Of a stretch of 64,000 bases of DNA, positions 1 to 64,000 are shown piece after piece. Numbering within the stretch: the stretch's first letter is position 1; every line of letters starts with the position of its first letter. Made by a program: the position numbers and the translations under genes. The notes beneath the pieces were generated by a model that worked only from the letters and a program-made list of their open reading frames with translations, did not search any database and had not been told where the DNA came from. This DNA is from Streptococcus oralis. Lineage in GTDB: Bacteria > Bacillota > Bacilli > Lactobacillales > Streptococcaceae. The stretch covers positions 1,771,501 to 1,835,500 of the forward strand of contig NZ_CP046524.1 of the NCBI RefSeq assembly GCF_021497945.1. The letters run 5' to 3'.

Positions 1-405
1 GTGATAGTCAGGAACATCATTCACGATCGTTTTTCCCTCAACAAAGGACCAGAGATAAGCGTCAAAAGAGCCAAAGGTTTTCTGGATTTGTAAAAATGCT
101 TGGGCGTTGGCACGCGTCGCAAAGAGCTTGGCACGATTTCGGATAATGGCTGGATTCTCTAACAAGGCTTCCAACTCCCCATCTGTCATTTCCGCGACCG
201 CTTGAATTTGATAGCCATGAAATGCTTCTCGGAATCCTTGGCGTTTGTTTAGTACCGTTTCCCAAGATAGACCCGACTGGTAAGTTTCCAAACAAAGCAA
301 CTCAAAAAGAGCACGGTCATCATGAAGGGGTCGGCCCCACTCCTGGTCGTGGTAGGCGATGTAGAGCGGATTGGTCATCTTGACCCAAGAACAACGTTTT
401 GGCAT
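1..405 (-). CDS. tag: DNA-3-methyladenine glycosylase I, partial
   Basis: Base-excision repair enzyme that removes 3-methyladenine from alkylated DNA. The reading frame starts at the ATG at 405..403 (N-terminus PKRCSWVK, then YHDQEWG and the LCLETYQSGLSW segment typical of Tag) and runs off the left edge of the window, so about 135 residues of a protein that is usually about 185-190 are visible and the C-terminal zinc ligands are not. The conserved N-terminal Cys of the zinc site is present in CSWV. It lies 9 bp after ruvA on the same strand, the usual streptococcal arrangement, so the two are probably cotranscribed. The family assignment is by recognition of the protein; the end is outside the window. 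Confidence 0.93.
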   Translation of the reverse strand, partial: MPKRCSWVKMTNPLYIAYHDQEWGRPLHDDRALFELLCLETYQSGLSWETVLNKRQGFREAFHGYQIQAVAEMTDGELEALLENPAIIRNRAKLFATRANAQAFLQIQKTFGSFDAYLWSFVEGKTIVNDVPDYH

Positions 406-414
406 ACTCTTCTC

Positions 415-1008
415 CTATTTCACCAACATCTTAAGGGCTGACTTGATATAGTTCTCAGCTGTATCTGTCGTTCCTTCAAAGAATTTCTTGATCTTCTTGA
501 GTTCAGTTGCCTTGTAGCCCAATGCCAACATGGCTTCCATAGCTTCTTCCAGTTCTTGGTTTTCAGCGCTGGTTTGCACTGCCTCCTTGGCAGGAAGGTC
601 ATCACTAGCCACAACTACCTTACCTTCCAAGTCTAGCACCATCTGCTGAGCTGTCTTCTTGCCAATTTTAGGGAACTTAGTCAAGTAGGTAATGTTCTTA
701 GTCTCGATCGCCTGAACCAAGCCAGCATTGTCATCGGCTGCGATAATAGCAAGAGCTGATACAGGACCAATCCCTGAGACCGAGATCAGACTAAGAAAGA
801 GCTTCTTCTCATCTTCTGATCGAAAACCGTAAAGCAGATGGGCGTCCTCACGGACAACTTGATGCACATAAATTTGGGTCTCTTGATTAACCTGACCTGA
901 GTAAGCATAGGGATTAGCTACATGCAAGATATAACCGATACCATTGGCCTCTAGGACAATATATTTAGCAGTGATTTTAGTAATGATTCCTTTTAAATAT
1001 TCGTACAT
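415..1008 (-). CDS. ruvA: Holliday junction DNA helicase subunit RuvA
   Basis: RuvA tetramers bind four-way DNA junctions and guide the RuvB motor during branch migration. The 197-residue length is normal for the family. The N-terminal OB-fold is visible ([18 protein letters not shown]), followed by two helix-hairpin-helix motifs, [13 protein letters not shown] near residue 75-90 and [13 protein letters not shown] near 110-125, and a C-terminal three-helix domain ([14 protein letters not shown]). The ATG at 1008..1006 follows GGAGAAAAATT on the minus strand. It is directly upstream of tag. mutL lies about 800 bp upstream on the same strand, separated by an oppositely oriented XRE gene, so it probably has its own promoter in the gap 1009-1163. 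Confidence 0.97.
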
Positions 1009-1163
1009 AATTTTTCTCCATTATTTTGCCTATCTAGTATACCATATTCCCCCAAGACAGACTGCAACAAAAGGTGCAACCTCTGGTTGACAAATAGCAC
1101 AGGAGATTGTATTCTCATTATAAGTAAAAATTGTTAGGATAGAGGTAGGAAAAGGAGGGTAGA

Positions 1164-1664
1164 ATGATGAAACTCGCAGAAAAACTATTTGAGCTTAGAA
1201 AGGAAAAAGGTTGGTCCCAGGAAAAGCTAGCAGAACAAATCAATGTTTCTCGGCAAAGCATCTCAAAATGGGAATCTGGACAAGTCCTTCCTGAAATCGA
1301 AAAAATCATTGAATTAAGTAAGATTTTTCAAGTGACAACTGACTATCTACTACTAGATGAAAACTCTGAAAAAGCTTCCACAGAAGTGAGCTTGGAGGAA
1401 GACAAGGACAAATACTATAAAGAGGTTAAATCCTTTGGTCTCTGGCAAGTGATTTATATTTTCGTATTGGCTCTGGCTATCTATCTCTTTTTAGCCGGTT
1501 CTAGTTTCCCAGCCGAATTCACTGCCTGGATTTGGCTGATCTTCATTCTCTTGATTGCTTCAGCAGTTGCTATCAACAAGGCTCTCAAAACCAAACAACG
1601 TTATCTTGATAAAGTGATTGGTCTTGAGAATCCTTCAAACCAAGACAACTCTACGAAACCTTGA
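1164..1664 (+). CDS. XRE-family regulator with C-terminal membrane anchor
   Basis: A 166-residue protein with an N-terminal Cro/CI-type helix-turn-helix (residues about 5-60; [20 protein letters not shown] is the core) followed by a charged linker and two hydrophobic segments at about 95-113 and 117-136, then a short charged tail. This layout is a common streptococcal/Firmicute membrane-tethered XRE repressor, often regulating its own operon. AAAGGAGG at 1151-1158 fixes the start at ATG 1164 or the adjacent ATG 1167. It is oriented opposite to mutL and ruvA and interrupts that repair block. Target genes are unknown; no partner gene follows it, only a terminator. It may act in trans. Confidence 0.85.
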
Positions 1665-1776
1665 ATCACCTAGTTCAGTTTTCACAACACTTTCTATAGG
1701 ACTGGTCTTGTCAAGCAAGTGTAAACCTCGTGTCAACTTGCCCAAGTCCAATCAAAGTTCCTACCTTAGAAAAACT

Positions 1777-1810
1777 AAAAAGCCTTGTTCTAAAAGAACA
1801 AAGGCTTTTT
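1777..1810. terminator. Bidirectional terminator between XRE gene and mutL
   Basis: Inverted repeat AAGCCTTGTTCT / AGAACAAAGGCTT with a run of A on the left and a run of T on the right. It can end transcription of the XRE gene reading right and of mutL reading left. Confidence 0.85.
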
Positions 1811-1816
1811 GTGTTC

Positions 1817-3766
1817 TTAATATTTCCCCAACTCTCGTAGGCTCGTATGATTTTCCTGAATGCGTCGGAACATTTTTTCCATGTCTGACTTGGTAAAATG
1901 CACCAAAACAGGACGTCCATGTGGACAGTTATAGGGATTGTCACATTGGGAGAGCTGATAAAGGAGCTGTCGAGCTGAATGGTCATCGATACGATGGTTG
2001 GCCTTGATCGACCGCTTACAAGACATCATGATGGCCAGCTCTGCTCGGTATTTCTTAATCGAAACTTCCTTGGTCAAGAGCAGCATGTCGCACATCTCAT
2101 AGATGCCTGACTCAATCTCTTCTTCTGCCATCCAAATAGGATGTTCACGCAGGATAAATTGATTTTCTCCATACTCTGCTAGAAAGACGCCCACTTCCTC
2201 TAAGAGAGGCATTCTTTCCCTGAGACGAAGGGCATCATCCGCTGGGAATTCAAAGATGTAGGGCACTAGGAGTTGCTGCTGGCTCTGGTCAACATTACCA
2301 ATACTCTCACGGTATTCCTCATACTTGACTCGTTCCTGAGCAGCGTGCTGATCTATGATGTAAAGTCCATCTCGCCCTTGGGCAAAGAGATAAGTCCCAT
2401 GCATCTGTCCGAAAAACTCCAACTCTGGGAAGCTGGATGCTTCTTCTCGCTCCAGCTTGTCATAAGCCTTATCGATGCTAGCAAGATCTAACTCTGGATG
2501 ATCTAGTTGGTCATAGCTAGCCGGCTTTCTCTCTGCAAAATGGAGCTTTCCTGGCTTGGTCAACTGGTCCAAGGTTTCCTTGGCAAATAAGGTCAAATCT
2601 TTTCCTTCCTCAGTTAATTCAACCTGATGATCAGCAACCTCAGCTTGACTAGGTCTTGAGAGTTCTGTTTTTTCATAGTAGAGCGTATTTTCTTTGAGCG
2701 GGAGAGTAGTTTGCTCCACCTTTTGACGATTGCGCACGGTCGACTTGGCAAGATTCTCCAAGGCATCTGGTATCAAGGCTTGCTCCTTGAGACTGTTAGA
2801 AATAGCTTCTGAAACCAGCGCCATCAGCTCTTTTTCCTTGGAAATCCGCACTTCTTGTTTGGTTGGATGGACATTGACATCAGCCAGATAAGGATCGATA
2901 TGGATGTGAATGACAGCCAGTGGAAAGCGACCTACCATAAGCTTGCTTCCATAACCGTCAAGAATAGCGCGATTGAGCAAGAAGTTCTTGATATAACGGC
3001 CATTGATGAAGAGGCTGATATAGTTACGATTTGCTCGGGTTAACTCAGGCAGAGACACAAAACCTGTAATTTCGAAATCTAAGTCAGAGTTCTCAATTTC
3101 AATCATCTTCTTGGCACTCGCCAAACCGTAAATCCCTGCGATGGCTTGGCGTAGTTGACCAGTCCCTGCTGTCCGCGTCATTTCCTTGCCATCACTAATC
3201 AAACTGAAGGAAATCTCAGGATGGGCCAAGCCCAGACGGTTGACAATATCAATGATATGAGACAGCTCCGCTTGCTGGCTCTTCATATACTTGAGGCGGG
3301 CAGGTGTGTTGAAAAAGAGGTCCTCCACACAAACTTTGGTCCCCACAGGACTAGTCGCTGGGATGACTTCCTCAACTTCTCCCCCACGCGCAACGAGCTT
3401 GGTCCCATGACTCGCACCATCTACTGCCGTCAACAGAGTCAGCACACTAACAGAAGCGATAGAGGGCAGAGCTTCACCTCGAAAGCCGAGCGTCCGAATC
3501 CGAAAGAGGTCTGCTTGATTTTTTATCTTACTGGTCGCATGGCGACGCAAGGCCAATTCCACCTCATCGTGGGCAATTCCATGACCATTATCAGTGATTT
3601 GGATTTTCTTGAGTCCAGCTTCCTCGATCTCAATGATAATCTGGCTAGAACCGGCGTCAATGGCATTTTCTACCAACTCTTTGACCACACTAGCAGGACG
3701 TTCGATAACCTCCCCTGCCGCAATCTGGTTTGCCAGCACCTCTGGTAATTCAATAATATGAGACAT
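1817..3766 (-). CDS. mutL: DNA mismatch repair protein MutL (HexB)
   Basis: Couples mismatch recognition by MutS to strand incision and removal. 649 residues, as in pneumococcal HexB. The GHKL ATPase motifs are all visible: [10 protein letters not shown] (I), DNGHGI (II), [13 protein letters not shown] (III), and GTKV (IV). The C-terminal half has [12 protein letters not shown], which matches the DQHA(x)2E(x)4E nuclease motif of MutL proteins from bacteria lacking MutH, and CPHGRP near the end. The ATG at 3766 follows AAAGGGGC. It lies in the same orientation as mutS, but a LytTR/DUF3021 pair reading the other way sits between them (3975-4870). Expression is therefore from its own promoter in 3767-3974. 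Confidence 0.98.
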
Positions 3767-3974
3767 CTTTCAGCCCCTTTCTGTATCTATTTTCCTAGAA
3801 ATTGATTAGTGCTATTATACCATATTTCAGATGCTATCAGAAAAAGCAAATACCACATAGACTCTAAATATCTCCACATAGACAAAGTCCCTTGCCATGG
3901 GTCGTAAAATAGTGTTTAATAAAGGTGTACAGGAAGTGATCACAATTTTGTATGAAATGTAAGGAGGGAAATTT

Positions 3975-4415
3975 ATGAAAGTAGAACTACAGATTAATGA
4001 GACTTACAAGGAGGAAAAGCTGATTGTCCAAGCACCTAAATCAACCGAAAAAGTCCAGAAAGTCGTCGAGTTCGCAGAAAATCTTGACCAAAAGGAAAAA
4101 ATCAAAGGAAAGATTGAAGATCAGGTCTATCTAGTTAAGATTAGTAAGATTCAGCGCTTTTATATAGAGAATCGGAAGGTTCTAGCAGAAACGGCAAGTC
4201 AGACCTACAGCATTGATTTGCGACTCTATCAGGTTCTTGAAATTCTGCCGACCACTTTTATCCAAATTTCCCAATCTGAAATCGTCAATATCGATTCCAT
4301 CTCTCATCTCAAGCTCACGCCCAACGGTCTGGTTGAAATTTTCTTAAAAAACGAAAGCTTCACCTACTCTTCACGCCGTTACCTAAAAACCATCAAGGAG
4401 AAATTAGAACTATGA
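3975..4415 (+). CDS. LytTR-domain DNA-binding protein
   Basis: A 146-residue stand-alone LytTR regulator without a receiver domain. The C-terminal LytTR fold is recognisable from about residue 50 on (VYLVKISKIQRFYIENRKV, YQVLEILPTTFIQISQSEIVN, and the terminal YLKTIKEKLEL). The ATG follows AAGGAGGGAAATTT. The stop overlaps the start of the next gene (DUF3021) by four bases, so the pair is translationally coupled. This regulator/membrane-partner arrangement is the LytTR regulatory system type, in which the membrane protein inhibits the regulator (HdrRM and BrsRM of S. mutans are the known cases). That functional reading is inference; target genes cannot be told from this window. Confidence 0.88.
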   Translation: MKVELQINETYKEEKLIVQAPKSTEKVQKVVEFAENLDQKEKIKGKIEDQVYLVKISKIQRFYIENRKVLAETASQTYSIDLRLYQVLEILPTTFIQISQSEIVNIDSISHLKLTPNGLVEIFLKNESFTYSSRRYLKTIKEKLEL

Positions 4416-4870
4416 AAAAACAAATCTTTCACGACGCAGCTGCTGGTGTCCTCATCGGCCTCATCCTCTCTATCATCTTTTCACTCATTTATGCACCAAG
4501 TACCTACGCCCCACTGAGTTCCGATTCTCTAATCGGCCAAGTGATGCTTCAACATCAAGTTCACGGTGCCCTTGTCTTACTCTACTGCACGATCATCTGG
4601 TCATCCATCGGTATTCTCTTTAGCTTTGGCAGTCGCTTATTCAGCCGTGACTGGAGCTTGCTCCGTGCCACACTTTCCCATTTCTTCCTCATGCTGGCTG
4701 GCTTTGTTCCACTGGCAACTCTGGCTGGTTGGTTCCCCTTCCACTGGACCTTCTATCTCCAGCTCATTCCAGAGTTTGCGATTGTCTACCTCATCATCTG
4801 GGCTATTCTCTATAAAAGAGAAGCTAAAAAAGTAGACCACATCAATCAACTTTTGGCCCATAAAAAGTAA
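4412..4870 (+). CDS. DUF3021 four-helix membrane protein
   Basis: 152 residues with four hydrophobic segments (about residues 10-28, 50-72, 84-104 and 112-132) and a lysine-rich tail, matching the DUF3021 family that nearly always follows a LytTR gene. It overlaps its LytTR partner by four bases. By analogy with other streptococcal LytTR pairs it may bind the regulator at the membrane and hold it inactive until a signal is received; this is not shown by the sequence. The coding strand is rich in C-ending codons compared with the preceding gene, but there is no sign of disruption. Confidence 0.85.
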   Translation: MKKQIFHDAAAGVLIGLILSIIFSLIYAPSTYAPLSSDSLIGQVMLQHQVHGALVLLYCTIIWSSIGILFSFGSRLFSRDWSLLRATLSHFFLMLAGFVPLATLAGWFPFHWTFYLQLIPEFAIVYLIIWAILYKREAKKVDHINQLLAHKK

Positions 4871-4877
4871 TAGAGAA

Positions 4878-4912
4878 AAACCCACTCACAAATGCATGAG
4901 TGGGATTTTTTT
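4878..4912. terminator. Bidirectional terminator, DUF3021 / mutS
   Basis: CCCACTCA (4881-4888) pairs with TGAGTGGG (4897-4904) and is followed by seven T; the other side carries five A. It touches the mutS stop codon and serves both convergent units. Confidence 0.88.
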
Positions 4913-7445
4913 ATAATTTTTGTTTGAACTCAACTAAGACATTCATAGCTTGCATAGGCGTCATATTGTACACATCCAGCTGAGCTAATTCTGCTAGGAT
5001 AGGATGTTCTGCTGGCGTATCAAAGAGTGAAATCTGTTCCGTAACGGCACTTGTTTGCCTCATTGGAGCTGGACTTTCTGTTCCTTGATTCTCTAGCTGG
5101 GTCAAAATCTTATCCGCCCTTGCTAAAAGTTCTGCTGGTAAACCAGCAATCTTAGCAACATGGATACCGTAGGATTTGTCAGCTGGTCCTGGTTCGATCT
5201 TGTGAAGGAAGGTAACCTGCCCATCCTGCTCCAAGGTTGCCACATGAACATTGACCAAGTGTTCCAAGCTAGACTCCAGACTGGTCAACTCATGGTAGTG
5301 GGTCGCAAAGAGGGTTTTGGCTCCGATATGTTCATGAATGTATTCGATGATGGACTGGGCAAGAGCCATCCCATCATAAGTCGCAGTTCCTCGACCTAAC
5401 TCATCAAAGAGAATCAAGGAATTCTTGGTCGCATGCGAAATGGCATTGTTGGCCTCCATCATCTCCACCATGAAGGTTGATTGACCTGAAACCAAGTCAT
5501 CTGCCGCTCCGATACGGGTAAAGATGGCATCAAAAATCGGTAAGTAGGCGCTCTCAGCAGGAACATAGGAACCCATCTGGGCCATAACCGCCATCATGGC
5601 TAGTTGGCGCATATAGGTGGACTTCCCGCTCATGTTGGGTCCCGTAATCAGTTGAATGCTGGTATCTTCTGACATCTGAATCGTATTTGGAATATAGGTC
5701 TGCGCTCCCATGACCTTTTCGACGACAGCATGGCGACCTTTCTGGATAGCGATTTGTGAGTCGTCACCGAACTCAGGTCGAATCAAATGCTGGGTTTCAG
5801 CTACAACCGCCAGACTTTGCAAAACATCAATCGTCGCAATTCCTTGGGCTAGAGCCTGCAAACGCTGGATATACTTACTGACTTCCTCTCGGATACGCAT
5901 AAAAATTTCGTACTCTAGGTTGGCTGACTTCTCACGCGCCTCCAACATATCCCCCTCGATACGGGCCAATTCCTCAGTCCCAAAGCGTTCCGAGTTTTTC
6001 AGCGTTGCCTTGCGGAAAAAGTGGGCTGGCACATTCCCCAGTTGCGAATTGGTCACATGGAAATAGTAGCCATCTTTTTTATTGTAGTCAATCTTGAGCG
6101 TGCTGATACCAGAGTTTTCTCTCTCCTTAGCCTCAATCTCTGCAATCCAACTGGTCCCTTCTCTGAGCACTCGACGGTATTTATCCAAAGTCTCATCAAA
6201 TCCCGTTCGGATAATGCCACCTTCCGTAATCACATGAGGAGCCTCAGGAGCAATCGCTGCGCTAATCAAGCTCTCCAACTCAGGGATTCCATCCAACTGT
6301 TCGATGAGATAGGCTAGAGCAGGTTGCTCCATCCCTTCTAATATTGCTCGAATACGTGGCACACTAGACAATGTAGTAGCTAACTGCAAGAGATCCTTGG
6401 GATTGGTCTTGCCAAAAGAAACCCGACTAGCCAAGCGTTCGATATCATAAACACCTTTGAGACTGTCCGTTAAATCACTACGCTCAAAGAAGTGGTCAAG
6501 AAAGACCTGCACCACCTCTTGACGCTGGACGATTCGCTCCTTATCAATCAAGGGACGATGAATCCAAGAACGTAAGAGCCGCATACCCATAGCCGTTTTG
6601 GTTTCATCCAAAAGCCAGAAAAGACTGCCTTGCTTCTTGCCTGAACGGGCATTCTCAACCAAATCCAAACTAGCCTTAGTAGCATAATCCATCTGCAAGA
6701 AATCTTTGATTTCATAGCGGATAACAGGTTTGAGGTGGTTCAATTCCCGCATCTGGGTCCGGTGAACATACTGGAGGAGCTTACTAGCTGCCGCTTGCTC
6801 CACAGCTGCCAGTCGTGAATCCAGTAAATGAAGGTCCTCAAAGGCTTCTTTTTCATAAGAAAGTACCAGATTCATCTGACGGCTGAGGATTTGTTCTTCT
6901 TCCTCAGACAAGTCATAACCCAGCACCACTTCTCGAGCCTTGAGGTTACGGATTTCCCCACAAACGAGAGTAAAATCCAATAAACCTGTCACATAAAAAT
7001 CACCTGTCACTAGATCCATATAAGCCAAGCCAAATTGATTGCCATCACGATCTAAGGCAACCAAGAAATTGTTCTGACTATCGGGCTTACTACTATCAAC
7101 CACTGTACCGGGGGTGATGACCTGAACCACCTCTCGCTTGACAACCCCAACCGCTTGTTTGGGATCCTCCATCTGCTCGGCTATGGCTACCTTATAGCCC
7201 TGCTCAATCAGAACATCGATATACTGCTGGGCAGAATGATAGGGAACGCCTGCCATGGGTATCGGATTTTCTGCATTTTTATTACGACTGGTCAGTGAAA
7301 TCTCTAAAATCTGCGCCGCATTGACCGCATCTTCATAAAACAGCTCATAAAAATCACCCATCCGAAAGAGCAAAAAAGCATCTGGATATTGCTTTTTAAT
7401 ATCCACATACTGCTGCATACCAGGTGATAGTTTTTCTGTCGTCAT
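4911..7445 (-). CDS. mutS: DNA mismatch repair protein MutS (HexA)
   Basis: Mismatch-recognition ATPase. Starting at the ATG at 7445..7443, which is preceded by AAGGAGAG, gives 844 residues; a longer frame from 7484 lacks a ribosome site. The mismatch-binding Phe-x-Glu motif is in [12 protein letters not shown] near residue 30. The C-terminal ATPase has the Walker [10 protein letters not shown], the Walker [12 protein letters not shown] and the following TATYDG. argR lies upstream on the same strand with a 50-bp gap, so argR and mutS are likely to be one transcript, as in pneumococcus. The nearby mutL is separated only by the LytTR/DUF3021 pair, unlike pneumococcus, where (from memory) hexA and hexB are far apart. 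Confidence 0.98.
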
Positions 7446-7495
7446 ATTGGCTCTCTCCTTGTCAAAAATAAGGCTTGGGAACAAGTCCCAAAACC

Positions 7496-7942
7496 CTATT
7501 TATCCTTCATCAAATCTAGCAAACGCTCTTCCATGAGCTTGGCAACATGCTGGTCTCGACAAATAACCAGTAAGGTATTGGCACCAGCAACCGTCCCTAA
7601 AATCGCCTCGTCCTTATTTTCATCAACAATATTTGCTAACACGGCCGCTTCTCCCAGCTTGGTATGAAGTACCAAAGTAAACTCTGCTCTCGCAACCCCT
7701 TCTAGATGATGCGACAAAAACTCTACCAAATCAATCTTTTCTGTTTCATTCGCTAGCACATAATACACCATACCATTTTTCTTAACCTTGATCAAGCCGA
7801 TCTCGCGCAGGTCGCGAGACAAGGTCGTTTGCGTCACAAAGACATTCCGAACTTCTAGGCGATCTTGGATATCCTTTTGTGTAGCTAGTTTTTCCTCAGT
7901 GATCATCTTTTTAATCAACTGGTGCCGTTCTTTTTTTCTCAT
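7496..7942 (-). CDS. argR: ArgR-family arginine regulator
   Basis: A 148-residue ArgR/AhrC family protein: N-terminal winged helix ([33 protein letters not shown]) and C-terminal oligomerisation domain. In arginine-sensing members such as B. subtilis AhrC and E. coli ArgR the hexamer core reads GT-x-x-GDDT, with the two Asp contacting arginine. Here it reads GTVAGANTL, so both acidic residues are replaced (Ala, Asn). This suggests weak or absent arginine binding and perhaps action together with another ArgR paralogue, as known for lactococcal ArgR/AhrC; that is inference. It is divergent from argS and upstream of mutS. ARG-box-like palindromes lie in the shared promoter region. Confidence 0.95.
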
Positions 7943-7956
7943 ATCAACCTCTTACA

Positions 7957-8023
7957 TGAATATTTATAACCGATTTCGGGTTTATTTTTAGATATAATTA
8001 TACCAAAAAAACTGAATAATTCA
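7957..8023. promoter_or_regulatory. Divergent argR/argS control region with ARG-box-like half sites
   Basis: TGAATATTTATA at 7957-7968 and the palindrome TGAATAATTCA at 8013-8023 resemble ARG operators (consensus about TGAATWWWWATTCA). They flank TATAATTATA (7994-8003), a likely -10 region. This would allow ArgR-type control of both the argR-mutS transcript and argS. Site identity is by eye only. Confidence 0.5.
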
Positions 8024-8089
8024 AAAAAATCTTTCTTCTTTCACTAAATTTATGATAAAATAGAATAAAAGTCCAAAAGGAGCCTACTT

Positions 8090-9778
8090 ATGAGTACAAA
8101 AAAACTGATTGCTAGTGAATTGGCTAGCGTCATTGATAGCCTAGATCAAGAGGCTATTTTAAATTTACTAGAACAACCAAAAAACTCTGACATGGGAGAT
8201 ATCGCTTTTCCTGCTTTCTCACTTGCAAAAGTCGAACGCAAAGCCCCTCAAATAATTGCTGCTGAAATCGCTGAAAAAATCAACAGCCAAGCCTTTGAAA
8301 AAGTTGTTGCAACTGGTCCTTACGTCAACTTCTTCCTTGATAAATCTGCCATTTCTGGAGCAGTTATCAAAGAGATCATCGAAAAAGGATCTGACTACGC
8401 TCAACAAACGGAAGGCCAAGAGCAAAATATCACGATTGACCTATCAAGTCCAAACATCGCAAAACCTTTCTCAGTAGGTCACTTACGTTCAACTGTTATC
8501 GGAGATGCTCTTTCTAATATCTTTAAGAAAATGGGCTACAACACTATTAAAATCAACCACCTTGGAGACTGGGGTAAACAGTTTGGTCTTCTCATGGTTG
8601 CTTATAAAAAATGGGGAAGTAAGGAAGCCGTAGAAGCTAATCCAATTGACGAATTGTTAAAATTGTACGTTCGCATCAATGCTGAAATCGAAGATGACCC
8701 AGCTCTTGATGATGAAGGACGTCTCTGGTTTAAAAAATTGGAAGATGGCGATCCAGAAGCAACTCAACTTTGGCAGTGGTTCCGTGATGAAAGTTTGGTT
8801 GAGTTCAACCGCATTTACAAACTGTTGAATGTTGAATTTGATAGCTTAAACGGGGAGGCCTTCTATAATGACAAGATGGACGAAGCCGTGCAAATCCTTG
8901 AAGAAAAAGGTTTGCTAGAGGAGTCACGCGGAGCTAGCATTGTCAACCTCGATGATGTTGAACTTCCACCTGCTATGATTAAGAAATCTGACGGTGCAAC
9001 CCTCTACATCACACGTGACATTGCGACAGCTATCTACCGTGCACGTACTTACAATTTTGTTAAAAATGTCTACGCAGTTGGTCAAGAACAGTCTAACCAC
9101 TTTAAACAGTTAAAAGCCGTCTTGAAAAAAATGGGATTTGACTGGAGCGATGATATGATTCACGTAGACTTCGGTCTGGTAACCAAAAATCGTCAAAAGC
9201 TCTCTACTCGTAAGGGAAATATCATCCTGCTCGAACCTACCCTTCAGGAAGCTATCAGTCGTGCTAAAGCACAAATTGAAGCGAAAAATCCTGATCTCGA
9301 AAACAAGGAACAGGTTGCTCAAGCTGTCGGAGTGGGAGCTGTTAAATTCTACGACCTCAAGACTGACCGCCGAAATGGTTACGACTTTGACCTCGAAGCT
9401 ATGGTTTCCTTTGAAGGAGAGACTGGTCCATACATCCAATACGCTTACGCTCGTATTCAGTCTCTACTTAGAAAAGCAGGCTTCCAACCAAATGCTCAAG
9501 CAAGTTACAGTCTAAATGATGCTGAAAGCTGGGAAATTATCAAACTTCTCCAAGACTTTGCCCGTGTCATCAAACGCGCATCTGTTAACTATGATCCATC
9601 GCTCATTGCCAAGTATGCAATCAGCTTGGCTCAAGCCTTCAATAAATACTATGCCCACACTCGTATCTTGGATGAAAGTCCAGAGCGCGACAGTCGCCTA
9701 GCCCTCAGCTACGCAACAGCTGTTGTTCTCAAAGAAGCCCTTCGTTTGCTTGGAGTAGAAGCACCAGAGAAGATGTGA
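8090..9778 (+). CDS. argS: Arginyl-tRNA synthetase
   Basis: Charges tRNA-Arg. 562 residues, a normal length. The class I HIGH signature appears as SVGHLRST after SSPNIAKPF (about residue 123), and the KMSKS equivalent is QKLSTRKGN near 365, the degenerate form common in Gram-positive ArgRS. The C-terminal anticodon-binding domain ends in [13 protein letters not shown], the usual terminal motif. AAAAGGAG precedes the ATG at 8090. It is divergent from argR. The next 500 bp carry no gene but hold an array of palindromes that starts eight bases after the stop codon. Confidence 0.98.
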
Positions 9779-9785
9779 TTCAGTA

Positions 9786-10172
9786 CTAACAATTGGAACT
9801 AAAGTTCCTAATTGTTAGACGCTAGCCGCTTTTATGCGGACTAGCTAACTGCTTCACTAGTCATGACCCCTAAATATAATCGATTTAGAGGTCATGACGT
9901 CGTAACTATGGTGATTTGGCTTGGCGCTTCACTAGTTCTGGGACATAAATATTATCGATTTATGTCCCAGAACGTCGTAACCCGTACGAATTGCCTAAAC
10001 GCTTTACCAGTCTTTCGATAGAAATGTTTTCGATGTCTACTGAAAGACGTCGTAATCTTCAAGTTACTTACTTGCAAAGCGATCTAAATAACTAACGCCA
10101 AATCCTATACGGACTTTTGCTTGGCGCTTTACTAGTCTTCATTAGAATTGGACAGACTTTTCAGTTAAAGGT
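9786..10172. repeat. Tandem palindrome array in 75-nt register
   Basis: No protein gene is visible here. Three 37-nt palindromes start exactly 75 bases apart (9861, 9936, 10011). Each is preceded by GCTTYACYAG and followed by CGTCGTAAY, and each has TCGAT at the same place in its loop (9880, 9955, 10030). The stem arms differ in sequence but keep pairing: TCATGACC/GGTCATGA, then a perfect 15-bp stem beginning TTCTGGGACAT, then TCTTTC/GAAAGA extended with few mismatches. A related 33-nt palindrome (CTAACAATT/AATTGTTAG) starts at 9786, again 75 bases earlier, and a second small hairpin lies at 9821-9845. A fourth constant flank GCTTTACTAG recurs at 10126-10135 before a degenerate hairpin. The preserved pairing with changed sequence argues for a selected structure. 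Confidence 0.8.
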
Positions 10173-10229
10173 CAAGACCGTCTTGTTTTATCTGTCGGAT
10201 ACCTGTTCTGCTAGTCTAATCACTTAGTT

Positions 10230-10256
10230 GAAAAGCGAAAATTTCTTTCGCTTTTC
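10230..10256 (+). terminator. Hairpin closing the argS downstream region
   Basis: GAAAAGCGAAA (10230-10240) pairs perfectly with TTTCGCTTTTC (10246-10256). The T-run is broken (CTTTTCTTATG). It probably ends the argS transcript including the palindrome array. Confidence 0.65.
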
Positions 10257-10295
10257 TTATGTCATCAACTTTTTTATCAAATCGGGAGAGATTTT

Positions 10296-10541
10296 ATGAG
10301 CCAGTATGCTTATATCTTAGTTCTTATCAGCCTTGTCGTTCTTTTTCTCATCAATAAATACGAAAAAGAAAAACTTCGACAACTCCTTCAGGAACAGCTT
10401 CTGAGGGACGAAGCTTTCAAAACAGACATACGCGAACGGATCCAAACAACGGAAAATATCAATGATGTGATTGACTACATCAATAAAGGTTACCGTTTAG
10501 GACTCCTGCTTTCTAAGGAAATCACTGAGCAACTGAAATAA
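10296..10541 (+). CDS. Small single-span membrane protein, unknown function
   Basis: 81 residues with one N-terminal transmembrane helix (YAYILVLISLVVLFLIN, residues 4-20) followed by a charged, probably helical cytoplasmic part (KYEKEKLRQLLQEQLLRD) and a C-terminal NDVIDYINKGYRLGLLLSKE segment. CGGGAGAG precedes the ATG at 10296. It stands alone between two terminators. I do not recognise a named function; the protein looks like a conserved streptococcal hypothetical. The intact frame, clear ribosome site and dedicated terminator make it a real gene. Confidence 0.8.
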   Translation: MSQYAYILVLISLVVLFLINKYEKEKLRQLLQEQLLRDEAFKTDIRERIQTTENINDVIDYINKGYRLGLLLSKEITEQLK

Positions 10542-10544
10542 GGG

Positions 10545-10574
10545 AATCCGAGAAGCTTTTTTCTCGGATTTTTT
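10545..10574 (+). terminator. Terminator after the 81-residue membrane protein
   Basis: AATCCGAGAA (10545-10554) pairs with TTCTCGGATT (10561-10570) and runs into a T tract. Confidence 0.9.
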
Positions 10575-10602
10575 ACTCCCATCAATACCATTTCCTTGTG
10601 AT

Positions 10603-10686
10603 AATCATATCTTTCATATGATTTTTCTGTAATTTTCTATATTTTTTCAAAATAGTCTTGCATTTCTTTTAAGTTTTTTGTAGAAT
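10603..10686 (+). promoter_or_regulatory. Promoter and upstream palindrome of Nramp-like gene
   Basis: TTGCAT (10658-10663), a 17-base spacer and TAGAAT (10681-10686) form a plausible sigma-A promoter for the gene at 10739. A palindrome AATCATAT-CTTTC-ATATGATT lies at 10603-10623, 35 bases before the -35, and could be an operator. Confidence 0.55.
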
Positions 10687-10738
10687 AGTAGCTATCTATT
10701 CAGATTATTCTGAAAATTCAAAATTAGGAGTGTTTATT

Positions 10739-12001
10739 ATGTCACAAGTTACGTTATCAAACCAGTCAACCTGGGCAAGCAAACTAAAGGCAATGGGACC
10801 AGGAATCCTAATGGCTTCTGCTGCTGTTGGAGGTTCTCATATCGTATCCTCTACTCAAGCTGGTGGTTCTTATGGGTGGTCACTACTCCTCTTGGTTATC
10901 TTGGCCAATGTTTTTAAATATCCATTTTTCCGTTTTGGTGCCGAATATACTGCCGACACTGGTAAAACCTTGGTCGAAGGCTATGCCGAAAAAGGGAAAC
11001 TCTATCTCTGGATTTTCTTTGTCCTCAATGTCTTCTCTGCTATGGTCAATACAGCTGGAGTCGCTATCCTTTGCTCAGCCATCATCGCTAGCGCCTTTCC
11101 AATGATTGGTCTTAGCATCACTCAATGGTCCCTTATCCTTGTTGCAGTCATTTGGGCCATGCTACTCTTTGGTGGCTACAAACTATTGGATGGTATGGCA
11201 AAATGGATTATGTCTGCTTTGACCATTGCAACAGTTCTTGCAGTTATCATTGCAGCAATTAAGCATCCAGAATACAGCTCTGATTTTGTCGAAAAGACAC
11301 CTTGGCAAATGGCGGCCCTCCCTTTTATCGTTTCCCTCTTAGGCTGGATGCCTGCCCCTATTGAAATCTCAGCTATCAACTCACTTTGGTCAGCCGAAAA
11401 GAAAAAAACCGTTAACTTTAATACAGAAGATGCTCTTTTCGACTTTAACGTTGGTTACATTGGAACTGCTATCCTAGCTGTATTCTTTGTGGCACTAGGA
11501 GCACTCATTCAATATCCTACAGGACAGGCAGTTGAAGCCGCTTCAGCCAAATACATTTCTCAATTTGTGGGCATGTATGCCTCTGTCCTTGGCGAATGGT
11601 CTCGATATTTGATTACCTTCATCGCTTTCCTCTGTATCTTTGGGACAGTAATTACTGTCATCGATGGCTATTCACGTGTCAATCAGGCCTCCCTTCAACT
11701 CTTAGCAAATCAAAAAGAGGATAATCGTAAATCTTTGAACATCTGGATGACCATCACAGCTATCATTGGTATCGTCATCATCAAGTTCTTTGCCGGTCAA
11801 GTTTCAACCATGCTCCGCTTCGCCATGATTGGATCTTTTCTTACAACACCATTCTTTGCCCTTTTGAACTATGTGTTGGTCACAGGTGAAAATAAAAATC
11901 TTCCTTCTTGGCTAAAACTCCTCGCTATCGCAGGATTGATTTTCCTCTTTGGCTTCGCTATCTTCTTTATCTATGCACTTGCTATCGGAAAAGCAGGATA
12001 G
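10739..12001 (+). CDS. Nramp-family-like membrane transporter
   Basis: 420 residues with about 11 hydrophobic helices, resembling the Nramp/APC superfamily of metal permeases (opening MGPGILMASAAVGGSH). The ATG at 10739 has AGGAG nine bases upstream and is preferred over a GTG at 10730. In classical Nramp proteins helix 1 carries DPGN and helix 6 carries MPH, which hold the metal. Here the matching places read AVGGSHIV and WMPAPIEIS, so the canonical Asp, Asn and Met/His ligands are missing. It may therefore move a different substrate. Annotation pipelines usually call this group 'Nramp family divalent metal transporter'; the substrate is not known to me. It is transcribed alone. Confidence 0.75.
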   Translation: MSQVTLSNQSTWASKLKAMGPGILMASAAVGGSHIVSSTQAGGSYGWSLLLLVILANVFKYPFFRFGAEYTADTGKTLVEGYAEKGKLYLWIFFVLNVFSAMVNTAGVAILCSAIIASAFPMIGLSITQWSLILVAVIWAMLLFGGYKLLDGMAKWIMSALTIATVLAVIIAAIKHPEYSSDFVEKTPWQMAALPFIVSLLGWMPAPIEISAINSLWSAEKKKTVNFNTEDALFDFNVGYIGTAILAVFFVALGALIQYPTGQAVEAASAKYISQFVGMYASVLGEWSRYLITFIAFLCIFGTVITVIDGYSRVNQASLQLLANQKEDNRKSLNIWMTITAIIGIVIIKFFAGQVSTMLRFAMIGSFLTTPFFALLNYVLVTGENKNLPSWLKLLAIAGLIFLFGFAIFFIYALAIGKAG

Positions 12002-12009
12002 TTTATAAA

Positions 12010-12034
12010 TGGCATCCTTATGGGGTGCTTTTTG
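12010..12034 (+). terminator. Terminator after Nramp-like gene
   Basis: GGCATCC-TTAT-GGGGTGC with one G·T pair, followed by five T. Confidence 0.65.
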
Positions 12035-12041
12035 CATACAC

Positions 12042-12068
12042 AAAAAGCAGTTGAGAAAATCCAACTGC
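12042..12068 (-). terminator. Terminator of nrdI
   Basis: GCAGTTG (12047-12053) pairs with CAACTGC (12062-12068). On the minus strand it is followed by TTTTT. Confidence 0.8.
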
Positions 12069-12082
12069 CTACTTGAACTATT

Positions 12083-12553
12083 CTAACTTTCTGAATCCAA
12101 TCCATATAAGTCCGCGATAATCGCTGCGACCTTTTTAATATCTCCCAGCATACCACGCATTTCAAAATCAGCCAAAACTGGGAAACCAAAGCGCTGACTA
12201 TACTGCTTGGCTGTCAGACAGTATTGATTGTTAAAATTACGATTACCAGAACCAACTACCCCAAAACACTTACTAGCATTGTCTCCATAGGCGATAAAGT
12301 CGCCCAGTGGAGTTGTTAAAATCTCGACATCGCCGTTATCGACACCATTCCCACCTTCTAGATAGGTCGGCAAGAAAGCGATATAGGGATGTTCCATTTC
12401 AAAGAATTCTTGACCTTCCTTGACTAGGTCCTTGATATGGATTTTTTGGACCTCAATCCCTTCGTACTGGGACAAGAGATAGTCCTTGAGTCGGGTTACA
12501 AAACTCTCCGTATTCCCGCTCAAACTGATATAAACTAAGGATATTTTTTTCAT
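12083..12553 (-). CDS. nrdI: Flavodoxin-like class Ib ribonucleotide reductase factor NrdI
   Basis: NrdI is the small flavoprotein that supplies the oxidant for assembly of the manganese-tyrosyl radical cofactor of class Ib ribonucleotide reductase. 156 residues. The FMN phosphate-binding loop SLSGNTESF is near residue 10-18, and the flavin-contacting [18 protein letters not shown] stretch is near 100-115, typical of the family. The nrdE/nrdF/nrdH genes are not in this window, so nrdI stands apart from them, as it does in pneumococcus. A hairpin at 12586-12620 separates it from the membrane-protein gene upstream on the same strand. Confidence 0.92.
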
Positions 12554-12585
12554 ATTGACCTCGATTTTTATTTTTGGATATTAAA

Positions 12586-12620
12586 AGAACTACCAAGATT
12601 GTAACTTGATAGTTCTCTTT
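12586..12620. terminator. Hairpin between membrane protein gene and nrdI
   Basis: AGAACTACCAAG pairs with CTTGATAGTTCT with one mismatch and is followed by T-rich sequence on either strand. Confidence 0.7.
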
Positions 12621-12629
12621 TGTCAATAC

Positions 12630-13163
12630 TTAGGCAACTTCCTCTGCTTCGGCTTCTTCAGCCAAATCTTTTTGCTGGCGCCACATCTTGTAAAAGACTA
12701 AAGCTAAAAAGAGGACATTGATAATCATGAACAAAATAACGGTTCCTTTTGCTAATGCACCTATTCCTAAGCCTAGAGTATCATCTTTGATTAATTGAAC
12801 TGCATCTTGAATGTTCATAAAAGAATAGACCAAACCAACAATCGCTAGCAAAAGATAGCCAAGATAAGCATAGTTTGCAAATTGGACGTTTTTACGAACT
12901 AAGAACACAAAGGCTATCACAACTAAAATAGCAGATAAAACAATCAAAACTACATTAAAAATTGAGTGCGATGCCGCTGTTACTTGGTAGGTATAGTTAA
13001 CCGTGTCTTCTATTTGCTGAGCAGTAAGGGACCCACTATTAGATAGACTCGCACGAAGAACTTCTTTGCTAGGGACTGGGCCCAAGATGCCAAATAATGA
13101 CGAAGCAGAAATAAGTGCTGATAGGACTAACAAAATCCAGAGATAAATTGGTTTCTTTTTCAT
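12630..13163 (-). CDS. Four-helix membrane protein next to two-component system
   Basis: 177 residues: a first helix at about 7-27 (ILLVLSALISASSLFGIL), an extracellular loop of about 45 residues, then three further helices (about 68-90, 95-115, 135-160) and an acidic tail EEAEAEEVA. No catalytic motif is seen and I do not recognise a named family. It follows the AraC-type response regulator at 59 bp on the same strand, and the pneumococcal neighbour at this place is likewise an uncharacterised membrane protein, so it may be part of the TCS07 unit. AGGAGG precedes the ATG at 13163. Confidence 0.75.
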   Translation of the reverse strand: MKKKPIYLWILLVLSALISASSLFGILGPVPSKEVLRASLSNSGSLTAQQIEDTVNYTYQVTAASHSIFNVVLIVLSAILVVIAFVFLVRKNVQFANYAYLGYLLLAIVGLVYSFMNIQDAVQLIKDDTLGLGIGALAKGTVILFMIINVLFLALVFYKMWRQQKDLAEEAEAEEVA

Positions 13164-13222
13164 ATTATCCTCCTAAAAATCCTTTTGGACATTATAGCAT
13201 TTTTCGTACAGAAATACAATTC

Positions 13223-14509
13223 TTACAGGCCTGTCTCGACTTGTTTACGGTATGCTTTTGGTGATTTTCCGCACAATTTACGGAAAACCTTGTAGAAATA
13301 TCCAACATTGCTGTAACCAACAGCATAGCAAACATCTTCAATACTATCATTGGTTGAAAGCAAGAGCTGTTGCGCTGCCTTAATCCGCTGTTTGTTGAGC
13401 AATTCTGCGAAGGTTGAGTTGGTTTCTCTTTTGATTAGCTGACCGAGATAGACAGGATTGATAAAGAGATCCTTGCTAATATCCTTAAGCGAGAGCTCTT
13501 TCTGATAATCACGCCCAATCACCTCCAGAACACTGACCACGTTTTCATTCATGCGGTACTGGCCAAAGAACTTAGTCAAGGTTTCTTTGATGTAGGCAAC
13601 CAATTCTTTAAAGGAGTTAATAGCATGGATGGCTTTGACAATCTCGGTCATATCATCCGCTTTTAAGTGCTCAAACAAGTGGAAGACATCCATAACAAAC
13701 TGGGTGAAGAGCTGTTTGGTAATGGCCACGCGCGGTGTGTTCTCTAAGACAACCTTCTCCAGTAGGGTCAATTCTTCAATGATTTGATTGATATTTCCTT
13801 GGATAATCACGCGATAAATCGGTTCGTAATAAGCAAATAAACTCTCGGATTTTTCTAGATTAACAGAACCGTAAAAGAGGGCTTTTTCTGCGTTGATCTT
13901 CCATTTTTCAAAGGCTTGTTGGTAGGGTGCTTCAAAAGGCGTTACTACGATTCCATCTAGTGGTTGATCAGAGATAAAAATCTGCCAGTCTTGACCTAAA
14001 ACATAGTAAGGAATAGTGAAAGATCCTTGTTTTTCCTTTGAAAGACCTATCCACCAGCTGTCTTTACCTGCTAAATAGTTGGTAAATCCTGCCTCATCCA
14101 ATTCTTGGCTGAGAGTTTGGCTTTGCTCCACCTTTTCCTGAAGCTGTCTCGCAATTTTTTCTAATAGATGACTCAACTCCACCTTATCTACTGGCTTGAC
14201 CAGATAATCCACGACACTAAGGTTCATAGCTTTTTTGACGTAGTCAAACTCCTGATAACCTGACAGCAAGATATAATAGGTATCTGGAAGTAGCTCTTTC
14301 ATTTCCCTAATCATCTCAAGTCCGGTCTTATCTGGCATGTTGACATCGGAAATAATCACATCTACTGGATTTTCCTTGACATAGTCTAAAGCATCATCAG
14401 CATGATTGGCTGTTGCGACGACTTGCATATCCCATTTTTCAAAGGGGATTAATCGCTTGAGCCCCTCTGTCACCATATACTCGTCGTCTACTAATAAAAC
14501 TTTATACAT
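13223..14509 (-). CDS. AraC-type response regulator (YesN / TCS07 RR type)
   Basis: 428 residues: receiver domain at residues 1-120 (LLVDDEYMV, phospho-acceptor in DVIISDVNMPDKTG near residue 54, conserved Lys in YLVKPVDK), a middle region of about 200 residues, and a C-terminal AraC DNA-binding domain (INPVYLGQLIKRETNSTFAE, YAVGYSNVGYFYKVFRK, CGKSPKAYRKQ). The kinase gene lies 12 bp upstream on the same strand, giving an operon DUF624-kinase-regulator. In pneumococcus the matching pair is TCS07, which is reported to control host N-glycan utilisation genes including the importer equivalent to the one at 60.3-63.8 kb here. The link in this strain is inference from gene order. Confidence 0.93.
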   Translation of the reverse strand: MYKVLLVDDEYMVTEGLKRLIPFEKWDMQVVATANHADDALDYVKENPVDVIISDVNMPDKTGLEMIREMKELLPDTYYILLSGYQEFDYVKKAMNLSVVDYLVKPVDKVELSHLLEKIARQLQEKVEQSQTLSQELDEAGFTNYLAGKDSWWIGLSKEKQGSFTIPYYVLGQDWQIFISDQPLDGIVVTPFEAPYQQAFEKWKINAEKALFYGSVNLEKSESLFAYYEPIYRVIIQGNINQIIEELTLLEKVVLENTPRVAITKQLFTQFVMDVFHLFEHLKADDMTEIVKAIHAINSFKELVAYIKETLTKFFGQYRMNENVVSVLEVIGRDYQKELSLKDISKDLFINPVYLGQLIKRETNSTFAELLNKQRIKAAQQLLLSTNDSIEDVCYAVGYSNVGYFYKVFRKLCGKSPKAYRKQVETGL

Positions 14510-14521
14510 TTCCCTTCCTTT

Positions 14522-16192
14522 CTATTCATTTTGAATAGTAATACGGTAACGAACACCTTCTTGCTCAGCTGACTCTACACTGATTTGGTAGCGATCCCCA
14601 AAATAGAGGACAAAGCGTTCGTGTACATTGACTATTCCAATTGATTGTCGCTCTCCACTATAGCTTGTCTCGTGCTCAAAACTTCGCTGAGCTAATTTCT
14701 CTTGCAAGCTAGCTAATTTTTCAGCAGTCATCCCGCGACCATTGTCTACCACTAAGATTTCAACAAAACCTTCACCCTTCAAAACCTTGATACTGATCAC
14801 ATTGTCTGTTCGGCGGTGGTCAATACCGTGGGCAAAGTAGTTTTCTACCAATGGTTGGAGCGTAAACTTGGGAATCCTCATATTTTCTAATTCGGGTGCG
14901 ATCTTAAAACCATAGGCAACTGACTTTGGATAACGCACCATACAGAGATAGCTGTATTTGCGACAAAATTCTAATTCTTGCTTCAGCGTCGTTTCCCGCT
15001 CGTCGGAGATATTATTGCGTAGTAAACTGCTAAATTCATAGATAATATCCGCCAGTTCATCTTGGCTTTCCATGACGGCATACATGCGCAGAAACTCTAA
15101 GGTATTGTACATAAAGTGAGGATTGATTTGAGCTTGTAAGGCCCGCATATTGGCATCTTTTTGACTGAGCTCTAGCTGATAGATATCGTGGATATTTTTT
15201 TCCAGGCGATCCAACATATCATTGGTTGTTTCTGCAATGAGAAGCAATTCTTGGTCTTTTTCAGAGGTGTCAATTCGAAGGCCTTCTTCTCCTTGGGCAA
15301 TAACCTGGATAGACTCCACCAAGTCCACAACCTGCCTTTGGTAATTGGAGAAGGTCTGCCTCAAGGTCACATATAAAATAATAATAAAGAGACCACTCAA
15401 ACCAACAATGATAGCAGAACTCGTCAAAGCTCCTGTAAGAACAAAATTCTTTGGAACTGCTGATTGGACTTGATAGCCGTGTGATGTCAAACCGACAATC
15501 CAATTTTCCCGTTCAGCTACTACATTTTCCCCTATATGAAACAATTCAGTATCAAAAGGGGAGGTGATCGTCACGGCCACAGGAATCAGACCGCGAGTAT
15601 TATCAATTGCTTGGTAAAGTACATCCTGCGATAAAGAAATGTAGATAACACCTAGAGACTGATCGGAGTTAGGATCAAGTACTGGTATGGCAAAACTATT
15701 GGCTGCTGGTTTGAAATCCTCAGCAAGAATTTTCTCCCCGCTACGTTTCTCCCTAGTAGAAACGTAGACTTCCTTGTAGTCTTGCAAAACAATTGCAACA
15801 CCTGTCACAAAGTCATTTCTTACATACAAATCATCAATATTTTCATACAAGGATACTGAGACATAGGGAGACGCTTTACGTTGCAACAGCCAGTAAAAAT
15901 AATCCGATGTACTCAGACTAAAATACTTGTAAATCCCTTCAATCCGTGCTCGATTTTCAACCAGTTCCTGCGCTAGCTGAGTCGACTCTCTATGGTAATA
16001 TTCAACCTCACTCACTGTCCGAGTCGTCACACGTTGAGCTACTCGTTGGGCTTCTTTTTCACGGGAACTCCAGTCAGCATAGGAGAGCATGACCGCAAAG
16101 CTTGCAATGATGGCAATCATCACCAAGGTATAGATGCGCAAGAGCGAGTGGAGCCAGAACGGCTTCATTTTATTTTGTCGCCAATTTTTCAT
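14522..16192 (-). CDS. YesM-type sensor histidine kinase
   Basis: Membrane sensor kinase of the LytS/YesM class. From the ATG at 16192 it has 556 residues: helix at about 14-37, extracytoplasmic domain to about 265, second helix near 265-290 (SSAIIVGLSGLFIIILYV), HAMP-like linker, then the His_kinase box with phospho-His in QAQINPHFMYNTLEF and the ATPase G-box VVDNGRGM. The start is uncertain: the open frame extends to 16249, the ATG at 16192 has only a weak AAAG upstream, and a second ATG at 16168 lies right after the stop of the DUF624 gene. It probably responds to a glycan-related signal with the adjacent regulator. Confidence 0.92.
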   Translation of the reverse strand: MKNWRQNKMKPFWLHSLLRIYTLVMIAIIASFAVMLSYADWSSREKEAQRVAQRVTTRTVSEVEYYHRESTQLAQELVENRARIEGIYKYFSLSTSDYFYWLLQRKASPYVSVSLYENIDDLYVRNDFVTGVAIVLQDYKEVYVSTREKRSGEKILAEDFKPAANSFAIPVLDPNSDQSLGVIYISLSQDVLYQAIDNTRGLIPVAVTITSPFDTELFHIGENVVAERENWIVGLTSHGYQVQSAVPKNFVLTGALTSSAIIVGLSGLFIIILYVTLRQTFSNYQRQVVDLVESIQVIAQGEEGLRIDTSEKDQELLLIAETTNDMLDRLEKNIHDIYQLELSQKDANMRALQAQINPHFMYNTLEFLRMYAVMESQDELADIIYEFSSLLRNNISDERETTLKQELEFCRKYSYLCMVRYPKSVAYGFKIAPELENMRIPKFTLQPLVENYFAHGIDHRRTDNVISIKVLKGEGFVEILVVDNGRGMTAEKLASLQEKLAQRSFEHETSYSGERQSIGIVNVHERFVLYFGDRYQISVESAEQEGVRYRITIQNE

Positions 16193-16784
16193 GGATACTT
16201 TCATAAATAGGTTCCAACATATCACTGATAAAGAAATGCCACATTCCAATTCCTACAAAAAAGAGCAAGGCAGGCATATAATAACCAACTCCTACAAGGA
16301 GAGCGGACCCGAGTAAAACCTTGGCAATCGCAGGTAGGCTCATAAAAATCCCGATAAGGGACAGTTTCAAGGTATTTTGGTAGGATAAATCAAAGTACAC
16401 CTGAAGTTTCAAGGAAACAGTGTAGGCTAGAAAGACAAGAGCAACTACAAGGACGTTGAGGAAGGTCGCCAAAAGGTGGAAAATCGTCTGGTGGGGCAAT
16501 TGAACTAGAAGATACAAACCATAAACTAGGACAAGATCAACAAACACAAAACTATAGAAAGCCAGATTGCTCTTGACAAAATTACTCTTATACAATTCCC
16601 AAGCTTCCTTCAAATGGTATGCTCGATAGGTATACCCATGCTCCGCATACAAACTCATAAGAGTTGCACTAGCTGGTGCCAAACCAAAGACTACTCCTCC
16701 TGCAAGTGTTAATAGCCAGAAATAAGCCGTCGCAATCATTCCCAAAAAGATACGATTAAAGACGAATTCTAGAAATTTTCCCAT
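16170..16784 (-). CDS. DUF624 (YesL-like) membrane protein
   Basis: 204 residues with about five hydrophobic segments, starting MGKFLEFVFNRIFLGM. DUF624/YesL proteins are regularly found with YesMN two-component systems and carbohydrate ABC importers; their role is unsettled but is thought to be sensory or accessory. Its 3' end abuts or overlaps the kinase gene, so the three form one transcript DUF624-kinase-regulator. AAGGAGAG precedes the ATG at 16784. A cre-like palindrome lies upstream at about 16827-16840, consistent with carbon control of the operon. Confidence 0.88.
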   Translation of the reverse strand: MGKFLEFVFNRIFLGMIATAYFWLLTLAGGVVFGLAPASATLMSLYAEHGYTYRAYHLKEAWELYKSNFVKSNLAFYSFVFVDLVLVYGLYLLVQLPHQTIFHLLATFLNVLVVALVFLAYTVSLKLQVYFDLSYQNTLKLSLIGIFMSLPAIAKVLLGSALLVGVGYYMPALLFFVGIGMWHFFISDMLEPIYESIHEKLATK

Positions 16785-16826
16785 GCTACTCTCCTTAAAC
16801 TAACGATGTAACTATTATATCATATT

Positions 16827-16840
16827 TCAAACGTTTTCAA
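16827..16840. promoter_or_regulatory. Possible cre site between DUF624 operon and MptD-type gene
   Basis: TTCAAACGTTTTCA agrees at 12 of 14 positions with the CcpA consensus TGWAANCGNTNWCA. It lies 42 bp before the DUF624 start and 78 bp before the divergent MptD-type gene. By-eye match, two mismatches. Confidence 0.35.
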
Positions 16841-16917
16841 AAATATAGAACTCCCATTTACAATCCTCAAAAAGCGTGATACAATTGGTTTTGTTAATTC
16901 GCATCAAGGAGATTCTC

Positions 16918-17499
16918 ATGAAGAAAAATATCTTAACCACCCTCTTGGCCGCCGTCCTTTATTTCCTCTGTCTAGGGATTGGAGTCTTCCTAGGACACCT
17001 GGTCGATCAAACAGGCAATATGTTCTACGCGCCGGCCTTTTCTGCCCTTGTCGGTGGCAGTGTCTACATGCTTCTTTTGACGAAGGTCCCTCGTTTTGGC
17101 GCTATCACCACTCTAGGACTTTTTATGGCACTTTTCTTCCTAGCTAGCAAGCATGGCGCTGGTGCCTTTCTCCCAGGACTCGCCTGTGGTCTTGCAGCAG
17201 ATGCCATCGCTCGTCTCGGAAACTACAGAGATCGAATCAAAAACACCCTCTCCTTCCTCGTCTTTGCTTTTAGCACAAGTGGCCCTATCTTCCTCATGTG
17301 GATCCGTCCCAAAGCTTACGTGGCCACCTTACTTGCACGTGGGAAATCCCAAGAATACATTGACCGTATCATGGTCGCTCCAGAGTTGGACAAAATCCTT
17401 CTCTTTGTTTCGAGCATCCTCGTAGGTGCCTTGATTGGGGCTTTGGTTGGGGCTTTGGTTGGGCAATTTCTAAGTCAAAAAATAGCTGATAAACTATAA
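16918..17499 (+). CDS. MptD-family putative ECF transporter S component
   Basis: 193 residues from the ATG at 16918, which has AAGGAG eight bases upstream (the frame is open further left without a ribosome site). Five to six hydrophobic helices: about 5-25, 35-55, 60-80, 84-98, 112-132 and 160-185, the last being a glycine/alanine-rich ALIGALVGALVG segment. It resembles the Trep_Strep/MptD group of substrate-binding S components of energy-coupling-factor importers, which borrow a shared EcfAA'T module encoded elsewhere. The substrate is unknown. It is divergent from the DUF624-kinase operon and ends in a strong terminator. Confidence 0.78.
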   Translation: MKKNILTTLLAAVLYFLCLGIGVFLGHLVDQTGNMFYAPAFSALVGGSVYMLLLTKVPRFGAITTLGLFMALFFLASKHGAGAFLPGLACGLAADAIARLGNYRDRIKNTLSFLVFAFSTSGPIFLMWIRPKAYVATLLARGKSQEYIDRIMVAPELDKILLFVSSILVGALIGALVGALVGQFLSQKIADKL

Positions 17500-17502
17500 G
17501 AT

Positions 17503-17546
17503 AAAAGCCCTGAAGACTAGCTATGCCTAGTTCCAGGGCCTTTTTG
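17503..17546. terminator. Bidirectional terminator
   Basis: AAAAGCCCTG ... CAGGGCCTTTTT with an inner stem GACTAG/CTAGTT. It ends the MptD-type gene and, on the other strand, the acylation operon (10 bp after the DltX-like ORF). Confidence 0.88.
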
Positions 17547-17555
17547 TATACAATC

Positions 17556-17714
17556 TTAGAATTCACTATAGATAAATTCTTGAATATTCGAAAAATCGGT
17601 CACAAAACAGTAAATCACGATGCTCAAGATAACCGTATAGAAAAAAAGTGTCCACAAGATTAATCGATGAGTGTTAGTTAGCTTGGTTTGCAAATTTGTA
17701 AAGTTCTTTTTCAA
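17556..17714 (-). CDS. DltX-like microprotein with C-terminal FIYSEF motif
   Basis: A 52-codon frame not found by length-limited gene calling. It begins with TTG (17714..17712), ten bases after AAAGGA, and overlaps the 3' end of the DltD-like gene by 41 bp in another frame; a second TTG at 17693 would give 45 residues. The peptide has a charged N-terminus (KKNFTNLQTKLTNTHR), one hydrophobic helix (LILWTLFFYTVILSIVIY) and ends in EFIYSEF. DltX, the microprotein of D-alanylation operons, has the same build and ends in FIYNEF; its terminal Tyr is reported to carry the acyl group between DltB and DltD. With DltB- and DltD-like partners directly upstream, an equivalent role is a strong inference. 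TTG start and no ORF-length support keep confidence moderate. Confidence 0.72.
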   Translation of the reverse strand: MKKNFTNLQTKLTNTHRLILWTLFFYTVILSIVIYCFVTDFSNIQEFIYSEF

Positions 17715-18846
17715 CTTCCATCCATCCTTTCACTCCAACGTGCATCACGTCAAATAAAAAGTAATCATCATACTCTCTGTTTCCATAGTTTAATACGGTT
17801 GCACCATGGCTTTTTGCGACATCTTCTATTTTTTTATAAGTTTTTTCTCGCATCTCTCTTGAGACACCAGTGTAGTCGTTCCATTTCCCGTTTACTGGGA
17901 AAATAATAACCTCAACTTCAATGCCCAATTCTTTAGCAACCGTCAAGAAAAGTTCCATATCTGAATATTCAGGTGACTCTAGGTAGCTCAAATCTTTATT
18001 GGAATCTTTTAGCGATGCATAGCGATCTTTTAAGTAAGTATTGTAGTAGTTATTATCAACAGCATAGTCATTATTGTCTGTTTTCCTTTTGACCTCTTCC
18101 ACAAACTGAGCCGTCATCTTTTCCCAATCATAGTCTGGGGTTTTGTCTCCTAGTGAAGGATAATCTGATTTCTCATGATTTTCATAAAATTTTCGTTTGA
18201 GCTTAAAGGAATACATCGCGTTATCTAACTCTAATAGTTTTTTATCAACAATGGTTCCTTTTCCATCTATGAAATAACTTTTATATTTTTTGTAGATGTC
18301 GTTTTGTTGCTTGTTTCCTTTGGTAATCTCGATAATGCGATTGATTAGTTTTTCTTTCGTTTCTTTACTAATCTTGTCATTATCTAGCATGTGAAAAATA
18401 TGTTCCTGAGAAGCCTTGTTCAAAAAGGCATCTTGATGGGTCCCATCTTTTTCAAACCACTGAACCGACTCTACTATAGCTACTTTTCGCTTACTCATTG
18501 ATCCTTCAATAGAGCCCAAGGTCGTAGCCTGAATGATGTTTTGAGAATAACTAGTCCCAATCTGCATGATATTAAAATCGTTGTAGTTAAAAATTTTATT
18601 TGGATGATAGTCTTCATTTATCGTCGCAACCAACTCTGAGGAACCCATTAGAACCAGTGTATTGGGGGTGATATTGCTTGTTAGAATATCTCTACTTTTA
18701 TACTTTTCATACGAGGTGTTATAACGAATACTGTTATCCTTGACTTTATAATAATCATCAATCTTCTTGACATACGTCACATTTAAAAGGGCAAGCGTCG
18801 CAATTACGAGCACAAGCGATAGTAAAAATGCTTTTAATTTAATCAT
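17674..18846 (-). CDS. DltD-like extracytoplasmic acyltransfer protein
   Basis: 390 residues with an N-terminal signal anchor (AFLLSLVLVIATLALLNV). The SGNH-like catalytic set of DltD is visible: Ser in LMGSSEL (residues 69-70) and Asp/His in LFDVMHVGVKGW (366/369). DltD moves D-alanine from the membrane relay onto teichoic acid outside the cell. This gene follows an MBOAT (DltB-like) gene by 47 bp and precedes a DltX-like ORF, but no DltA ligase or DltC carrier gene is here. It is therefore a second, partial Dlt-type set rather than the main dlt operon. Acceptor and acyl group are unknown. AGGA lies nine bases before the ATG. Confidence 0.82.
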   Translation of the reverse strand: MIKLKAFLLSLVLVIATLALLNVTYVKKIDDYYKVKDNSIRYNTSYEKYKSRDILTSNITPNTLVLMGSSELVATINEDYHPNKIFNYNDFNIMQIGTSYSQNIIQATTLGSIEGSMSKRKVAIVESVQWFEKDGTHQDAFLNKASQEHIFHMLDNDKISKETKEKLINRIIEITKGNKQQNDIYKKYKSYFIDGKGTIVDKKLLELDNAMYSFKLKRKFYENHEKSDYPSLGDKTPDYDWEKMTAQFVEEVKRKTDNNDYAVDNNYYNTYLKDRYASLKDSNKDLSYLESPEYSDMELFLTVAKELGIEVEVIIFPVNGKWNDYTGVSREMREKTYKKIEDVAKSHGATVLNYGNREYDDYFLFDVMHVGVKGWMEVEKELYKFANQAN

Positions 18847-18893
18847 CTCGTTTTATCCTATCCCTTCGATCTGTCCGATTTCTTCTCAATCTC

Positions 18894-20048
18894 TTATCTC
18901 TTTAAAGTCGTCAGTAAGATTTTATAGGGTTCACCCGAAAAGATAAAGAAACCAATCATAACCAAATTCATGGTCACAAACCAACTTAGTAGCTTATACC
19001 AGTTTTTGTTTTTATTTTTTTTATAAAAATTGCTTTTCTTTTGATACACTTCAAATCCAGCCATCAAGACACCATGATAAAAACCATAGACAATGTAACT
19101 AACACTAAGACCATGCCAAAAACCCATGACTAACATATTAATTATATAGGCATAGGTTGCATTGTGTAGTCTATTTTTAAACCATTTTTTCCTGATAACC
19201 TGCATCAATACTCTTGAAAATACAAAATCTCTCAACCAGGTCGACAAGGTGATATGCCATCTGGTCCAGAAATCTTTGATATCGACACTCAAGAAAGGTT
19301 TGTTAAAGTTCATCGGTGTCTGAATACCTAGAATGTTACTACTTCCAACGGCCATTAGACTGTAGCCTGCAAAGTCAAAGAACAGATACAAGGTATAGAG
19401 GTACATATACTTGATTGAATAAACGACTGTGCCAGTATTATTTAGAGCGAGTAACATCTGGTAAACATAGGTTGATAAAACAATCTTGTAAAGGAGGCCT
19501 AGAACGATACGATACACACCGTCCCCTGCTAACTCTAGATACTCTTTTCGGGGCATGACCTCGTTTATCTCTTTTAAAAATCTCCTACTCCGATCAATCG
19601 GACCAGCACTAACTGTTGGGAAAAAGAGCAAAAACTGTAGATAATCTTTTACAGTGATTTTTTCTTTGATTAAGCCATCCGATATCTCTAACATGATCTG
19701 AATGGTCTTAAAGGACATGTAAGAAATTCCAATAAAGGCCAACAAATGCAGAGAAGTCAGGGCAAAGACTTTATTGATCACCAAAGGAAGAATGGAAAGG
19801 AAAACCAGTGGTTTCAGCCACTTTGCCTCTATCCGCTGCGCTAGAAAAACCAGAAAATACTGGTAAACGATAAAGGCGAGTAAATAGACAATCATCGCTC
19901 GGCTCTTACCATAGATAGCTCCTGCAAATAAGAGGGAGAGCGCCAAAATATAGTAGTCTTTACGTTTTTCAAAAAAGTTTACCACAAAACCAATCAGTAA
20001 AACTACAAACAAGAGAAGGAAAAACTCATTCCCCTCGAAATAATTCAT
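18894..20048 (-). CDS. MBOAT (DltB-like) membrane O-acyltransferase
   Basis: 384 residues from the ATG at 20048 (AAAGGAG lies 10 bases upstream; a TTG at 20057 would sit too close to it). About eleven hydrophobic segments. The MBOAT signature is present: FFPTVSAGPIDR, LYLFFDFAGYSLMAVG, DFWTRWHITLSTWLRDF and the catalytic His in GFWHGLS (about residue 312). DltB passes an activated acyl group across the membrane to DltX/DltD. It is first in the three-gene operon MBOAT-DltD-like-DltX-like. TATAAT on the minus strand at 20128..20123 is a likely -10 box. Because DltA/DltC are absent here, the carrier may be supplied by the main dlt operon or the donor may differ. Confidence 0.88.
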   Translation of the reverse strand: MNYFEGNEFFLLLFVVLLIGFVVNFFEKRKDYYILALSLLFAGAIYGKSRAMIVYLLAFIVYQYFLVFLAQRIEAKWLKPLVFLSILPLVINKVFALTSLHLLAFIGISYMSFKTIQIMLEISDGLIKEKITVKDYLQFLLFFPTVSAGPIDRSRRFLKEINEVMPRKEYLELAGDGVYRIVLGLLYKIVLSTYVYQMLLALNNTGTVVYSIKYMYLYTLYLFFDFAGYSLMAVGSSNILGIQTPMNFNKPFLSVDIKDFWTRWHITLSTWLRDFVFSRVLMQVIRKKWFKNRLHNATYAYIINMLVMGFWHGLSVSYIVYGFYHGVLMAGFEVYQKKSNFYKKNKNKNWYKLLSWFVTMNLVMIGFFIFSGEPYKILLTTLKR

Positions 20049-20122
20049 ACCAGACAAACTCCTTTACATTATCATCTCTTCTACAGCAAACTTTTTGATT
20101 TGCTAATTGAGGACCTTTATTT

Positions 20123-20128
20123 ATTATA
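20123..20128 (-). promoter_or_regulatory. Likely -10 box of the acylation operon
   Basis: TATAAT on the minus strand, 75 bp before the MBOAT start codon, preceded by TGC; the -35 is weak. Confidence 0.5.
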
Positions 20129-20175
20129 GCATATTTCTAAAAAGAAGCTTTATCCTTCTTGCATTTCGGTGAGAA

Positions 20176-20204
20176 AACAAAAAGGAGTCCCTTTGAACTC
20201 CTTC
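20176..20204 (-). terminator. Terminator of the methionine importer operon
   Basis: AGGAGT (20183-20188) pairs with ACTCCT (20197-20202). On the minus strand it leads into CTTTTTG just after the metP stop. Confidence 0.8.
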
Positions 20205-20206
20205 CA

Positions 20207-20899
20207 TTATTTATGACTTAGTTTCTTGGTCAAGAAATCTCCCAAGAACTGGATCGTAAAGATAATCAAGATGATAATGATGGTTGCCAAGATGGTCACA
20301 TCGTGATTGTAACGGTTAAATCCATAAGCAATGGCCACGTTACCGATACCACCAGCACCAACTGCTCCCGCCATGGCTGTTTCCCCAACAAGGGAAATCA
20401 AAGTCACAGTCGTCACACGAATCAAATCTGGCAAACCTTCTGATAGGTAAACACCCACGATATCCCAGAAGGTCGCTCCGCTCGCTTGAGCCGCCTCAAT
20501 GACACCGCCATCCAGCTCAGCCAAGACAACCTGCACCTGACGGGCAAAGAAGGCAAAGACTGCAAAAGAAAGGGGGACAAGGGCTGCATTTGGCCCGATA
20601 CTTGTTTTAACAATCAAGTGAGAGAGTGGCGACATGATTGCCAAGAGGATGATAAATGGTACCGCGCGGAAAATAGAGGTAATCTTGTCTAAAATCCAGA
20701 AGATAACCTTATTTTCCAAGACACCGCCTGGCGCTGTCAAGACGAGGAAAAGACCTGCTACCAACCCCAAGAACCCTCCGATGATGAAAGAAAGAACTGT
20801 CATATAAAGAGTTAGGTAGATGGCTGTTCCCCAGCCTGCCTGACCAGCCCAGCCCATCTTATAGACATTTGGTAGATAAGTTTGAATCAAGTCTGTCAT
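20207..20899 (-). CDS. metP: Methionine ABC transporter permease
   Basis: 230-residue permease with about five helices and the BPD inner-membrane signature around EAAQASGATFWDIVGVYLSEGLP (the EAA loop that docks on the ATPase). It forms the MetNPQ D/L-methionine importer with metN (1 bp upstream) and metQ (third upstream). Length and sequence match MetI/MetP. It is the last gene of the operon metQ-M20 peptidase-metN-metP and is followed by a terminator. Confidence 0.94.
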   Translation of the reverse strand: MTDLIQTYLPNVYKMGWAGQAGWGTAIYLTLYMTVLSFIIGGFLGLVAGLFLVLTAPGGVLENKVIFWILDKITSIFRAVPFIILLAIMSPLSHLIVKTSIGPNAALVPLSFAVFAFFARQVQVVLAELDGGVIEAAQASGATFWDIVGVYLSEGLPDLIRVTTVTLISLVGETAMAGAVGAGGIGNVAIAYGFNRYNHDVTILATIIIILIIFTIQFLGDFLTKKLSHK

Positions 20900-20900
20900 T

Positions 20901-21962
20901 TTACTGTCCTCCCTTCAATACTTTTAGCTGGACGCCAGCCTGACGGATGGCATCTTGAGCACCTACTAGCGCTGCTTTTTCCCCTGACAAGACCACAACC
21001 AATTCTCCAACAGGAGTGCCATCGAGAATTTCGATATTTCCATAAAGGATATTAGCCGTTACTTGGTAATGCTTGTACAATTCATTTAAAAGTGGTTCGT
21101 CTGTCGAAGCCCCCGCATACTTGAGCTGCACTAAAATACTGTTCTCAGATAAATGTTCTACGATTTCTTGCTTCTCAATCTTGACCATGGCTTCATCAAT
21201 ACCTGTAGCTGTTGAGATAAAGTCTTGGGTCAAAGGTTGTTTAGGATTTGAGAAGATTTCAAGGACACTACCTTCTTCAATCAAACGACCATCCTGCATG
21301 ACTGCTACACGATTAGCAATGTCTTTGACAATCTGCATTTCGTGTGTAATCAGGACAACGGTCAAGCCTAATTTTTGGTTCAAATCTTGCAACAAGGCCA
21401 AAATCTGCTTGGTTGTCTTAGGGTCGAGGGCAGAGGTTGACTCGTCTGAAATCAAAATTTTCGGATCATTGGCCAAGGCACGCGCAATGGCCACACGCTG
21501 TTTTTGTCCTCCAGATAGTTGTGAAGGGTAGTTTTCAGCACGATCTGCAAGGCCAACCAAGTCTAACAACTTAGCTACTTTTGCTTTCTTTTCTTCCTTG
21601 CTGAGTCCAGAATGTTTGAGGGCAAAAGCCACATTTTCCTCTGCTGTTTTTTGACTCATGAGGTTGAAATGCTGGAAAATCATCCCGATATCTTGACGTT
21701 TGCGACGCAACTGCTCTGCCGTCAAGGTCACCTTACCATCAAAAATCACATCGTCGTCAATAGTAATTTTGCCTGCAGATGGTTTTTGCAGGAGGTTAAT
21801 CACCCGGACTAGAGTGGATTTTCCTGCTCCAGAATATCCAACGATTCCGTAGATATCCCCTTCTTGGATGTGAATGGTCACATCCTTGACTGCTGTGATG
21901 GTTCTCTTCTTTTGGTGAAAAGTCACATCGATCTGATCTAACTTGATAATATCTCTACTCAT
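20901..21962 (-). CDS. metN: Methionine ABC transporter ATP-binding protein
   Basis: 353 residues. Walker [10 protein letters not shown] (about 39-47), ABC signature [15 protein letters not shown], Walker B ILISDEST and the switch His in VLITHEMQ are all visible. The C-terminal ~80 residues form the NIL (ACT-like) domain that binds methionine and inhibits transport in MetN proteins. Its start overlaps the end of the M20 peptidase gene by 8 bp, and metP follows after 1 bp, so the three are translationally linked. Confidence 0.95.
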
Positions 21963-23328
21963 AGCTTCTAATCAGCTCCTCTACTAATTCAATATGGGTG
22001 TAGTAATCGGCGATTCGCACGTTTTCATCTCCACCGTGGTCTCGGCTATTGGCATTCCCTAAACCGAAGGCTACCATAGGTACCTCTAGGGCGTCAAAGA
22101 CCGTATGCATAGGTCCTGTCCCCGCTGTAGTCGGCAAGACCGATACGCCCTGTGAATAGAATTTCTTGGCCAACTCGATGACATTGAGAATGGCTGGCTC
22201 ACTCATATCGCTTCGATAACTCATCTCTCCCAAGGTATAATATAATTCTACCTTATCAAAACCATTTTTGTCTAGCTGTTTCCGAATTTTTTCCAGAACA
22301 TCATGTGGTTCTAAGCCAGGAACCAGACGAACTTCTAGCTTGGCATTAGCTTCTGCTGGCAAAATAGTCTTAACACCCTGACCTTGATAACCTGACTGGA
22401 TTCCCTCTATATTGAGTGCAGGCTCAAAAAAGAATCGTTTGAGAAAGGCAGCGCGCTCCTCTTGTAAGAGAGGCAATTCCAAGCCGTAAATGCGACTGAT
22501 TTCCCCAGGGTTGCCCTGTGCATAGGTATCCACCAAGGCTAGTTCTCGTTCATTTGGCTCTTGAACATCCTCGTACAAGTCTTCTACTAAGATACGGCCA
22601 TCTGCAGCGCGTAGGCTACTTAAGGCCTGGATAAGATACCATGGTGCTGACTCCACGACACCTCCATAACTCGAGTGAATGTCCACATCCGCACTTTTCA
22701 CCTTGGCATCAAAGGTCACGATTCCCTTGTTTCCACCAGAAATTTCTAACTGCTCCAAGGCATTTTTGGTTCCTTGCTCCCAGACTAGCAAATCTGCTCC
22801 ACGGAGCTTGTCTGCGTGTTTCTCTAAATACTTATCTAGGTCTGTCGAAGCCGATTCCTCCGCCCCCTCCATGATAAAACTGATATTGACTGGCAGGTCA
22901 TCATGGTGCTGCATATACTTTCTCAGAGCACTCAAACGAGCCGTGATGTGGCCTTTGTCGTCATCAACCCCACGCCCATACATAAAGCCATTTCGAACAG
23001 AAAGTGTAAAGGGATCCTCTGTCCAGATCTGATCTCCGTCCGCTGGTACGGTGTCATAGTGGTTATAGAAGATCAAGGTCTTAGCATCTGGACGCGAACT
23101 CTTGAAATGCGCCATGACAAAAGGCGCCGTGTAGCTCTCATCAATCTCGACTTCAGCTCCCACACGCTTGAAAATCTCACCCAGATAATTTGCGACTTCC
23201 TTGAGTCCAACCTGCTGGGCAAAGACCGATTTCTTAGAAATCAAGGTACGCAAAACTTCAAAGTAATGCTGGGCTACATGATCCTTTTCAAATTTTTCAA
23301 TCTGTTCTTGTTCGCTAGGAAAAACCAT
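21955..23328 (-). CDS. M20-family metallopeptidase in methionine operon
   Basis: 457 residues, an M20 dipeptidase/ArgE/DapE-type fold. First metal site [14 protein letters not shown], second [10 protein letters not shown], then the catalytic Glu pair in MEGAEESAS. The C-terminal His ligand is likely in DHGGDENV. It sits inside the methionine importer operon and overlaps metN, as at the pneumococcal locus. The position suggests it cuts methionine-containing peptides or an N-acyl/amide-linked methionine so that the importer products can be used; substrate specificity is inference. AGGGAGAG precedes the ATG. Confidence 0.9.
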
Positions 23329-23415
23329 TTTTCTCTCCCTTTCTACTGAGGACTTGTATCTATGGACGGACGACTAGATTATCTTCTTCAAAACCAACAG
23401 TCTAGACAAAAGCAA

Positions 23416-23437
23416 GAGGTGGAAACTCTCCCACCTC
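23416..23437 (-). terminator. Hairpin between metQ and downstream operon genes
   Basis: GAGGTGG (23416-23422) and CCACCTC (23431-23437) form a 7-bp stem with an 8-nt loop, followed on the minus strand by TTGCTTTTG. This is a weak terminator likely to make metQ mRNA more abundant than the rest. Confidence 0.55.
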
Positions 23438-23448
23438 CCTATGTCTTA

Positions 23449-24303
23449 TTACCAAACTGGTTGGTCCAAACCGTCTGATGTTTCTTCGATAACTTTTTTC
23501 ACTTCATCAGTGTGGTAAGCTGCGATAATTTTCTTGATGGCATCAGCCTTAGGTGATGATTCCCAATCTTTTTTCGCAACAATGATGTTGTACCATTGTT
23601 TTGAGTTTTCATCAGCTTGCTCTTTGAAGAGTGCTTTCTTGTAGTCCAATTTTGCTTCTGTAACGAAGGTATTGTTTACAACGGCAGCGTCAACTGATGA
23701 CAATGAACGAGCTGTTTGAGTAGCATCCAATTCAGTAATCTTCAAGTTCTTTGGATTTTCTTTGATGTTTGCGATTGTAGCAAGTTCAGTTCCTGAAACA
23801 TCCAACTTGATCAAACCAGCTGATTGAAGAAGGTAAAGAGCACGGCTTTCGTTAGTAGCATCGTTTGGTACTGCGATTTCACCGTTATCTGGGATTTCTT
23901 CCACTTTAGTGTACTTGTTTTCTTCTCCATTTTTACCTGAGTAAAGGCGGATTGGTGAGATATAAGTCTCTGCAATCGCTACAAGATCTTTTCCGTTTTC
24001 TTTGTTCCAGTTGTTCAAGAAGTTATAGTGTTGGAAAGCGTTCAAGTCTACTTCACCATCAGCAGTTGCCTTGTTTGGTTGTGAGTAATCTGTAAACTCT
24101 GTGAATTCCAATTTAATGCCGTCTTTTTCAACTAATTCTTGGACTTTGTCCCAACGTGCTTCCTCTGAGCCACTACGGTTAACAGTCGCAATTTTAACTG
24201 TAGTTGTATTGTCTGCTTTCTTGTCTGAATTTCCGCAAGCTGCAAGTGTAAGGCCTGCTACTGTAGCAATAGCTGCTACGCCTAACCATTTTTTAATTTT
24301 CAT
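23449..24303 (-). CDS. metQ: Methionine-binding lipoprotein MetQ
   Basis: 284 residues from the ATG at 24303, preceded by AAAGGAG; the frame is open to 24345 but without a ribosome site. Signal peptide with lipobox LTLAAC (Cys at about 22). The NLPA/MetQ family is recognised from KIATVNRSGSEEARWDKVQ, DGEVDLNAFQHYNFLNNWN and PNDATNESRALYLLQSAG. It delivers methionine to MetNP. It is the first gene of the operon. I saw no SAM riboswitch or T-box in the 150-bp leader; streptococcal met genes are normally controlled by the LysR-type MetR. Confidence 0.95.
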   Translation of the reverse strand: MKIKKWLGVAAIATVAGLTLAACGNSDKKADNTTTVKIATVNRSGSEEARWDKVQELVEKDGIKLEFTEFTDYSQPNKATADGEVDLNAFQHYNFLNNWNKENGKDLVAIAETYISPIRLYSGKNGEENKYTKVEEIPDNGEIAVPNDATNESRALYLLQSAGLIKLDVSGTELATIANIKENPKNLKITELDATQTARSLSSVDAAVVNNTFVTEAKLDYKKALFKEQADENSKQWYNIIVAKKDWESSPKADAIKKIIAAYHTDEVKKVIEETSDGLDQPVW

Positions 24304-24417
24304 GATTCTTTCTCCTTTAAAAATAATACCGTAATAGTATCTCATACTTTATTTGATTTCGCAAATTGTTATTAGATAGGCAGACATATAGTTTGAAACT
24401 ATAAGTCTAGAAGTTGC

Positions 24418-24450
24418 AAAATCATCCACCTACGAGAGAATGGATGATTT
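24418..24450 (-). terminator. Terminator of the amino-acid-binding lipoprotein gene
   Basis: AAATCATCCA pairs with TGGATGATTT (10 bp) with a 12-13 nt loop; on the minus strand it ends in TTTTGC. Confidence 0.7.
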
Positions 24451-24456
24451 ACAAAC

Positions 24457-25332
<876 letters not shown>

Positions 25333-25401
25333 TTATCAGAAAATAATTTTTTTCGCTATTATATGATATCTATCTCGGTGATAGGTTTTTTTTATGGCTG
25401 A

Positions 25402-25725
25402 CTAAAAGACCAGACGCAAGACTGCAACCAAGACTACTCCAAAAAGAACTGTACCCACTAGATTGCGGTAGCGAAAGGCTACAAAAGCCGTTGGAAAAAC
25501 AGCCAAAAAGTCCAGCCACTTGATCTGAGGTAGGCTCCCAACCTTACCTGACACCACACTTGAAAGGATCAAGGCAAAGATAATGGAAACAGGCAAAAAT
25601 TTCAAAAAACGCTCAACGATAGCTGGCAAACCCTTGTACTTAACCAAGATGAAGGGAATCATACGAGGTATCCAAGTCACTAGGCCCGAAAAGATAACGG
25701 CTAATAAAAGATATTTACTGACCAT
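25402..25725 (-). CDS. azlD: AzlD-type branched-chain amino acid exporter subunit
   Basis: 107 residues with four hydrophobic segments (residues about 4-20, 38-60, 66-85, 88-106), the small subunit of AzlCD exporters. Its start overlaps the azlC end by 11 bp. The segment TWIPRMIPFILVKYKGLP is typical of the family. Function as a pair with AzlC is known for branched-chain amino acid export in B. subtilis; the substrate here is inferred. Confidence 0.88.
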   Translation of the reverse strand: MVSKYLLLAVIFSGLVTWIPRMIPFILVKYKGLPAIVERFLKFLPVSIIFALILSSVVSGKVGSLPQIKWLDFLAVFPTAFVAFRYRNLVGTVLFGVVLVAVLRLVF

Positions 25726-26410
25726 CTAAGACCACCCCCATTGTACATCCAAGTAGCGTCGCAAATAGAACAGCTAGAGACTGAGACACCAATGTCAAGA
25801 GCAAAAAGAAAGACACCGTAACAACTGCTAGGATTTTCAGCAGATTGCGGACAGGAATCCGTCTTTGCATAATCTGGAACTGCGAAGCAAAAATCCCGAT
25901 AAACATTCCCACAAGGGCAAAATCAAGGCCAAAGATTTCTGGATTTGGCAGTAAACCACCTAGAGCTGTCCCAACAACTGTCCCAACAAACCAAGCTACA
26001 TAACTGTTGAGATTATTCCCATGCATCCACATAGGATTGACCTTGTCTGTATGGGCTAATTCTCCCATCAAAACCCCGTAAGTCTCATCTGTCAAGAGAC
26101 TAGACATACCGATATTTTGCCAGAGACTGGTATGACGGAAATAGGTCGACGCATGCAAGCTCAGCAAAAAGAGTCGTAAATTGATTAAAAAGACTGTCAT
26201 GGCAATGGCTGCTACAGGTGCTTGGACCGCAATCAGTGCCAACATGGCAAACTGGGCGCTCCCAGCATAAACAAAGAGGCTCATCAAGCCCATCTCAACA
26301 GGTGTCACATAGGGTGCGCCAATAATCCCACAAGCCAGGCCAATGCTGACATAGCCAAGGGCAGTCGGCATGGCCGCCTGAGCACCTTCCCAAAATCCTT
26401 TTTCTTTCAT
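25715..26410 (-). CDS. azlC: AzlC-type amino acid exporter subunit
   Basis: 231 residues with about seven hydrophobic segments. AzlC features include AMPTALGYVSIGLACG near the start, FVYAGSAQFAMLALI, INLRLFLLSLHASTYF and LLTDETYGVL. It overlaps azlD, the second gene of the pair. No regulator of the Lrp/AsnC type is adjacent. The ATG at 26410 follows GAAGGATGAAAGAA; AAGGAT is the probable ribosome site. Confidence 0.9.
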   Translation of the reverse strand: MKEKGFWEGAQAAMPTALGYVSIGLACGIIGAPYVTPVEMGLMSLFVYAGSAQFAMLALIAVQAPVAAIAMTVFLINLRLFLLSLHASTYFRHTSLWQNIGMSSLLTDETYGVLMGELAHTDKVNPMWMHGNNLNSYVAWFVGTVVGTALGGLLPNPEIFGLDFALVGMFIGIFASQFQIMQRRIPVRNLLKILAVVTVSFFLLLTLVSQSLAVLFATLLGCTMGVVLDGQ

Positions 26411-26547
26411 CCTTCTCCTCGTATTCTCTCCAATTGAGGCTGTTCATCATCACAGCCACAGCACGGACTATTATAACATATTCAAAGAAGAGAAAAAAGT
26501 TTCGGAATCGAAACTAAGTGCCAGCAAAAAGTGCTGAAGAGGAAGCA

Positions 26548-27156
26548 TCATGGATACATGAGAAATTGATCCACTCGGATAGTATACTTATCGGTTTCTG
26601 TGTCTGTAGCATATTTATTTTCTGTTGGATAGACATCAACCCAGAGTTCCCACTGTTGTCCCTTCAACTTGACCTTGTAGCGATAACCGTCATCATAGAG
26701 GCCAACTGTATCAGTTGCCATGGACTGGTAATCTGGGAGTTCTTCCAGTTCTTTTTTTACAGTCTGGGATAAGTTATTGAGCAATGCTTCCTGCTCAGCT
26801 TTTGAGGCAACGGGAAAATAAGCCGCTACTGTTTCCAAGTGATGCGATTTTGAAAATGTAAAGGTCGCTCGGCCTGGATAGCCTTTCAAAGTAATCTGCT
26901 CATAGTGATAGAAAAGACGACCTGTTTTATAGAAATACGGATCTTCTGCACGCCAAGTGTCCCGATAAGCCATTTCTGTTTCCTCAACCACTTTATCAGC
27001 TTCTCCAAATACTTCTTCAAAAGATTTAGGAGACATACCGAACGAAAGGGATTCAAACAAGACCAGTTGTGTCTTTTTGATATTCTGGCAAGCTGATAAA
27101 AGCAGGAGTAAGGCTCCAATAGCAAGCAAACTACTGATTATTTTTGTATTTTTCAT
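26548..27156 (-). CDS. Lipoprotein of unknown function (DUF3862-like size)
   Basis: 202 residues from the ATG at 27156. Signal peptide with lipobox LLLLSAC (Cys at about 23) followed by NIKKTQ. The rest is a mixed alpha/beta domain with SFGMSPKSFEEVFGEADKV, a pattern seen in small BLIP/OmlA-like lipoproteins (a 'G-M-s--e---i-G-P' repeat). The similarity is structural in feel only. No strong ribosome site is visible before the ATG. It lies between azlC and the CPBP genes, all on the minus strand, with gaps of 137 and 190 bp, so it is probably monocistronic. Confidence 0.75.
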   Translation of the reverse strand: MKNTKIISSLLAIGALLLLLSACQNIKKTQLVLFESLSFGMSPKSFEEVFGEADKVVEETEMAYRDTWRAEDPYFYKTGRLFYHYEQITLKGYPGRATFTFSKSHHLETVAAYFPVASKAEQEALLNNLSQTVKKELEELPDYQSMATDTVGLYDDGYRYKVKLKGQQWELWVDVYPTENKYATDTETDKYTIRVDQFLMYP

Positions 27157-27345
27157 ATATCTACTATACAAGAAAAGGCTAGGATTGACAAACTTTGATA
27201 GAGTTGGATTCCGTGATTGATTTTAAAATTACTTTTTCATTTAAGGTAACAAGGAATTGAACAAGGACTATTATTAGATATTTTAGATAAAGAAAAAGAC
27301 TGGAGCGCCAGCCTTATCTATGTGATGTAAATATTTCTGCTAAAC

Positions 27346-28020
27346 CTAATACCCAAACACCAGTAAACTGACAGTAATTAAGAAGCTATTCCACAAGATG
27401 TGGAGCGCTATTGACCAATAAACTGAACGAGTATAACGAAAGAACATACAGAGTAGCAGACCTGCTCCAGCATAAATGATGAAGTCTGTTAACACCCATC
27501 CATATTGCAAAACATGAATAAGACTAAAGAGAGTGGAGGAAGCGATAACATCTATATAGTACTTTTTCAATTTAGATAGTGCTGTCATCAGAAGCCCACG
27601 AAAGACCAATTCTTCAACTATCGGAGCAATGAGACTGCCATAGAGAATGCGCGTTACAAAGTAACTAATTCCTGTCAAATTAGCTGCTTCTTTCACAATT
27701 GCACTCCCATTTTGCGTGCTGGGAAAGATCCGAGTCGTTATATTTACCCACAAAAACATCAATATAAAGGAAAGAAAGAAAATACCCAGATAGGACCAAC
27801 GAAACTGGAAGCGACCGTACTCTTTCCAACGTTGACTCTTAACAAGAACCACAGTAGCAGCAATTCCTTCAATTACTATCAATAAAATTTGAATCCCATA
27901 AAATCCAAAATCTGATAATTGATCCATAAACTCTAATCTCACTACTAAATTAAAAATCAAGTAATAAGACATAAGTACCAAAATGGTCCCTAGGTAAAAT
28001 TTCGTTTCTTTCCCTTTCAT
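27346..28020 (-). CDS. CPBP-family intramembrane protease (first)
   Basis: 224 residues, about seven hydrophobic segments. The CPBP/Abi motifs are present: motif 1 APIVEELVFRGLL (Glu-Glu and Arg), motif 2 SSTLFSLIHVL (His) and the third region LHILWNSFL (His, Asn). In Gram-positive bacteria such proteins often sit beside peptide bacteriocins and act in self-immunity or peptide processing. Here it belongs to a cluster with an Rgg regulator, a GG-leader peptide and a second CPBP gene. A peptide-gene remnant lies just upstream (28039-28170). Confidence 0.88.
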   Translation of the reverse strand: MKGKETKFYLGTILVLMSYYLIFNLVVRLEFMDQLSDFGFYGIQILLIVIEGIAATVVLVKSQRWKEYGRFQFRWSYLGIFFLSFILMFLWVNITTRIFPSTQNGSAIVKEAANLTGISYFVTRILYGSLIAPIVEELVFRGLLMTALSKLKKYYIDVIASSTLFSLIHVLQYGWVLTDFIIYAGAGLLLCMFFRYTRSVYWSIALHILWNSFLITVSLLVFGY

Positions 28021-28038
28021 AGTTGATCCTTTTAAGTT

Positions 28039-28170
28039 TTATTTACGTCGTCTTTCAGCCAAACCTACCCAGAGTCCTTTCATCCAATCAAAAGCTCCGT
28101 AAGGGCTTGGTCCAATACCACAAACTGACTCGGGAATTTTTATGTCATAGCCAGTGTTCTCTTTTGCTAA
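28039..28170 (-). pseudogene. Remnant of a GG-type bacteriocin/signalling peptide gene
   Basis: A 43-codon open frame without a start codon or double-glycine leader, bounded upstream by a stop (TAA, 28171-28173). It reads through IPESVCGIGPSPYGAF and ends in VGLAERRRK. The mature part of the intact peptide at 28925-29128 has GIGTPWS and ends in VNRRRY, so both share a GIG-x-P core, aromatic residues and a terminal Arg-Arg-Arg. I read this as the decayed 3' end of a paralogous peptide gene left between the two CPBP genes. It is probably not expressed as a protein. Confidence 0.5.
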
Positions 28171-28189
28171 TTAGGATTATTGAAAAACT

Positions 28190-28858
28190 CTAAAATAACA
28201 AGGGGAGAATTTGACCAATGCCATTGTAGACTATGTGTAGTCCAATAGGCCAATAAATGGACTTTGTCACTCTAAATAAGACTGCAAATATGAGACCGCC
28301 ACCCATATATACGAAAAAGTCTGTCAAGACCCAACCGTGGTTACTAATGTGCAAGATTCCAAACAAAGCAGCCGAACCGAGCACATCCAGTCCCCATTTC
28401 TTTCCTTTTTCCAGAGCGGTCATCACCAACCCACGATAAATCATCTCTTCAAAAATGGGACCTGCAATTACAGGATAGAAAAAATACATCAAAAATGCCG
28501 TTGCTCCCGTAAAAGTAGGAACATCCAGTTGATAAGCAATTTCATTTCTGGTAGATGGGAAAAGATAAAATGTGACGAAATTCCAAATAACAAAAGCAAG
28601 AAGAGCTAAGAAGGAATAGAAAAGATAGATTCCTTTAAATTTTCTACTGTTGATTTTCTGCCATTTCCCTGACCAAACCATAACAATAATAGCAAGCAGA
28701 ACCACTAGAAAATTCAACAACATATCTGACAAATAATAGGCAAAATCAGATAGACCAGCAACAAGGTCGCTGTGTAAGACCAGACGAATCAAGAACTGGT
28801 CAGCAATGACAAGTAGAATAGCTATAAACAAGTAGTAGCGTGAGATTATCTTTTTCAT
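28190..28858 (-). CDS. CPBP-family intramembrane protease (second)
   Basis: 222 residues with the same build as the CPBP gene at 27346: motif 1 GPIFEEMIYRGLV, motif 2 GSAALFGILHISNHGW, third region GLHIVYNGIG. The two proteins share the HxxxxGWVLTDF segment and clearly arose by duplication. It follows the GG-leader peptide gene, with a terminator between them, and is likely an immunity or processing factor for that peptide system. The pneumococcal Rgg144/VP1 region also carries CPBP genes. Confidence 0.88.
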   Translation of the reverse strand: MKKIISRYYLFIAILLVIADQFLIRLVLHSDLVAGLSDFAYYLSDMLLNFLVVLLAIIVMVWSGKWQKINSRKFKGIYLFYSFLALLAFVIWNFVTFYLFPSTRNEIAYQLDVPTFTGATAFLMYFFYPVIAGPIFEEMIYRGLVMTALEKGKKWGLDVLGSAALFGILHISNHGWVLTDFFVYMGGGLIFAVLFRVTKSIYWPIGLHIVYNGIGQILPLLF

Positions 28859-28883
28859 CCTATTTTCTCCTATACTATGTAAT

Positions 28884-28917
28884 AAAAACAGCCCCTACCC
28901 AAGAAAAGGCAAGGGCT
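28884..28917 (-). terminator. Terminator after the GG-leader peptide gene
   Basis: AGCCC pairs with GGGCT with an inner GG/CC contact, and the minus strand continues CTGTTTTTA. It would make the peptide transcript mostly monocistronic. Confidence 0.65.
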
Positions 28918-28924
28918 TTGAATA

Positions 28925-29128
28925 TCAATAACGGCGGCGATTAACAGTGGAAGAATCATGGTTAAAATATTTCTCCCAGAAATTAGTAATTGACCAAGGT
29001 GTTCCTATACCTCCCCAACCTCCACCGCCTGGGATATTGGCAACATACACAAAATCTCCTCCGTAAACCTTCTCCAACTCAGCTTCTGTCAATTCCATTG
29101 TTTCTGCAAATTGTAAATTTAACATCAT
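28925..29128 (-). CDS. VP1-like double-glycine secreted peptide
   Basis: 67 residues. The leader MMLNLQFAETMELTEAELEKVYGG ends in the Gly-Gly cleaved by ABC peptidase exporters (ComAB/BlpAB type); the mature part is 43 residues, rich in Gly, Trp and aromatic residues, ending NRRRY. AAGGAG lies just before the paired ATGATG. It is immediately downstream of the Rgg gene. In pneumococcus the equivalent position holds vp1, a Gly-Gly peptide induced by the Rgg144/SHP144 system and linked to virulence and biofilm. Identity here rests on layout, leader and position. Activity as bacteriocin or signal is not established by the sequence. Confidence 0.82.
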   Translation of the reverse strand: MMLNLQFAETMELTEAELEKVYGGDFVYVANIPGGGGWGGIGTPWSITNFWEKYFNHDSSTVNRRRY

Positions 29129-29203
29129 TTACACTCCTTCAATTATTTTTACTTGTAAACCACTTCTGCGACCTAGGATTTGCTTCAAATGTCTTACAAG
29201 GAC

Positions 29204-29282
29204 AGTATAACACGAAAACTGGCTTATTTTAAAAAATCGCATATTTGACATTTTTTCTCATAGAAATCTCTCATTTGCGATT
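29204..29282 (-). promoter_or_regulatory. Likely Rgg-controlled promoter of the peptide gene
   Basis: On the minus strand TATACT (29209..29204) is a good -10 without a good -35, as expected for an activator-dependent promoter. Upstream, AATCGCA (29235-29241) and TGCGATT (29276-29282) form a spaced inverted repeat that could be the Rgg site. Confidence 0.45.
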
Positions 29283-29287
29283 GTTGA

Positions 29288-30151
29288 CTAATCGATAAGC
29301 TCTTTGTATTGCTGCAAACGCAATTCAAAAAGGGCTGTTAATTGGGGATTCTCTAATATTTGCAGAGATTGGATAAAGTGTTCAATCTCTTTTTGATTGC
29401 TTCCTTTGGTTTGAAGGAAAATGCTCATCTTCTTTAAAAACTGCCACAATAATTTCTCAAAAACATCGTATGGACGGAGCATGCTCTCCAACTCGGACTC
29501 AAAGATTGGGATGTAAGAGAAAAGCTTACGCTCCATGAGCTCTGATATGATATTCAGATAGCCACTTTTCATATACAGTCTATTGTGTGCCAATTCTTTA
29601 AATTCCTTGGATTTTTCGAGTAAGGAGGTTGATAAAAAGATCAGATCTTGATTACTCAAGAAGGGCATAGTGTTACAAAATATATAGAGTTCAAACCAGG
29701 TCCAAGACTCGATAGCATAAAGGTAGGTGGTCAAAAACTCACGATCCTCCTCTTCGAGCAGATAGCTTTTATCCAAGGAATGGATAGCATTTTTAATCAC
29801 GACGGCATTCAAACGACGATAGGTCTGCGCTATCTGTTCCTGCTCGATTTCCTCCAACAGTTGCTCTAAACCCGCTATATCTTGATGGGCAAAGCGATCC
29901 ACAACCTTTCGACCAAATCGCATATGTGGGGATTCTTGATAGTTGTTGAGCTTGTGCCCAAACTCATCGAAGGTCACATTAATCCCTTGGATAGCTAGAA
30001 TCAGCTTATCCGCAGACAGCATAGACTGCCCTAATTCAAACTTGGATAGCTGAGATGCTGTCAGTCCATCACAAGCTACATCTGACTGCTTGAGTTTTCG
30101 CGCCAAGCGTAATTCCTTGTAAAATTCTCCCAATTCCTGTTTTTCAATCAT
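29288..30151 (-). CDS. Rgg/MutR-family transcriptional regulator
   Basis: 287 residues from the ATG at 30151 (GGGGAG lies eight bases upstream; a TTG at 30157 is less likely). N-terminal XRE helix-turn-helix (LKQSDVACDGLTASQLSKFE) followed by an all-helical repeat domain that in Rgg proteins binds short hydrophobic peptides. It sits directly upstream of the GG-leader peptide gene, matching the pneumococcal Rgg144 locus. I searched the flanking gaps for a SHP pheromone frame (a short hydrophobic peptide) on both strands and found none convincing, so the cognate peptide is elsewhere, degenerate or absent. Confidence 0.9.
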   Translation of the reverse strand: MIEKQELGEFYKELRLARKLKQSDVACDGLTASQLSKFELGQSMLSADKLILAIQGINVTFDEFGHKLNNYQESPHMRFGRKVVDRFAHQDIAGLEQLLEEIEQEQIAQTYRRLNAVVIKNAIHSLDKSYLLEEEDREFLTTYLYAIESWTWFELYIFCNTMPFLSNQDLIFLSTSLLEKSKEFKELAHNRLYMKSGYLNIISELMERKLFSYIPIFESELESMLRPYDVFEKLLWQFLKKMSIFLQTKGSNQKEIEHFIQSLQILENPQLTALFELRLQQYKELID

Positions 30152-30234
30152 GGCCAAACTCCCCTTTAAAAATTCCCTTTACTATTCTATTCGTAAAAAA
30201 TTTTACTTTTTTAACATATTATAAAATATTTTAG

Positions 30235-30260
30235 CAAAAAAGCCAGCTCGAAGCTGACTC
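30235..30260 (-). terminator. Terminator of the tsaB-rimI-tsaD operon
   Basis: AGCCAGCT pairs with AGCTGACT (one G·T) around a CGA loop; on the minus strand it is followed by six T. It starts right at the tsaD stop. Confidence 0.85.
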
Positions 30261-30261
30261 T

Positions 30262-31272
30262 TTATTCCATAGTATCAAAGGCGAGGCTTGGTTTGGCGTT
30301 GAGGTCCAGGCCTGCAAAATTTTCTTTGTTCCACTCGCTGACGCTGGCATAAGCAATCATACCTGCATTGTCTCCGCAAAGGCGTAGGGGTGGGATGATG
30401 ACCTTGACATCGGTGATTTCAGCTGCTAGGCGTTCTCTGAGACCTTTATTAGCTGCCACGCCACCGGCTACGACTAGGGTTTTAACAGGGTATTTTTCCA
30501 AGGCTTTCTTGGTTTTTGCCATAAGAATATCCATGACTGCTGCTTGGAAAGATGCTGACAGGTCTTCCTTGGACAAGCTTTCTCCCTTTTGCTCAGCATT
30601 ATGGTGAAGATTGATAAAGGCAGACTTCAAACCTGAGAAGGAAAACTCCAGATTATCTTCCTTAATCATAGCACGAGGAAAATCATAAATATCCTGTCCC
30701 TGATGAGCTAGCTCATCAATCTCGCGACCTGCTGGATAGGTCAAACCCATGACACGGCCTACCTTATCATAGGCCTCACCAACCGCATCATCCCGCGTTT
30801 CCCCAACAATCTTGTAATCCCCAGCCTCAGAAACATAGACCAACTCTGTGTGCCCACCACTGACTAAGAGGGCTAACAAGGGAAACTCCAACGGCTCCAC
30901 ACTCTGAGCTGCCATGAGGTGCCCAGCCATGTGATTCACGGGGATCAGCGGAAGGCCGTAAGCCCAAGCAAAGGCCTTGGCAGCTGACAAACCAACTAGC
31001 AGTGCTCCGACTAATCCTGGTCCGTAGGTGACCGCAACAGCTGTTACATCCTCTTCGGTAATCCCTGCTTCTGCTAATGCCTCCTCGATGCAGGCTGTAA
31101 TAACCTCGACATGGTGACGACTGGCCACTTCTGGCACTACGCCCCCAAAACGTTTGTGACTCTCAATTTGACTCGCAATGACATTGGACAAGAGCTCATC
31201 GTCATTTTTCAGTACGGCGACACTGGTCTCATCACAGGATGTCTCAAATGCTAAAATATATCTATCCTTCAT
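30262..31272 (-). CDS. tsaD: tRNA threonylcarbamoyladenosine synthesis protein TsaD
   Basis: Transfers threonylcarbamoyl to A37 of ANN-decoding tRNAs with TsaB/TsaE. 336 residues. The metal-binding HMAGH motif is in [10 protein letters not shown] (about residue 112), and the ATPase-like fold shows [13 protein letters not shown] at the start and [10 protein letters not shown] and [11 protein letters not shown] later. Its start overlaps the end of rimI by 11 bp. Together with tsaB it makes the conserved streptococcal tsaB-rimI-tsaD operon. Confidence 0.97.
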
Positions 31273-31699
31273 CTACTTCTCTCTTCATGATGATGGCGTC
31301 CTCGGCTGGGTCATGGTAGTAGGCCTTTCGCTCAGCGATGACCGCCATCTTTTCTTTCTTGTAAAATGCTTGCGCTCGGTGATTTGACTTTCTAACTTCG
31401 AGGAAAATTTCCTTGTCAGTCGGCAGTGTCGCAAACAAGGCTGACGCAATTCCCTGACCTTGATAGGCTTGTTTGACAGCGATTTGTAGGACTTCGGCTT
31501 CAAAGAGATTCTCCTGAACGGCTAGAAATCCACTCACTTCTCCCCCATCATAAGCCAGAGCATACCAAGTCTGATCTTGGGACAGGTCTGATTGGATTTG
31601 TTCCAGCGTCCAAGGGCTGACTGGGTAAACATCTACCATAACAGCATAGATAGCTTGAGCCAAGTCAGGTTGCTGTTGGATTCGTTTGATCTTTATCAT
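31262..31699 (-). CDS. rimI: Ribosomal-protein-alanine N-acetyltransferase RimI
   Basis: 145-residue GNAT acetyltransferase. The acetyl-CoA loop appears as [13 protein letters not shown] (Q-x-x-G-x-G/A), preceded by VLQIAV and followed by [18 protein letters not shown]. In E. coli RimI acetylates the N-terminal alanine of S18; the substrate here is inferred. It overlaps tsaB by 4 bp and tsaD by 11 bp. Confidence 0.92.
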
Positions 31700-32379
31700 A
31701 GGCGTTTAATGTAGGACTCGCCAGACTCGGTGTGGTTCTTGAGCCAGTTTTCCTCGGCTTCAACACGTTTGAGGTAATTGGGCACAAAGTCGTGCAAGGA
31801 GTCTGCTTCCTTATCCCAGGCCCAAAGAGCTAGATTAGCTGCATTTGGCAGGGTTTCTTGGTAGCTAGCTTGTGGTAGCTGTTCTTGGATCTGTTCCACA
31901 AAGGGGCCAACTTCTCCGACAAAGGTTACCTGTTCAGCATCCTTGACCTGCTCTAGCACTTCCGCAAAGGACAGGTGTGCTTCTGGCAAGACAGGCTGAG
32001 CATTTTCATAAAACCCTGCATAAACATTGTTGCGACGTGCATCCATGATAGAAACCACCAATCCTTCTTGTTGGCGTGGCACCAGAGCCAAGAGGCTGGA
32101 CATCCCCACTAACTCGATGTTCAGGGTATGGGCTAGAGTCTTGGCAGTTGCTACCGCGATTCGCAAACCTGTGTAGCTACCAGGTCCCTCTGCCACCACG
32201 ATGCGATCCAAATTCTTGGGTGTCCAATCCAAACTTGCCATCAAAAAATCAATGGCAGGCATGAGGGTAATACTGTGATTTTTCTTGATATTGATCATAG
32301 TCTCGGCAAGAACTTGCTTGTCCTCTAAAATAGCGAGAGACAGAGCCTTGCTGGACGTATCAAAAGCTAATACTTTCAT
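31696..32379 (-). CDS. tsaB: TsaB, partner of TsaD in t6A synthesis
   Basis: 227 residues, ASKHA fold without its own active site. Recognised by VLAFDTSSKALSLAIL at the start and VAEGPGSYTGLRIAVATAKTLA near residue 62-83, the TsaB signature. It is the first gene of tsaB-rimI-tsaD and is divergent from the cib-like operon; 190 bp between the two hold both promoters. There is no terminator inside the operon. Confidence 0.96.
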   Translation of the reverse strand: MKVLAFDTSSKALSLAILEDKQVLAETMINIKKNHSITLMPAIDFLMASLDWTPKNLDRIVVAEGPGSYTGLRIAVATAKTLAHTLNIELVGMSSLLALVPRQQEGLVVSIMDARRNNVYAGFYENAQPVLPEAHLSFAEVLEQVKDAEQVTFVGEVGPFVEQIQEQLPQASYQETLPNAANLALWAWDKEADSLHDFVPNYLKRVEAEENWLKNHTESGESYIKRL

Positions 32380-32528
32380 AACACATTCCTATCTTTTTGT
32401 CTGTTTACTATTATACTACAAAAGGCGATGCATGGGAATTTTCTTTCTTCCCAAACAAAAAGCCTTGCCACTTAGACAAAGAGGAAGGCAAAAAAATTTT
32501 AAAAAAGTTGCAGCTTTTTCCTATCTTT

Positions 32529-32536
32529 CCCGAATA
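32529..32536 (+). promoter_or_regulatory. ComX (cin-box/combox)-like promoter element
   Basis: CCCGAATA at 32529-32536 agrees with six of eight bases of the streptococcal combox TACGAATA, follows a T-rich stretch and lies 34 bp before the cibA-like start. In pneumococcus cibAB is a late competence operon driven by ComX. The weak first two bases keep this tentative. Confidence 0.5.
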
Positions 32537-32569
32537 TATAAGTGAACAAGAAAAAAGGAGGAAAGTTCA

Positions 32570-32752
32570 ATGACAAATTTTGACGTTCTTGACAATCAAT
32601 TTTTATCGTTATCTGAAAACGAATTATCAGATATTGATGGTGGTCTCGCTCCCTTAGTTATCTTTGGAGTAGCAGTATCTTGGAAAGCTATTGCAGGTGG
32701 AACAGCACTTGTAGGTTCTGGTTTGGCAGCTGGTTATTTTTTAGGAGGTTAG
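32570..32752 (+). CDS. cibA: CibA-like two-peptide bacteriocin precursor
   Basis: 60 residues. Leader LSENELSDIDGG with double-glycine cleavage site at residue 24-25, then a 36-residue hydrophobic, Gly/Ala-rich mature peptide with GxxxG-type spacing (AIAGGTALVGSGLAAGYFLGG), typical of class IIb bacteriocins. AAAAAAGGAGG precedes the ATG. The next two frames encode a second peptide and a small membrane protein, as in the competence-induced bacteriocin operon cibABC of pneumococcus, which lies at the same place next to tsaB. It is used to lyse non-competent relatives; secretion is by ComAB. Confidence 0.85.
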   Translation: MTNFDVLDNQFLSLSENELSDIDGGLAPLVIFGVAVSWKAIAGGTALVGSGLAAGYFLGG

Positions 32753-32753
32753 T

Positions 32754-32897
32754 ATGATTAAAGGTTTGAATAAGTATTGTGCAATTTCTAATAAAGAATT
32801 GCAAGGAATTAAGGGTGGTTTTGGCGTAGGTGTTGGTATAGCTTTATTTATGGCTGCTTACACTATCGGGAAAGATCTTCGTAAAAAGTTTGGATAA
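32754..32897 (+). CDS. cibB: CibB-like two-peptide bacteriocin precursor (short ORF)
   Basis: 47 residues, too short for most gene callers. The GGAGG ribosome site (32744-32748) lies inside the end of cibA, and the ATG comes one base after the cibA stop, so the two are translationally coupled. Leader MIKGLNKYCAISNKELQGIKGG with the Gly-Gly site at 21-22, then a 25-residue mature peptide starting FGVGVGIALFMAAY and ending with a basic tail (LRKKFG). It is the expected partner of the preceding peptide. Confidence 0.85.
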   Translation: MIKGLNKYCAISNKELQGIKGGFGVGVGIALFMAAYTIGKDLRKKFG

Positions 32898-32900
32898 GTC

Positions 32901-33098
32901 ATGCTAGATAAAAATTACATTTTTAGAAGGGTAAACTTTTTTCTCTTCTTCGGCTATAGCCTGCTCTATCTTCTAAATGATTTAAACATAACTAGGATCT
33001 CCTTACCAGTTGATTTATCGGTTTGTATTGTTTTCTTTTTATGTTTCAACTCGATTTTCGATACGAGAGATCATCGTGAACATAAGGATATCACCTGA
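32901..33098 (+). CDS. cibC: CibC-like bacteriocin immunity protein
   Basis: 65 residues starting three bases after the cibB stop. Two hydrophobic helices (about 12-25 and 35-50, VDLSVCIVFFLCFN) and a charged tail DTRDHREHKDIT. Position and build match the immunity gene of the pneumococcal cib operon. It lacks a strong ribosome site of its own and probably depends on coupling to cibB. A terminator follows. Confidence 0.75.
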   Translation: MLDKNYIFRRVNFFLFFGYSLLYLLNDLNITRISLPVDLSVCIVFFLCFNSIFDTRDHREHKDIT

Positions 33099-33105
33099 AA
33101 ATAGA

Positions 33106-33141
33106 AAAATCCGCCCCATCTATCAAGACGAGGTGGATTTT
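33106..33141. terminator. Terminator of the cib-like operon
   Basis: AAATCCGCC pairs with GGTGGATTT (one G·T) with a loop of about 16 nt, A-rich before and T-rich after; it can serve the convergent gene at 33168 too. Confidence 0.75.
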
Positions 33142-33167
33142 CTGTATATTTAGATGAATAATTGAGA

Positions 33168-33383
33168 TCAAACATTTAAACCAAAATGAAAAACGAGCCA
33201 GACAACATAGGTGACAAGGAGGAGAAAAATTGAATAGAGTGTCACAAAAGCAAGCTTCCAAAGGAATTTTGTTTTGCGGTGTTCCAGATACGTAAAAATA
33301 AGATTTCCACCGTATACACAGGCTACAAAAACTATAAACATCAGGAGGCGAACCCCGATTGCAAATTCAAACAAACTAAACAT
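33168..33383 (-). CDS. Small two-helix membrane protein, unknown
   Basis: 71 residues with two or three hydrophobic segments (about 8-30 and 43-67) around a short basic loop YLEHRKTKFLWK. I do not recognise a family. GGAGG lies before the ATG at 33383. It is convergent with the cib-like operon and upstream of nothing on its strand. It may be a second immunity-type protein, but nothing in the sequence shows that. Confidence 0.65.
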   Translation of the reverse strand: MFSLFEFAIGVRLLMFIVFVACVYGGNLIFTYLEHRKTKFLWKLAFVTLYSIFLLLVTYVVWLVFHFGLNV

Positions 33384-33534
33384 CCTTAATCCTCCTTGTT
33401 TTAAAAGCTATAGGGAATATTCCCATCCATAAACTTCCCTTTCTATTTCCATTATAACACCTAAGCGCTCTCCAACCAAATCCTACCTGTCTTTTTGCTC
33501 CTGCTTCCCCTCCCGACTTTCTCTATTTCCGTCT

Positions 33535-33563
33535 TTTACTAATTTTTCATTTTGTGGTATAAT
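33535..33563 (+). promoter_or_regulatory. Promoter of rpoY-rnjA
   Basis: TTTACT, 17-base spacer, TATAAT at 33558-33563 with TG upstream. It gives a leader of about 100 nt before rpoY. The rest of the 290-bp gap 33384-33673 shows no gene. Confidence 0.7.
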
Positions 33564-33673
33564 TGAAATAATTGTAACGAATCAAGGTCAATCTAGACAC
33601 AAAATGGAATGAAATCAAGCAAATCTCTACTAAAAGTTTGGAATAAGCTGACCTGTAAATAGAAAGGAACTAT

Positions 33674-33907
33674 ATGATTTACAAAGTTTTTTATCAAGAA
33701 ACAAAAGAACGTAGCCCACGTCGTGAAACAACACGCTCACTTTACCTAGACATCGATGCCAGCTCAGAACTTGAGGGCCGTATCGCTGCTCGCCAACTTG
33801 TCGAAGAAAACCGCCCAGAGTACAACATCGAGTATATCGAACTCTTGTCTGACAAATTGCTAGATTACGAAAAAGAAACTGGCGTCTTCGAAATCACGGA
33901 GTTCTAA
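33674..33907 (+). CDS. rpoY: RNA polymerase epsilon subunit (RpoY)
   Basis: 77 residues, matching the small Firmicute RNA polymerase-associated epsilon protein (DUF1447): [20 protein letters not shown] at the start, [28 protein letters not shown] in the middle and a terminal [18 protein letters not shown] precedes the ATG. rnjA follows after one base, the usual streptococcal arrangement, so both share the promoter at 33535. Confidence 0.95.
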
Positions 33908-33908
33908 T

Positions 33909-35591
33909 ATGGCCTATACTCTTAAACCTGAAGAAGTCGGCGTTTTTGCCATCGGTGGTCTGGGAGAAATCGGAAAAAACACATACGGAATTGAATACCA
34001 AGACGAGATTATCATCGTCGATGCTGGGATTAAATTCCCAGAAGATGACTTGCTGGGTATTGACTATGTTATCCCCGACTACTCTTACATCGTAGACAAT
34101 ATTGACCGCGTCAAGGCTGTTTTGATCACACACGGACACGAGGACCACATTGGTGGGATTCCTTTCCTGCTCAAACAAGCAAATGTCCCTATCTACGCTG
34201 GACCGCTTGCCCTGGCTTTGATCCGTGGAAAACTCGAAGAACACGGTCTCTTGCGTAACGCCAAACTTTACGAAATCAACCATAACACTGAGTTAACCTT
34301 TAAAAATCTCAAGGCAACTTTCTTTAGAACCACTCACTCTATTCCAGAGCCTTTGGGGATTGTCATTCATACCCCTCAAGGAAAAATCGTCTGTACGGGT
34401 GACTTCAAGTTCGACTTTACACCAGTTGGTGAACCAGCGGACTTGCACCGTATGGCTGCTCTTGGGGAAGAAGGCGTTCTCTGTCTCCTCTCGGACTCGA
34501 CAAATGCAGAAGTGCCAACCTTTACCAACTCTGAAAAAGTCGTTGGTCAGTCCATCATGAAGATTATCCAAGGCATCGAAGGACGTATCATCTTTGCATC
34601 CTTTGCCTCCAATATCTTCCGTCTCCAGCAAGCAACGGATGCCGCTGTTAAGACTGGACGCAAGATTGCAGTCTTTGGTCGTTCGATGGAAAAGGCCATT
34701 GTCAACGGAATCGAGCTTGGCTACATCAAAGCTCCTAAGGGAACCTTTATTGAGCCAAATGAAATCAAAGACTACCCTGCAGGCGAGGTTCTGATTCTCT
34801 GTACAGGTAGCCAGGGCGAGCCGATGGCAGCCCTCTCTCGTATCGCTAACGGAACCCACCGTCAGGTGCAACTCCAACCCGGCGATACCGTTATCTTCTC
34901 TTCTAGCCCAATCCCAGGAAACACTACTAGCGTCAACAAGCTGATTAACATCATTTCTGAAGCTGGTGTCGAAGTCATCCACGGTAAGATTAACAATATC
35001 CACACCTCTGGACACGGTGGTCAGCAAGAGCAAAAACTCATGCTCCGCTTGATTAAACCCAAATACTTCATGCCTGTCCATGGTGAATACCGTATGCAAA
35101 AAGTCCACGCTGGACTAGCGGTGGATACGGGTGTCGAGAAGGACAATATCTTTATCATGAGCAATGGTGATGTGCTTGCCCTTACTGCTAACTCAGCCCG
35201 TATCGCAGGTCACTTCAATGCTCAAGATATCTATGTTGATGGAAATCGTATCGGTGAAATCGGCGCTGCTGTCCTCAAAGACCGTCGTGATCTATCTGAA
35301 GATGGTGTCGTTCTAGCAGTCGCAACTGTTGACTTCAAGTCTAAAATGATCTTGTCTGGCCCAGACATCCTCAGCCGAGGCTTTGTCTACATGAGAGAGT
35401 CTGGCGACTTGATTCGCCAAAGCCAGCGCATCCTCTTCAATGCTATTCGTATCGCGCTGAAGAACAAAGATGCTAGCGTGCAATCTGTCAATGGTGCCAT
35501 TGTCAACGCTATTCGTCCTTTCCTCTATGAAAATACAGAACGTGAACCGATTATTATCCCTATGATCCTCACACCAGATGAAGAAGAATAA
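33909..35591 (+). CDS. rnjA: Ribonuclease J1
   Basis: 560 residues. RNase J1 has 5'-exo- and endonuclease activity and is central in Gram-positive mRNA decay and rRNA maturation. The metallo-beta-lactamase motif [10 protein letters not shown] lies near residue 73-82; the beta-CASP region includes GDFKFD, SDSTNAE and [10 protein letters not shown], and the C-terminal HTSGHGGQ and MPVHGEYRM motifs are present. It is coupled to rpoY. Two good hairpins follow. Confidence 0.97.
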
Positions 35592-35607
35592 ATCATCCCT
35601 CACCCAT

Positions 35608-35660
35608 GAAGCACACCCCAAAAGTTGGATTTTGCTCTTACTTTTTGGGGTGTGCTTCAT
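35608..35660 (+). terminator. Long hairpin after rnjA
   Basis: TGAAGCACACCCC pairs with GGGGTGTGCTTCA, extended by AAAAG/CTTTT, around a loop of about 16 nt; the tract after it is only partly T-rich. Confidence 0.75.
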
Positions 35661-35686
35661 TATTGTGTGAGCTTTATTTAAGTAAA

Positions 35687-35720
35687 AATTCCTGAGGACT
35701 GTCAGTTCCTCAGGAATTTG
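35687..35720. terminator. Second hairpin after rnjA
   Basis: AAATTCCTGAGGA (35687-35699) pairs perfectly with TCCTCAGGAATTT (35708-35720). It may serve rnjA and the convergent secreted-protein gene. Confidence 0.8.
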
Positions 35721-35788
35721 ATGTGCTTATGCACCACATCTTCGTTATTCTAGTCTGTTATATTTTTTCTTTTATTTTTATAAAGTAG

Positions 35789-36370
35789 TTAACTGTAAGT
35801 TCTCAACTCGGTCCAAACATTTGTGTTACTAAATGTCTTAATCCGTCCAGCTGGACGCCATTCATTAGTTCCTTGATATTTAACCTCCAATTTATAAATA
35901 TTAACTGTAAAAGAAGCTTTCAAAACTATATAACCATATTTATAAGGCGGAACAAAATGAGTAGCTGCGCTTCCATAAGTAAAACCTATTCCATACTCAG
36001 AAGAAGAAAAACTTTGTCCTGATGATATTGACACACTAGCTCCTGAGCTCCCCCCATAAACAGTATAAGAAACTCTTCCAGAAACCGCTGTATCACGGTA
36101 AGAGCTGAGGTATGTTCTACGAACACTACTTACTCCATAAGAACGGAATGAGCTTGCATTAGAAGGCGTTATATTTCTAGATTTTAAAAATTGTTCTCTA
36201 GTTTCTAAATTTTCAAACTCATAAATTACTCCAGTTTTATTTTCTTTTAATACCAACTCTGATATCACTTCAAAATCAGGACTTGGAATAGTATCTGCTT
36301 TGACGTCTAAAAATATTCCAAAAGTGAGCAAGCTAAACAACAATAAGAATATCGACTTAAGTCTGTTCAT
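35789..36370 (-). CDS. Small secreted protein of unknown function
   Basis: 193 residues from the ATG at 36370 (GGAG upstream; a TTG at 36376 is less likely). Signal peptide with hydrophobic core IFLLLFSLLTFGIFL and probable cleavage after VKA-D. The mature part has a Tyr/Ser/Gly-rich middle (SGRVSYTVYGGSSGASVS) and looks like a small all-beta domain. No LPxTG, lipobox or catalytic motif is seen. Nothing resembles a toxin domain I know. It follows a 77-codon membrane-protein frame by 50 bp in an AT-rich block, which suggests an accessory pair. Confidence 0.7.
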   Translation of the reverse strand: MNRLKSIFLLLFSLLTFGIFLDVKADTIPSPDFEVISELVLKENKTGVIYEFENLETREQFLKSRNITPSNASSFRSYGVSSVRRTYLSSYRDTAVSGRVSYTVYGGSSGASVSISSGQSFSSSEYGIGFTYGSAATHFVPPYKYGYIVLKASFTVNIYKLEVKYQGTNEWRPAGRIKTFSNTNVWTELRTYS

Positions 36371-36420
36371 ATCCAATCTCCATTCTAACTAGAAAATCGA
36401 AGACTAAAAATAAAATGATA

Positions 36421-36654
36421 TTATTTTTTCAAACTCTTAAAAATCATAATCACCCCTACCACCATTCCTAAAGACGGAACTGGACGCCACAACAAACTCC
36501 AAAATATAGATTGTATTTTTAACATTAGCTCGTCATCAACTGCATGGTAAGGATTTATATGGAAAAGCAAAAAAGAGCAACATATGACCAAAACACCACA
36601 TAGAAATAAGATATCTGGATTTATTTTTCTAATTTTAATCAGCTCCTTCCACAA
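36421..36654 (-). CDS. Small two-helix membrane protein, start uncertain
   Basis: Up to 77 residues with two hydrophobic helices (about 13-31 and 57-73) and an acidic loop between them (HAVDDEL). The longest frame begins with TTG at 36654, but the only good ribosome site, GGAAGGAG, lies inside it (codons 2-4) and would favour a later, non-standard start. It precedes the secreted protein on the same strand. I do not recognise a family. The two may be a secreted factor and its membrane partner; this is speculative. Confidence 0.5.
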   Translation of the reverse strand: MWKELIKIRKINPDILFLCGVLVICCSFLLFHINPYHAVDDELMLKIQSIFWSLLWRPVPSLGMVVGVIMIFKSLKK

Positions 36655-37017
36655 TACTTTATTTTAAAACAAAAAGACGAGTAGAGTATTCAGTAAAACA
36701 ACTACTGACAAACTCCTCCTTTCTAGTTTAGCTAAATACTTTTGTTAACGATTTCATTTTATCATAAAATAATTTTAATGTCAAATTTATTTATAAATAT
36801 AGTTCTATAAATAATAATAAGTAACAGATTCTCCTATAGTCAATATTCCCCATCACTATCATTACTTTTACAACTATCAATCTCAAGTCAACATTTCTTC
36901 TATCAAAATTATATTTACTCATCATTTTAAATGTTTTAATAATAATTTATCGGTAGCATAAAAGATTTCTTTTAATCAAATATTTAAATATGCAATAAAA
37001 AACTAGAGTCCATTAAC
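36655..37017. other. AT-rich gap without a visible gene
   Basis: About 360 bp of very AT-rich sequence. No frame of useful length with a ribosome site is seen on either strand. It must hold the promoter for the small membrane/secreted pair. Confidence 0.6.
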
Positions 37018-37046
37018 AAAACAGCCCCGTCTTCGGAGCTGTTTTT
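37018..37046. terminator. Terminator downstream of mnmG
   Basis: AACAGC-CCCG-TCTT-CGGA-GCTGTT stem with T-runs on both strands, about 100 bp beyond the mnmG stop. Confidence 0.75.
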
Positions 37047-37068
37047 CTCTATGCTTTCTTTTGAGATT

Positions 37069-37176
37069 AAAACTCAATAAAAATCGAAATCAGACTAGAA
37101 GGCTAGGCGAAAGCATAACTTAAGTTAGGTGAGCCGAAGCCGACGACGTATCATTTTGATTTTTGAAGAGTTTTAG
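37069..37176. repeat. BOX-like repeat overlapping the mnmG 3' end
   Basis: AAAACTCAATAAAAATCGAAAT at the left end is partly complementary to the right end, ATTTTGATTTTTGAAGAGTTTT, giving a terminal stem; the interior has GACTAGAAGGCTAG and AGCCGAAGCCGACGACGT, resembling boxA and boxC of pneumococcal BOX elements. The right end runs about 25 bp into mnmG, so the repeat supplies its last codons and stop. Confidence 0.6.
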
Positions 37177-39064
37177 AAATACTGCGATTTTTACCTTCCA
37201 AATACACCATCAAAATAGAAATATCTGCTGGATTTACTCCCGAAATACGGCTGGCTTGACCGATGGTTTCTGGATTGATGAGTTTGAACTTCTGGCGGGC
37301 TTCTGTTGCAATGGAGTCAATATCATCCCAGTCAATATTAGCTGGAATGCGTTTTTCTTCCATGCGTTTCATCTTGGCAACCTGATCCATGGCTTTGGAA
37401 ATATAGCCTTCGTACTTGATCTCTGTTTCAATCAATTCGATAATCTTGTCATCCAAGTCCTCGGCAGCTGGCCCTATGAAGGCCACCACATCTTGGTAAG
37501 AAACTTCTGGACGGCGAAGGAATTCCTTGGCTGTAACCGCATCTGTCAACGGCTTGAAGCCCATTTCCTCAACCTTAGCATTGGTTTCTTTGACTGGCTT
37601 GAGTTTGATACTGTCTAGGCGCTTCATCTCATTGTCAAGTTGATTTTTCTTGATTTCAAAGCGGGCCCAGCGTTCATCGTCCACAAGGCCAATCTCGCGC
37701 CCCATCTCTGTCAAACGCATATCGGCATTGTCATGACGGAGGATGAGACGGTATTCTGCACGACTGGTCAAGAGACGGTAAGGTTCAATGGTTCCCTTAG
37801 TTACCAAGTCGTCAATCATCACTCCGATATAACCGTCGCTGCGCTTCAAAATCAACTCAGGTTTGCCTTGTATTTTTAGAGCCGCATTGATACCAGCGAT
37901 AATCCCTTGGCCAGCAGCTTCTTCGTAACCTGACGTTCCATTTGTCTGACCAGCAGTAAAGAGTCCTGAGATTTTCTTGGTTTCCAGAGTCGCACGCAAC
38001 TGGTGTGGCAAGACCATGTCGTACTCAATGGCATAACCAGTACGCATCATTTCAGCATTTTCCAAACCTTTGATGGAATGAACCAAATCACGTTGGACAT
38101 CCTCAGGTAGACTGGTTGAAAGACCCTGGACATAGACTTCCTCTGTATTGCGCCCTTCTGGCTCAAGGAAGAGTTGGTGACGTTCCTTGTCTGCAAAGCG
38201 CACAATCTTGTCTTCAATTGACGGACAGTAACGAGGTCCCACTCCCTTGACCACACCTGTAAACATAGGCGCACGGTGGAGGTTGTTTTGGATAATCTCA
38301 TGACTGGTACCGTTGGTGTAGGTCAACCAGCATGGCACCTGGTCCTTGACATAGTCCTCATCACGTGAAGTGTAGGAGAAGTGATTTGGCGCTTCATCTC
38401 CTGGCTGAATCTCTGTCACATCGTAATTGATAGAGGAAGCCTTGACACGTGGAGGGGTTCCTGTCTTGAAACGACCAATTTCGAGTCCCAGTTCCTTGAG
38501 ATTGTCAGCAAGGTTAATCGAAGCCAGACTGTGGTTAGGACCTGACGAATACTTGAGGTCTCCGATGATGATTTCCCCACGGAGTGCAGTCCCTGTCGTC
38601 ACGATAACAGCTTTAGCAGCATATTCTTGATGAGTAGCTGTACGCACACCAACAACCTTTCCATCTTCGACCAAAATCTCATCAATCATGGTTTGACGAA
38701 GGGTGAGATTCTCTTGATTTTCAACTGTCTTGCGCATCTCCTTAGAGTAAAGCTCTTTGTCAGCTTGCGCACGAAGGGCACGGACAGCTGGCCCCTTCCC
38801 AGTGTTGAGCATCTTCATCTGGATGTAAGTCTTGTCAATGGTTTTAGCCATCTCGCCACCGAGGGCATCGACTTCACGCACGACAATCCCCTTGGCAGAA
38901 CCACCGATAGAAGGGTTACAAGGCATGAAAGCCAGCATTTCAATGTTGATGGTCGCAAGCAAGACCCTACAGCCCATACGGCTAGCAGCTAGAGATGCCT
39001 CCACCCCAGCGTGTCCCGCACCGATTACAATAATATCGTATTCTTCCGTAAAATTATAAGTCAT
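37151..39064 (-). CDS. mnmG: tRNA uridine-5-carboxymethylaminomethyl synthesis enzyme MnmG (GidA)
   Basis: FAD-dependent partner of MnmE in making cmnm5U34 in tRNA. 637 residues. The dinucleotide-binding motif [12 protein letters not shown] is at residue 16-27; further family segments are [24 protein letters not shown], and [19 protein letters not shown] near 370. The C-terminal end ([10 protein letters not shown]) and stop codon lie in a BOX-like repeat. The NUDIX gene ends 8 bp upstream on the same strand, and mnmA lies beyond that, so two tRNA-wobble-modification genes are close together. Confidence 0.97.
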
Positions 39065-39072
39065 TTTCTCTC

Positions 39073-39528
39073 CTATTCCTCAAGATGAATGTGTCTTAGT
39101 TGGCCGTCCCAATCTGGCAGGGCTGTTTTTAAAAAGGTTGGAACTAGCTGGATATTCTGGAGTTCATCCAAGTCAATCCACTCACAAGGCTGCATTTTTT
39201 CGTCTTCCTGCATGGTCAATGGGGCGTCCTCCAGCAAGTTCACCAGGTAATGAAACTCGATGTTGTGATAGGAAACACCGTCTTGTTCAAAACGATTTTC
39301 AACCACAAAAGCTAGCTGTCCAGCTTGAGCTCGGACACCTAATTCTTCCCTCACTTCACGAACTACCGCGTCTTCCGTGATTTCATTAACTTGAATCGCA
39401 CCGCCAATAGTGTAATACTTGCCCTTATCTTTGGTAACTAGGAGCTTGCCATTTTGGAGAATCAAGGCTGCCGCCCGAACACCAAAGACCGTGTCTCCCA
39501 CTGTTGTCCGAAAGTCTTGTTGAGTCAT
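39073..39528 (-). CDS. NUDIX hydrolase
   Basis: 151 residues from the ATG at 39528 (AAAGGA upstream; the open frame to 39555 lacks one). The NUDIX box is complete: [20 protein letters not shown] then ELGV, matching G-x5-E-x7-R-E-x-x-E-E-x-G. It hydrolyses a nucleoside diphosphate linked to another group; the substrate cannot be told. It lies 8 bp before mnmG and is likely cotranscribed with it. Confidence 0.92.
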
Positions 39529-39668
39529 TTTTGTCCTTTCCCTTAAACGACACAAAAACAGTCAAAACTCGTAAGAAGTGCAGGACAAAAAAGCCTGCAA
39601 CATCCATGAGCTTTGACCATCATTTCTATTGCTTTTATTATTGTAGCAAATTGAGAAAATTTGTCAAT

Positions 39669-40937
<1,269 letters not shown>

Positions 40938-40951
40938 CCTTTGCAAACGAA

Positions 40952-42343
40952 TCAATTTTCCCCTTTAAGTTCTTTCTTCGCTTGTTCTATCTGGTATTTC
41001 ACTTGCTCAAAGCCGGTTCCTCCTAAGGAATTCCGTCTCCGAACAGCGGTTTCTGGACGCAAGTAGATATAAATATCCTCTTCAATCAAGGGATGGTAGG
41101 CTTGCAACTCCTCCAAATCCCAATCTTGGATGTTTTTACCATGCTTGATAGAGTCTAGAACCAATTTCCCTACAATTTCATGCGCTTCTCTAAAAGGGAG
41201 TCCTTTTTCAGCCAAATAATCTGCCAGTTCGGTCGCATTCGAAAAATCATTCTCTGTGGATTGCTGCATTTTGGCCTTATTAACCTGCATGCTCGATAGC
41301 ATACCTGCCAACACATCCAGAGAATTTAAAATCGTTTCTACTGTATCAAACATGCCTTCCTTGTCCTCTTGCAAATCCTTATTGTAAGCCAGAGGCAAAG
41401 ACTTCATGACGGTCAATAGCCCAAGCAAGTTCCCGTAAACTCGGCCTGTCTTCCCTCGAATCAATTCCGCCATATCAGGATTTTTCTTCTGGGGCATGAT
41501 AGATGAACCCGTTGAAAAGCTATCAGACAAGCTAATGTACTGATACTCAAAACTGCACCAATTGATGATTTCCTCACAAAAACGACTCATATGCATCATC
41601 AAAATGCTGGCATTTGACAGAAATTCTAAGATAAAATCACGGTCACTCACTGCGTCCAAGGAATTGGTATAGGGTTGTTGGAAACCCAATAAATCACTCG
41701 ATAATTGACGATCGATTGGAAAAGTTGTCCCCGCTAAGGCAGCCGCACCCAGTGGAGATAGGTCCGTATGTTTCAAGTTAAATGCAAAGCGCTCGCTATC
41801 CCTTTGGAACATATTATAATAAGCCATGAGATGATGGGCAAAACTAATCGGTTGGGCATGTTGCAAATGAGTATAACCTGGCATGATGGTTTCCACATGT
41901 TTTTCAGCCAAATCCAGCAAAACACTGTTCAGATTCGCCAACTTATCCAAGACATGGCCAAGCTGCTCCTTTAGATATAAGTGCATATCCGTTGCGACTT
42001 GGTCATTCCGAGAACGAGCCGTGTGTAGTTTCCCAGCCAGAGGACCAATTTTCTCTGTCAGCAACACTTCCATATTCATATGAATATCTTCATTTGCAAT
42101 ATCAAAATGAAGCTCTCCTGCCTCTAAATCTCGCAACAAAGCTTGCAGACCATCTTGGATCTGCTCTGCCTCTTCCAAGCTTAAAATGCCAGTCTGTCCT
42201 AGCATTTGAACATGAGCTAGGGAACCCATCAAATCAAATTTTGCCAGCTGGTGGTCAAAAGAAATACTCGCACCGAACTGTTCTACCCAATCTTCCACAG
42301 TGCCTTCAAATCGACCACCCCATAATTTTGTATTTTTCGGCAT
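40952..42343 (-). CDS. argH: Argininosuccinate lyase
   Basis: Last step of arginine synthesis: splits argininosuccinate to arginine and fumarate. 463 residues. The fumarase/aspartase superfamily signature [12 protein letters not shown] is near residue 280, with [12 protein letters not shown] and [16 protein letters not shown] [14 protein letters not shown] upstream. It lies 27 bp after argG. Together they convert citrulline to arginine; the genes for earlier steps are not here. Confidence 0.97.
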
Positions 42344-42370
42344 ATCCTGTCGTCCCTTTCTATCGCGTCA

Positions 42371-43567
42371 CTACTCAACATTTTTCTGAACTTCTGAATA
42401 AACCTTAGTCGGAAGCCCCCAAAGCTTGATAAATCCAACAGCCGCATCTTGGTCAAAAGTATCCGCACTAGTATAAGTCGCCAAATTTTCATCGTAAAGA
42501 GAATTTGGTGATTTCCGAGCCACTACCTGGGCGTTCCCCTTATAGAGTTTAACTTTTGCAGTTCCATTGACAACTTTCTGTGTCTCCTTGATATAGGCAA
42601 TCAAAGCCTGAGTTGCTGGGCTAAACCACAAAGCATTATAGATGAGATTGGACAACTCATTTTCGATAATAGGTTTGAAATGAGCCACTTCTCTCACAAG
42701 AGTCAAGTCTTCAATCTCCTTATGAGCTGCCAATAAAGTCACAGCGCCTGGGCACTCATAAATCTCTCTTGACTTAATACCGACTAGGCGATTTTCCACA
42801 TGGTCAATACGACCGACACCATGTTTGCCCGCAATTTCATTTAGCTTTTGAATCAAATCCGCTACTTTCATCTTCTCACCATTGAGGGAGATGGGCACCC
42901 CGCAGCTAAACTCAATGTCAATAAATTCTGGACTGTCTGGTGCCTCTTCCGGCGAAGATGTGATTCCAAATGCTTCTTCTGGCGCTTGGTTCCAAGGGTT
43001 TTCCAAGACACCACATTCATTTGCACGTCCCCAAAGATTTTGATCGACAGAGTAAGGATTGTCAAGGTCAGCAGGAACTGGAACACCGTTTTCTTTGGCA
43101 TATTGGATTTCTTCTTCACGAGACCATTTCCACTCACGAACAGGCGCAACTACTTTTAAATTGGGATCCAAAGCCGCAATAGAGACTTCAAACCGAACTT
43201 GGTCGTTTCCCTTACCTGTACAACCATGAGCAATTGTGGTTGCCCCCGTCTGATGAGCTATCTCAACTAGTTTTTTTGAAATAAGAGGGCGACTCAGAGC
43301 AGATACCAAGGGATACTTCTGTTCATAGTAGGCATGAGCCTGAAGGGCCACTAAAACATAGTCATTAGCAAATTCTTCCTTAACATCAATGACATAAGAC
43401 TCAACAGCCCCAACCTTGAGAGCTTTATCGTGGATGAATTCCAGATCTTTTCCTTCACCCACATCCATACAAACAGCAATCACATCATAGTCTTTTTTTA
43501 ACCATGTAATAGCAACTGATGTATCCAATCCACCTGAATAGGCTAAAATGACTTTTTCCTTACTCAT
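42371..43567 (-). CDS. argG: Argininosuccinate synthase
   Basis: Joins citrulline and aspartate using ATP. 398 residues. PP-loop [12 protein letters not shown] at residue 9-20; further family segments are [15 protein letters not shown] and [15 protein letters not shown]. It lies between a binding-protein gene (15 bp upstream) and argH (27 bp downstream), giving an operon SBP-argG-argH. The lipoprotein may bring in a precursor such as citrulline or arginine; that is inference. Confidence 0.97.
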
Positions 43568-43582
43568 TTCTCATCCTTCTTT

Positions 43583-44389
43583 CTATTTTTCGATAGAGGC
43601 TTTAAAAGCATCGTCAATCAATTTGTCCAACTCCCCAGAATCCTTCAACTTCTGGATGGTTTTGTCAACCGCCTCTTTTAATTCTTTACTGTCTTTTTTC
43701 ATCGCAACAGCGTAGGAATCTTCTTTGTCATTGTCAAAATCAAACTCAGCGATGGCTAGGTCTGGATTATTCTCTACAAAGCCTTTCGCCACTGGTTCCT
43801 CAAAGATAACTGCATCCAGTTGCCCTGATTTCAAATCTGTTATCAAATTTCCATTTTTAGGAAGTGAAACGAGAGAAGCATTCTGCAAGGTTTCTTTGGC
43901 CAGAGTTTCCTGGATAGAGCCTTTCTGCGCTCCAACCTTTTTCTGAGCCAAATCCTTGACTGATTGGTAATTCGTTAATTCAGATTTTCTTACGATAACC
44001 TTATTTTTCGAAGTGTAGTAGGGAATTGAAAAATCGTAAACTTGACTTCTCTCTTCCGTTTTAGAAACACCTGATATGGCAAGATCTGCCTTTCCTGAAT
44101 CAAGACTAGCCAGTACATTGTCAAAACTCATTGGAGAGAACTCCACTTCTACACCTAGTTCTTTTGCGATGGCTTTGGCTAGCTCAACGTCTGAACCTAC
44201 AATCTGATTTTTCCCATCGACCAATTTCTGGTATTCAAATGGAGCAAACTCTGGATTTAGGGCCACCACCAATTTTCCTTTAGCCTTAATGGCTTCAACA
44301 CCTTGGGATTGAGTGTTACTACAAGCAAATAATAAGGGAAACATAAGCAAACCAAACATCGTCATCAACACCTTCTTCACTTTATTCAT
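43583..44389 (-). CDS. Amino acid ABC transporter substrate-binding lipoprotein
   Basis: 268 residues, lipobox LLFAC (Cys at about 23), then a type-3 solute-binding domain: VALNPEFAPFEYQ, GSDVELAKAIAKELGV and SPMSFDNVLASLDSGKADLAISGVS. It is the first gene of an operon with argG and argH, and an ARG-box-like palindrome lies upstream, so arginine, ornithine or citrulline are the likely ligands. Its permease and ATPase are not in the window. Confidence 0.9.
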   Translation of the reverse strand: MNKVKKVLMTMFGLLMFPLLFACSNTQSQGVEAIKAKGKLVVALNPEFAPFEYQKLVDGKNQIVGSDVELAKAIAKELGVEVEFSPMSFDNVLASLDSGKADLAISGVSKTEERSQVYDFSIPYYTSKNKVIVRKSELTNYQSVKDLAQKKVGAQKGSIQETLAKETLQNASLVSLPKNGNLITDLKSGQLDAVIFEEPVAKGFVENNPDLAIAEFDFDNDKEDSYAVAMKKDSKELKEAVDKTIQKLKDSGELDKLIDDAFKASIEK

Positions 44390-44417
44390 AGAAGAGCCTC
44401 CTTTTATTTTTATACTT

Positions 44418-44436
44418 TATTATTGTATAAATAATA
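44418..44436. promoter_or_regulatory. ARG-box-like palindrome before the argG operon
   Basis: TATTATTGTATAAATAATA is a perfect 7-bp inverted repeat with a 5-base centre, 29 bp before the binding-protein start. It resembles Firmicute ARG operators. The rest of the gap 44437-44636 is AT-rich and shows no gene. Confidence 0.45.
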
Positions 44437-44636
44437 CTCCTCTCGCTTTCGTTTGTCAAGGAAAAACTGCATTTTATTTCATTTAAATCAAGAAAAAGCT
44501 TACTATATGATATATTTTTACACACAATAAGATTATTTATACTATTTGAGTTTTAAAACAATTTGAAGAATTTCGTTGGAATTATACAAATAGAGCATTA
44601 CTGAGAAGATTGTTACGCTTTTTGTTATAGAGAAAC

Positions 44637-44662
44637 AAAAAAGAGCCCTAAAGGACTCTTTT
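44637..44662 (-). terminator. Terminator of the LysM gene
   Basis: AAGAGCCCT-AA-AGGACTCTT; on the minus strand it is followed by five T. Confidence 0.85.
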
Positions 44663-44666
44663 ATTC

Positions 44667-45296
44667 TTAATACCAACCGTTGTTAAGCCAGAAGTTCTTG
44701 GCAGCTGTCCATGAACCGTAACGTCCTGCAACGTAGGCATCTGCTACACGTTCTTGGTTTTCAGCTGAGTAGTCACCGTTCAAGTATGAATCTGTCAATT
44801 GGTAACGTCCGATGTAACGTCCGTTTGTAGCAGTGTAGCTACCGCCTGATTCTTTTTGAGCAATCCATTCTTTGGCTTCTGCTTCAGAACCACTTACAGT
44901 AGAAGCTGCTGCAGTGTTGCTTTCTGCTGCTGGAGCTGGAGTTGCAGGTGCAGCTGGCGCTTCATAAGTTGTTGTTGCTGCTGGAGCTTCTTCAACTGTT
45001 TCTGTAGCTACTGGAGCTGTTTCTTCCGTTGTTGCTGCTGGAGCTACAGTTGAAGCTGTTCCTTCGATAACCAAAACTTGGTCAACATAGATAAGGTGAA
45101 TATCTTTGATGTTGTTTTTTGCTGCCAATTTTTCAACAGTTGTGTTGTACTTCTCAGCGATTTCTGAAAGAGTATCACCTGATTTAACTGTGTAAGTTAC
45201 AGTTTCTTGGGCAGATGCAAGTGATGGAGCAAAGAAAGCAAGCAAAGTTGCTACTCCTGCGATAGTTGTTTTAATTTTTTTAGTTGTTAATGACAT
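44667..45296 (-). CDS. Secreted LysM protein with transglycosylase-like C-terminal domain
   Basis: 209 residues from the ATG at 45296 (GGAG upstream; the frame is open to 45317). Signal peptide ending SLASA-QE; LysM peptidoglycan-binding repeat at about 33-76 (YTVKSGDTLSEIAEKYNTTVE); a low-complexity Ala/Thr/Pro/Glu linker; C-terminal lysozyme-like domain of about 65 residues (EWIAQKESGGSYTATNGRYI, ending FWLNNGWY) with the likely catalytic Glu in KESGG. It probably cleaves wall glycan during growth. The pneumococcal equivalent belongs to the WalRK (VicRK) regulon. Monocistronic. Confidence 0.9.
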   Translation of the reverse strand: MSLTTKKIKTTIAGVATLLAFFAPSLASAQETVTYTVKSGDTLSEIAEKYNTTVEKLAAKNNIKDIHLIYVDQVLVIEGTASTVAPAATTEETAPVATETVEEAPAATTTYEAPAAPATPAPAAESNTAAASTVSGSEAEAKEWIAQKESGGSYTATNGRYIGRYQLTDSYLNGDYSAENQERVADAYVAGRYGSWTAAKNFWLNNGWY

Positions 45297-45347
45297 ATCT
45301 AAAAATTCTCCTTCCATTGGATATATCTATGATACCTTTTAAATGTT

Positions 45348-45404
45348 ACCGTTGTTTAACGGTTTTATGTAGAAATATTACAAAAATGTTTTATATTTAC
45401 CGTT
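45348..45404 (-). promoter_or_regulatory. Repeated hexamers and palindrome upstream of the LysM gene
   Basis: ACCGTT (45348-45353), AACGGT (45358-45363) and ACCGTT (45399-45404) surround the palindrome ATGTAGAAATATTACA (45367-45382), which contains TGTAAT on the minus strand, half of a WalR box. They form a candidate control region. Confidence 0.4.
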
Positions 45405-45537
45405 TTAAGGAGGTTTTTGTCACAAAAGACCTTATTTTATACTATCTTTAATCATTTTAAGCTTTTGATAAGGGAAATAAGCGCGGAGGTCCATTCTTTG
45501 ATATAATAGATATAAGAATCTTTGTAAGGGGAAACAG

Positions 45538-46209
45538 ATGCACTCACTTCGTTTTCAATCTGTCTTTGACATTATCGGACCTGTCATGATTGGCCCATCA
45601 AGTAGCCACACAGCTGGAGCTGTTCGCATCGGGAAAATCGTCTCTTCCATCTTTGACGATACGCCGACAGAAGTCGAATTCCAATTATTTAATTCATTTG
45701 CCAAAACCTACCGTGGTCATGGAACCGACCTTGCTCTCGTCGCTGGTATATTAGGTATGGATACGGACGATCCCGATATTCCAAATAGCCTTGAGATTGC
45801 CCATAAACGTGGTATCAAGATTGTCTGGACCATTCAGAAAGATAGCAACGCTCCTCATCCTAACACCACTAAAATTACTGTGAAGAATGAACACAAATCC
45901 ATCAGTGTGACAGGAATTTCCATCGGTGGAGGAAATATCCAAGTTACGGAGCTTAACGGCTTTGCTGTCTCTCTCAACATGAACACACCAACCATTATCA
46001 TCGTGCATCAAGATGTTCCAGGTATGATTGCCCATGTTACTGAAGCCCTCTCTCGTTTCGATATCAACATCGCTCAGATGAATGTGACTCGAGAAAAAGC
46101 TGGAGAAAAAGCCATTATGATTATCGAAGTCGATAGTCGAAGTTGCGAAGAGGCGATTGAAGAAATCCGAAAAATCCCTCATCTCCACAATGTCAATTTC
46201 TTTAAGTAG
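45538..46209 (+). CDS. sdaAB: L-serine dehydratase beta subunit
   Basis: 223 residues. Opens with FDIIGPVMIGPSSSHTAGAVR, the signature of the iron-sulfur serine dehydratase beta chain, and ends with an ACT regulatory domain (HQDVPGMIAHVTEALSRF). With SdaAA it deaminates serine to pyruvate and ammonia. AAGGGGAAACAG precedes the ATG, and TATAAT lies at 45502-45507. The alpha chain gene follows after 8 bp. Confidence 0.96.
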   Translation: MHSLRFQSVFDIIGPVMIGPSSSHTAGAVRIGKIVSSIFDDTPTEVEFQLFNSFAKTYRGHGTDLALVAGILGMDTDDPDIPNSLEIAHKRGIKIVWTIQKDSNAPHPNTTKITVKNEHKSISVTGISIGGGNIQVTELNGFAVSLNMNTPTIIIVHQDVPGMIAHVTEALSRFDINIAQMNVTREKAGEKAIMIIEVDSRSCEEAIEEIRKIPHLHNVNFFK

Positions 46210-46217
46210 GAGGAAAC

Positions 46218-47090
46218 ATGTTTTATTCTATCAAAGAATTGGTCGAGCAGGCGGATCTAGACTTCCAAGGAAATGTCGCAGAACTCATGATTGCGACAGA
46301 ATATCAACTAACCGGTCGGGAACGGCCAGAAGTTCTCCTCCTCATGGAACGCAATCTAGAAGTCATGAAAGCCTCTGTCGAGCTCGGTCTCAGTAAAAAT
46401 AAATCCCGTAGTGGCCTAACGGGTGGAGACGCGGCCAAACTAGACCGCCATCTCAAAAGTGGCAAGGCCTTGTCGGACTTTACCATCCTATCAGCAGCCC
46501 GTAATGCCATCGCGGTCAATGAACACAATGCGAAGATGGGCTTGGTCTGTGCCACTCCAACCGCAGGAAGTGCTGGCTGTCTGCCAGCCGTTCTCACTGC
46601 TGCTATCCAAAAACTTGACCTCAGCCACGAAGAACAGTTAGATTTCCTCTTTGCTGCTGGTGCCTTTGGATTGGTTATCGCAAACAATGCCTCTATCTCG
46701 GGTGCTGAAGGTGGCTGTCAGGCCGAAGTCGGCTCTGCCTCCGCCATGAGTGCCGCAGCCTTGACTTTGGCCGCAGGTGGAACGCCCTATCAGGCTAGCC
46801 AAGCCATCGCCTTTGTCATTAAAAATATGCTAGGTCTCATCTGTGACCCTGTTGCTGGTTTGGTTGAAGTTCCCTGTGTCAAACGAAATGCCATGGGAGC
46901 TAGCTTTGCCTTTATCGCGGCTGATATGGCCTTGGCAGGTATCGAATCTAAGATCCCTGTCGATGAAGTTATCGATGCCATGTACCAAGTCGGATCAAGT
47001 CTTCCAACTGCCTTTCGTGAAACGGCCGAGGGTGGACTCGCCGCCACACCTACTGGTCGCCGCCTACAAAAAGAAATCTTCGGAGAATAA
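46218..47090 (+). CDS. sdaAA: L-serine dehydratase alpha subunit
   Basis: 290 residues. Cysteines likely to hold the [4Fe-4S] cluster are visible in CATPTAGSAGCLPA, GGCQAEVGSASAMSA and LICDPVAGLVEVPCVKRNA. AGGAGGAAAC precedes the ATG. It forms the catalytic chain with SdaAB directly upstream. A HAD phosphatase gene follows 27 bp later on the same strand and is likely in the same transcript. Confidence 0.96.
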   Translation: MFYSIKELVEQADLDFQGNVAELMIATEYQLTGRERPEVLLLMERNLEVMKASVELGLSKNKSRSGLTGGDAAKLDRHLKSGKALSDFTILSAARNAIAVNEHNAKMGLVCATPTAGSAGCLPAVLTAAIQKLDLSHEEQLDFLFAAGAFGLVIANNASISGAEGGCQAEVGSASAMSAAALTLAAGGTPYQASQAIAFVIKNMLGLICDPVAGLVEVPCVKRNAMGASFAFIAADMALAGIESKIPVDEVIDAMYQVGSSLPTAFRETAEGGLAATPTGRRLQKEIFGE

Positions 47091-47117
47091 GCTTATCTAT
47101 ATCTATTAGGAGAAACT

Positions 47118-47747
47118 ATGCCCTCTATCTCAGCAATCTTTTTTGATCTAGACGGAACCCTGGTTGACAGTTCCATCGGGATCCACAATGCCTTTACCCA
47201 TACCTTTAAAGAGCTAGGAGTTCCGAGTCCTGATGCCAAAACCATTCGTGGTTTCATGGGCCCGCCACTTGAAAGTAGCTTTGCGACCTGCCTTCCCAAG
47301 GAACAAATCTCGGAGGCCGTCCAGATATACCGCTCTTACTACAAGGAAAAAGGCATCCACGAAGCCCAACTCTTCCCCCGAATAACGGAATTGCTTCAAG
47401 AGCTTTCGCAAAACTACCCTCTCTACATCACTACAACAAAGAATACTCCTACTGCTCATGATATGACTAAAAATCTGGGAATCCATCATTTCTTTGATGG
47501 CATTTACGGCTCTAGTCCTGAAACGCCACACAAGGCGGATGTCATCCGTTACGCCTTGCAAACGCATCAACTCCCTGCGGACCAAGTCCTCATCATCGGG
47601 GATACCAAGTTTGATATGATTGGAGCCCAAGAAACTGGTATTAAAAAGTTTGCTGTTACTTGGGGATTTGGAGAAGAGGCTGATTTGCTCAGCTATCAAC
47701 CTGACTGGATTGCCCATACCATTGATGATATCATTAAGCAACTATAA
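47118..47747 (+). CDS. HAD-family phosphatase (PGP-like)
   Basis: 209 residues. HAD motif I FFDLDGTLVDSS near residue 8-19, motif II TTTKN, motif III Lys in TPHKADVI, and motif IV GDTKFDMIGA. The cap is of the phosphoglycolate phosphatase type. Substrate unknown; its place behind sdaAB-sdaAA may be accidental. AGGAGAAACT precedes the ATG. A strong terminator follows. Confidence 0.93.
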   Translation: MPSISAIFFDLDGTLVDSSIGIHNAFTHTFKELGVPSPDAKTIRGFMGPPLESSFATCLPKEQISEAVQIYRSYYKEKGIHEAQLFPRITELLQELSQNYPLYITTTKNTPTAHDMTKNLGIHHFFDGIYGSSPETPHKADVIRYALQTHQLPADQVLIIGDTKFDMIGAQETGIKKFAVTWGFGEEADLLSYQPDWIAHTIDDIIKQL

Positions 47748-47776
47748 ATAATACAACAATTTGAAATTACAGAGTA

Positions 47777-47819
47777 AAAAGGCCAAGGTCCTGTACAAAC
47801 AGAACCTTGGCCTTTTATT
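47777..47819. terminator. Strong bidirectional terminator
   Basis: AAAAGGCCAAGGTCCTGT pairs with ACAGAACCTTGGCCTTTT around a short loop, with A-run and T-run at either end. It serves the HAD gene and the convergent capD-like gene. Confidence 0.9.
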
Positions 47820-47842
47820 TATAATTAATTTGTTAGACACTC

Positions 47843-49693
47843 TTACTCAGCATGGGTTGTCTCATTTGCAAAGGAAATGATGGCTTCTTTGAGCTCATCT
47901 CCGCTGAGTGAACGGAACTCTTCAATCTTTTGATCGATGGCTTCTAGCGGCATGACGTTTACCTTACCAACGAAAATCTTGTCCATAACTTGGTTATCAA
48001 CCAATTCGGTCGAAACCAAGAGTTCCTCATAGAGTTTTTCACCTGGGCGGATACCGACCTCAACGATTGGAATTTCACTTTCTGTGTGCCCGCTTAGAAG
48101 GACCATTTTCTTAGCCAAGTCATAGATCTTAACTGGTTTACCCATATCGAGGATAAAGACTTCTCCGTCCTTGGCATAAGCGCCAGCATGGATTACCAGA
48201 CGACTGGCCTCTGGAATGGTCATAAAGTAACGTGTCATACGGAAGTCTGTCACCGTTACAGGACCGCCTTCAGCAATCTGACGTTCAAAGACAGGAATCA
48301 CACTACCACGACTACCCAGAACATTCCCAAAACGGACTGCACAGTAGGTTGATTTACTACGTTGGTTAAAGCCAGTGACAATCAATTCTGCCACGCGCTT
48401 AGTCGCACCCATAACATTTGGTGGATTGACTGCCTTGTCAGTCGAAATCATGACCATCTTAGGTACTTTGGCTGCATCAACAGCCTTGGCAACATTGTAG
48501 GTTCCGAGGATATTGTTCTTGAAAGCTTCTTTTGGATTGCGTTCCATCATCGGAACATGTTTGTGGGCTGCAGCATGGTAAACGATGGCCGGTTTGTACT
48601 GTTCAAACACTTGTAGAAGACGGTCATAGTCCTGAATATCTGCAATAACAGGAACATAATCAATCCCTTGGAATGTACGGATCAATTCATGATAAACGAG
48701 ATAGATGGAATTTTCGCCATGCCCCAGCAAAATCACGCGTTCAGGATTGAAGCGACTGACCTGACGACAAATCTCTGAACCAATCGAACCGCCGGCTCCT
48801 GTCACCAAGATGGTCTTGCCTGTAAGCTCTGCACCAAGACGGGATTCGTCGAGACGGATTTCCTGACGCCCCAAAAGGTCTGTGATATCAATTTTCTGGA
48901 AACCGCTCCCTGGTTGGTGAAGTCCCTGAACAACTGTTTCAACCTTGGGCATCTTGTAACATTTGATACCGAGTTTATTACACATCTGCAAGATGCGTTC
49001 GTACTCTGATGGGTCAAGCGAAGGAATCGCTACGATGACGCGCTCGATTTGGTGGCGTTTGGCCAATTCAGGCAGATTATCATAAGAACCCAAAACGGAA
49101 ATTCCACCTAGTTTTTGCCCTTTTTTCTTTTCATCATTGTCCAAAATTCCCACCAACTCGAGGTCACTAGTTGGGTGTTGGTAGCTGTTCATAAAGAGGG
49201 CCCCACCATCACCAGCACCAATCAAGAAGGTACGACGGTGTTCTCCATCTCCACTGCCTTTTTTGCGTTTGGAGTAAATCAATTGCCAAGTGATACGAGG
49301 AAGCAAGATCAGGAAGGTACTCAATAAGATAAAGAGTATGATGAATCGGATAGAAAATAGAGGAAGAAAAGCGTAGCAAAGTCCGTAAGAGACAATGCTG
49401 CTGACGGTTACGCCAAAAAAGATTTTTAAGAAATCTGTGATTTTACTATAGCGACTAATACTCGCATTGAGCCCCCAAAATCCAATCATGATTTGATAGA
49501 AGAGGAAAGCCAAACCAGTATAGATAACATAGTCCACAGGCGCTGGGTTAATCAAGCCATAAAAGAGAATGTAAGACACGATGATGGAAACCACCATACT
49601 AATAATATCAAATACACCCCAGAACACCTGCTTTTGCTGTTTATTTAAAATTTCAACCAGATCAATCACATAATCTGTTAGTTTTTTATTCAT
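47843..49693 (-). CDS. CapD/FlaA1-type UDP-sugar 4,6-dehydratase, membrane form
   Basis: 616 residues. Four N-terminal helices (about 20-130), a first Rossmann region (LIGAGDGGALFM), then the SDR catalytic domain with ILVTGAGGSIGSEICRQ near 295, and the active-site region ISTDKAVNPPNVMGATKR in which the usual Tyr of YxxxK is Met, as is typical for this subfamily. It makes UDP-4-keto-6-deoxy sugars from UDP-GlcNAc for surface polysaccharide or glycoprotein sugars. A glycosyltransferase follows upstream on the same strand. In pneumococcus the homologue stands outside the capsule locus. Confidence 0.93.
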   Translation of the reverse strand: MNKKLTDYVIDLVEILNKQQKQVFWGVFDIISMVVSIIVSYILFYGLINPAPVDYVIYTGLAFLFYQIMIGFWGLNASISRYSKITDFLKIFFGVTVSSIVSYGLCYAFLPLFSIRFIILFILLSTFLILLPRITWQLIYSKRKKGSGDGEHRRTFLIGAGDGGALFMNSYQHPTSDLELVGILDNDEKKKGQKLGGISVLGSYDNLPELAKRHQIERVIVAIPSLDPSEYERILQMCNKLGIKCYKMPKVETVVQGLHQPGSGFQKIDITDLLGRQEIRLDESRLGAELTGKTILVTGAGGSIGSEICRQVSRFNPERVILLGHGENSIYLVYHELIRTFQGIDYVPVIADIQDYDRLLQVFEQYKPAIVYHAAAHKHVPMMERNPKEAFKNNILGTYNVAKAVDAAKVPKMVMISTDKAVNPPNVMGATKRVAELIVTGFNQRSKSTYCAVRFGNVLGSRGSVIPVFERQIAEGGPVTVTDFRMTRYFMTIPEASRLVIHAGAYAKDGEVFILDMGKPVKIYDLAKKMVLLSGHTESEIPIVEVGIRPGEKLYEELLVSTELVDNQVMDKIFVGKVNVMPLEAIDQKIEEFRSLSGDELKEAIISFANETTHAE

Positions 49694-49774
49694 AGGAATT
49701 TACTCTTTCTTAAAAGAATGCAAATAAATATACTGTCATTATAACATTTTTTGTCTATTTTATCTTTTACAATA

Positions 49775-50605
49775 CTATTTATTTTTTCTTAATAATTTCA
49801 CAAAAATAAACTGACGTACAAAACCTGGACAAAGTGCCACAATCGCCTGAATGGCAATGCTTTTCGCATATTCCATGTAGGAAATTTGCCCTCTTTCAAG
49901 CATGCGCTGACGAGCCTGACGATAGAGTTTGAGGTAGCGCAAACCACCACGACGTTCAAACATCCCTGCACCGACACGAACCTGACACAAGATCTGATCG
50001 AGGTTTCCAGTCTTGGCACCTGCGGCAATCATATTGAGCCAGAGGAGATCATCCTCCATATAAAGCCCATCTTCGTAGTTGCCTGCCTTGAGAACCATAT
50101 CCTTCTTGAACATGACTGTCATGTGGTTAAAAGCACTTCTCATTCTTTGGTAAGCTGCAATGTCTGCGTGCTGAGTAGGAACACGACGGTAAGAAACAAT
50201 CTCGTCAGGGTTGTCAATAAATTCTGCAATATGTCCACCTAAGAGATCCAGATTTTCCCGTTCCATTAGTTGGACTTGTTTTTCAAAGCGGTCAGCTACC
50301 GCTATATCATCTGTATCCATGCGAGCGATGATATCGTACTGACACTGTAAAACACCGTATCGAAGAGCCAAACCTAAACCTTGATTTTGCTCTAAGGGGC
50401 AACGCTTAACTGGAATCTCTGACTGCGCTTCCACTTCATCTAGCACTTGATAGAGTTCGGGCGTGAGCGGCCCGTCCTCAACAAGAACAAGCTCACTTGG
50501 TTTCAAGGTCTGGTTTTGAATACTCTTGATAGCATCTCTTAAAAACGTCGGATTTTCCTTTACATAGACCGACATCAAAACGCTGATTTTTTGCTTTTCA
50601 GACAC
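49775..50605 (-). CDS. Family 2 glycosyltransferase
   Basis: 276 residues. GT-A fold: SVLMSVYVKENPTFLRDAIKSI at the start, VLVEDGPL, then the DxD-type metal site in IARMDTDDIA and the catalytic region around GLYMEDDLLW. It probably adds a sugar in surface polysaccharide synthesis together with the dehydratase 80 bp downstream on the same strand. No membrane helix except weak hydrophobicity near the C-terminus. Confidence 0.92.
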   Translation of the reverse strand: MSEKQKISVLMSVYVKENPTFLRDAIKSIQNQTLKPSELVLVEDGPLTPELYQVLDEVEAQSEIPVKRCPLEQNQGLGLALRYGVLQCQYDIIARMDTDDIAVADRFEKQVQLMERENLDLLGGHIAEFIDNPDEIVSYRRVPTQHADIAAYQRMRSAFNHMTVMFKKDMVLKAGNYEDGLYMEDDLLWLNMIAAGAKTGNLDQILCQVRVGAGMFERRGGLRYLKLYRQARQRMLERGQISYMEYAKSIAIQAIVALCPGFVRQFIFVKLLRKNK

Positions 50606-50827
50606 AGTTTTTCTCCAATTTATAGATTTCCTTCCACTATTTTATCACAAAATTTCCTAGTTTCCTATTTTTATCTCAAATCAAGAAAAATTCTAGTAAA
50701 GAAATCTGTCCCTTTTCACTCTATTTTCAGTTAAATCATTCTAGCTTTCTTAGCAGTCCTCTCCTTGACATTATAAGGAAAAAACCTTAAAATAAGCTGT
50801 TATTAAAATCATCTTATCGAGGTTTTT

Positions 50828-51994
50828 ATGAAAAAACAATCACTCTTTTTTGTTCTAGGAATTGTCTTAATCGGGACTGTTTTACGTTCTCCTTTTACTG
50901 CTTTACCAACTATTTTAGGAGATATCGCTCAGGGACTAGGAGTTGAGGTTAGTTCTCTTGGGATTTTAACCAGTCTCCCTCTCTTGATGTTTGCTCTTTT
51001 CTCGGCTTTTGCAAGCCGCTTGGCACAAAAAATCGGACTAGAGCATCTCTTTACTTACTGTCTTCTCCTCTTAACTATTGGCTCTGTCATTCGTATCTTC
51101 AATCTTCCCCTTCTCTATCTAGGAACTCTGATTATCGGTGCGAGCATCGCCATTTTCAATGTACTCCTCCCAAGTATGATCCAGGCAAATCAACCTCGAA
51201 AAATTAGTTTCCTAACAACTCTCTATGTCACTGCCATGGGGATTTCAACGGCCATCGCTTCTTATCTTTCGGTCCCTATCACCCAAGCTAGTTCTTGGAA
51301 AGGCCTCATCCTCGTTCTCAGCCTTCTATGTCTGGTCACTCTGCTAGTCTGGTTGCCAAATCATCGCCACAACCACTATCTAGAAAGGCAGCAAGAAAAG
51401 CAAGTCAAAGAAAATATTCTAAAAAGTAAAGATGTCTGGGCTATCATTATCTTTGGCGGGCTTCAGTCCTTGCTCTTTTATACAAGTATGACCTGGTTGC
51501 CAACGATGGCTATTAGTGCTGGTCTTTCTAATAGCGATGCGGCTCTTCTAGCTTCTATCTTCTCGCTGATCAGCATTCCTTTTTCCATGACCATCCCAAG
51601 TCTAACAACTCGTTTGTCAGACGGTCACCGTCAAATCATGCTGGCAATTATCTCTATCGCTGGTATGATAGGAATTGCCATGCTCTTGTATCCAAGCGAC
51701 AACTTCCTCTACTGGCTAGTCGCTCACCTCTTAATTGGGACGGCATGTAGCGCCCTCTTTCCTTATCTCATGGTCTGCTTCTCACTTAAGACCAGCTCGC
51801 CTGAAAAGACTGCGCAACTCTCAGGTCTGGCGCAAACAGGGGGTTACATCTTGGCGGCCTTTGGTCCTACCTTGTTTGGTTATAGCTTTGACCTTTTCCA
51901 ATCTTGGATTCCAGCTGTCCTTGCCCTTCTAGCCATCGATATCATCTTGACTATCTCACTCTTTATGGTGGATCGGGCGGATAAGATCCTTTAA
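50828..51994 (+). CDS. CynX/NimT-type MFS transporter
   Basis: 388 residues with 12 hydrophobic segments. Recognised by LIGTVLRSPFTALPTILGDIA at the start and the conserved GIGTA/LIGTACSALFPYLMVCF region later. CynX relatives export cyanate or small organic compounds; the substrate here is unknown. TTATCGAGGTTTTT precedes the ATG, with GAGG as a modest ribosome site. It is monocistronic, ended by a good terminator. Confidence 0.9.
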   Translation: MKKQSLFFVLGIVLIGTVLRSPFTALPTILGDIAQGLGVEVSSLGILTSLPLLMFALFSAFASRLAQKIGLEHLFTYCLLLLTIGSVIRIFNLPLLYLGTLIIGASIAIFNVLLPSMIQANQPRKISFLTTLYVTAMGISTAIASYLSVPITQASSWKGLILVLSLLCLVTLLVWLPNHRHNHYLERQQEKQVKENILKSKDVWAIIIFGGLQSLLFYTSMTWLPTMAISAGLSNSDAALLASIFSLISIPFSMTIPSLTTRLSDGHRQIMLAIISIAGMIGIAMLLYPSDNFLYWLVAHLLIGTACSALFPYLMVCFSLKTSSPEKTAQLSGLAQTGGYILAAFGPTLFGYSFDLFQSWIPAVLALLAIDIILTISLFMVDRADKIL

Positions 51995-52030
51995 TTATTC
52001 TAAAATACTCCTCAGATATAAACAATGCAA

Positions 52031-52054
52031 AGCCAGACTCTGTCTGGTTTTTTT
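52031..52054 (+). terminator. Terminator of the MFS gene
   Basis: CCAGAC-TCT-GTCTGG followed by seven T. Confidence 0.92.
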
Positions 52055-52195
52055 GGTGCTTATACCAACAAAAGCACCTCCACCTGTTAGCAGAAAAATG
52101 GCATTTTTGATATAATAAGATGTATAAAAACTAATTCTCATACGAAAAATGCATTAGTTTATAAGATAGCTACTATTTTAAACGAGGTACACAGA

Positions 52196-54979
52196 ATGGA
52201 TGAACAGAAATACAATTTGGAACAAAGCATAGCAGAGTTAGGTAAGCTCCTTGACTTATCAGCCAAAGAGACAAATAAGGATACCTGTGAAACTCTAGCT
52301 GAAAAAGCAAAAATAATTTATGAGGGACATCCTGAATCAGAAGACATTGCTTTAGGTTATGCTTTGGTTCTTTTCAATTTATCGGTTGAACAAAAAAATG
52401 TTGAGGAGCGTTGGAACACTGCTAATTCTGTCAAAGAAATTTTTGATCGCTTCAATCATTCTGAAACCATTGCTTTACAGTATGCTAAGGCTTTAGTCAA
52501 TTTGTCAGCTAAACAAGAAAGTGTTGAGGAGCGTTGGAACACTGCTAATTCTGTCAAAGAAATTTTTGATCGCTTCAATCAATCTGAAGACATTGCTTTA
52601 CATTATGCTATGGCTTTAGTCAATTTGTCAGCAAAACAAGAAAATGTTGAGGGGCGTTGGAACACTGCTAATTCTGTCAAACAAATTGTTGACCGCTTCA
52701 ATCATTCTGAAACCATTGCTTTACAGTATGCTAAGGCTTTAGTCAATTTGTCAGTTGAACAAAAAAATGTTGAGGAGCGTTGGAACACCGCTAATTCTGT
52801 CAAAGAAATTTTTGATCGCTTCAATCATTCTGAAGACATTGCTTTACATTACGCTATGGCTTTAGTCAATTTGTCAGCTATACAAGAAAATGTTGAGGAG
52901 CGTTGGAACACCGCTAATTCTGTCAAAGAAATTTTTGACCGCTTCAATCAATCTGAAGACATTGCTTTACGTTATGCTTTTGCTCTGGGCTATTTGTCGG
53001 TTGAACAAGTGAATGTTGAGGAGCGTTGGAACACTGTTAATTCTGTCAAAGAAATTTTTGACCGCTTCAAACAGTCTGAAGGCATTGCATCACTTTATGG
53101 TATTCTTCTGGTCAATTTATCAGCTATACAAGAAAATGTTGAGGAGCGTTGGAACACTGCTAATTCTGTCAAAGAAATTTTTGACCGCTTCAATCAATCT
53201 GAAACCATTGCTTTACAATATGCTAAGGCTTTAGTCTATATGTCACGCAAACAAAAAAGTGTTAAGGAGCGTTGGAACACTGCTAATTCTGTCAAAGAAA
53301 TTTTTGACCGCTTCAATCAATCTGAAGACATTGCTTTACGTTATGCTTTTGCTCTGGGCTATTTGTCGGTTGAACAAGTGAATGTTGAGGAGCGTTGGAA
53401 CACTGTTAATTCTGTCAAAGAAATTTTTGACCGCTTCAAACAGTCTGAAGACATTGCATCACTTTATAGTATCGTTCTAGTCAATTTATCAGCTATACAA
53501 GAAAATGTTGAGGAGCGAATAAACACTGTTAATTCTGTCAAAGAAATCTTTGAGCTTTTCAAACATTCTGAGGACATTTCTTTAGATTATGCCAATGCTC
53601 TTTTCAATCTTTCAAACCTGAAAGATGATATCGAGCAAATAGAGAATACAGTTAATATAATATTAGATATCCTAAAAAATTTCTCTAGCGTTGAAATTCT
53701 TAATATTCTAGTGGAAATACTACAAAAAAACCCTGATATAAAATTAGATACAGATAAGATTCCAACTACTAGTCTCACAAAAGTTTTAGATAAGCTGTGT
53801 TTAAATTCTAATATTAACACGGACAGAGAATTACTAATTCGTGCTTTAAACCTTAAACTTGCTTCAGGTCGTAAACTAGTTTTAAATACAAAATATGATA
53901 TTTTAAACGGTTGGATTGAATACTATAAAGATGTTAAAGATAAAGGTAAACTCAATCAATTAATAGATATCTATAGGATCGTTCAAGAAATCAAATTTAA
54001 ACTTGGTTTGAAAGAAGATAATAAGAAGCTTCAATTTGGCCATTACACCAAGGGAAGCACTCTCCAAATTATGTTAGATCAAGAGGAGAATGAAAAGAAG
54101 AAAAGTACTTTTTCGGTATCTGGGAAAACTCGATTGTATAATGCTAATTATATGAATGATCCTGAAGAAGGAATCGTCATAGAACAGATATTGGGCTTAG
54201 ATAGGCGAGACATCTTGGAACCAAGTTCTTGGTTTTTAATGAGTTTTACAAACAAAACAGATGATTTGGCCATGTGGTCCCAGTATGGTGATGATGCCAA
54301 AGGCGTTTGTTTGGTACTTCGTGAAGATGATTTTTCTAGATTTACTTCCTTTAATGATGTTTCTTGGCGTAAAGAGGCCATCCCCTTAGTAGAGACAATG
54401 AGTAAGGTAGACTCTACTCTATCGTATGATTTAAAAGGCTCACCAAATGAATTAAATAATATTAAACCAACTGTAGCTATTAAAGATGAAGAAAAAGAGA
54501 ATGTACCAAAACGGAATAACGATTATCTTTACCGAATTGCCTATGTTAAAAATATAGGTGAAGATATAGAACTTGAACAAACCGAACTATTTGAGAAGTC
54601 GGAAATAGAAGAATTAGAAAAATTGTTGAATAGTTTAAAAGAAAAACTAGATATCGGTTCAGAAGTTACGGAGGAGAACTATCAAGATGCTATTGCTAAA
54701 TGTATCGAAGAAATTCGTTACTTATTCAAATCTGTAGATTATAAATATGAGAATGAACTGCGTATCTTACGCTATGCTAATCTAGACCCAAGTAATGATA
54801 AAATCAAAATTGATAAAACCTCTGGGATAGGCAAACTTTATGTAGAACGTGAAAATTCAATTCAAATCGATGAAGTCATTTTCGGCCCTAAGTTTCCAAA
54901 TCCTGAGTACGTGACTCCTCTATTAAAACTTTTAGATAAGGAAATTAACTATAAGAAATCCACAATAAAATTTAGATAA
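52196..54979 (+). CDS. Large protein with 41-residue tandem repeats and DUF2971 domain
   Basis: 927 residues. After 47 N-terminal residues come ten near-identical 41-residue helical repeats (residues 48-457) with the core NVEERWNTANSVKEIFDRFN, plus an eleventh, degenerate copy to about 498. They resemble paired TPR-like or Sel1-like helices. Residues about 612-915 carry DUF2971 hallmarks: HYTKGSTLQIML, NANYMNDPEEG, SFTNKTDDLAMWSQYGDDAKGVCL. The role of DUF2971 is not established; such proteins are usually accessory and strain-variable. No signal peptide or membrane helix, so it is cytoplasmic. It stands between the MFS gene and the PadR operon, places that are adjacent in pneumococcus as I recall. 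Confidence 0.85.
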   Translation: MDEQKYNLEQSIAELGKLLDLSAKETNKDTCETLAEKAKIIYEGHPESEDIALGYALVLFNLSVEQKNVEERWNTANSVKEIFDRFNHSETIALQYAKALVNLSAKQESVEERWNTANSVKEIFDRFNQSEDIALHYAMALVNLSAKQENVEGRWNTANSVKQIVDRFNHSETIALQYAKALVNLSVEQKNVEERWNTANSVKEIFDRFNHSEDIALHYAMALVNLSAIQENVEERWNTANSVKEIFDRFNQSEDIALRYAFALGYLSVEQVNVEERWNTVNSVKEIFDRFKQSEGIASLYGILLVNLSAIQENVEERWNTANSVKEIFDRFNQSETIALQYAKALVYMSRKQKSVKERWNTANSVKEIFDRFNQSEDIALRYAFALGYLSVEQVNVEERWNTVNSVKEIFDRFKQSEDIASLYSIVLVNLSAIQENVEERINTVNSVKEIFELFKHSEDISLDYANALFNLSNLKDDIEQIENTVNIILDILKNFSSVEILNILVEILQKNPDIKLDTDKIPTTSLTKVLDKLCLNSNINTDRELLIRALNLKLASGRKLVLNTKYDILNGWIEYYKDVKDKGKLNQLIDIYRIVQEIKFKLGLKEDNKKLQFGHYTKGSTLQIMLDQEENEKKKSTFSVSGKTRLYNANYMNDPEEGIVIEQILGLDRRDILEPSSWFLMSFTNKTDDLAMWSQYGDDAKGVCLVLREDDFSRFTSFNDVSWRKEAIPLVETMSKVDSTLSYDLKGSPNELNNIKPTVAIKDEEKENVPKRNNDYLYRIAYVKNIGEDIELEQTELFEKSEIEELEKLLNSLKEKLDIGSEVTEENYQDAIAKCIEEIRYLFKSVDYKYENELRILRYANLDPSNDKIKIDKTSGIGKLYVERENSIQIDEVIFGPKFPNPEYVTPLLKLLDKEINYKKSTIKFR
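52337..53566 (+). repeat. Ten tandem 123-bp coding repeats
   Basis: Direct repeats with a strict 123-bp period encoding the 41-residue units above. Units 6 and 9 are almost identical at DNA level (both read ALRYAFALGYLSVEQVNVEERW), as are 2 and 4 in part, which indicates recent duplication or conversion of blocks. Confidence 0.92.
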
Positions 54980-54997
54980 AGCCTGACAAGATTCTCT

Positions 54998-55026
54998 AAA
55001 CTTCTAGTTTTTACTAGGAGTTTTTT
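54998..55026 (+). terminator. Terminator of the repeat-protein gene
   Basis: AACTTCTAGT-TTTT-ACTAGGAGTT stem with one mismatch, then six T. Confidence 0.85.
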
Positions 55027-55134
55027 ATATGTAAAATTTTTACACATATTTCTTGACAGGGCTTTCATATTGAGATACAATATATTTGAAAAGAGTATAT
55101 ATAAAATTTTTATATAATGAAAAGGAGGTTTCCC

Positions 55135-55461
55135 ATGTACTTCCCAACATCCTCTGCCTTGATCGAGTTTCTCATCTTGGCTGTACTGGAGCAGGGGGAT
55201 TCTTATGGTTATGAGATTAGTCAAACCATTAAGCTCATCGCCAATATCAAAGAATCTACGCTCTATCCCATTCTCAAAAAATTGGAAGCCAGTGGCTTTC
55301 TGACCACCTACTCTAGAGAGTTTCAGGGGCGTATGCGCAAATACTACTCCTTGACTAATCGGGGCGTAGAGCAGCTCGTTACTCTAAAGGAAGAGTGGAC
55401 GCTCTATACCGACACCGTCAACGGCATCATAGAAGGGAGTATCCGCCATGACAAGAACTGA
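55135..55461 (+). CDS. PadR-family transcriptional regulator
   Basis: 108 residues from the ATG at 55135 (AAAGGAGG upstream). Winged helix typical of PadR: LIEFLILAVLEQGDSYGYEI, ESTLYPILKKLEASGFLTTY, GRMRKYYSLTNRG. PadR proteins of this short class usually repress the HAAS/DUF1700 operon that follows. Its end overlaps the DUF1700 gene by 14 bp. The promoter region 55060-55120 holds AT-rich near-repeats TATATAAAATTTTTATATAA that may be the operator. Confidence 0.93.
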   Translation: MYFPTSSALIEFLILAVLEQGDSYGYEISQTIKLIANIKESTLYPILKKLEASGFLTTYSREFQGRMRKYYSLTNRGVEQLVTLKEEWTLYTDTVNGIIEGSIRHDKN

Positions 55462-56041
55462 CTATCTGACTCAGTTAGAAACCTATCTCAATAAACTGCC
55501 TGAAGCTGACCGCATCGAAGCTATGGACTACTTTAAGGAACTATTTGACGATGCTGGCCCAGAGGGCGAAGAGGAACTCATTGCCAGTCTGGGAACACCT
55601 AAAGAAGCTGCCCATGATGTCCTCTCTGATCTTCTCGATAAAAAAGTCAATGAAGCCCCTGCTCAAAAGAATGACCGCCAACTGCTACACATTGCCCTCC
55701 TGGCTCTGCTAGTAGCTCCTATCGGAATTCCGGTCGGGATCGGCATCCTCATGGCCATCATCGGTATTATTATCGCGGCTGCCTCCGTCATTCTAGCCTT
55801 TTTCACCGTTTCGGTGACGGGTATCCTGCTAGGTGGACTCTTTATCGTAGAGAGCTTTAGCGTCCTAGTCGAAGCCAAATCTGCCTTTATTTTGATTTTC
55901 GGGGCTGGTTTGCTTGCTATCGGTGCTTCTTCTCTTGTTCTACTAGGTATCTCCTATGTAGCCCGTTTCTTTGGCCTCCTAATCGTCCGCTTGGTGCAAT
56001 GGATTCTTAAAAAAGGAAAGAGAGGTGACAGACATGCGTAA
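55448..56041 (+). CDS. DUF1700 (HAAS) membrane protein
   Basis: 197 residues. The N-terminal 60 residues are the HAAS helical domain (LETYLNKLPEADRIEAMDYF, then SLGTPKEAAHDVL), followed by three hydrophobic helices from about residue 78 to 190. It is the standard partner of PadR regulators and of DUF4097 adhesin-like proteins. It overlaps padR and the next gene by 8 bp. The role is thought to be in envelope-stress signalling. Confidence 0.88.
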   Translation: MTRTDYLTQLETYLNKLPEADRIEAMDYFKELFDDAGPEGEEELIASLGTPKEAAHDVLSDLLDKKVNEAPAQKNDRQLLHIALLALLVAPIGIPVGIGILMAIIGIIIAAASVILAFFTVSVTGILLGGLFIVESFSVLVEAKSAFILIFGAGLLAIGASSLVLLGISYVARFFGLLIVRLVQWILKKGKRGDRHA

Positions 56042-56966
56042 ATTGACGAAAGGATTTCTCATCTTTGGTGTGGTTTCTACAATCCTTGGTTTTATCATGA
56101 TCATTGTAGGCGCCCAGTCCAATGGTATTCAAAGTTTGCTTGCCATGTCAAAAGACCCCGTCTATGACAATCGTATCGAAGAAGTTACCTTTGGAAGCGA
56201 AGTGGAAAAACTTGATTTGACCCTTGAAGAACACAGCCTAACCATCACAGAGTCTGTAGATGACAAGATCCATATCACCTATCATCCTTCCGTGTCTGGC
56301 CGTCACGATCTGACTACTGGCATGAGTGACAAAACACTGAGCGTCACTGACAAACAAGCCTCCCAACATCGTTTTCTCGGATCAGGAATCGAAGGCCTAC
56401 TTCATATCGCCAGCAGCTATTCCAACCGTTTTAATGAAGTTATTCTCTCCCTACCTAAAGGAAGAAGGTTGCAAGCCATCACCGTCTCAGTCAATCGTGG
56501 ACAGACCTCCATCCGTCAAGCCACCCTTGAAAATGCGACAATCAAAACAAAAGGCTACCACTTAAGAATAACAGAAAGCTCCATCAAGAACAGTACACTA
56601 ACGACACCTAGTATTATCAATATTTTTGATACAGAATTGACAGATAGCCAGGTCAAGACGGAAGGGGAACACATCTATGCTGAAAATATCAAGGTCCGCG
56701 GTAAGGTAGAACTAGACTCTCATAACGACTTAAGACTCTTTCTTTCTAAGACAGAATTCGATCGTATCAATCTAGATATTTCTTCTCAGCATGGCGGTAT
56801 CTATCGTAAAGCACAAAGAGAGCATCCTAAACAAAAAGAGAATGAACTTGCCAACCCTTATAAAACTGAAAAAGCCGATGTCAAGGACCTACTGATTATA
56901 AAAGCCAACCAGGATATCTACCTACCTAAGGAGGAAGAGTACTCTTCTCCATCTAGAAACCATTGA
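56034..56966 (+). CDS. DUF4097 putative envelope sensor / adhesin-like protein
   Basis: 310 residues from the ATG at 56034 (AGAGGTG upstream; a GTG at 56025 is less likely). One N-terminal membrane helix (FLIFGVVSTILGFIMIIVGA) then an extracytoplasmic beta-helix-like region of repeated short strands (DKIHITYHPSVSG, QAITVSVNRGQTSIRQATLENATI) typical of DUF4097. The C-terminal tail is charged (KEEEYSSPSRNH). It is third in the PadR operon. Confidence 0.85.
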   Translation: MRKLTKGFLIFGVVSTILGFIMIIVGAQSNGIQSLLAMSKDPVYDNRIEEVTFGSEVEKLDLTLEEHSLTITESVDDKIHITYHPSVSGRHDLTTGMSDKTLSVTDKQASQHRFLGSGIEGLLHIASSYSNRFNEVILSLPKGRRLQAITVSVNRGQTSIRQATLENATIKTKGYHLRITESSIKNSTLTTPSIINIFDTELTDSQVKTEGEHIYAENIKVRGKVELDSHNDLRLFLSKTEFDRINLDISSQHGGIYRKAQREHPKQKENELANPYKTEKADVKDLLIIKANQDIYLPKEEEYSSPSRNH

Positions 56967-57028
56967 CAAAAACGCTTTCATCTGCTAGTCTAAAGATAGA
57001 AAAGTACCATAAAAAAGGAGGTTCCACC

Positions 57029-57991
57029 ATGACACAAGAATGGTTTGAAAGCGCCGACCTAGAGAAGAAATCAGCTCAGACGAAATCGGAAATCCAACCC
57101 GACCAACCAGAGACTTCGGAAACTGTGGAGACTGAACCACAAGCAAGCGAAGAAACTCCTATCTTATCTAAAGAGTCGAAAACGCATGAGGAGGAAACTC
57201 CTCAAATAATCGAGGAAACCCAAACGAAGGAAGAGGGAGAAGGGAAAGCTGAAGAGGAATGCAACCAAGAAAACTCTGTAAAAGAGAAAAGTATTCTCAG
57301 CAAAGCTTTAGAGAGTCCTTACATCCCAGATATCGATCCCCGCAAAACTGCTAGATTCAAAGAAGAAATCTCACTATTTTGGTCTTGGCTGCTAGATGCC
57401 ATCCAAGAACCAACTGCCAGCAAGAATACGGACCAAAAGCATCGTTACAGTGTCTTTGCCCTACTCACCTTGCTGTCGTCAATCAACCTTTTCTTTAGTA
57501 TCTATCATGTCAAACGCCTCTACTATGGCTATATGGTCTCTATTGCTAATAGTTCTCCTAACCAGCTCCCACCTTTAGATCTCTTTGCTGGACTTTCGAT
57601 TCTGGTCGCTAGCGCTCTATTTTACTTTTCCATCATTTTGGGAGGTTTTACTGTCCGACGTGTGTTGGACCAGGAGAGCGACTTTACATTCCAAGAAGCC
57701 TTCGATCGTTATAGCAGACTCTTTGCTATCCCACTTGTCCTAACCGCTCTAGCAAGTTTCTTTGCACTTTTTGGTGGCTTACGATTTGCTGGCATCCTTA
57801 CTCTTCTAAGCATGACCATCTTTGCCCTTGGCAATCTCTTTGTGATTAGCAAGCCTAGTAAGACCAGTAGCCTTGACCCATTTTATCGATTCTTGCTAGC
57901 TGTCTTACTTGATGGCGCTATTCTCTTACCCTTCTTCATTGCAGAGCTCGCACTGACAGTGGACTACCTTCGCATCCTGACCTTCTTTTAA
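57029..57991 (+). CDS. Membrane protein with long acidic N-terminal region
   Basis: 320 residues from the ATG at 57029 (AAAAAAGGAGG upstream; the frame open to 56963 lacks one). About the first 100 residues are very rich in Glu, Gln, Thr and Lys and lack order; after DIDPRKTARFKEEI come about five hydrophobic helices (from 145 to 315). TTGACA at 56963-56968 with a TAGTCT -10 gives it a possible own promoter. It is the fourth gene of the PadR/DUF1700/DUF4097 group. Function unknown. Confidence 0.8.
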   Translation: MTQEWFESADLEKKSAQTKSEIQPDQPETSETVETEPQASEETPILSKESKTHEEETPQIIEETQTKEEGEGKAEEECNQENSVKEKSILSKALESPYIPDIDPRKTARFKEEISLFWSWLLDAIQEPTASKNTDQKHRYSVFALLTLLSSINLFFSIYHVKRLYYGYMVSIANSSPNQLPPLDLFAGLSILVASALFYFSIILGGFTVRRVLDQESDFTFQEAFDRYSRLFAIPLVLTALASFFALFGGLRFAGILTLLSMTIFALGNLFVISKPSKTSSLDPFYRFLLAVLLDGAILLPFFIAELALTVDYLRILTFF

Positions 57992-57993
57992 TC

Positions 57994-58028
57994 AAAATCC
58001 CTGCCATTTGTTAATGACAGGGATTTTT
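57994..58028. terminator. Terminator of the PadR operon
   Basis: AAAATCCCTG-CCATT and AATGA-CAGGGATTTTT form a long stem with a T-run; it also lies ahead of the convergent DUF4299-like gene. Confidence 0.88.
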
Positions 58029-58053
58029 ATGCTTACTCTTTTTTAAACAAGAC

Positions 58054-58914
58054 CTACTCGATGCTTGCCAATTCTTCAAAATCTTTTCCCAAAATGGCTT
58101 GTACTTCTAATTGATTGGCATCTAGTTGGTGGTAAAATGCTGTTGGTAGTGACTCTAGAAATCTTGCATAGTCCAAGCGAGCGATGGATTCGTAGTCTTC
58201 TGCTTTGGACCCATCACCAAAAATCGTCACTAGGTCAATCTCCCAAACAAGCTCCTTGCCTGCCAGCTGCTCGGTATAAGGAGCTGGTACAAAGGGTTCC
58301 TTTGGCAAAATCGTCTTGACTCCCTGGGCTAGGTGATAGATACCGTGCACCTTGCCTTGAGCATCTGGGTAAAATTTCACACTGGCAAGGTAGGCATCAG
58401 AGCCTTGAACCTTCTTGACCAGCTCTTCAAAATGTGCCAATCCATCCTCAGCCAAAAAGCTCTCGAGGTATTCCTTGTTGAAATAGATAGGGGACAAGAG
58501 CCCTTGGCAATATACTAAACGAACCGCCTTATCCGCTAAATATTGCTTGACCGTTTGTCGGAAATAGGTTTCAAAGTCAAAGTCTTCTAACCCTTCTACC
58601 ACTTGCCCCAACTTACTCGATAGGGCTTGGAGGAGAGTCTCTACAATCTCCCAGTCCGCTCTGGTAAGGAAGTCTGGAATCACCACTTGATAGCCTTTTC
58701 GGCTATCCGCATAGTTCACTTTGAAGAGAAATTGTGACTGACCTACAATCCCACACTCGATATACTCGAGACGATTGAGTGGCTGACGGAGATAGACTGC
58801 ATCATAACTATGCGACTCCAAGCCCTCCACCAAGGCCAAGATGGACTTGGCAGTCAAGACCTCCTGTTGTCCTAGAATACTTTCTTTATTTGGGATAAAA
58901 AATGTTTTCGCCAT
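58054..58914 (-). CDS. DUF4299-like protein
   Basis: 286 residues from the ATG at 58914, preceded by AAAGGAGG seven bases upstream; a frame open to 59067 has no such support. Soluble, no signal peptide. Sequence features: MAKTFFIPNKESILGQQEVL at the start and VWEIDLVTIFGDGSKAEDYESI near residue 235. I place it in the streptococcal DUF4299 family with moderate confidence; no function is known. A perfect cre match lies in its leader, so it is likely repressed by CcpA when glucose is present. Confidence 0.75.
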   Translation of the reverse strand: MAKTFFIPNKESILGQQEVLTAKSILALVEGLESHSYDAVYLRQPLNRLEYIECGIVGQSQFLFKVNYADSRKGYQVVIPDFLTRADWEIVETLLQALSSKLGQVVEGLEDFDFETYFRQTVKQYLADKAVRLVYCQGLLSPIYFNKEYLESFLAEDGLAHFEELVKKVQGSDAYLASVKFYPDAQGKVHGIYHLAQGVKTILPKEPFVPAPYTEQLAGKELVWEIDLVTIFGDGSKAEDYESIARLDYARFLESLPTAFYHQLDANQLEVQAILGKDFEELASIE

Positions 58915-58927
58915 AACTGGCCTCCTT

Positions 58928-58950
58928 TGAAATCGTTTACATACAGTATA
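58928..58950 (-). promoter_or_regulatory. Perfect cre match and -10 box of the DUF4299-like gene
   Basis: TGAAATCGTTTACA at 58928-58941 fits the CcpA consensus TGWAANCGNTNWCA at all 14 positions. TATACT on the minus strand (58950..58945) is a likely -10. The cre lies between the start site and the ribosome site, a repressing position. Confidence 0.7.
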
Positions 58951-59035
58951 ATCTATTTTCCTAAAAGATACAGAAACAAACTTTAGATTTTTAGATAAAA
59001 AGCATAGAAAAACAACCCCTAAGGACTGTTTGATG

Positions 59036-60022
59036 TTATACAGTAGCGACTTGATCCAAGCTTTCACCGATAGCTGCTAGGCGCTCGATTACTTCTGCTT
59101 GTGTCAATTCATTTTCTGAAACATAGCGGTTTCGTGGGTGAACACGGCACTCGTGTGAGCATCCACGAAGGTACTTGTCTTCATTTTCTTCTGATGTTAG
59201 GATACGACGGTTACAGAAGGGATTTCCACAGTTGACATAACGTTCACATGGTGTTCCATCAAACCAGTCTTTCCCTACGATGGTTGGGTTAACATGGTTA
59301 ACATCAACGGCGATACGCTCGTCAAAGACGTACATTTTCCCATCCCAAAGCTCACCTTGAACTTCTGGGTCTTTACCGTAAGTTGCTATTCCTCCGTGCA
59401 ATTGGCCGACATCTTTGTAGCCTTCACGCACCATCCAGCCTGAGAATTTCTCACAGCGAACGCCACCTGTACAGTAAACCACGACACGCTTGTCCATGAA
59501 TTTTTCCTTGTTATCACGGACCCATTGTGGTAACTCACGGAAGTTGCGGATGTCTGGACGGATAGCCCCACGGAAATGTCCTAGGTCGTACTCATAATCG
59601 TTACGTGTGTCAAGGACCACTGTATCTTCATCAAGAAGGGCTTCTTTGAACTCTTTTGGAGACAAGTAAGCACCTGTTGTTTCAAGTGGGTTGATATCGT
59701 TGTCAAAGTCGTTGTCTTCCAAACCAAGGTGGACAATTTCTTTCTTGTAGCGAACAAACATCTTCTTGAAGGCTTGTTCATTTTCTTCGTCAATCTTGAA
59801 CCAGAGGTCTTCCATTCCTGGGAGGCTGTGAACGTAGTCCATATATTTTTGAGTTGTTTCGTAGTCACCTGAAACGGTTCCGTTAATTCCCTCGTCAGCG
59901 ACTAGGATACGGCCTTTGAGACCGATTGATTTACAGAAAGCCAAGTGGTCTGCAGCAAATTGCTCTGCATTTTCAATTGGAGTATAAAGGTAGTAAAGTA
60001 AGACACGAATATCTTTTGCCAT
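59036..60022 (-). CDS. trhO: tRNA uridine(34) hydroxylase TrhO (rhodanese family)
   Basis: 328 residues from the ATG at 60022; the frame is open to 60067 but the family N-terminus is [14 protein letters not shown]. An N-terminal acylphosphatase-like domain ([19 protein letters not shown]), a rhodanese domain with catalytic Cys in [15 protein letters not shown], and a C-terminal Cys-rich zinc region ([23 protein letters not shown]). TrhO makes 5-hydroxyuridine at U34 of tRNA. It is monocistronic. Confidence 0.95.
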
Positions 60023-60242
60023 AAGATTTGTTCTCTTTTCTATTCTTAAATTTTCAGAATTTTTCATTCAACTATACTAGTATACCCACTTGAGAAAACG
60101 AATGCAATTTATTTGACCGGAAATCATAAGGAGGAGACTCTATCGGCTCCTCTACCAGTAATTCTGGAAAGGACAAGGTTAGATAGAGGTATGTGTGTCA
60201 AATCGCCTCAACTCTCAGAATTGCTACTTTCATTTTTGCATC
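60023..60242. other. Intergenic gap upstream of trhO
   Basis: No gene seen. It contains the trhO promoter (minus strand) and a weak inverted repeat GAGGA/TCCTC near 60130-60153. Confidence 0.5.
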
Positions 60243-60295
60243 CAAAAATCACTACCTTCCCTAGAAAACTAGGGAAGGCAGTGATTGTATTTTTA
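60243..60295. terminator. Strong terminator of the sugar importer operon
   Basis: AAAATCACTACCTTCCCTAG and CTAGGGAAGGCAGTGATT form a stem of about 18 bp with an AAAA loop and T-runs on both sides. Confidence 0.9.
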
Positions 60296-60329
60296 GGAAT
60301 TAGGAATGAATACACGAAATCAGTTTATC

Positions 60330-61814
60330 TTATGATTTTTTGCTTTTCAAGAATTCGTCGTATTGTTTTTGCATTTCATCCAATACTTTTTGGTATGCAC
60401 CTTCAGATTTCAGTTTTTCCATCAATTCTGGAATAGCTTTATCTGGGTCAACAGTACCAGTATTGATAGCTGTATCGAATTGTTGCATTGTGTTAGTGAT
60501 TGCAGAGATTTCAGATTTTACGCTATCAGTGTTAAAGATGAATCCAAGAGCTGGAGACTCTTTAGCATCAGCCAAATCTTTCTTAGATTGAGCAATTTGC
60601 TCATCTGTTACGTTTTCGTTGATGTAAAGGATCCAGTTGTTACCTGTGTTCCATCCACCCATGTGAGTGTTTCCTTTGTATCCTTCAAGGACGCGAACAC
60701 GGTTTTCTTTACCTTCAATTTTCTCCCAGTTCTTGCCTTCTGGACCGTAAACAAGTCCGTTCAAGAGTTCAGGGTTAGTGTTCAAGAGGTTCAACACTTC
60801 CATTGATTTTTCTTTGTTCTTAGAGTTGTTTGAGATAACAAAGTTAGCAACTTGAGTTGTTTGGTTTTTCTTGATGAAGTTAGTGAATGGTTTGATTTGG
60901 ATATCTTTGTTAGCTACACGAGAGAGCAAGCTGTTACCGTAGTCAGCTGGTCCTACTGTTTCTTCACGAACGAACCAAGTGTCTTGTTGAAGGTCAAATG
61001 AAGTGTCGCTTGTTGCTACGTCTTTTGGAATGTATCCTGCTTCGTAGAATTTGTGAAGAGTCTTCAAGTGCTCTTTGAAACGAGGAACGTCGTAACGGTT
61101 TACGATCTTAGTAGTATCCCCTTCAAGGTCGATAACGAATGGAAGTCCGTTAGCTACTGGGTAGTCAAAGTTTTCAGAAGGGATAAAGTTCTTAGTAACT
61201 GCAAATGGTACTACATCTGGAGCTTTTTCTTTGATTTGTTTCAAGACTGGTTCAAGTGTTTCGTATGAGTTTACACCTGAAATGTCGATACCGTATTTAG
61301 CAAGAAGAGTTCCGTTGAAGGCAAAGTTTTGTGAAGATGCAACGTTGGCCGCAACTGGAACAGCATAGATCTTACCGTTTACAGTGTTCCCTTTGATGTA
61401 AGCTGGGTCAAGTGCTTTGTAAAGATCTGCTCCTTCTTTCTTGTACAATTCTGTCAAGTCAGCATAAGCACCTTTTTGAGCGTTTACAATGTAGTTATCT
61501 GCAAAAGCGATATCGTAGTTTTCACCTGATGATGTGATAACTGACATTTTCTTACCGTAGTCACCCCATCCAAGGTATTGGATATCCAATTTAGCACCAA
61601 CTTTTTCTTCGATGATTTTGTTTGCATTTTCTAGCAATTCATCCAAGTTGTCTGGTTTGTCACCGATTTGGTACATTTTAAGAACAGGTTTTTCTCCTGA
61701 AGCTGAGTCAGCAGCTTTTTTGTTGTTACCTGAAAGGTTCCCACAAGCAGCAAGACTTGCAGCCAAAGCGACTACGCTAGCAGATGCAAAAGCATATTTT
61801 TTCCAGTTTTTCAT
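60330..61814 (-). CDS. ngtS: Carbohydrate ABC transporter substrate-binding lipoprotein (NgtS type)
   Basis: 494 residues. Lipobox SLAACGN (Cys at about 24). Large extracellular solute-binding domain with YQIGDKPDNLDELLENAN near the start of the mature part, the build of binding proteins for oligosaccharides (YtcQ/LplA type). It is the third gene of an operon with two permeases. At the same place pneumococcus has NgtS-NgtP1-NgtP2, which imports complex N-glycan oligosaccharides after EndoD release; this assignment is by gene order and family, not residue comparison. No ATPase is present; the shared MsmK-type ATPase normally serves. Confidence 0.85.
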   Translation of the reverse strand: MKNWKKYAFASASVVALAASLAACGNLSGNNKKAADSASGEKPVLKMYQIGDKPDNLDELLENANKIIEEKVGAKLDIQYLGWGDYGKKMSVITSSGENYDIAFADNYIVNAQKGAYADLTELYKKEGADLYKALDPAYIKGNTVNGKIYAVPVAANVASSQNFAFNGTLLAKYGIDISGVNSYETLEPVLKQIKEKAPDVVPFAVTKNFIPSENFDYPVANGLPFVIDLEGDTTKIVNRYDVPRFKEHLKTLHKFYEAGYIPKDVATSDTSFDLQQDTWFVREETVGPADYGNSLLSRVANKDIQIKPFTNFIKKNQTTQVANFVISNNSKNKEKSMEVLNLLNTNPELLNGLVYGPEGKNWEKIEGKENRVRVLEGYKGNTHMGGWNTGNNWILYINENVTDEQIAQSKKDLADAKESPALGFIFNTDSVKSEISAITNTMQQFDTAINTGTVDPDKAIPELMEKLKSEGAYQKVLDEMQKQYDEFLKSKKS

Positions 61815-61896
61815 GATAAAAACTCCTTTTTTATTTTTAAACTTATAAACGATTTAATGATTTGTAACTTCAGCCACTAAGATGAAGTTAGGAAAA

Positions 61897-61913
61897 GAGA
61901 AACGGTGTTTCTC
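61897..61913 (-). terminator. Hairpin between permease and binding-protein genes
   Basis: GAGAAAC-GGT-GTTTCTC, followed by TCTTTTC on the minus strand. It is a likely attenuator or RNA-processing/stability element that separates levels of the binding protein and permeases. Confidence 0.55.
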
Positions 61914-61921
61914 AGTAAGTC

Positions 61922-62842
61922 CTATTCTTTCACACCACCGATGGTCAAACCTTTTACAAAGTAGCGTTGGAAGAATGGATACAGAATGGCAATCGGAAGG
62001 GTTGCAACCACAACCATGGCCATACGTCCTGTTTCTTTTGGAAGAGCAACACCCAGTTGACCAGAAAGACCGACTGCTTTAGCAATGTAGTCCATATTTT
62101 GTTGGATTTGCATAAGCAAATACTGCAATGGATACAAGTTGTCACTCTTGATGTAAAGAAGGGCGTTGAACCAGTCGTTCCAGAAACCAAGAGCTGTCAA
62201 AAGCGTGATGGTTGCGATACCTGGTAGCGATAATGGTAAACAGATTTGGAAGAAGATCCGGGCTTCACTAGCACCATCAATACGAGCGGACTCGAGAATG
62301 GCTTCTGGAATGGTCTTCTTGAAGAAGGAACGCATCAAGATGATGTTAAATGGTGAGAGAAGCATTGGAACAATTAAGGCCCAAACTGTATCACCCAGTT
62401 GAAGCAAACGAGTTACCACGATATAGCCCGGAACCAAACCGGCGTTGAACAACATACTAAGTAGGACGAAAATCGTAAAGAATCTGCGGTACTTAAAGGT
62501 TGTCCGAGAAATGGCGTAGGCATAAGTGGTTGTGATAAAGACATTTGTCAAGGTTCCAACTACTGTTACAAATACTGAGATAAAGAGCGCTTGTAAAATC
62601 TTATCTTTAAACTGAGCCAAAAACTCGAAACCATCTAATCCAAACTGTGATGGGAAGAAGCTATATCCATGTTGGAGGATGCTCTTTTCATCTGTGATGG
62701 AAATCATGATGACAAAGATAAAGGGCAAGATACAAGAGAGAGCAATCAATCCAGAAATAATACTAAAGAAGATATCTGCCTTCTTACTAAAGGAGTGAAT
62801 GCCGACATTATCAATTTTTGCTTTTTTAATTTTTTCTGCCAT
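61922..62842 (-). CDS. Carbohydrate ABC transporter permease (MalG/YtcP type)
   Basis: 306 residues from the ATG at 62842 (AAAGGAGG upstream; the frame open to 62893 would overlap the previous gene). Six hydrophobic helices and the EAA loop ESARIDGASEARIFFQICLPLSLP that contacts the ATPase. Pairs with the permease at 62856. By position it corresponds to one of the two NgtP permeases of the N-glycan importer. Confidence 0.92.
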   Translation of the reverse strand: MAEKIKKAKIDNVGIHSFSKKADIFFSIISGLIALSCILPFIFVIMISITDEKSILQHGYSFFPSQFGLDGFEFLAQFKDKILQALFISVFVTVVGTLTNVFITTTYAYAISRTTFKYRRFFTIFVLLSMLFNAGLVPGYIVVTRLLQLGDTVWALIVPMLLSPFNIILMRSFFKKTIPEAILESARIDGASEARIFFQICLPLSLPGIATITLLTALGFWNDWFNALLYIKSDNLYPLQYLLMQIQQNMDYIAKAVGLSGQLGVALPKETGRMAMVVVATLPIAILYPFFQRYFVKGLTIGGVKE

Positions 62843-62855
62843 GCTTTCCTCCTTT

Positions 62856-63785
62856 CTAGAATAGTGCTGAATTTGGATCGACTCGTCTTGCAAGTATATT
62901 TGAGAAGATAACGAGAATCAAACCGACAACTGACTGATAAAGACCAGCTGCTGATGCCATACCAATATCCGCTGTTTGAGTCAAACCATTATAGACATAG
63001 ACGTCTAGTACGTTGGTTACATTATAGAGCTGACCAGCATTGTGTGGGATTTGGTAGAAAAGACCGAAGTCTGCACGGAAGATGTTTCCGACTGCAAGGA
63101 TAGTCAAAACAGTTATCAGCGGTGTCAACTGTGGAATCGTTACATTGCGAATCCGTTGCCACTTGCTAGCCCCGTCCACTGTTGCTGCTTCGTAGTAGGT
63201 TGGGTCAACTCCCATGATAGTCGCATAGTACATGACACTGCTATATCCAAAGCCTTTCCAGATACCTAGGAAAAGGAGAAGATATGGCCAGATACCCAAG
63301 TCTGCATAGAAGTTAATTCCCTTCACACCAATGGTTTCCAAGAAACGGTTGATAACCCCTTTGTCGATGTTTAGGAAAGCATCTGTAAAGAAACTGATGA
63401 TAACCCATGACAAGAAGTAAGGGAACAACATAGATGTTTGGAAGATTTTAACCATTCTCTTAGAGCGGAGCTCGCTGAGGATGATGGCAATACCCACCGA
63501 CACAATCAAGCCGATAAAGATAAATCCAAGGTTGTAAAGAACGGTATTACGAGTGATAATAAAAGCATCTTTAGAACTAAATAAGAACTTAAAGTTATCG
63601 AAACCAACCCACTTACTATTCATAATACTGTGGATAAATCCTTCACCACTCATATGGTAGTCTTTGAAGGCGACCACATTTCCAAATACTGGGATGTAGA
63701 AGAATAGAATCAACCAAAGCGCCCCTGGTAAAACCATCAAGAGAAAGATCCAGTTATCTCTTAAGGTCTTTGAAAACTTTTTCAT
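62856..63785 (-). CDS. Carbohydrate ABC transporter permease (LplB type)
   Basis: 309 residues with six helices and the EAA loop EAATVDGASKWQRIRNVTIPQLTP. It is first in the operon, 13 bp before the second permease. GGAGGAAATT precedes the ATG at 63785. A good cre site and a -10 box lie upstream (63837-63861). The other NgtP partner by position. Confidence 0.92.
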   Translation of the reverse strand: MKKFSKTLRDNWIFLLMVLPGALWLILFFYIPVFGNVVAFKDYHMSGEGFIHSIMNSKWVGFDNFKFLFSSKDAFIITRNTVLYNLGFIFIGLIVSVGIAIILSELRSKRMVKIFQTSMLFPYFLSWVIISFFTDAFLNIDKGVINRFLETIGVKGINFYADLGIWPYLLLFLGIWKGFGYSSVMYYATIMGVDPTYYEAATVDGASKWQRIRNVTIPQLTPLITVLTILAVGNIFRADFGLFYQIPHNAGQLYNVTNVLDVYVYNGLTQTADIGMASAAGLYQSVVGLILVIFSNILARRVDPNSALF

Positions 63786-63836
63786 AATTTCCTCCCATTT
63801 TATTCCTAAAAACTGATTTCATCGAATTTTTAGGTT

Positions 63837-63861
63837 TGATAACGATTACATTATTAGTATA
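63837..63861 (-). promoter_or_regulatory. cre-like site and -10 box of the sugar importer
   Basis: TGATAACGATTACA (63837-63850) fits the CcpA consensus at 13 of 14 positions. TATACT on the minus strand (63861..63856) is a likely -10, so the cre sits just downstream of the start site, a repressing position. Confidence 0.6.
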
Positions 63862-63898
63862 CTCCTATTTGAAGGCTAGGTTAAACTACTAATTATAG

Positions 63899-63937
63899 AA
63901 AAAACTCCACAAATTATTTTATGTGGAGAAGTTTTTT
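63899..63937. terminator. Hairpin near the right edge
   Basis: AACTCCACA pairs with TGTGGAGAAGTT with one bulge, flanked by A-run and T-run. It probably ends the gene beyond the window, or a transcript from either side. Confidence 0.6.
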
Positions 63938-64000
63938 ATAAGAAATAGGTTTCACGAGAAACACTCTACATGCGATAAATGTATTTCCTCTTTACTAATT

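Follow-up and report, generated by a model that had tools for sequence, protein, structure and literature searches.

The window (the whole 64,000-nt stretch of Streptococcus oralis DNA that was analyzed) carries argS at 8090..9778 on the + strand. Behind it lies an array of palindromic units, bounded by an 81-aa ORF (10296..10541, + strand) that has no Pfam or NCBIfam match. The array opens with the argS stop codon itself, TGA at 9776-9778. The first full unit (9776..9905, + strand; 120.4 bits, E 2e-28 with model R2, described below) comprises the stop codon and a helix termed P1, hairpins B and C, the linker CTTCACTA, hairpin A1, GTCG, and TAA. In the predicted fold, CAGT at 9781..9784 is the 5' strand of P1 and pairs with ACTG at 9848-9851, enclosing hairpin B (9786..9818) and hairpin C (9821..9845). 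The conserved linker occupies 9852..9859, and its TCA at 9854-9856 is able to pair with the TGA stop codon. Hairpin A1 follows at 9860..9898. Two shortened units come next on the same strand, at 9912..9980 (58.0 bits with R2; hairpin A2, stem 9935-9973) and 9987..10055 (36.9 bits; hairpin A3, stem 10010-10048), each with GTCG-TAA after the hairpin. The array ends in a + strand P1-B-C module without hairpin A (10056..10135; R2 match at 10062-10121, 24.7 bits), which closes on CTTTACTAG.

A first-pass annotation of this DNA had described three palindromes in a 75-nt register behind argS, and this is borne out, with stems starting at 9860, 9935, and 10010 and loops of 7 nt. Complementarity is 94% in stem 1 (9860-9875/9883-9898), 100% over 16 bp in stem 2 (9935-9950/9958-9973), and 81% in stem 3 (10010-10025/10033-10048). 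These palindromes are hairpin A, one module of a larger unit. The 75-nt period holds as a spacing and fails as the full unit: it is a shortened form that lacks most of B and C, and longer units measure 124-126 nt. The palindrome at 9786, which had been taken for a relative of the other three, is a distinct module, hairpin B, and the helix that encloses it together with hairpin C starts at the argS stop codon. The flank at 10126, previously read as preceding a degenerate copy, is the end of the last P1-B-C module, 125 nt past the previous flank. The proposed closing hairpin is present in the fold at 10231..10257 (+ strand), where it is terminator-like by eye only, and it is absent from the list of the terminator scan. 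The fold of the array region beat 100 of 100 shuffled sequences on either strand (z -8.9 and -9.6).

Structure and covariation of the unit

The complete unit is about 129 nt long and consists of helix P1, hairpin B, hairpin C, CTTCACTA, hairpin A (16-bp stem, 7-nt loop), GTCG, and TAA again. Arrays close after P1' and CTTCACTA without a hairpin A, giving the form (P1BC-A)n-P1BC. The same anatomy is found at argS, prfC, metK, purM, glyQ, nrdE, pheS, and other loci. Units contain invariant unpaired bases, and the consensus at the foot of hairpin A is GTCG, usually (C/T)GTCG followed by (T/C)AA. Many units have CGTC at this foot and others have TGTC; GTAG is not the tag.

Covariation supports a fold in both alignments that were examined, and it is silent on whether the folded molecule is DNA or RNA. 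In hairpin A the arms are of several types, and the flanks and loop stay the same. Its alignment used 38 of the 55 distinct 55-nt units, omitting three chimeras and near-duplicates. In this alignment 88.2% of cells were paired and 11 of the 16 pairs had changes on both sides. The number of pairs with such changes was not above shuffles (11 against 10.8), but the cells with both sides changed were (162 against 55), as was the covariation score. For the full unit, 14 sequences from argS, prfC, metK, purM, glyQ, and dispersed loci were aligned; 33 of 40 pairs were changed on both sides, 87.7% of cells were paired, and the covariation score was 0.697 compared with 0.218 in shuffles. At argS, the two strands of P1 change in concert (CAGT/ACTG, CGTT/AACG, CGCC/GGCG). 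Model R2 was built on the 14-unit alignment, and six of its 14 seed rows take their first columns from stop codons. The TAA of the model is therefore anchored by its seed; the coincidence with the ends of unrelated genes is not.

Mismatches in hairpin A are strongly asymmetric. A selected RNA of the + strand would be expected to tolerate G.U over A.C, and hairpin A shows the reverse (A.C 76, G.T 26), even though the + strand model behind alignment A3 favors G.U on that strand. The foot of hairpin A (P0, TTAC/GTAA) has the same bias (A.C 81, G.T 18). Pyrimidine-pyrimidine mismatches outnumber purine-purine mismatches 194 to 12; most of them fall in positions 3-5 of the stem, arms of unrelated sequence have them too, and on the opposite strand they are G.A. 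Many of these counts are not independent; over 45 arm clusters, the pyrimidine to purine comparison is 53 to 2, and the A.C to G.T bias is weaker (18 to 9). P1, B, and C together have no such bias (A.C 54, G.T 55), which argues against mere mutational skew in A. Judging from the mismatches in hairpin A, folding probably takes place on the strand antisense to the gene.

Distribution in Streptococcus

The units form a genus-wide structured repeat family that is apparently uncatalogued. Model R2, applied to 12 candidates in each genome, detected a unit at E 1e-3 or better in 260 of 284 Streptococcus genomes. An order-wide sample of 395 genomes gave matches in three of 80 genera, one being Streptococcus (two of the 79 other genera). 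The 216 of 284 genomes matched by model R1, which represents hairpin A alone, were not taken as prevalence because many of the matches were weak. One genome of another genus has a lone strong match (G573:C1:135908-136034, E 5.8e-17), and weaker matches occur in G579 and G422. With regard to a phage origin, pattern matches in viral contigs numbered 5 and 3.

Among the genomes scanned more deeply, the number of copies ranges from 10 in the genome of the window to 113 in G069 and 125 in G224. Elsewhere in the window's own genome, copies follow prfC, one follows a lactose PTS gene, four 126-nt units precede metK, and one unit precedes purM. A search with the two-flank pattern matched the argS array alone in this genome. 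In the species-representative collection it gave 30 records, of which 27 were from Streptococcus and three were unrelated (L033 was left out as it is from the same genome as L001). All 27 Streptococcus matches adjoin argS, the 81-aa downstream gene, or both. The reversed control pattern had no match in the 41 genomes searched. The register and the stem covariation, whose absence elsewhere would have counted against the first-pass annotation, recur in many genomes. The element is not particular to argS.

No unit in the window or in 16 loci matched an Rfam family at the gathering score, so the possibility that the units belong to a known family finds no support there. At E values up to 5, Rfam gave weak miRNA and symR matches far below gathering. 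The families that did match, elsewhere in these sequences, were two sRNAs. Spd-sr37 is in the window at 39565-39631 on the minus strand, and SpR19 is at 340-460 of L184, about 900 nt before a glyQ unit.

Position relative to genes

Many units begin exactly where a gene ends. Among the best 150 of 153 matches (86 loci), 45 units had a same-strand ORF of at least 70 codons ending between 60 nt before and 29 nt after the unit start, and in 26 of these 45 the first base of the unit was the first base of the stop codon. The 26 stop codons belong to 12 gene families: nrdE (6), pheS (6), dnaK (2), ftsX (2), corA (2), obgE (2), and single cases of prfC, pdhA, parE, groEL, sufB, and a glnQ-like gene. 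Names were assigned by NCBIfam for representatives and by identical C-termini for the remainder. Arrays at argS (26 loci) and prfC (11 loci) start on the stop codon likewise. The type of unit at the end of a given gene often varies from species to species. Units are present at five of 30 nrdE loci, three of which have long head-to-tail arrays before nrdF that also include a further unit family. Orthologous sites common to several species, as at nrdE and pheS, may mean a function in cis, which counts against the mobile-element reading given below.

Some units lie instead at gene starts. At glyQ and purM, the start region of the gene, about 40-46 nt, is duplicated and the unit lies between the copies; relatives without a unit have a single copy. 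At metK, partial copies of the leader stand on either side of the array, which lies at GTAACTC, a sequence that is present once in array-free relatives. Units were found at three of 18 purM, five of 19 metK, and three of 16 glyQ loci examined. A general target-site duplication is not supported: with mismatched flanks as controls, 12 of 114 clusters and 10 of 903 controls were above the 99th percentile of the controls, five of the 12 are at glyQ or purM starts, and the other seven look like neighboring repeats. In three loci (L176, L184, and L188), the duplicated glyQ start gives rise to a leader ORF (MSKKLTFH...PKG...) whose end lies past hairpin B. Before purM, L126 (genome G009) has a short GTCGCAATCTTTTTC remnant that is like the right end of a unit with the rest missing. 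Another purM locus, L123 (genome G001), has what we take to be a BOX element inserted in hairpin A of the unit.

The strongest rival to a DNA element is a cis-acting structured RNA in the mRNA that tunes 3' end stability or expression, a reading that we consider possible though doubtful. A terminating ribosome would cover the triplet with which the fold begins and would keep P1 from forming until termination is over, and the exact stop-codon position and co-orientation with genes are consistent with this. In the best 150 of 153 matches, the stop triplet also covaries with its partner (TAA:TTA 43, TAA:TCA 4, TGA:TCA 5, TGA:TTA 1; Fisher p 2.5e-4, relatedness ignored), but the argS loci have TCA as the partner with both stops, TAA (19) and TGA (7). 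The invariant unpaired bases and the leader ORF copies at glyQ and purM, where a short ORF runs into the element, argue for an RNA. Against it, the mismatches in hairpin A are those tolerated on the opposite strand, chimeric A hairpins persist, and many copies in the high-copy genomes are not co-oriented. Of 105 clusters, 37 share the orientation of the genes on both sides; another 23 run against both neighbors, all of them in G224, G069, G067, or G573.

Transcription across the argS interval has been reported in S. pneumoniae TIGR4, where SN26 is a 97-nt + strand transcript between SP2078 and SP2079, the argS-SP2079 interval (Kumar et al., 2010; PMC2887815). A structured RNA in the argS 3' UTR was one of three options offered by the first-pass annotation; SN26 is in its favor, and it is retained here as part of the cis-acting RNA reading. 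SN26 could also point to several trans-acting sRNAs clustered 3' of argS, another of those options, for which nothing specific was found. It has no predicted promoter or terminator in Table 1 of the same paper (PMC2887815), and units lie behind many unrelated genes; we regard such a cluster as very improbable. The D39 sRNA srf-25 was considered as a possible match and set aside, as its position relative to argS was not established.

Array turnover and mosaics

Array composition changes at argS, prfC, and nrdE. In the 25 complete loci, the interval between argS and the 81-aa ORF is modular, differs in composition, and measures 206 to 753 nt. Three of the 55 distinct A hairpins are chimeric, with arms of different types, and A hairpins reassort against B/C modules at CTTCACTA. 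Two lineages of argS, about 95-100% and 76-80% identical to that of the window, both bear arrays (L008-L037); partial argS loci reach up to 83% identity with the window argS. In L027, argS matched in three pieces and may be interrupted or frameshifted in the assembly.

Integron-like cassettes moved by a site-specific recombinase with TAA as the crossover point would account for some of these features. Head-to-tail units at nrdE are delimited by GTCG|TAA with alternating unit families, and argS and prfC arrays share first modules of the same types. Reassortment of A against B/C at CTTCACTA means that exchange is not limited to TAA, and we think a recombinase of this kind improbable. Integron attC arrays have similar head-to-tail cassettes and variable folded arms, but the present units have no ORFs and no attC boxes recognized by eye. 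In L370-L373 (nrdE-nrdF), the second unit family starts with TAAGATGTGAGGGCGTT, contains AAAATAGGAAATACC, and is interleaved with the main units. Sequence resembling this second family flanks units in L308, L335, and L337.

Shuffling at short repeats, and the resemblance of 75-nt units to deletions of a 125-nt unit, would also be expected of an old passive tandem repeat, functionless and immobile, in which template-switch (quasipalindrome) correction keeps the arms complementary. This reading is hard to credit given the invariant unpaired bases, the scatter of loci, and the two genomes with more than 110 copies each.

Interpretation and comparison with known elements

The units may be REP/BIME-like non-autonomous mobile palindromic DNA elements with GTAA/TTAC borders that have spread through Streptococcus, which is the reading we prefer and hold at roughly even confidence. 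A family of recombination or protein-binding DNA sites was the third option of the first-pass annotation, and it fits best in view of the scattered copies, the shuffling of arrays, and the better pairing of hairpin A on the antisense strand. Each unit would be P1-(B,C)-CTTAC, then hairpin A and GTCG-TAA. Successive borders, TAA/GTAA and TTA(C), would alternate in orientation and produce (P1BC-A)n-P1BC arrays. Units would occupy GTAA/TAA sites, and a gene's stop codon could be the left border, which would leave the protein intact. Arrays would lengthen, shorten, and swap modules via recombination or template switching at the short borders. We infer that units can move, probably through a single-stranded form of the antisense DNA and a nuclease that reads the borders. 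A clean empty site at a stop codon was not seen.

IS200/IS605 elements are a natural comparison for such borders. IS608 targets TTAC, and as in that group the border tetranucleotides TTAC/GTAA are able to pair at the foot of a hairpin. By analogy, this pairing may play the part that target/guide pairing has in IS200/IS605 and REP elements. An IS200/RAYT mobilizer was rejected as a simple answer: the transposase domain PF01797 was found in six of 12 element-bearing and six of 16 element-free Streptococcus genomes, and no unit was present in any of 20 PF01797 transposase loci examined. Thus the units differ from IS200/IS605 in having no correlation with a Y1 transposase, and they also lack its lagging-strand logic. 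IS608-like elements are described as using the lagging-strand template (PMC6006769); for a gene co-directional with replication, the antisense strand is the leading-strand template, which goes against that logic. A further reading, which we consider unlikely, is a new class of bacterial DNA element with stop codons as its docking sites. The stop would be one strand of the closing helix, the antisense strand would fold as ssDNA, and GTAA/TTAC borders would chain harmless cassette arrays behind essential genes, through an enzyme other than the known REP or IS200 transposases.

If the preferred reading is true, a genus of medical and industrial importance has, in most of its examined species and in S. 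pneumoniae among them, a repeat family without an Rfam entry. It would account for the highly variable tracts behind argS and prfC, and these would be fast-evolving typing loci. It would also raise the questions of which protein reads hairpins bordered by GTAA/TTAC and why starts fall on stop codons.

A description of the family was not found in the open-access literature searched. BOX, RUP, and SPRITE repeats of S. pneumoniae, of which BOX is modular, are likewise short structured intergenic repeats (Croucher et al., 2011; PMC3049150). Their modules differ, and the 18-bp duplex followed by a U-rich tract that is described for SPRITE is absent here; that paper mentions neither argS nor arginyl. 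A table in Weinberg et al. (2010; PMC2864571) has lines for "sanguinis-hairpin" and "ScRE" in Streptococcus, with no Rfam accession and no detail in the main text. Either may be an earlier partial sighting of the family, as far as those table lines tell.

REP, BIME, and REPIN sequences are dispersed intergenic palindromes with a conserved unpaired tag at the stem foot, of which GTCG-TAA may be the counterpart here, and they form mosaic clusters that are often behind genes; GTAG and CGTC repeats have been described among them (Di Nocera et al., 2013; PMC3733652). CGTC repeats, as described there, are 20-40 bp with 8-9 bp stems and 4-5 nt loops, in contrast to three hairpins plus P1 in about 129 nt with a 16-bp stem and 7-nt loop. 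GTAG-class REPs have a linked RAYT/Y1 transposase, whereas no linked RAYT-type gene was found here. Unlike REP/BIME, the present units are mostly in head-to-tail arrays with starts on stop codons, and this docking is their unusual trait among palindromic mosaic repeats. Inverted pairs, as in REPINs, occur in two high-copy genomes as unit(+)-spacer-unit(-) composites with TGATACTTTC ends (five copies aligned, one of them poorly). In L274, L277, L278, and L289, from G224 and G069, the composite is about 460 nt long, with TGATACTTTC/GAAAGTATCA ends and two opposed units.
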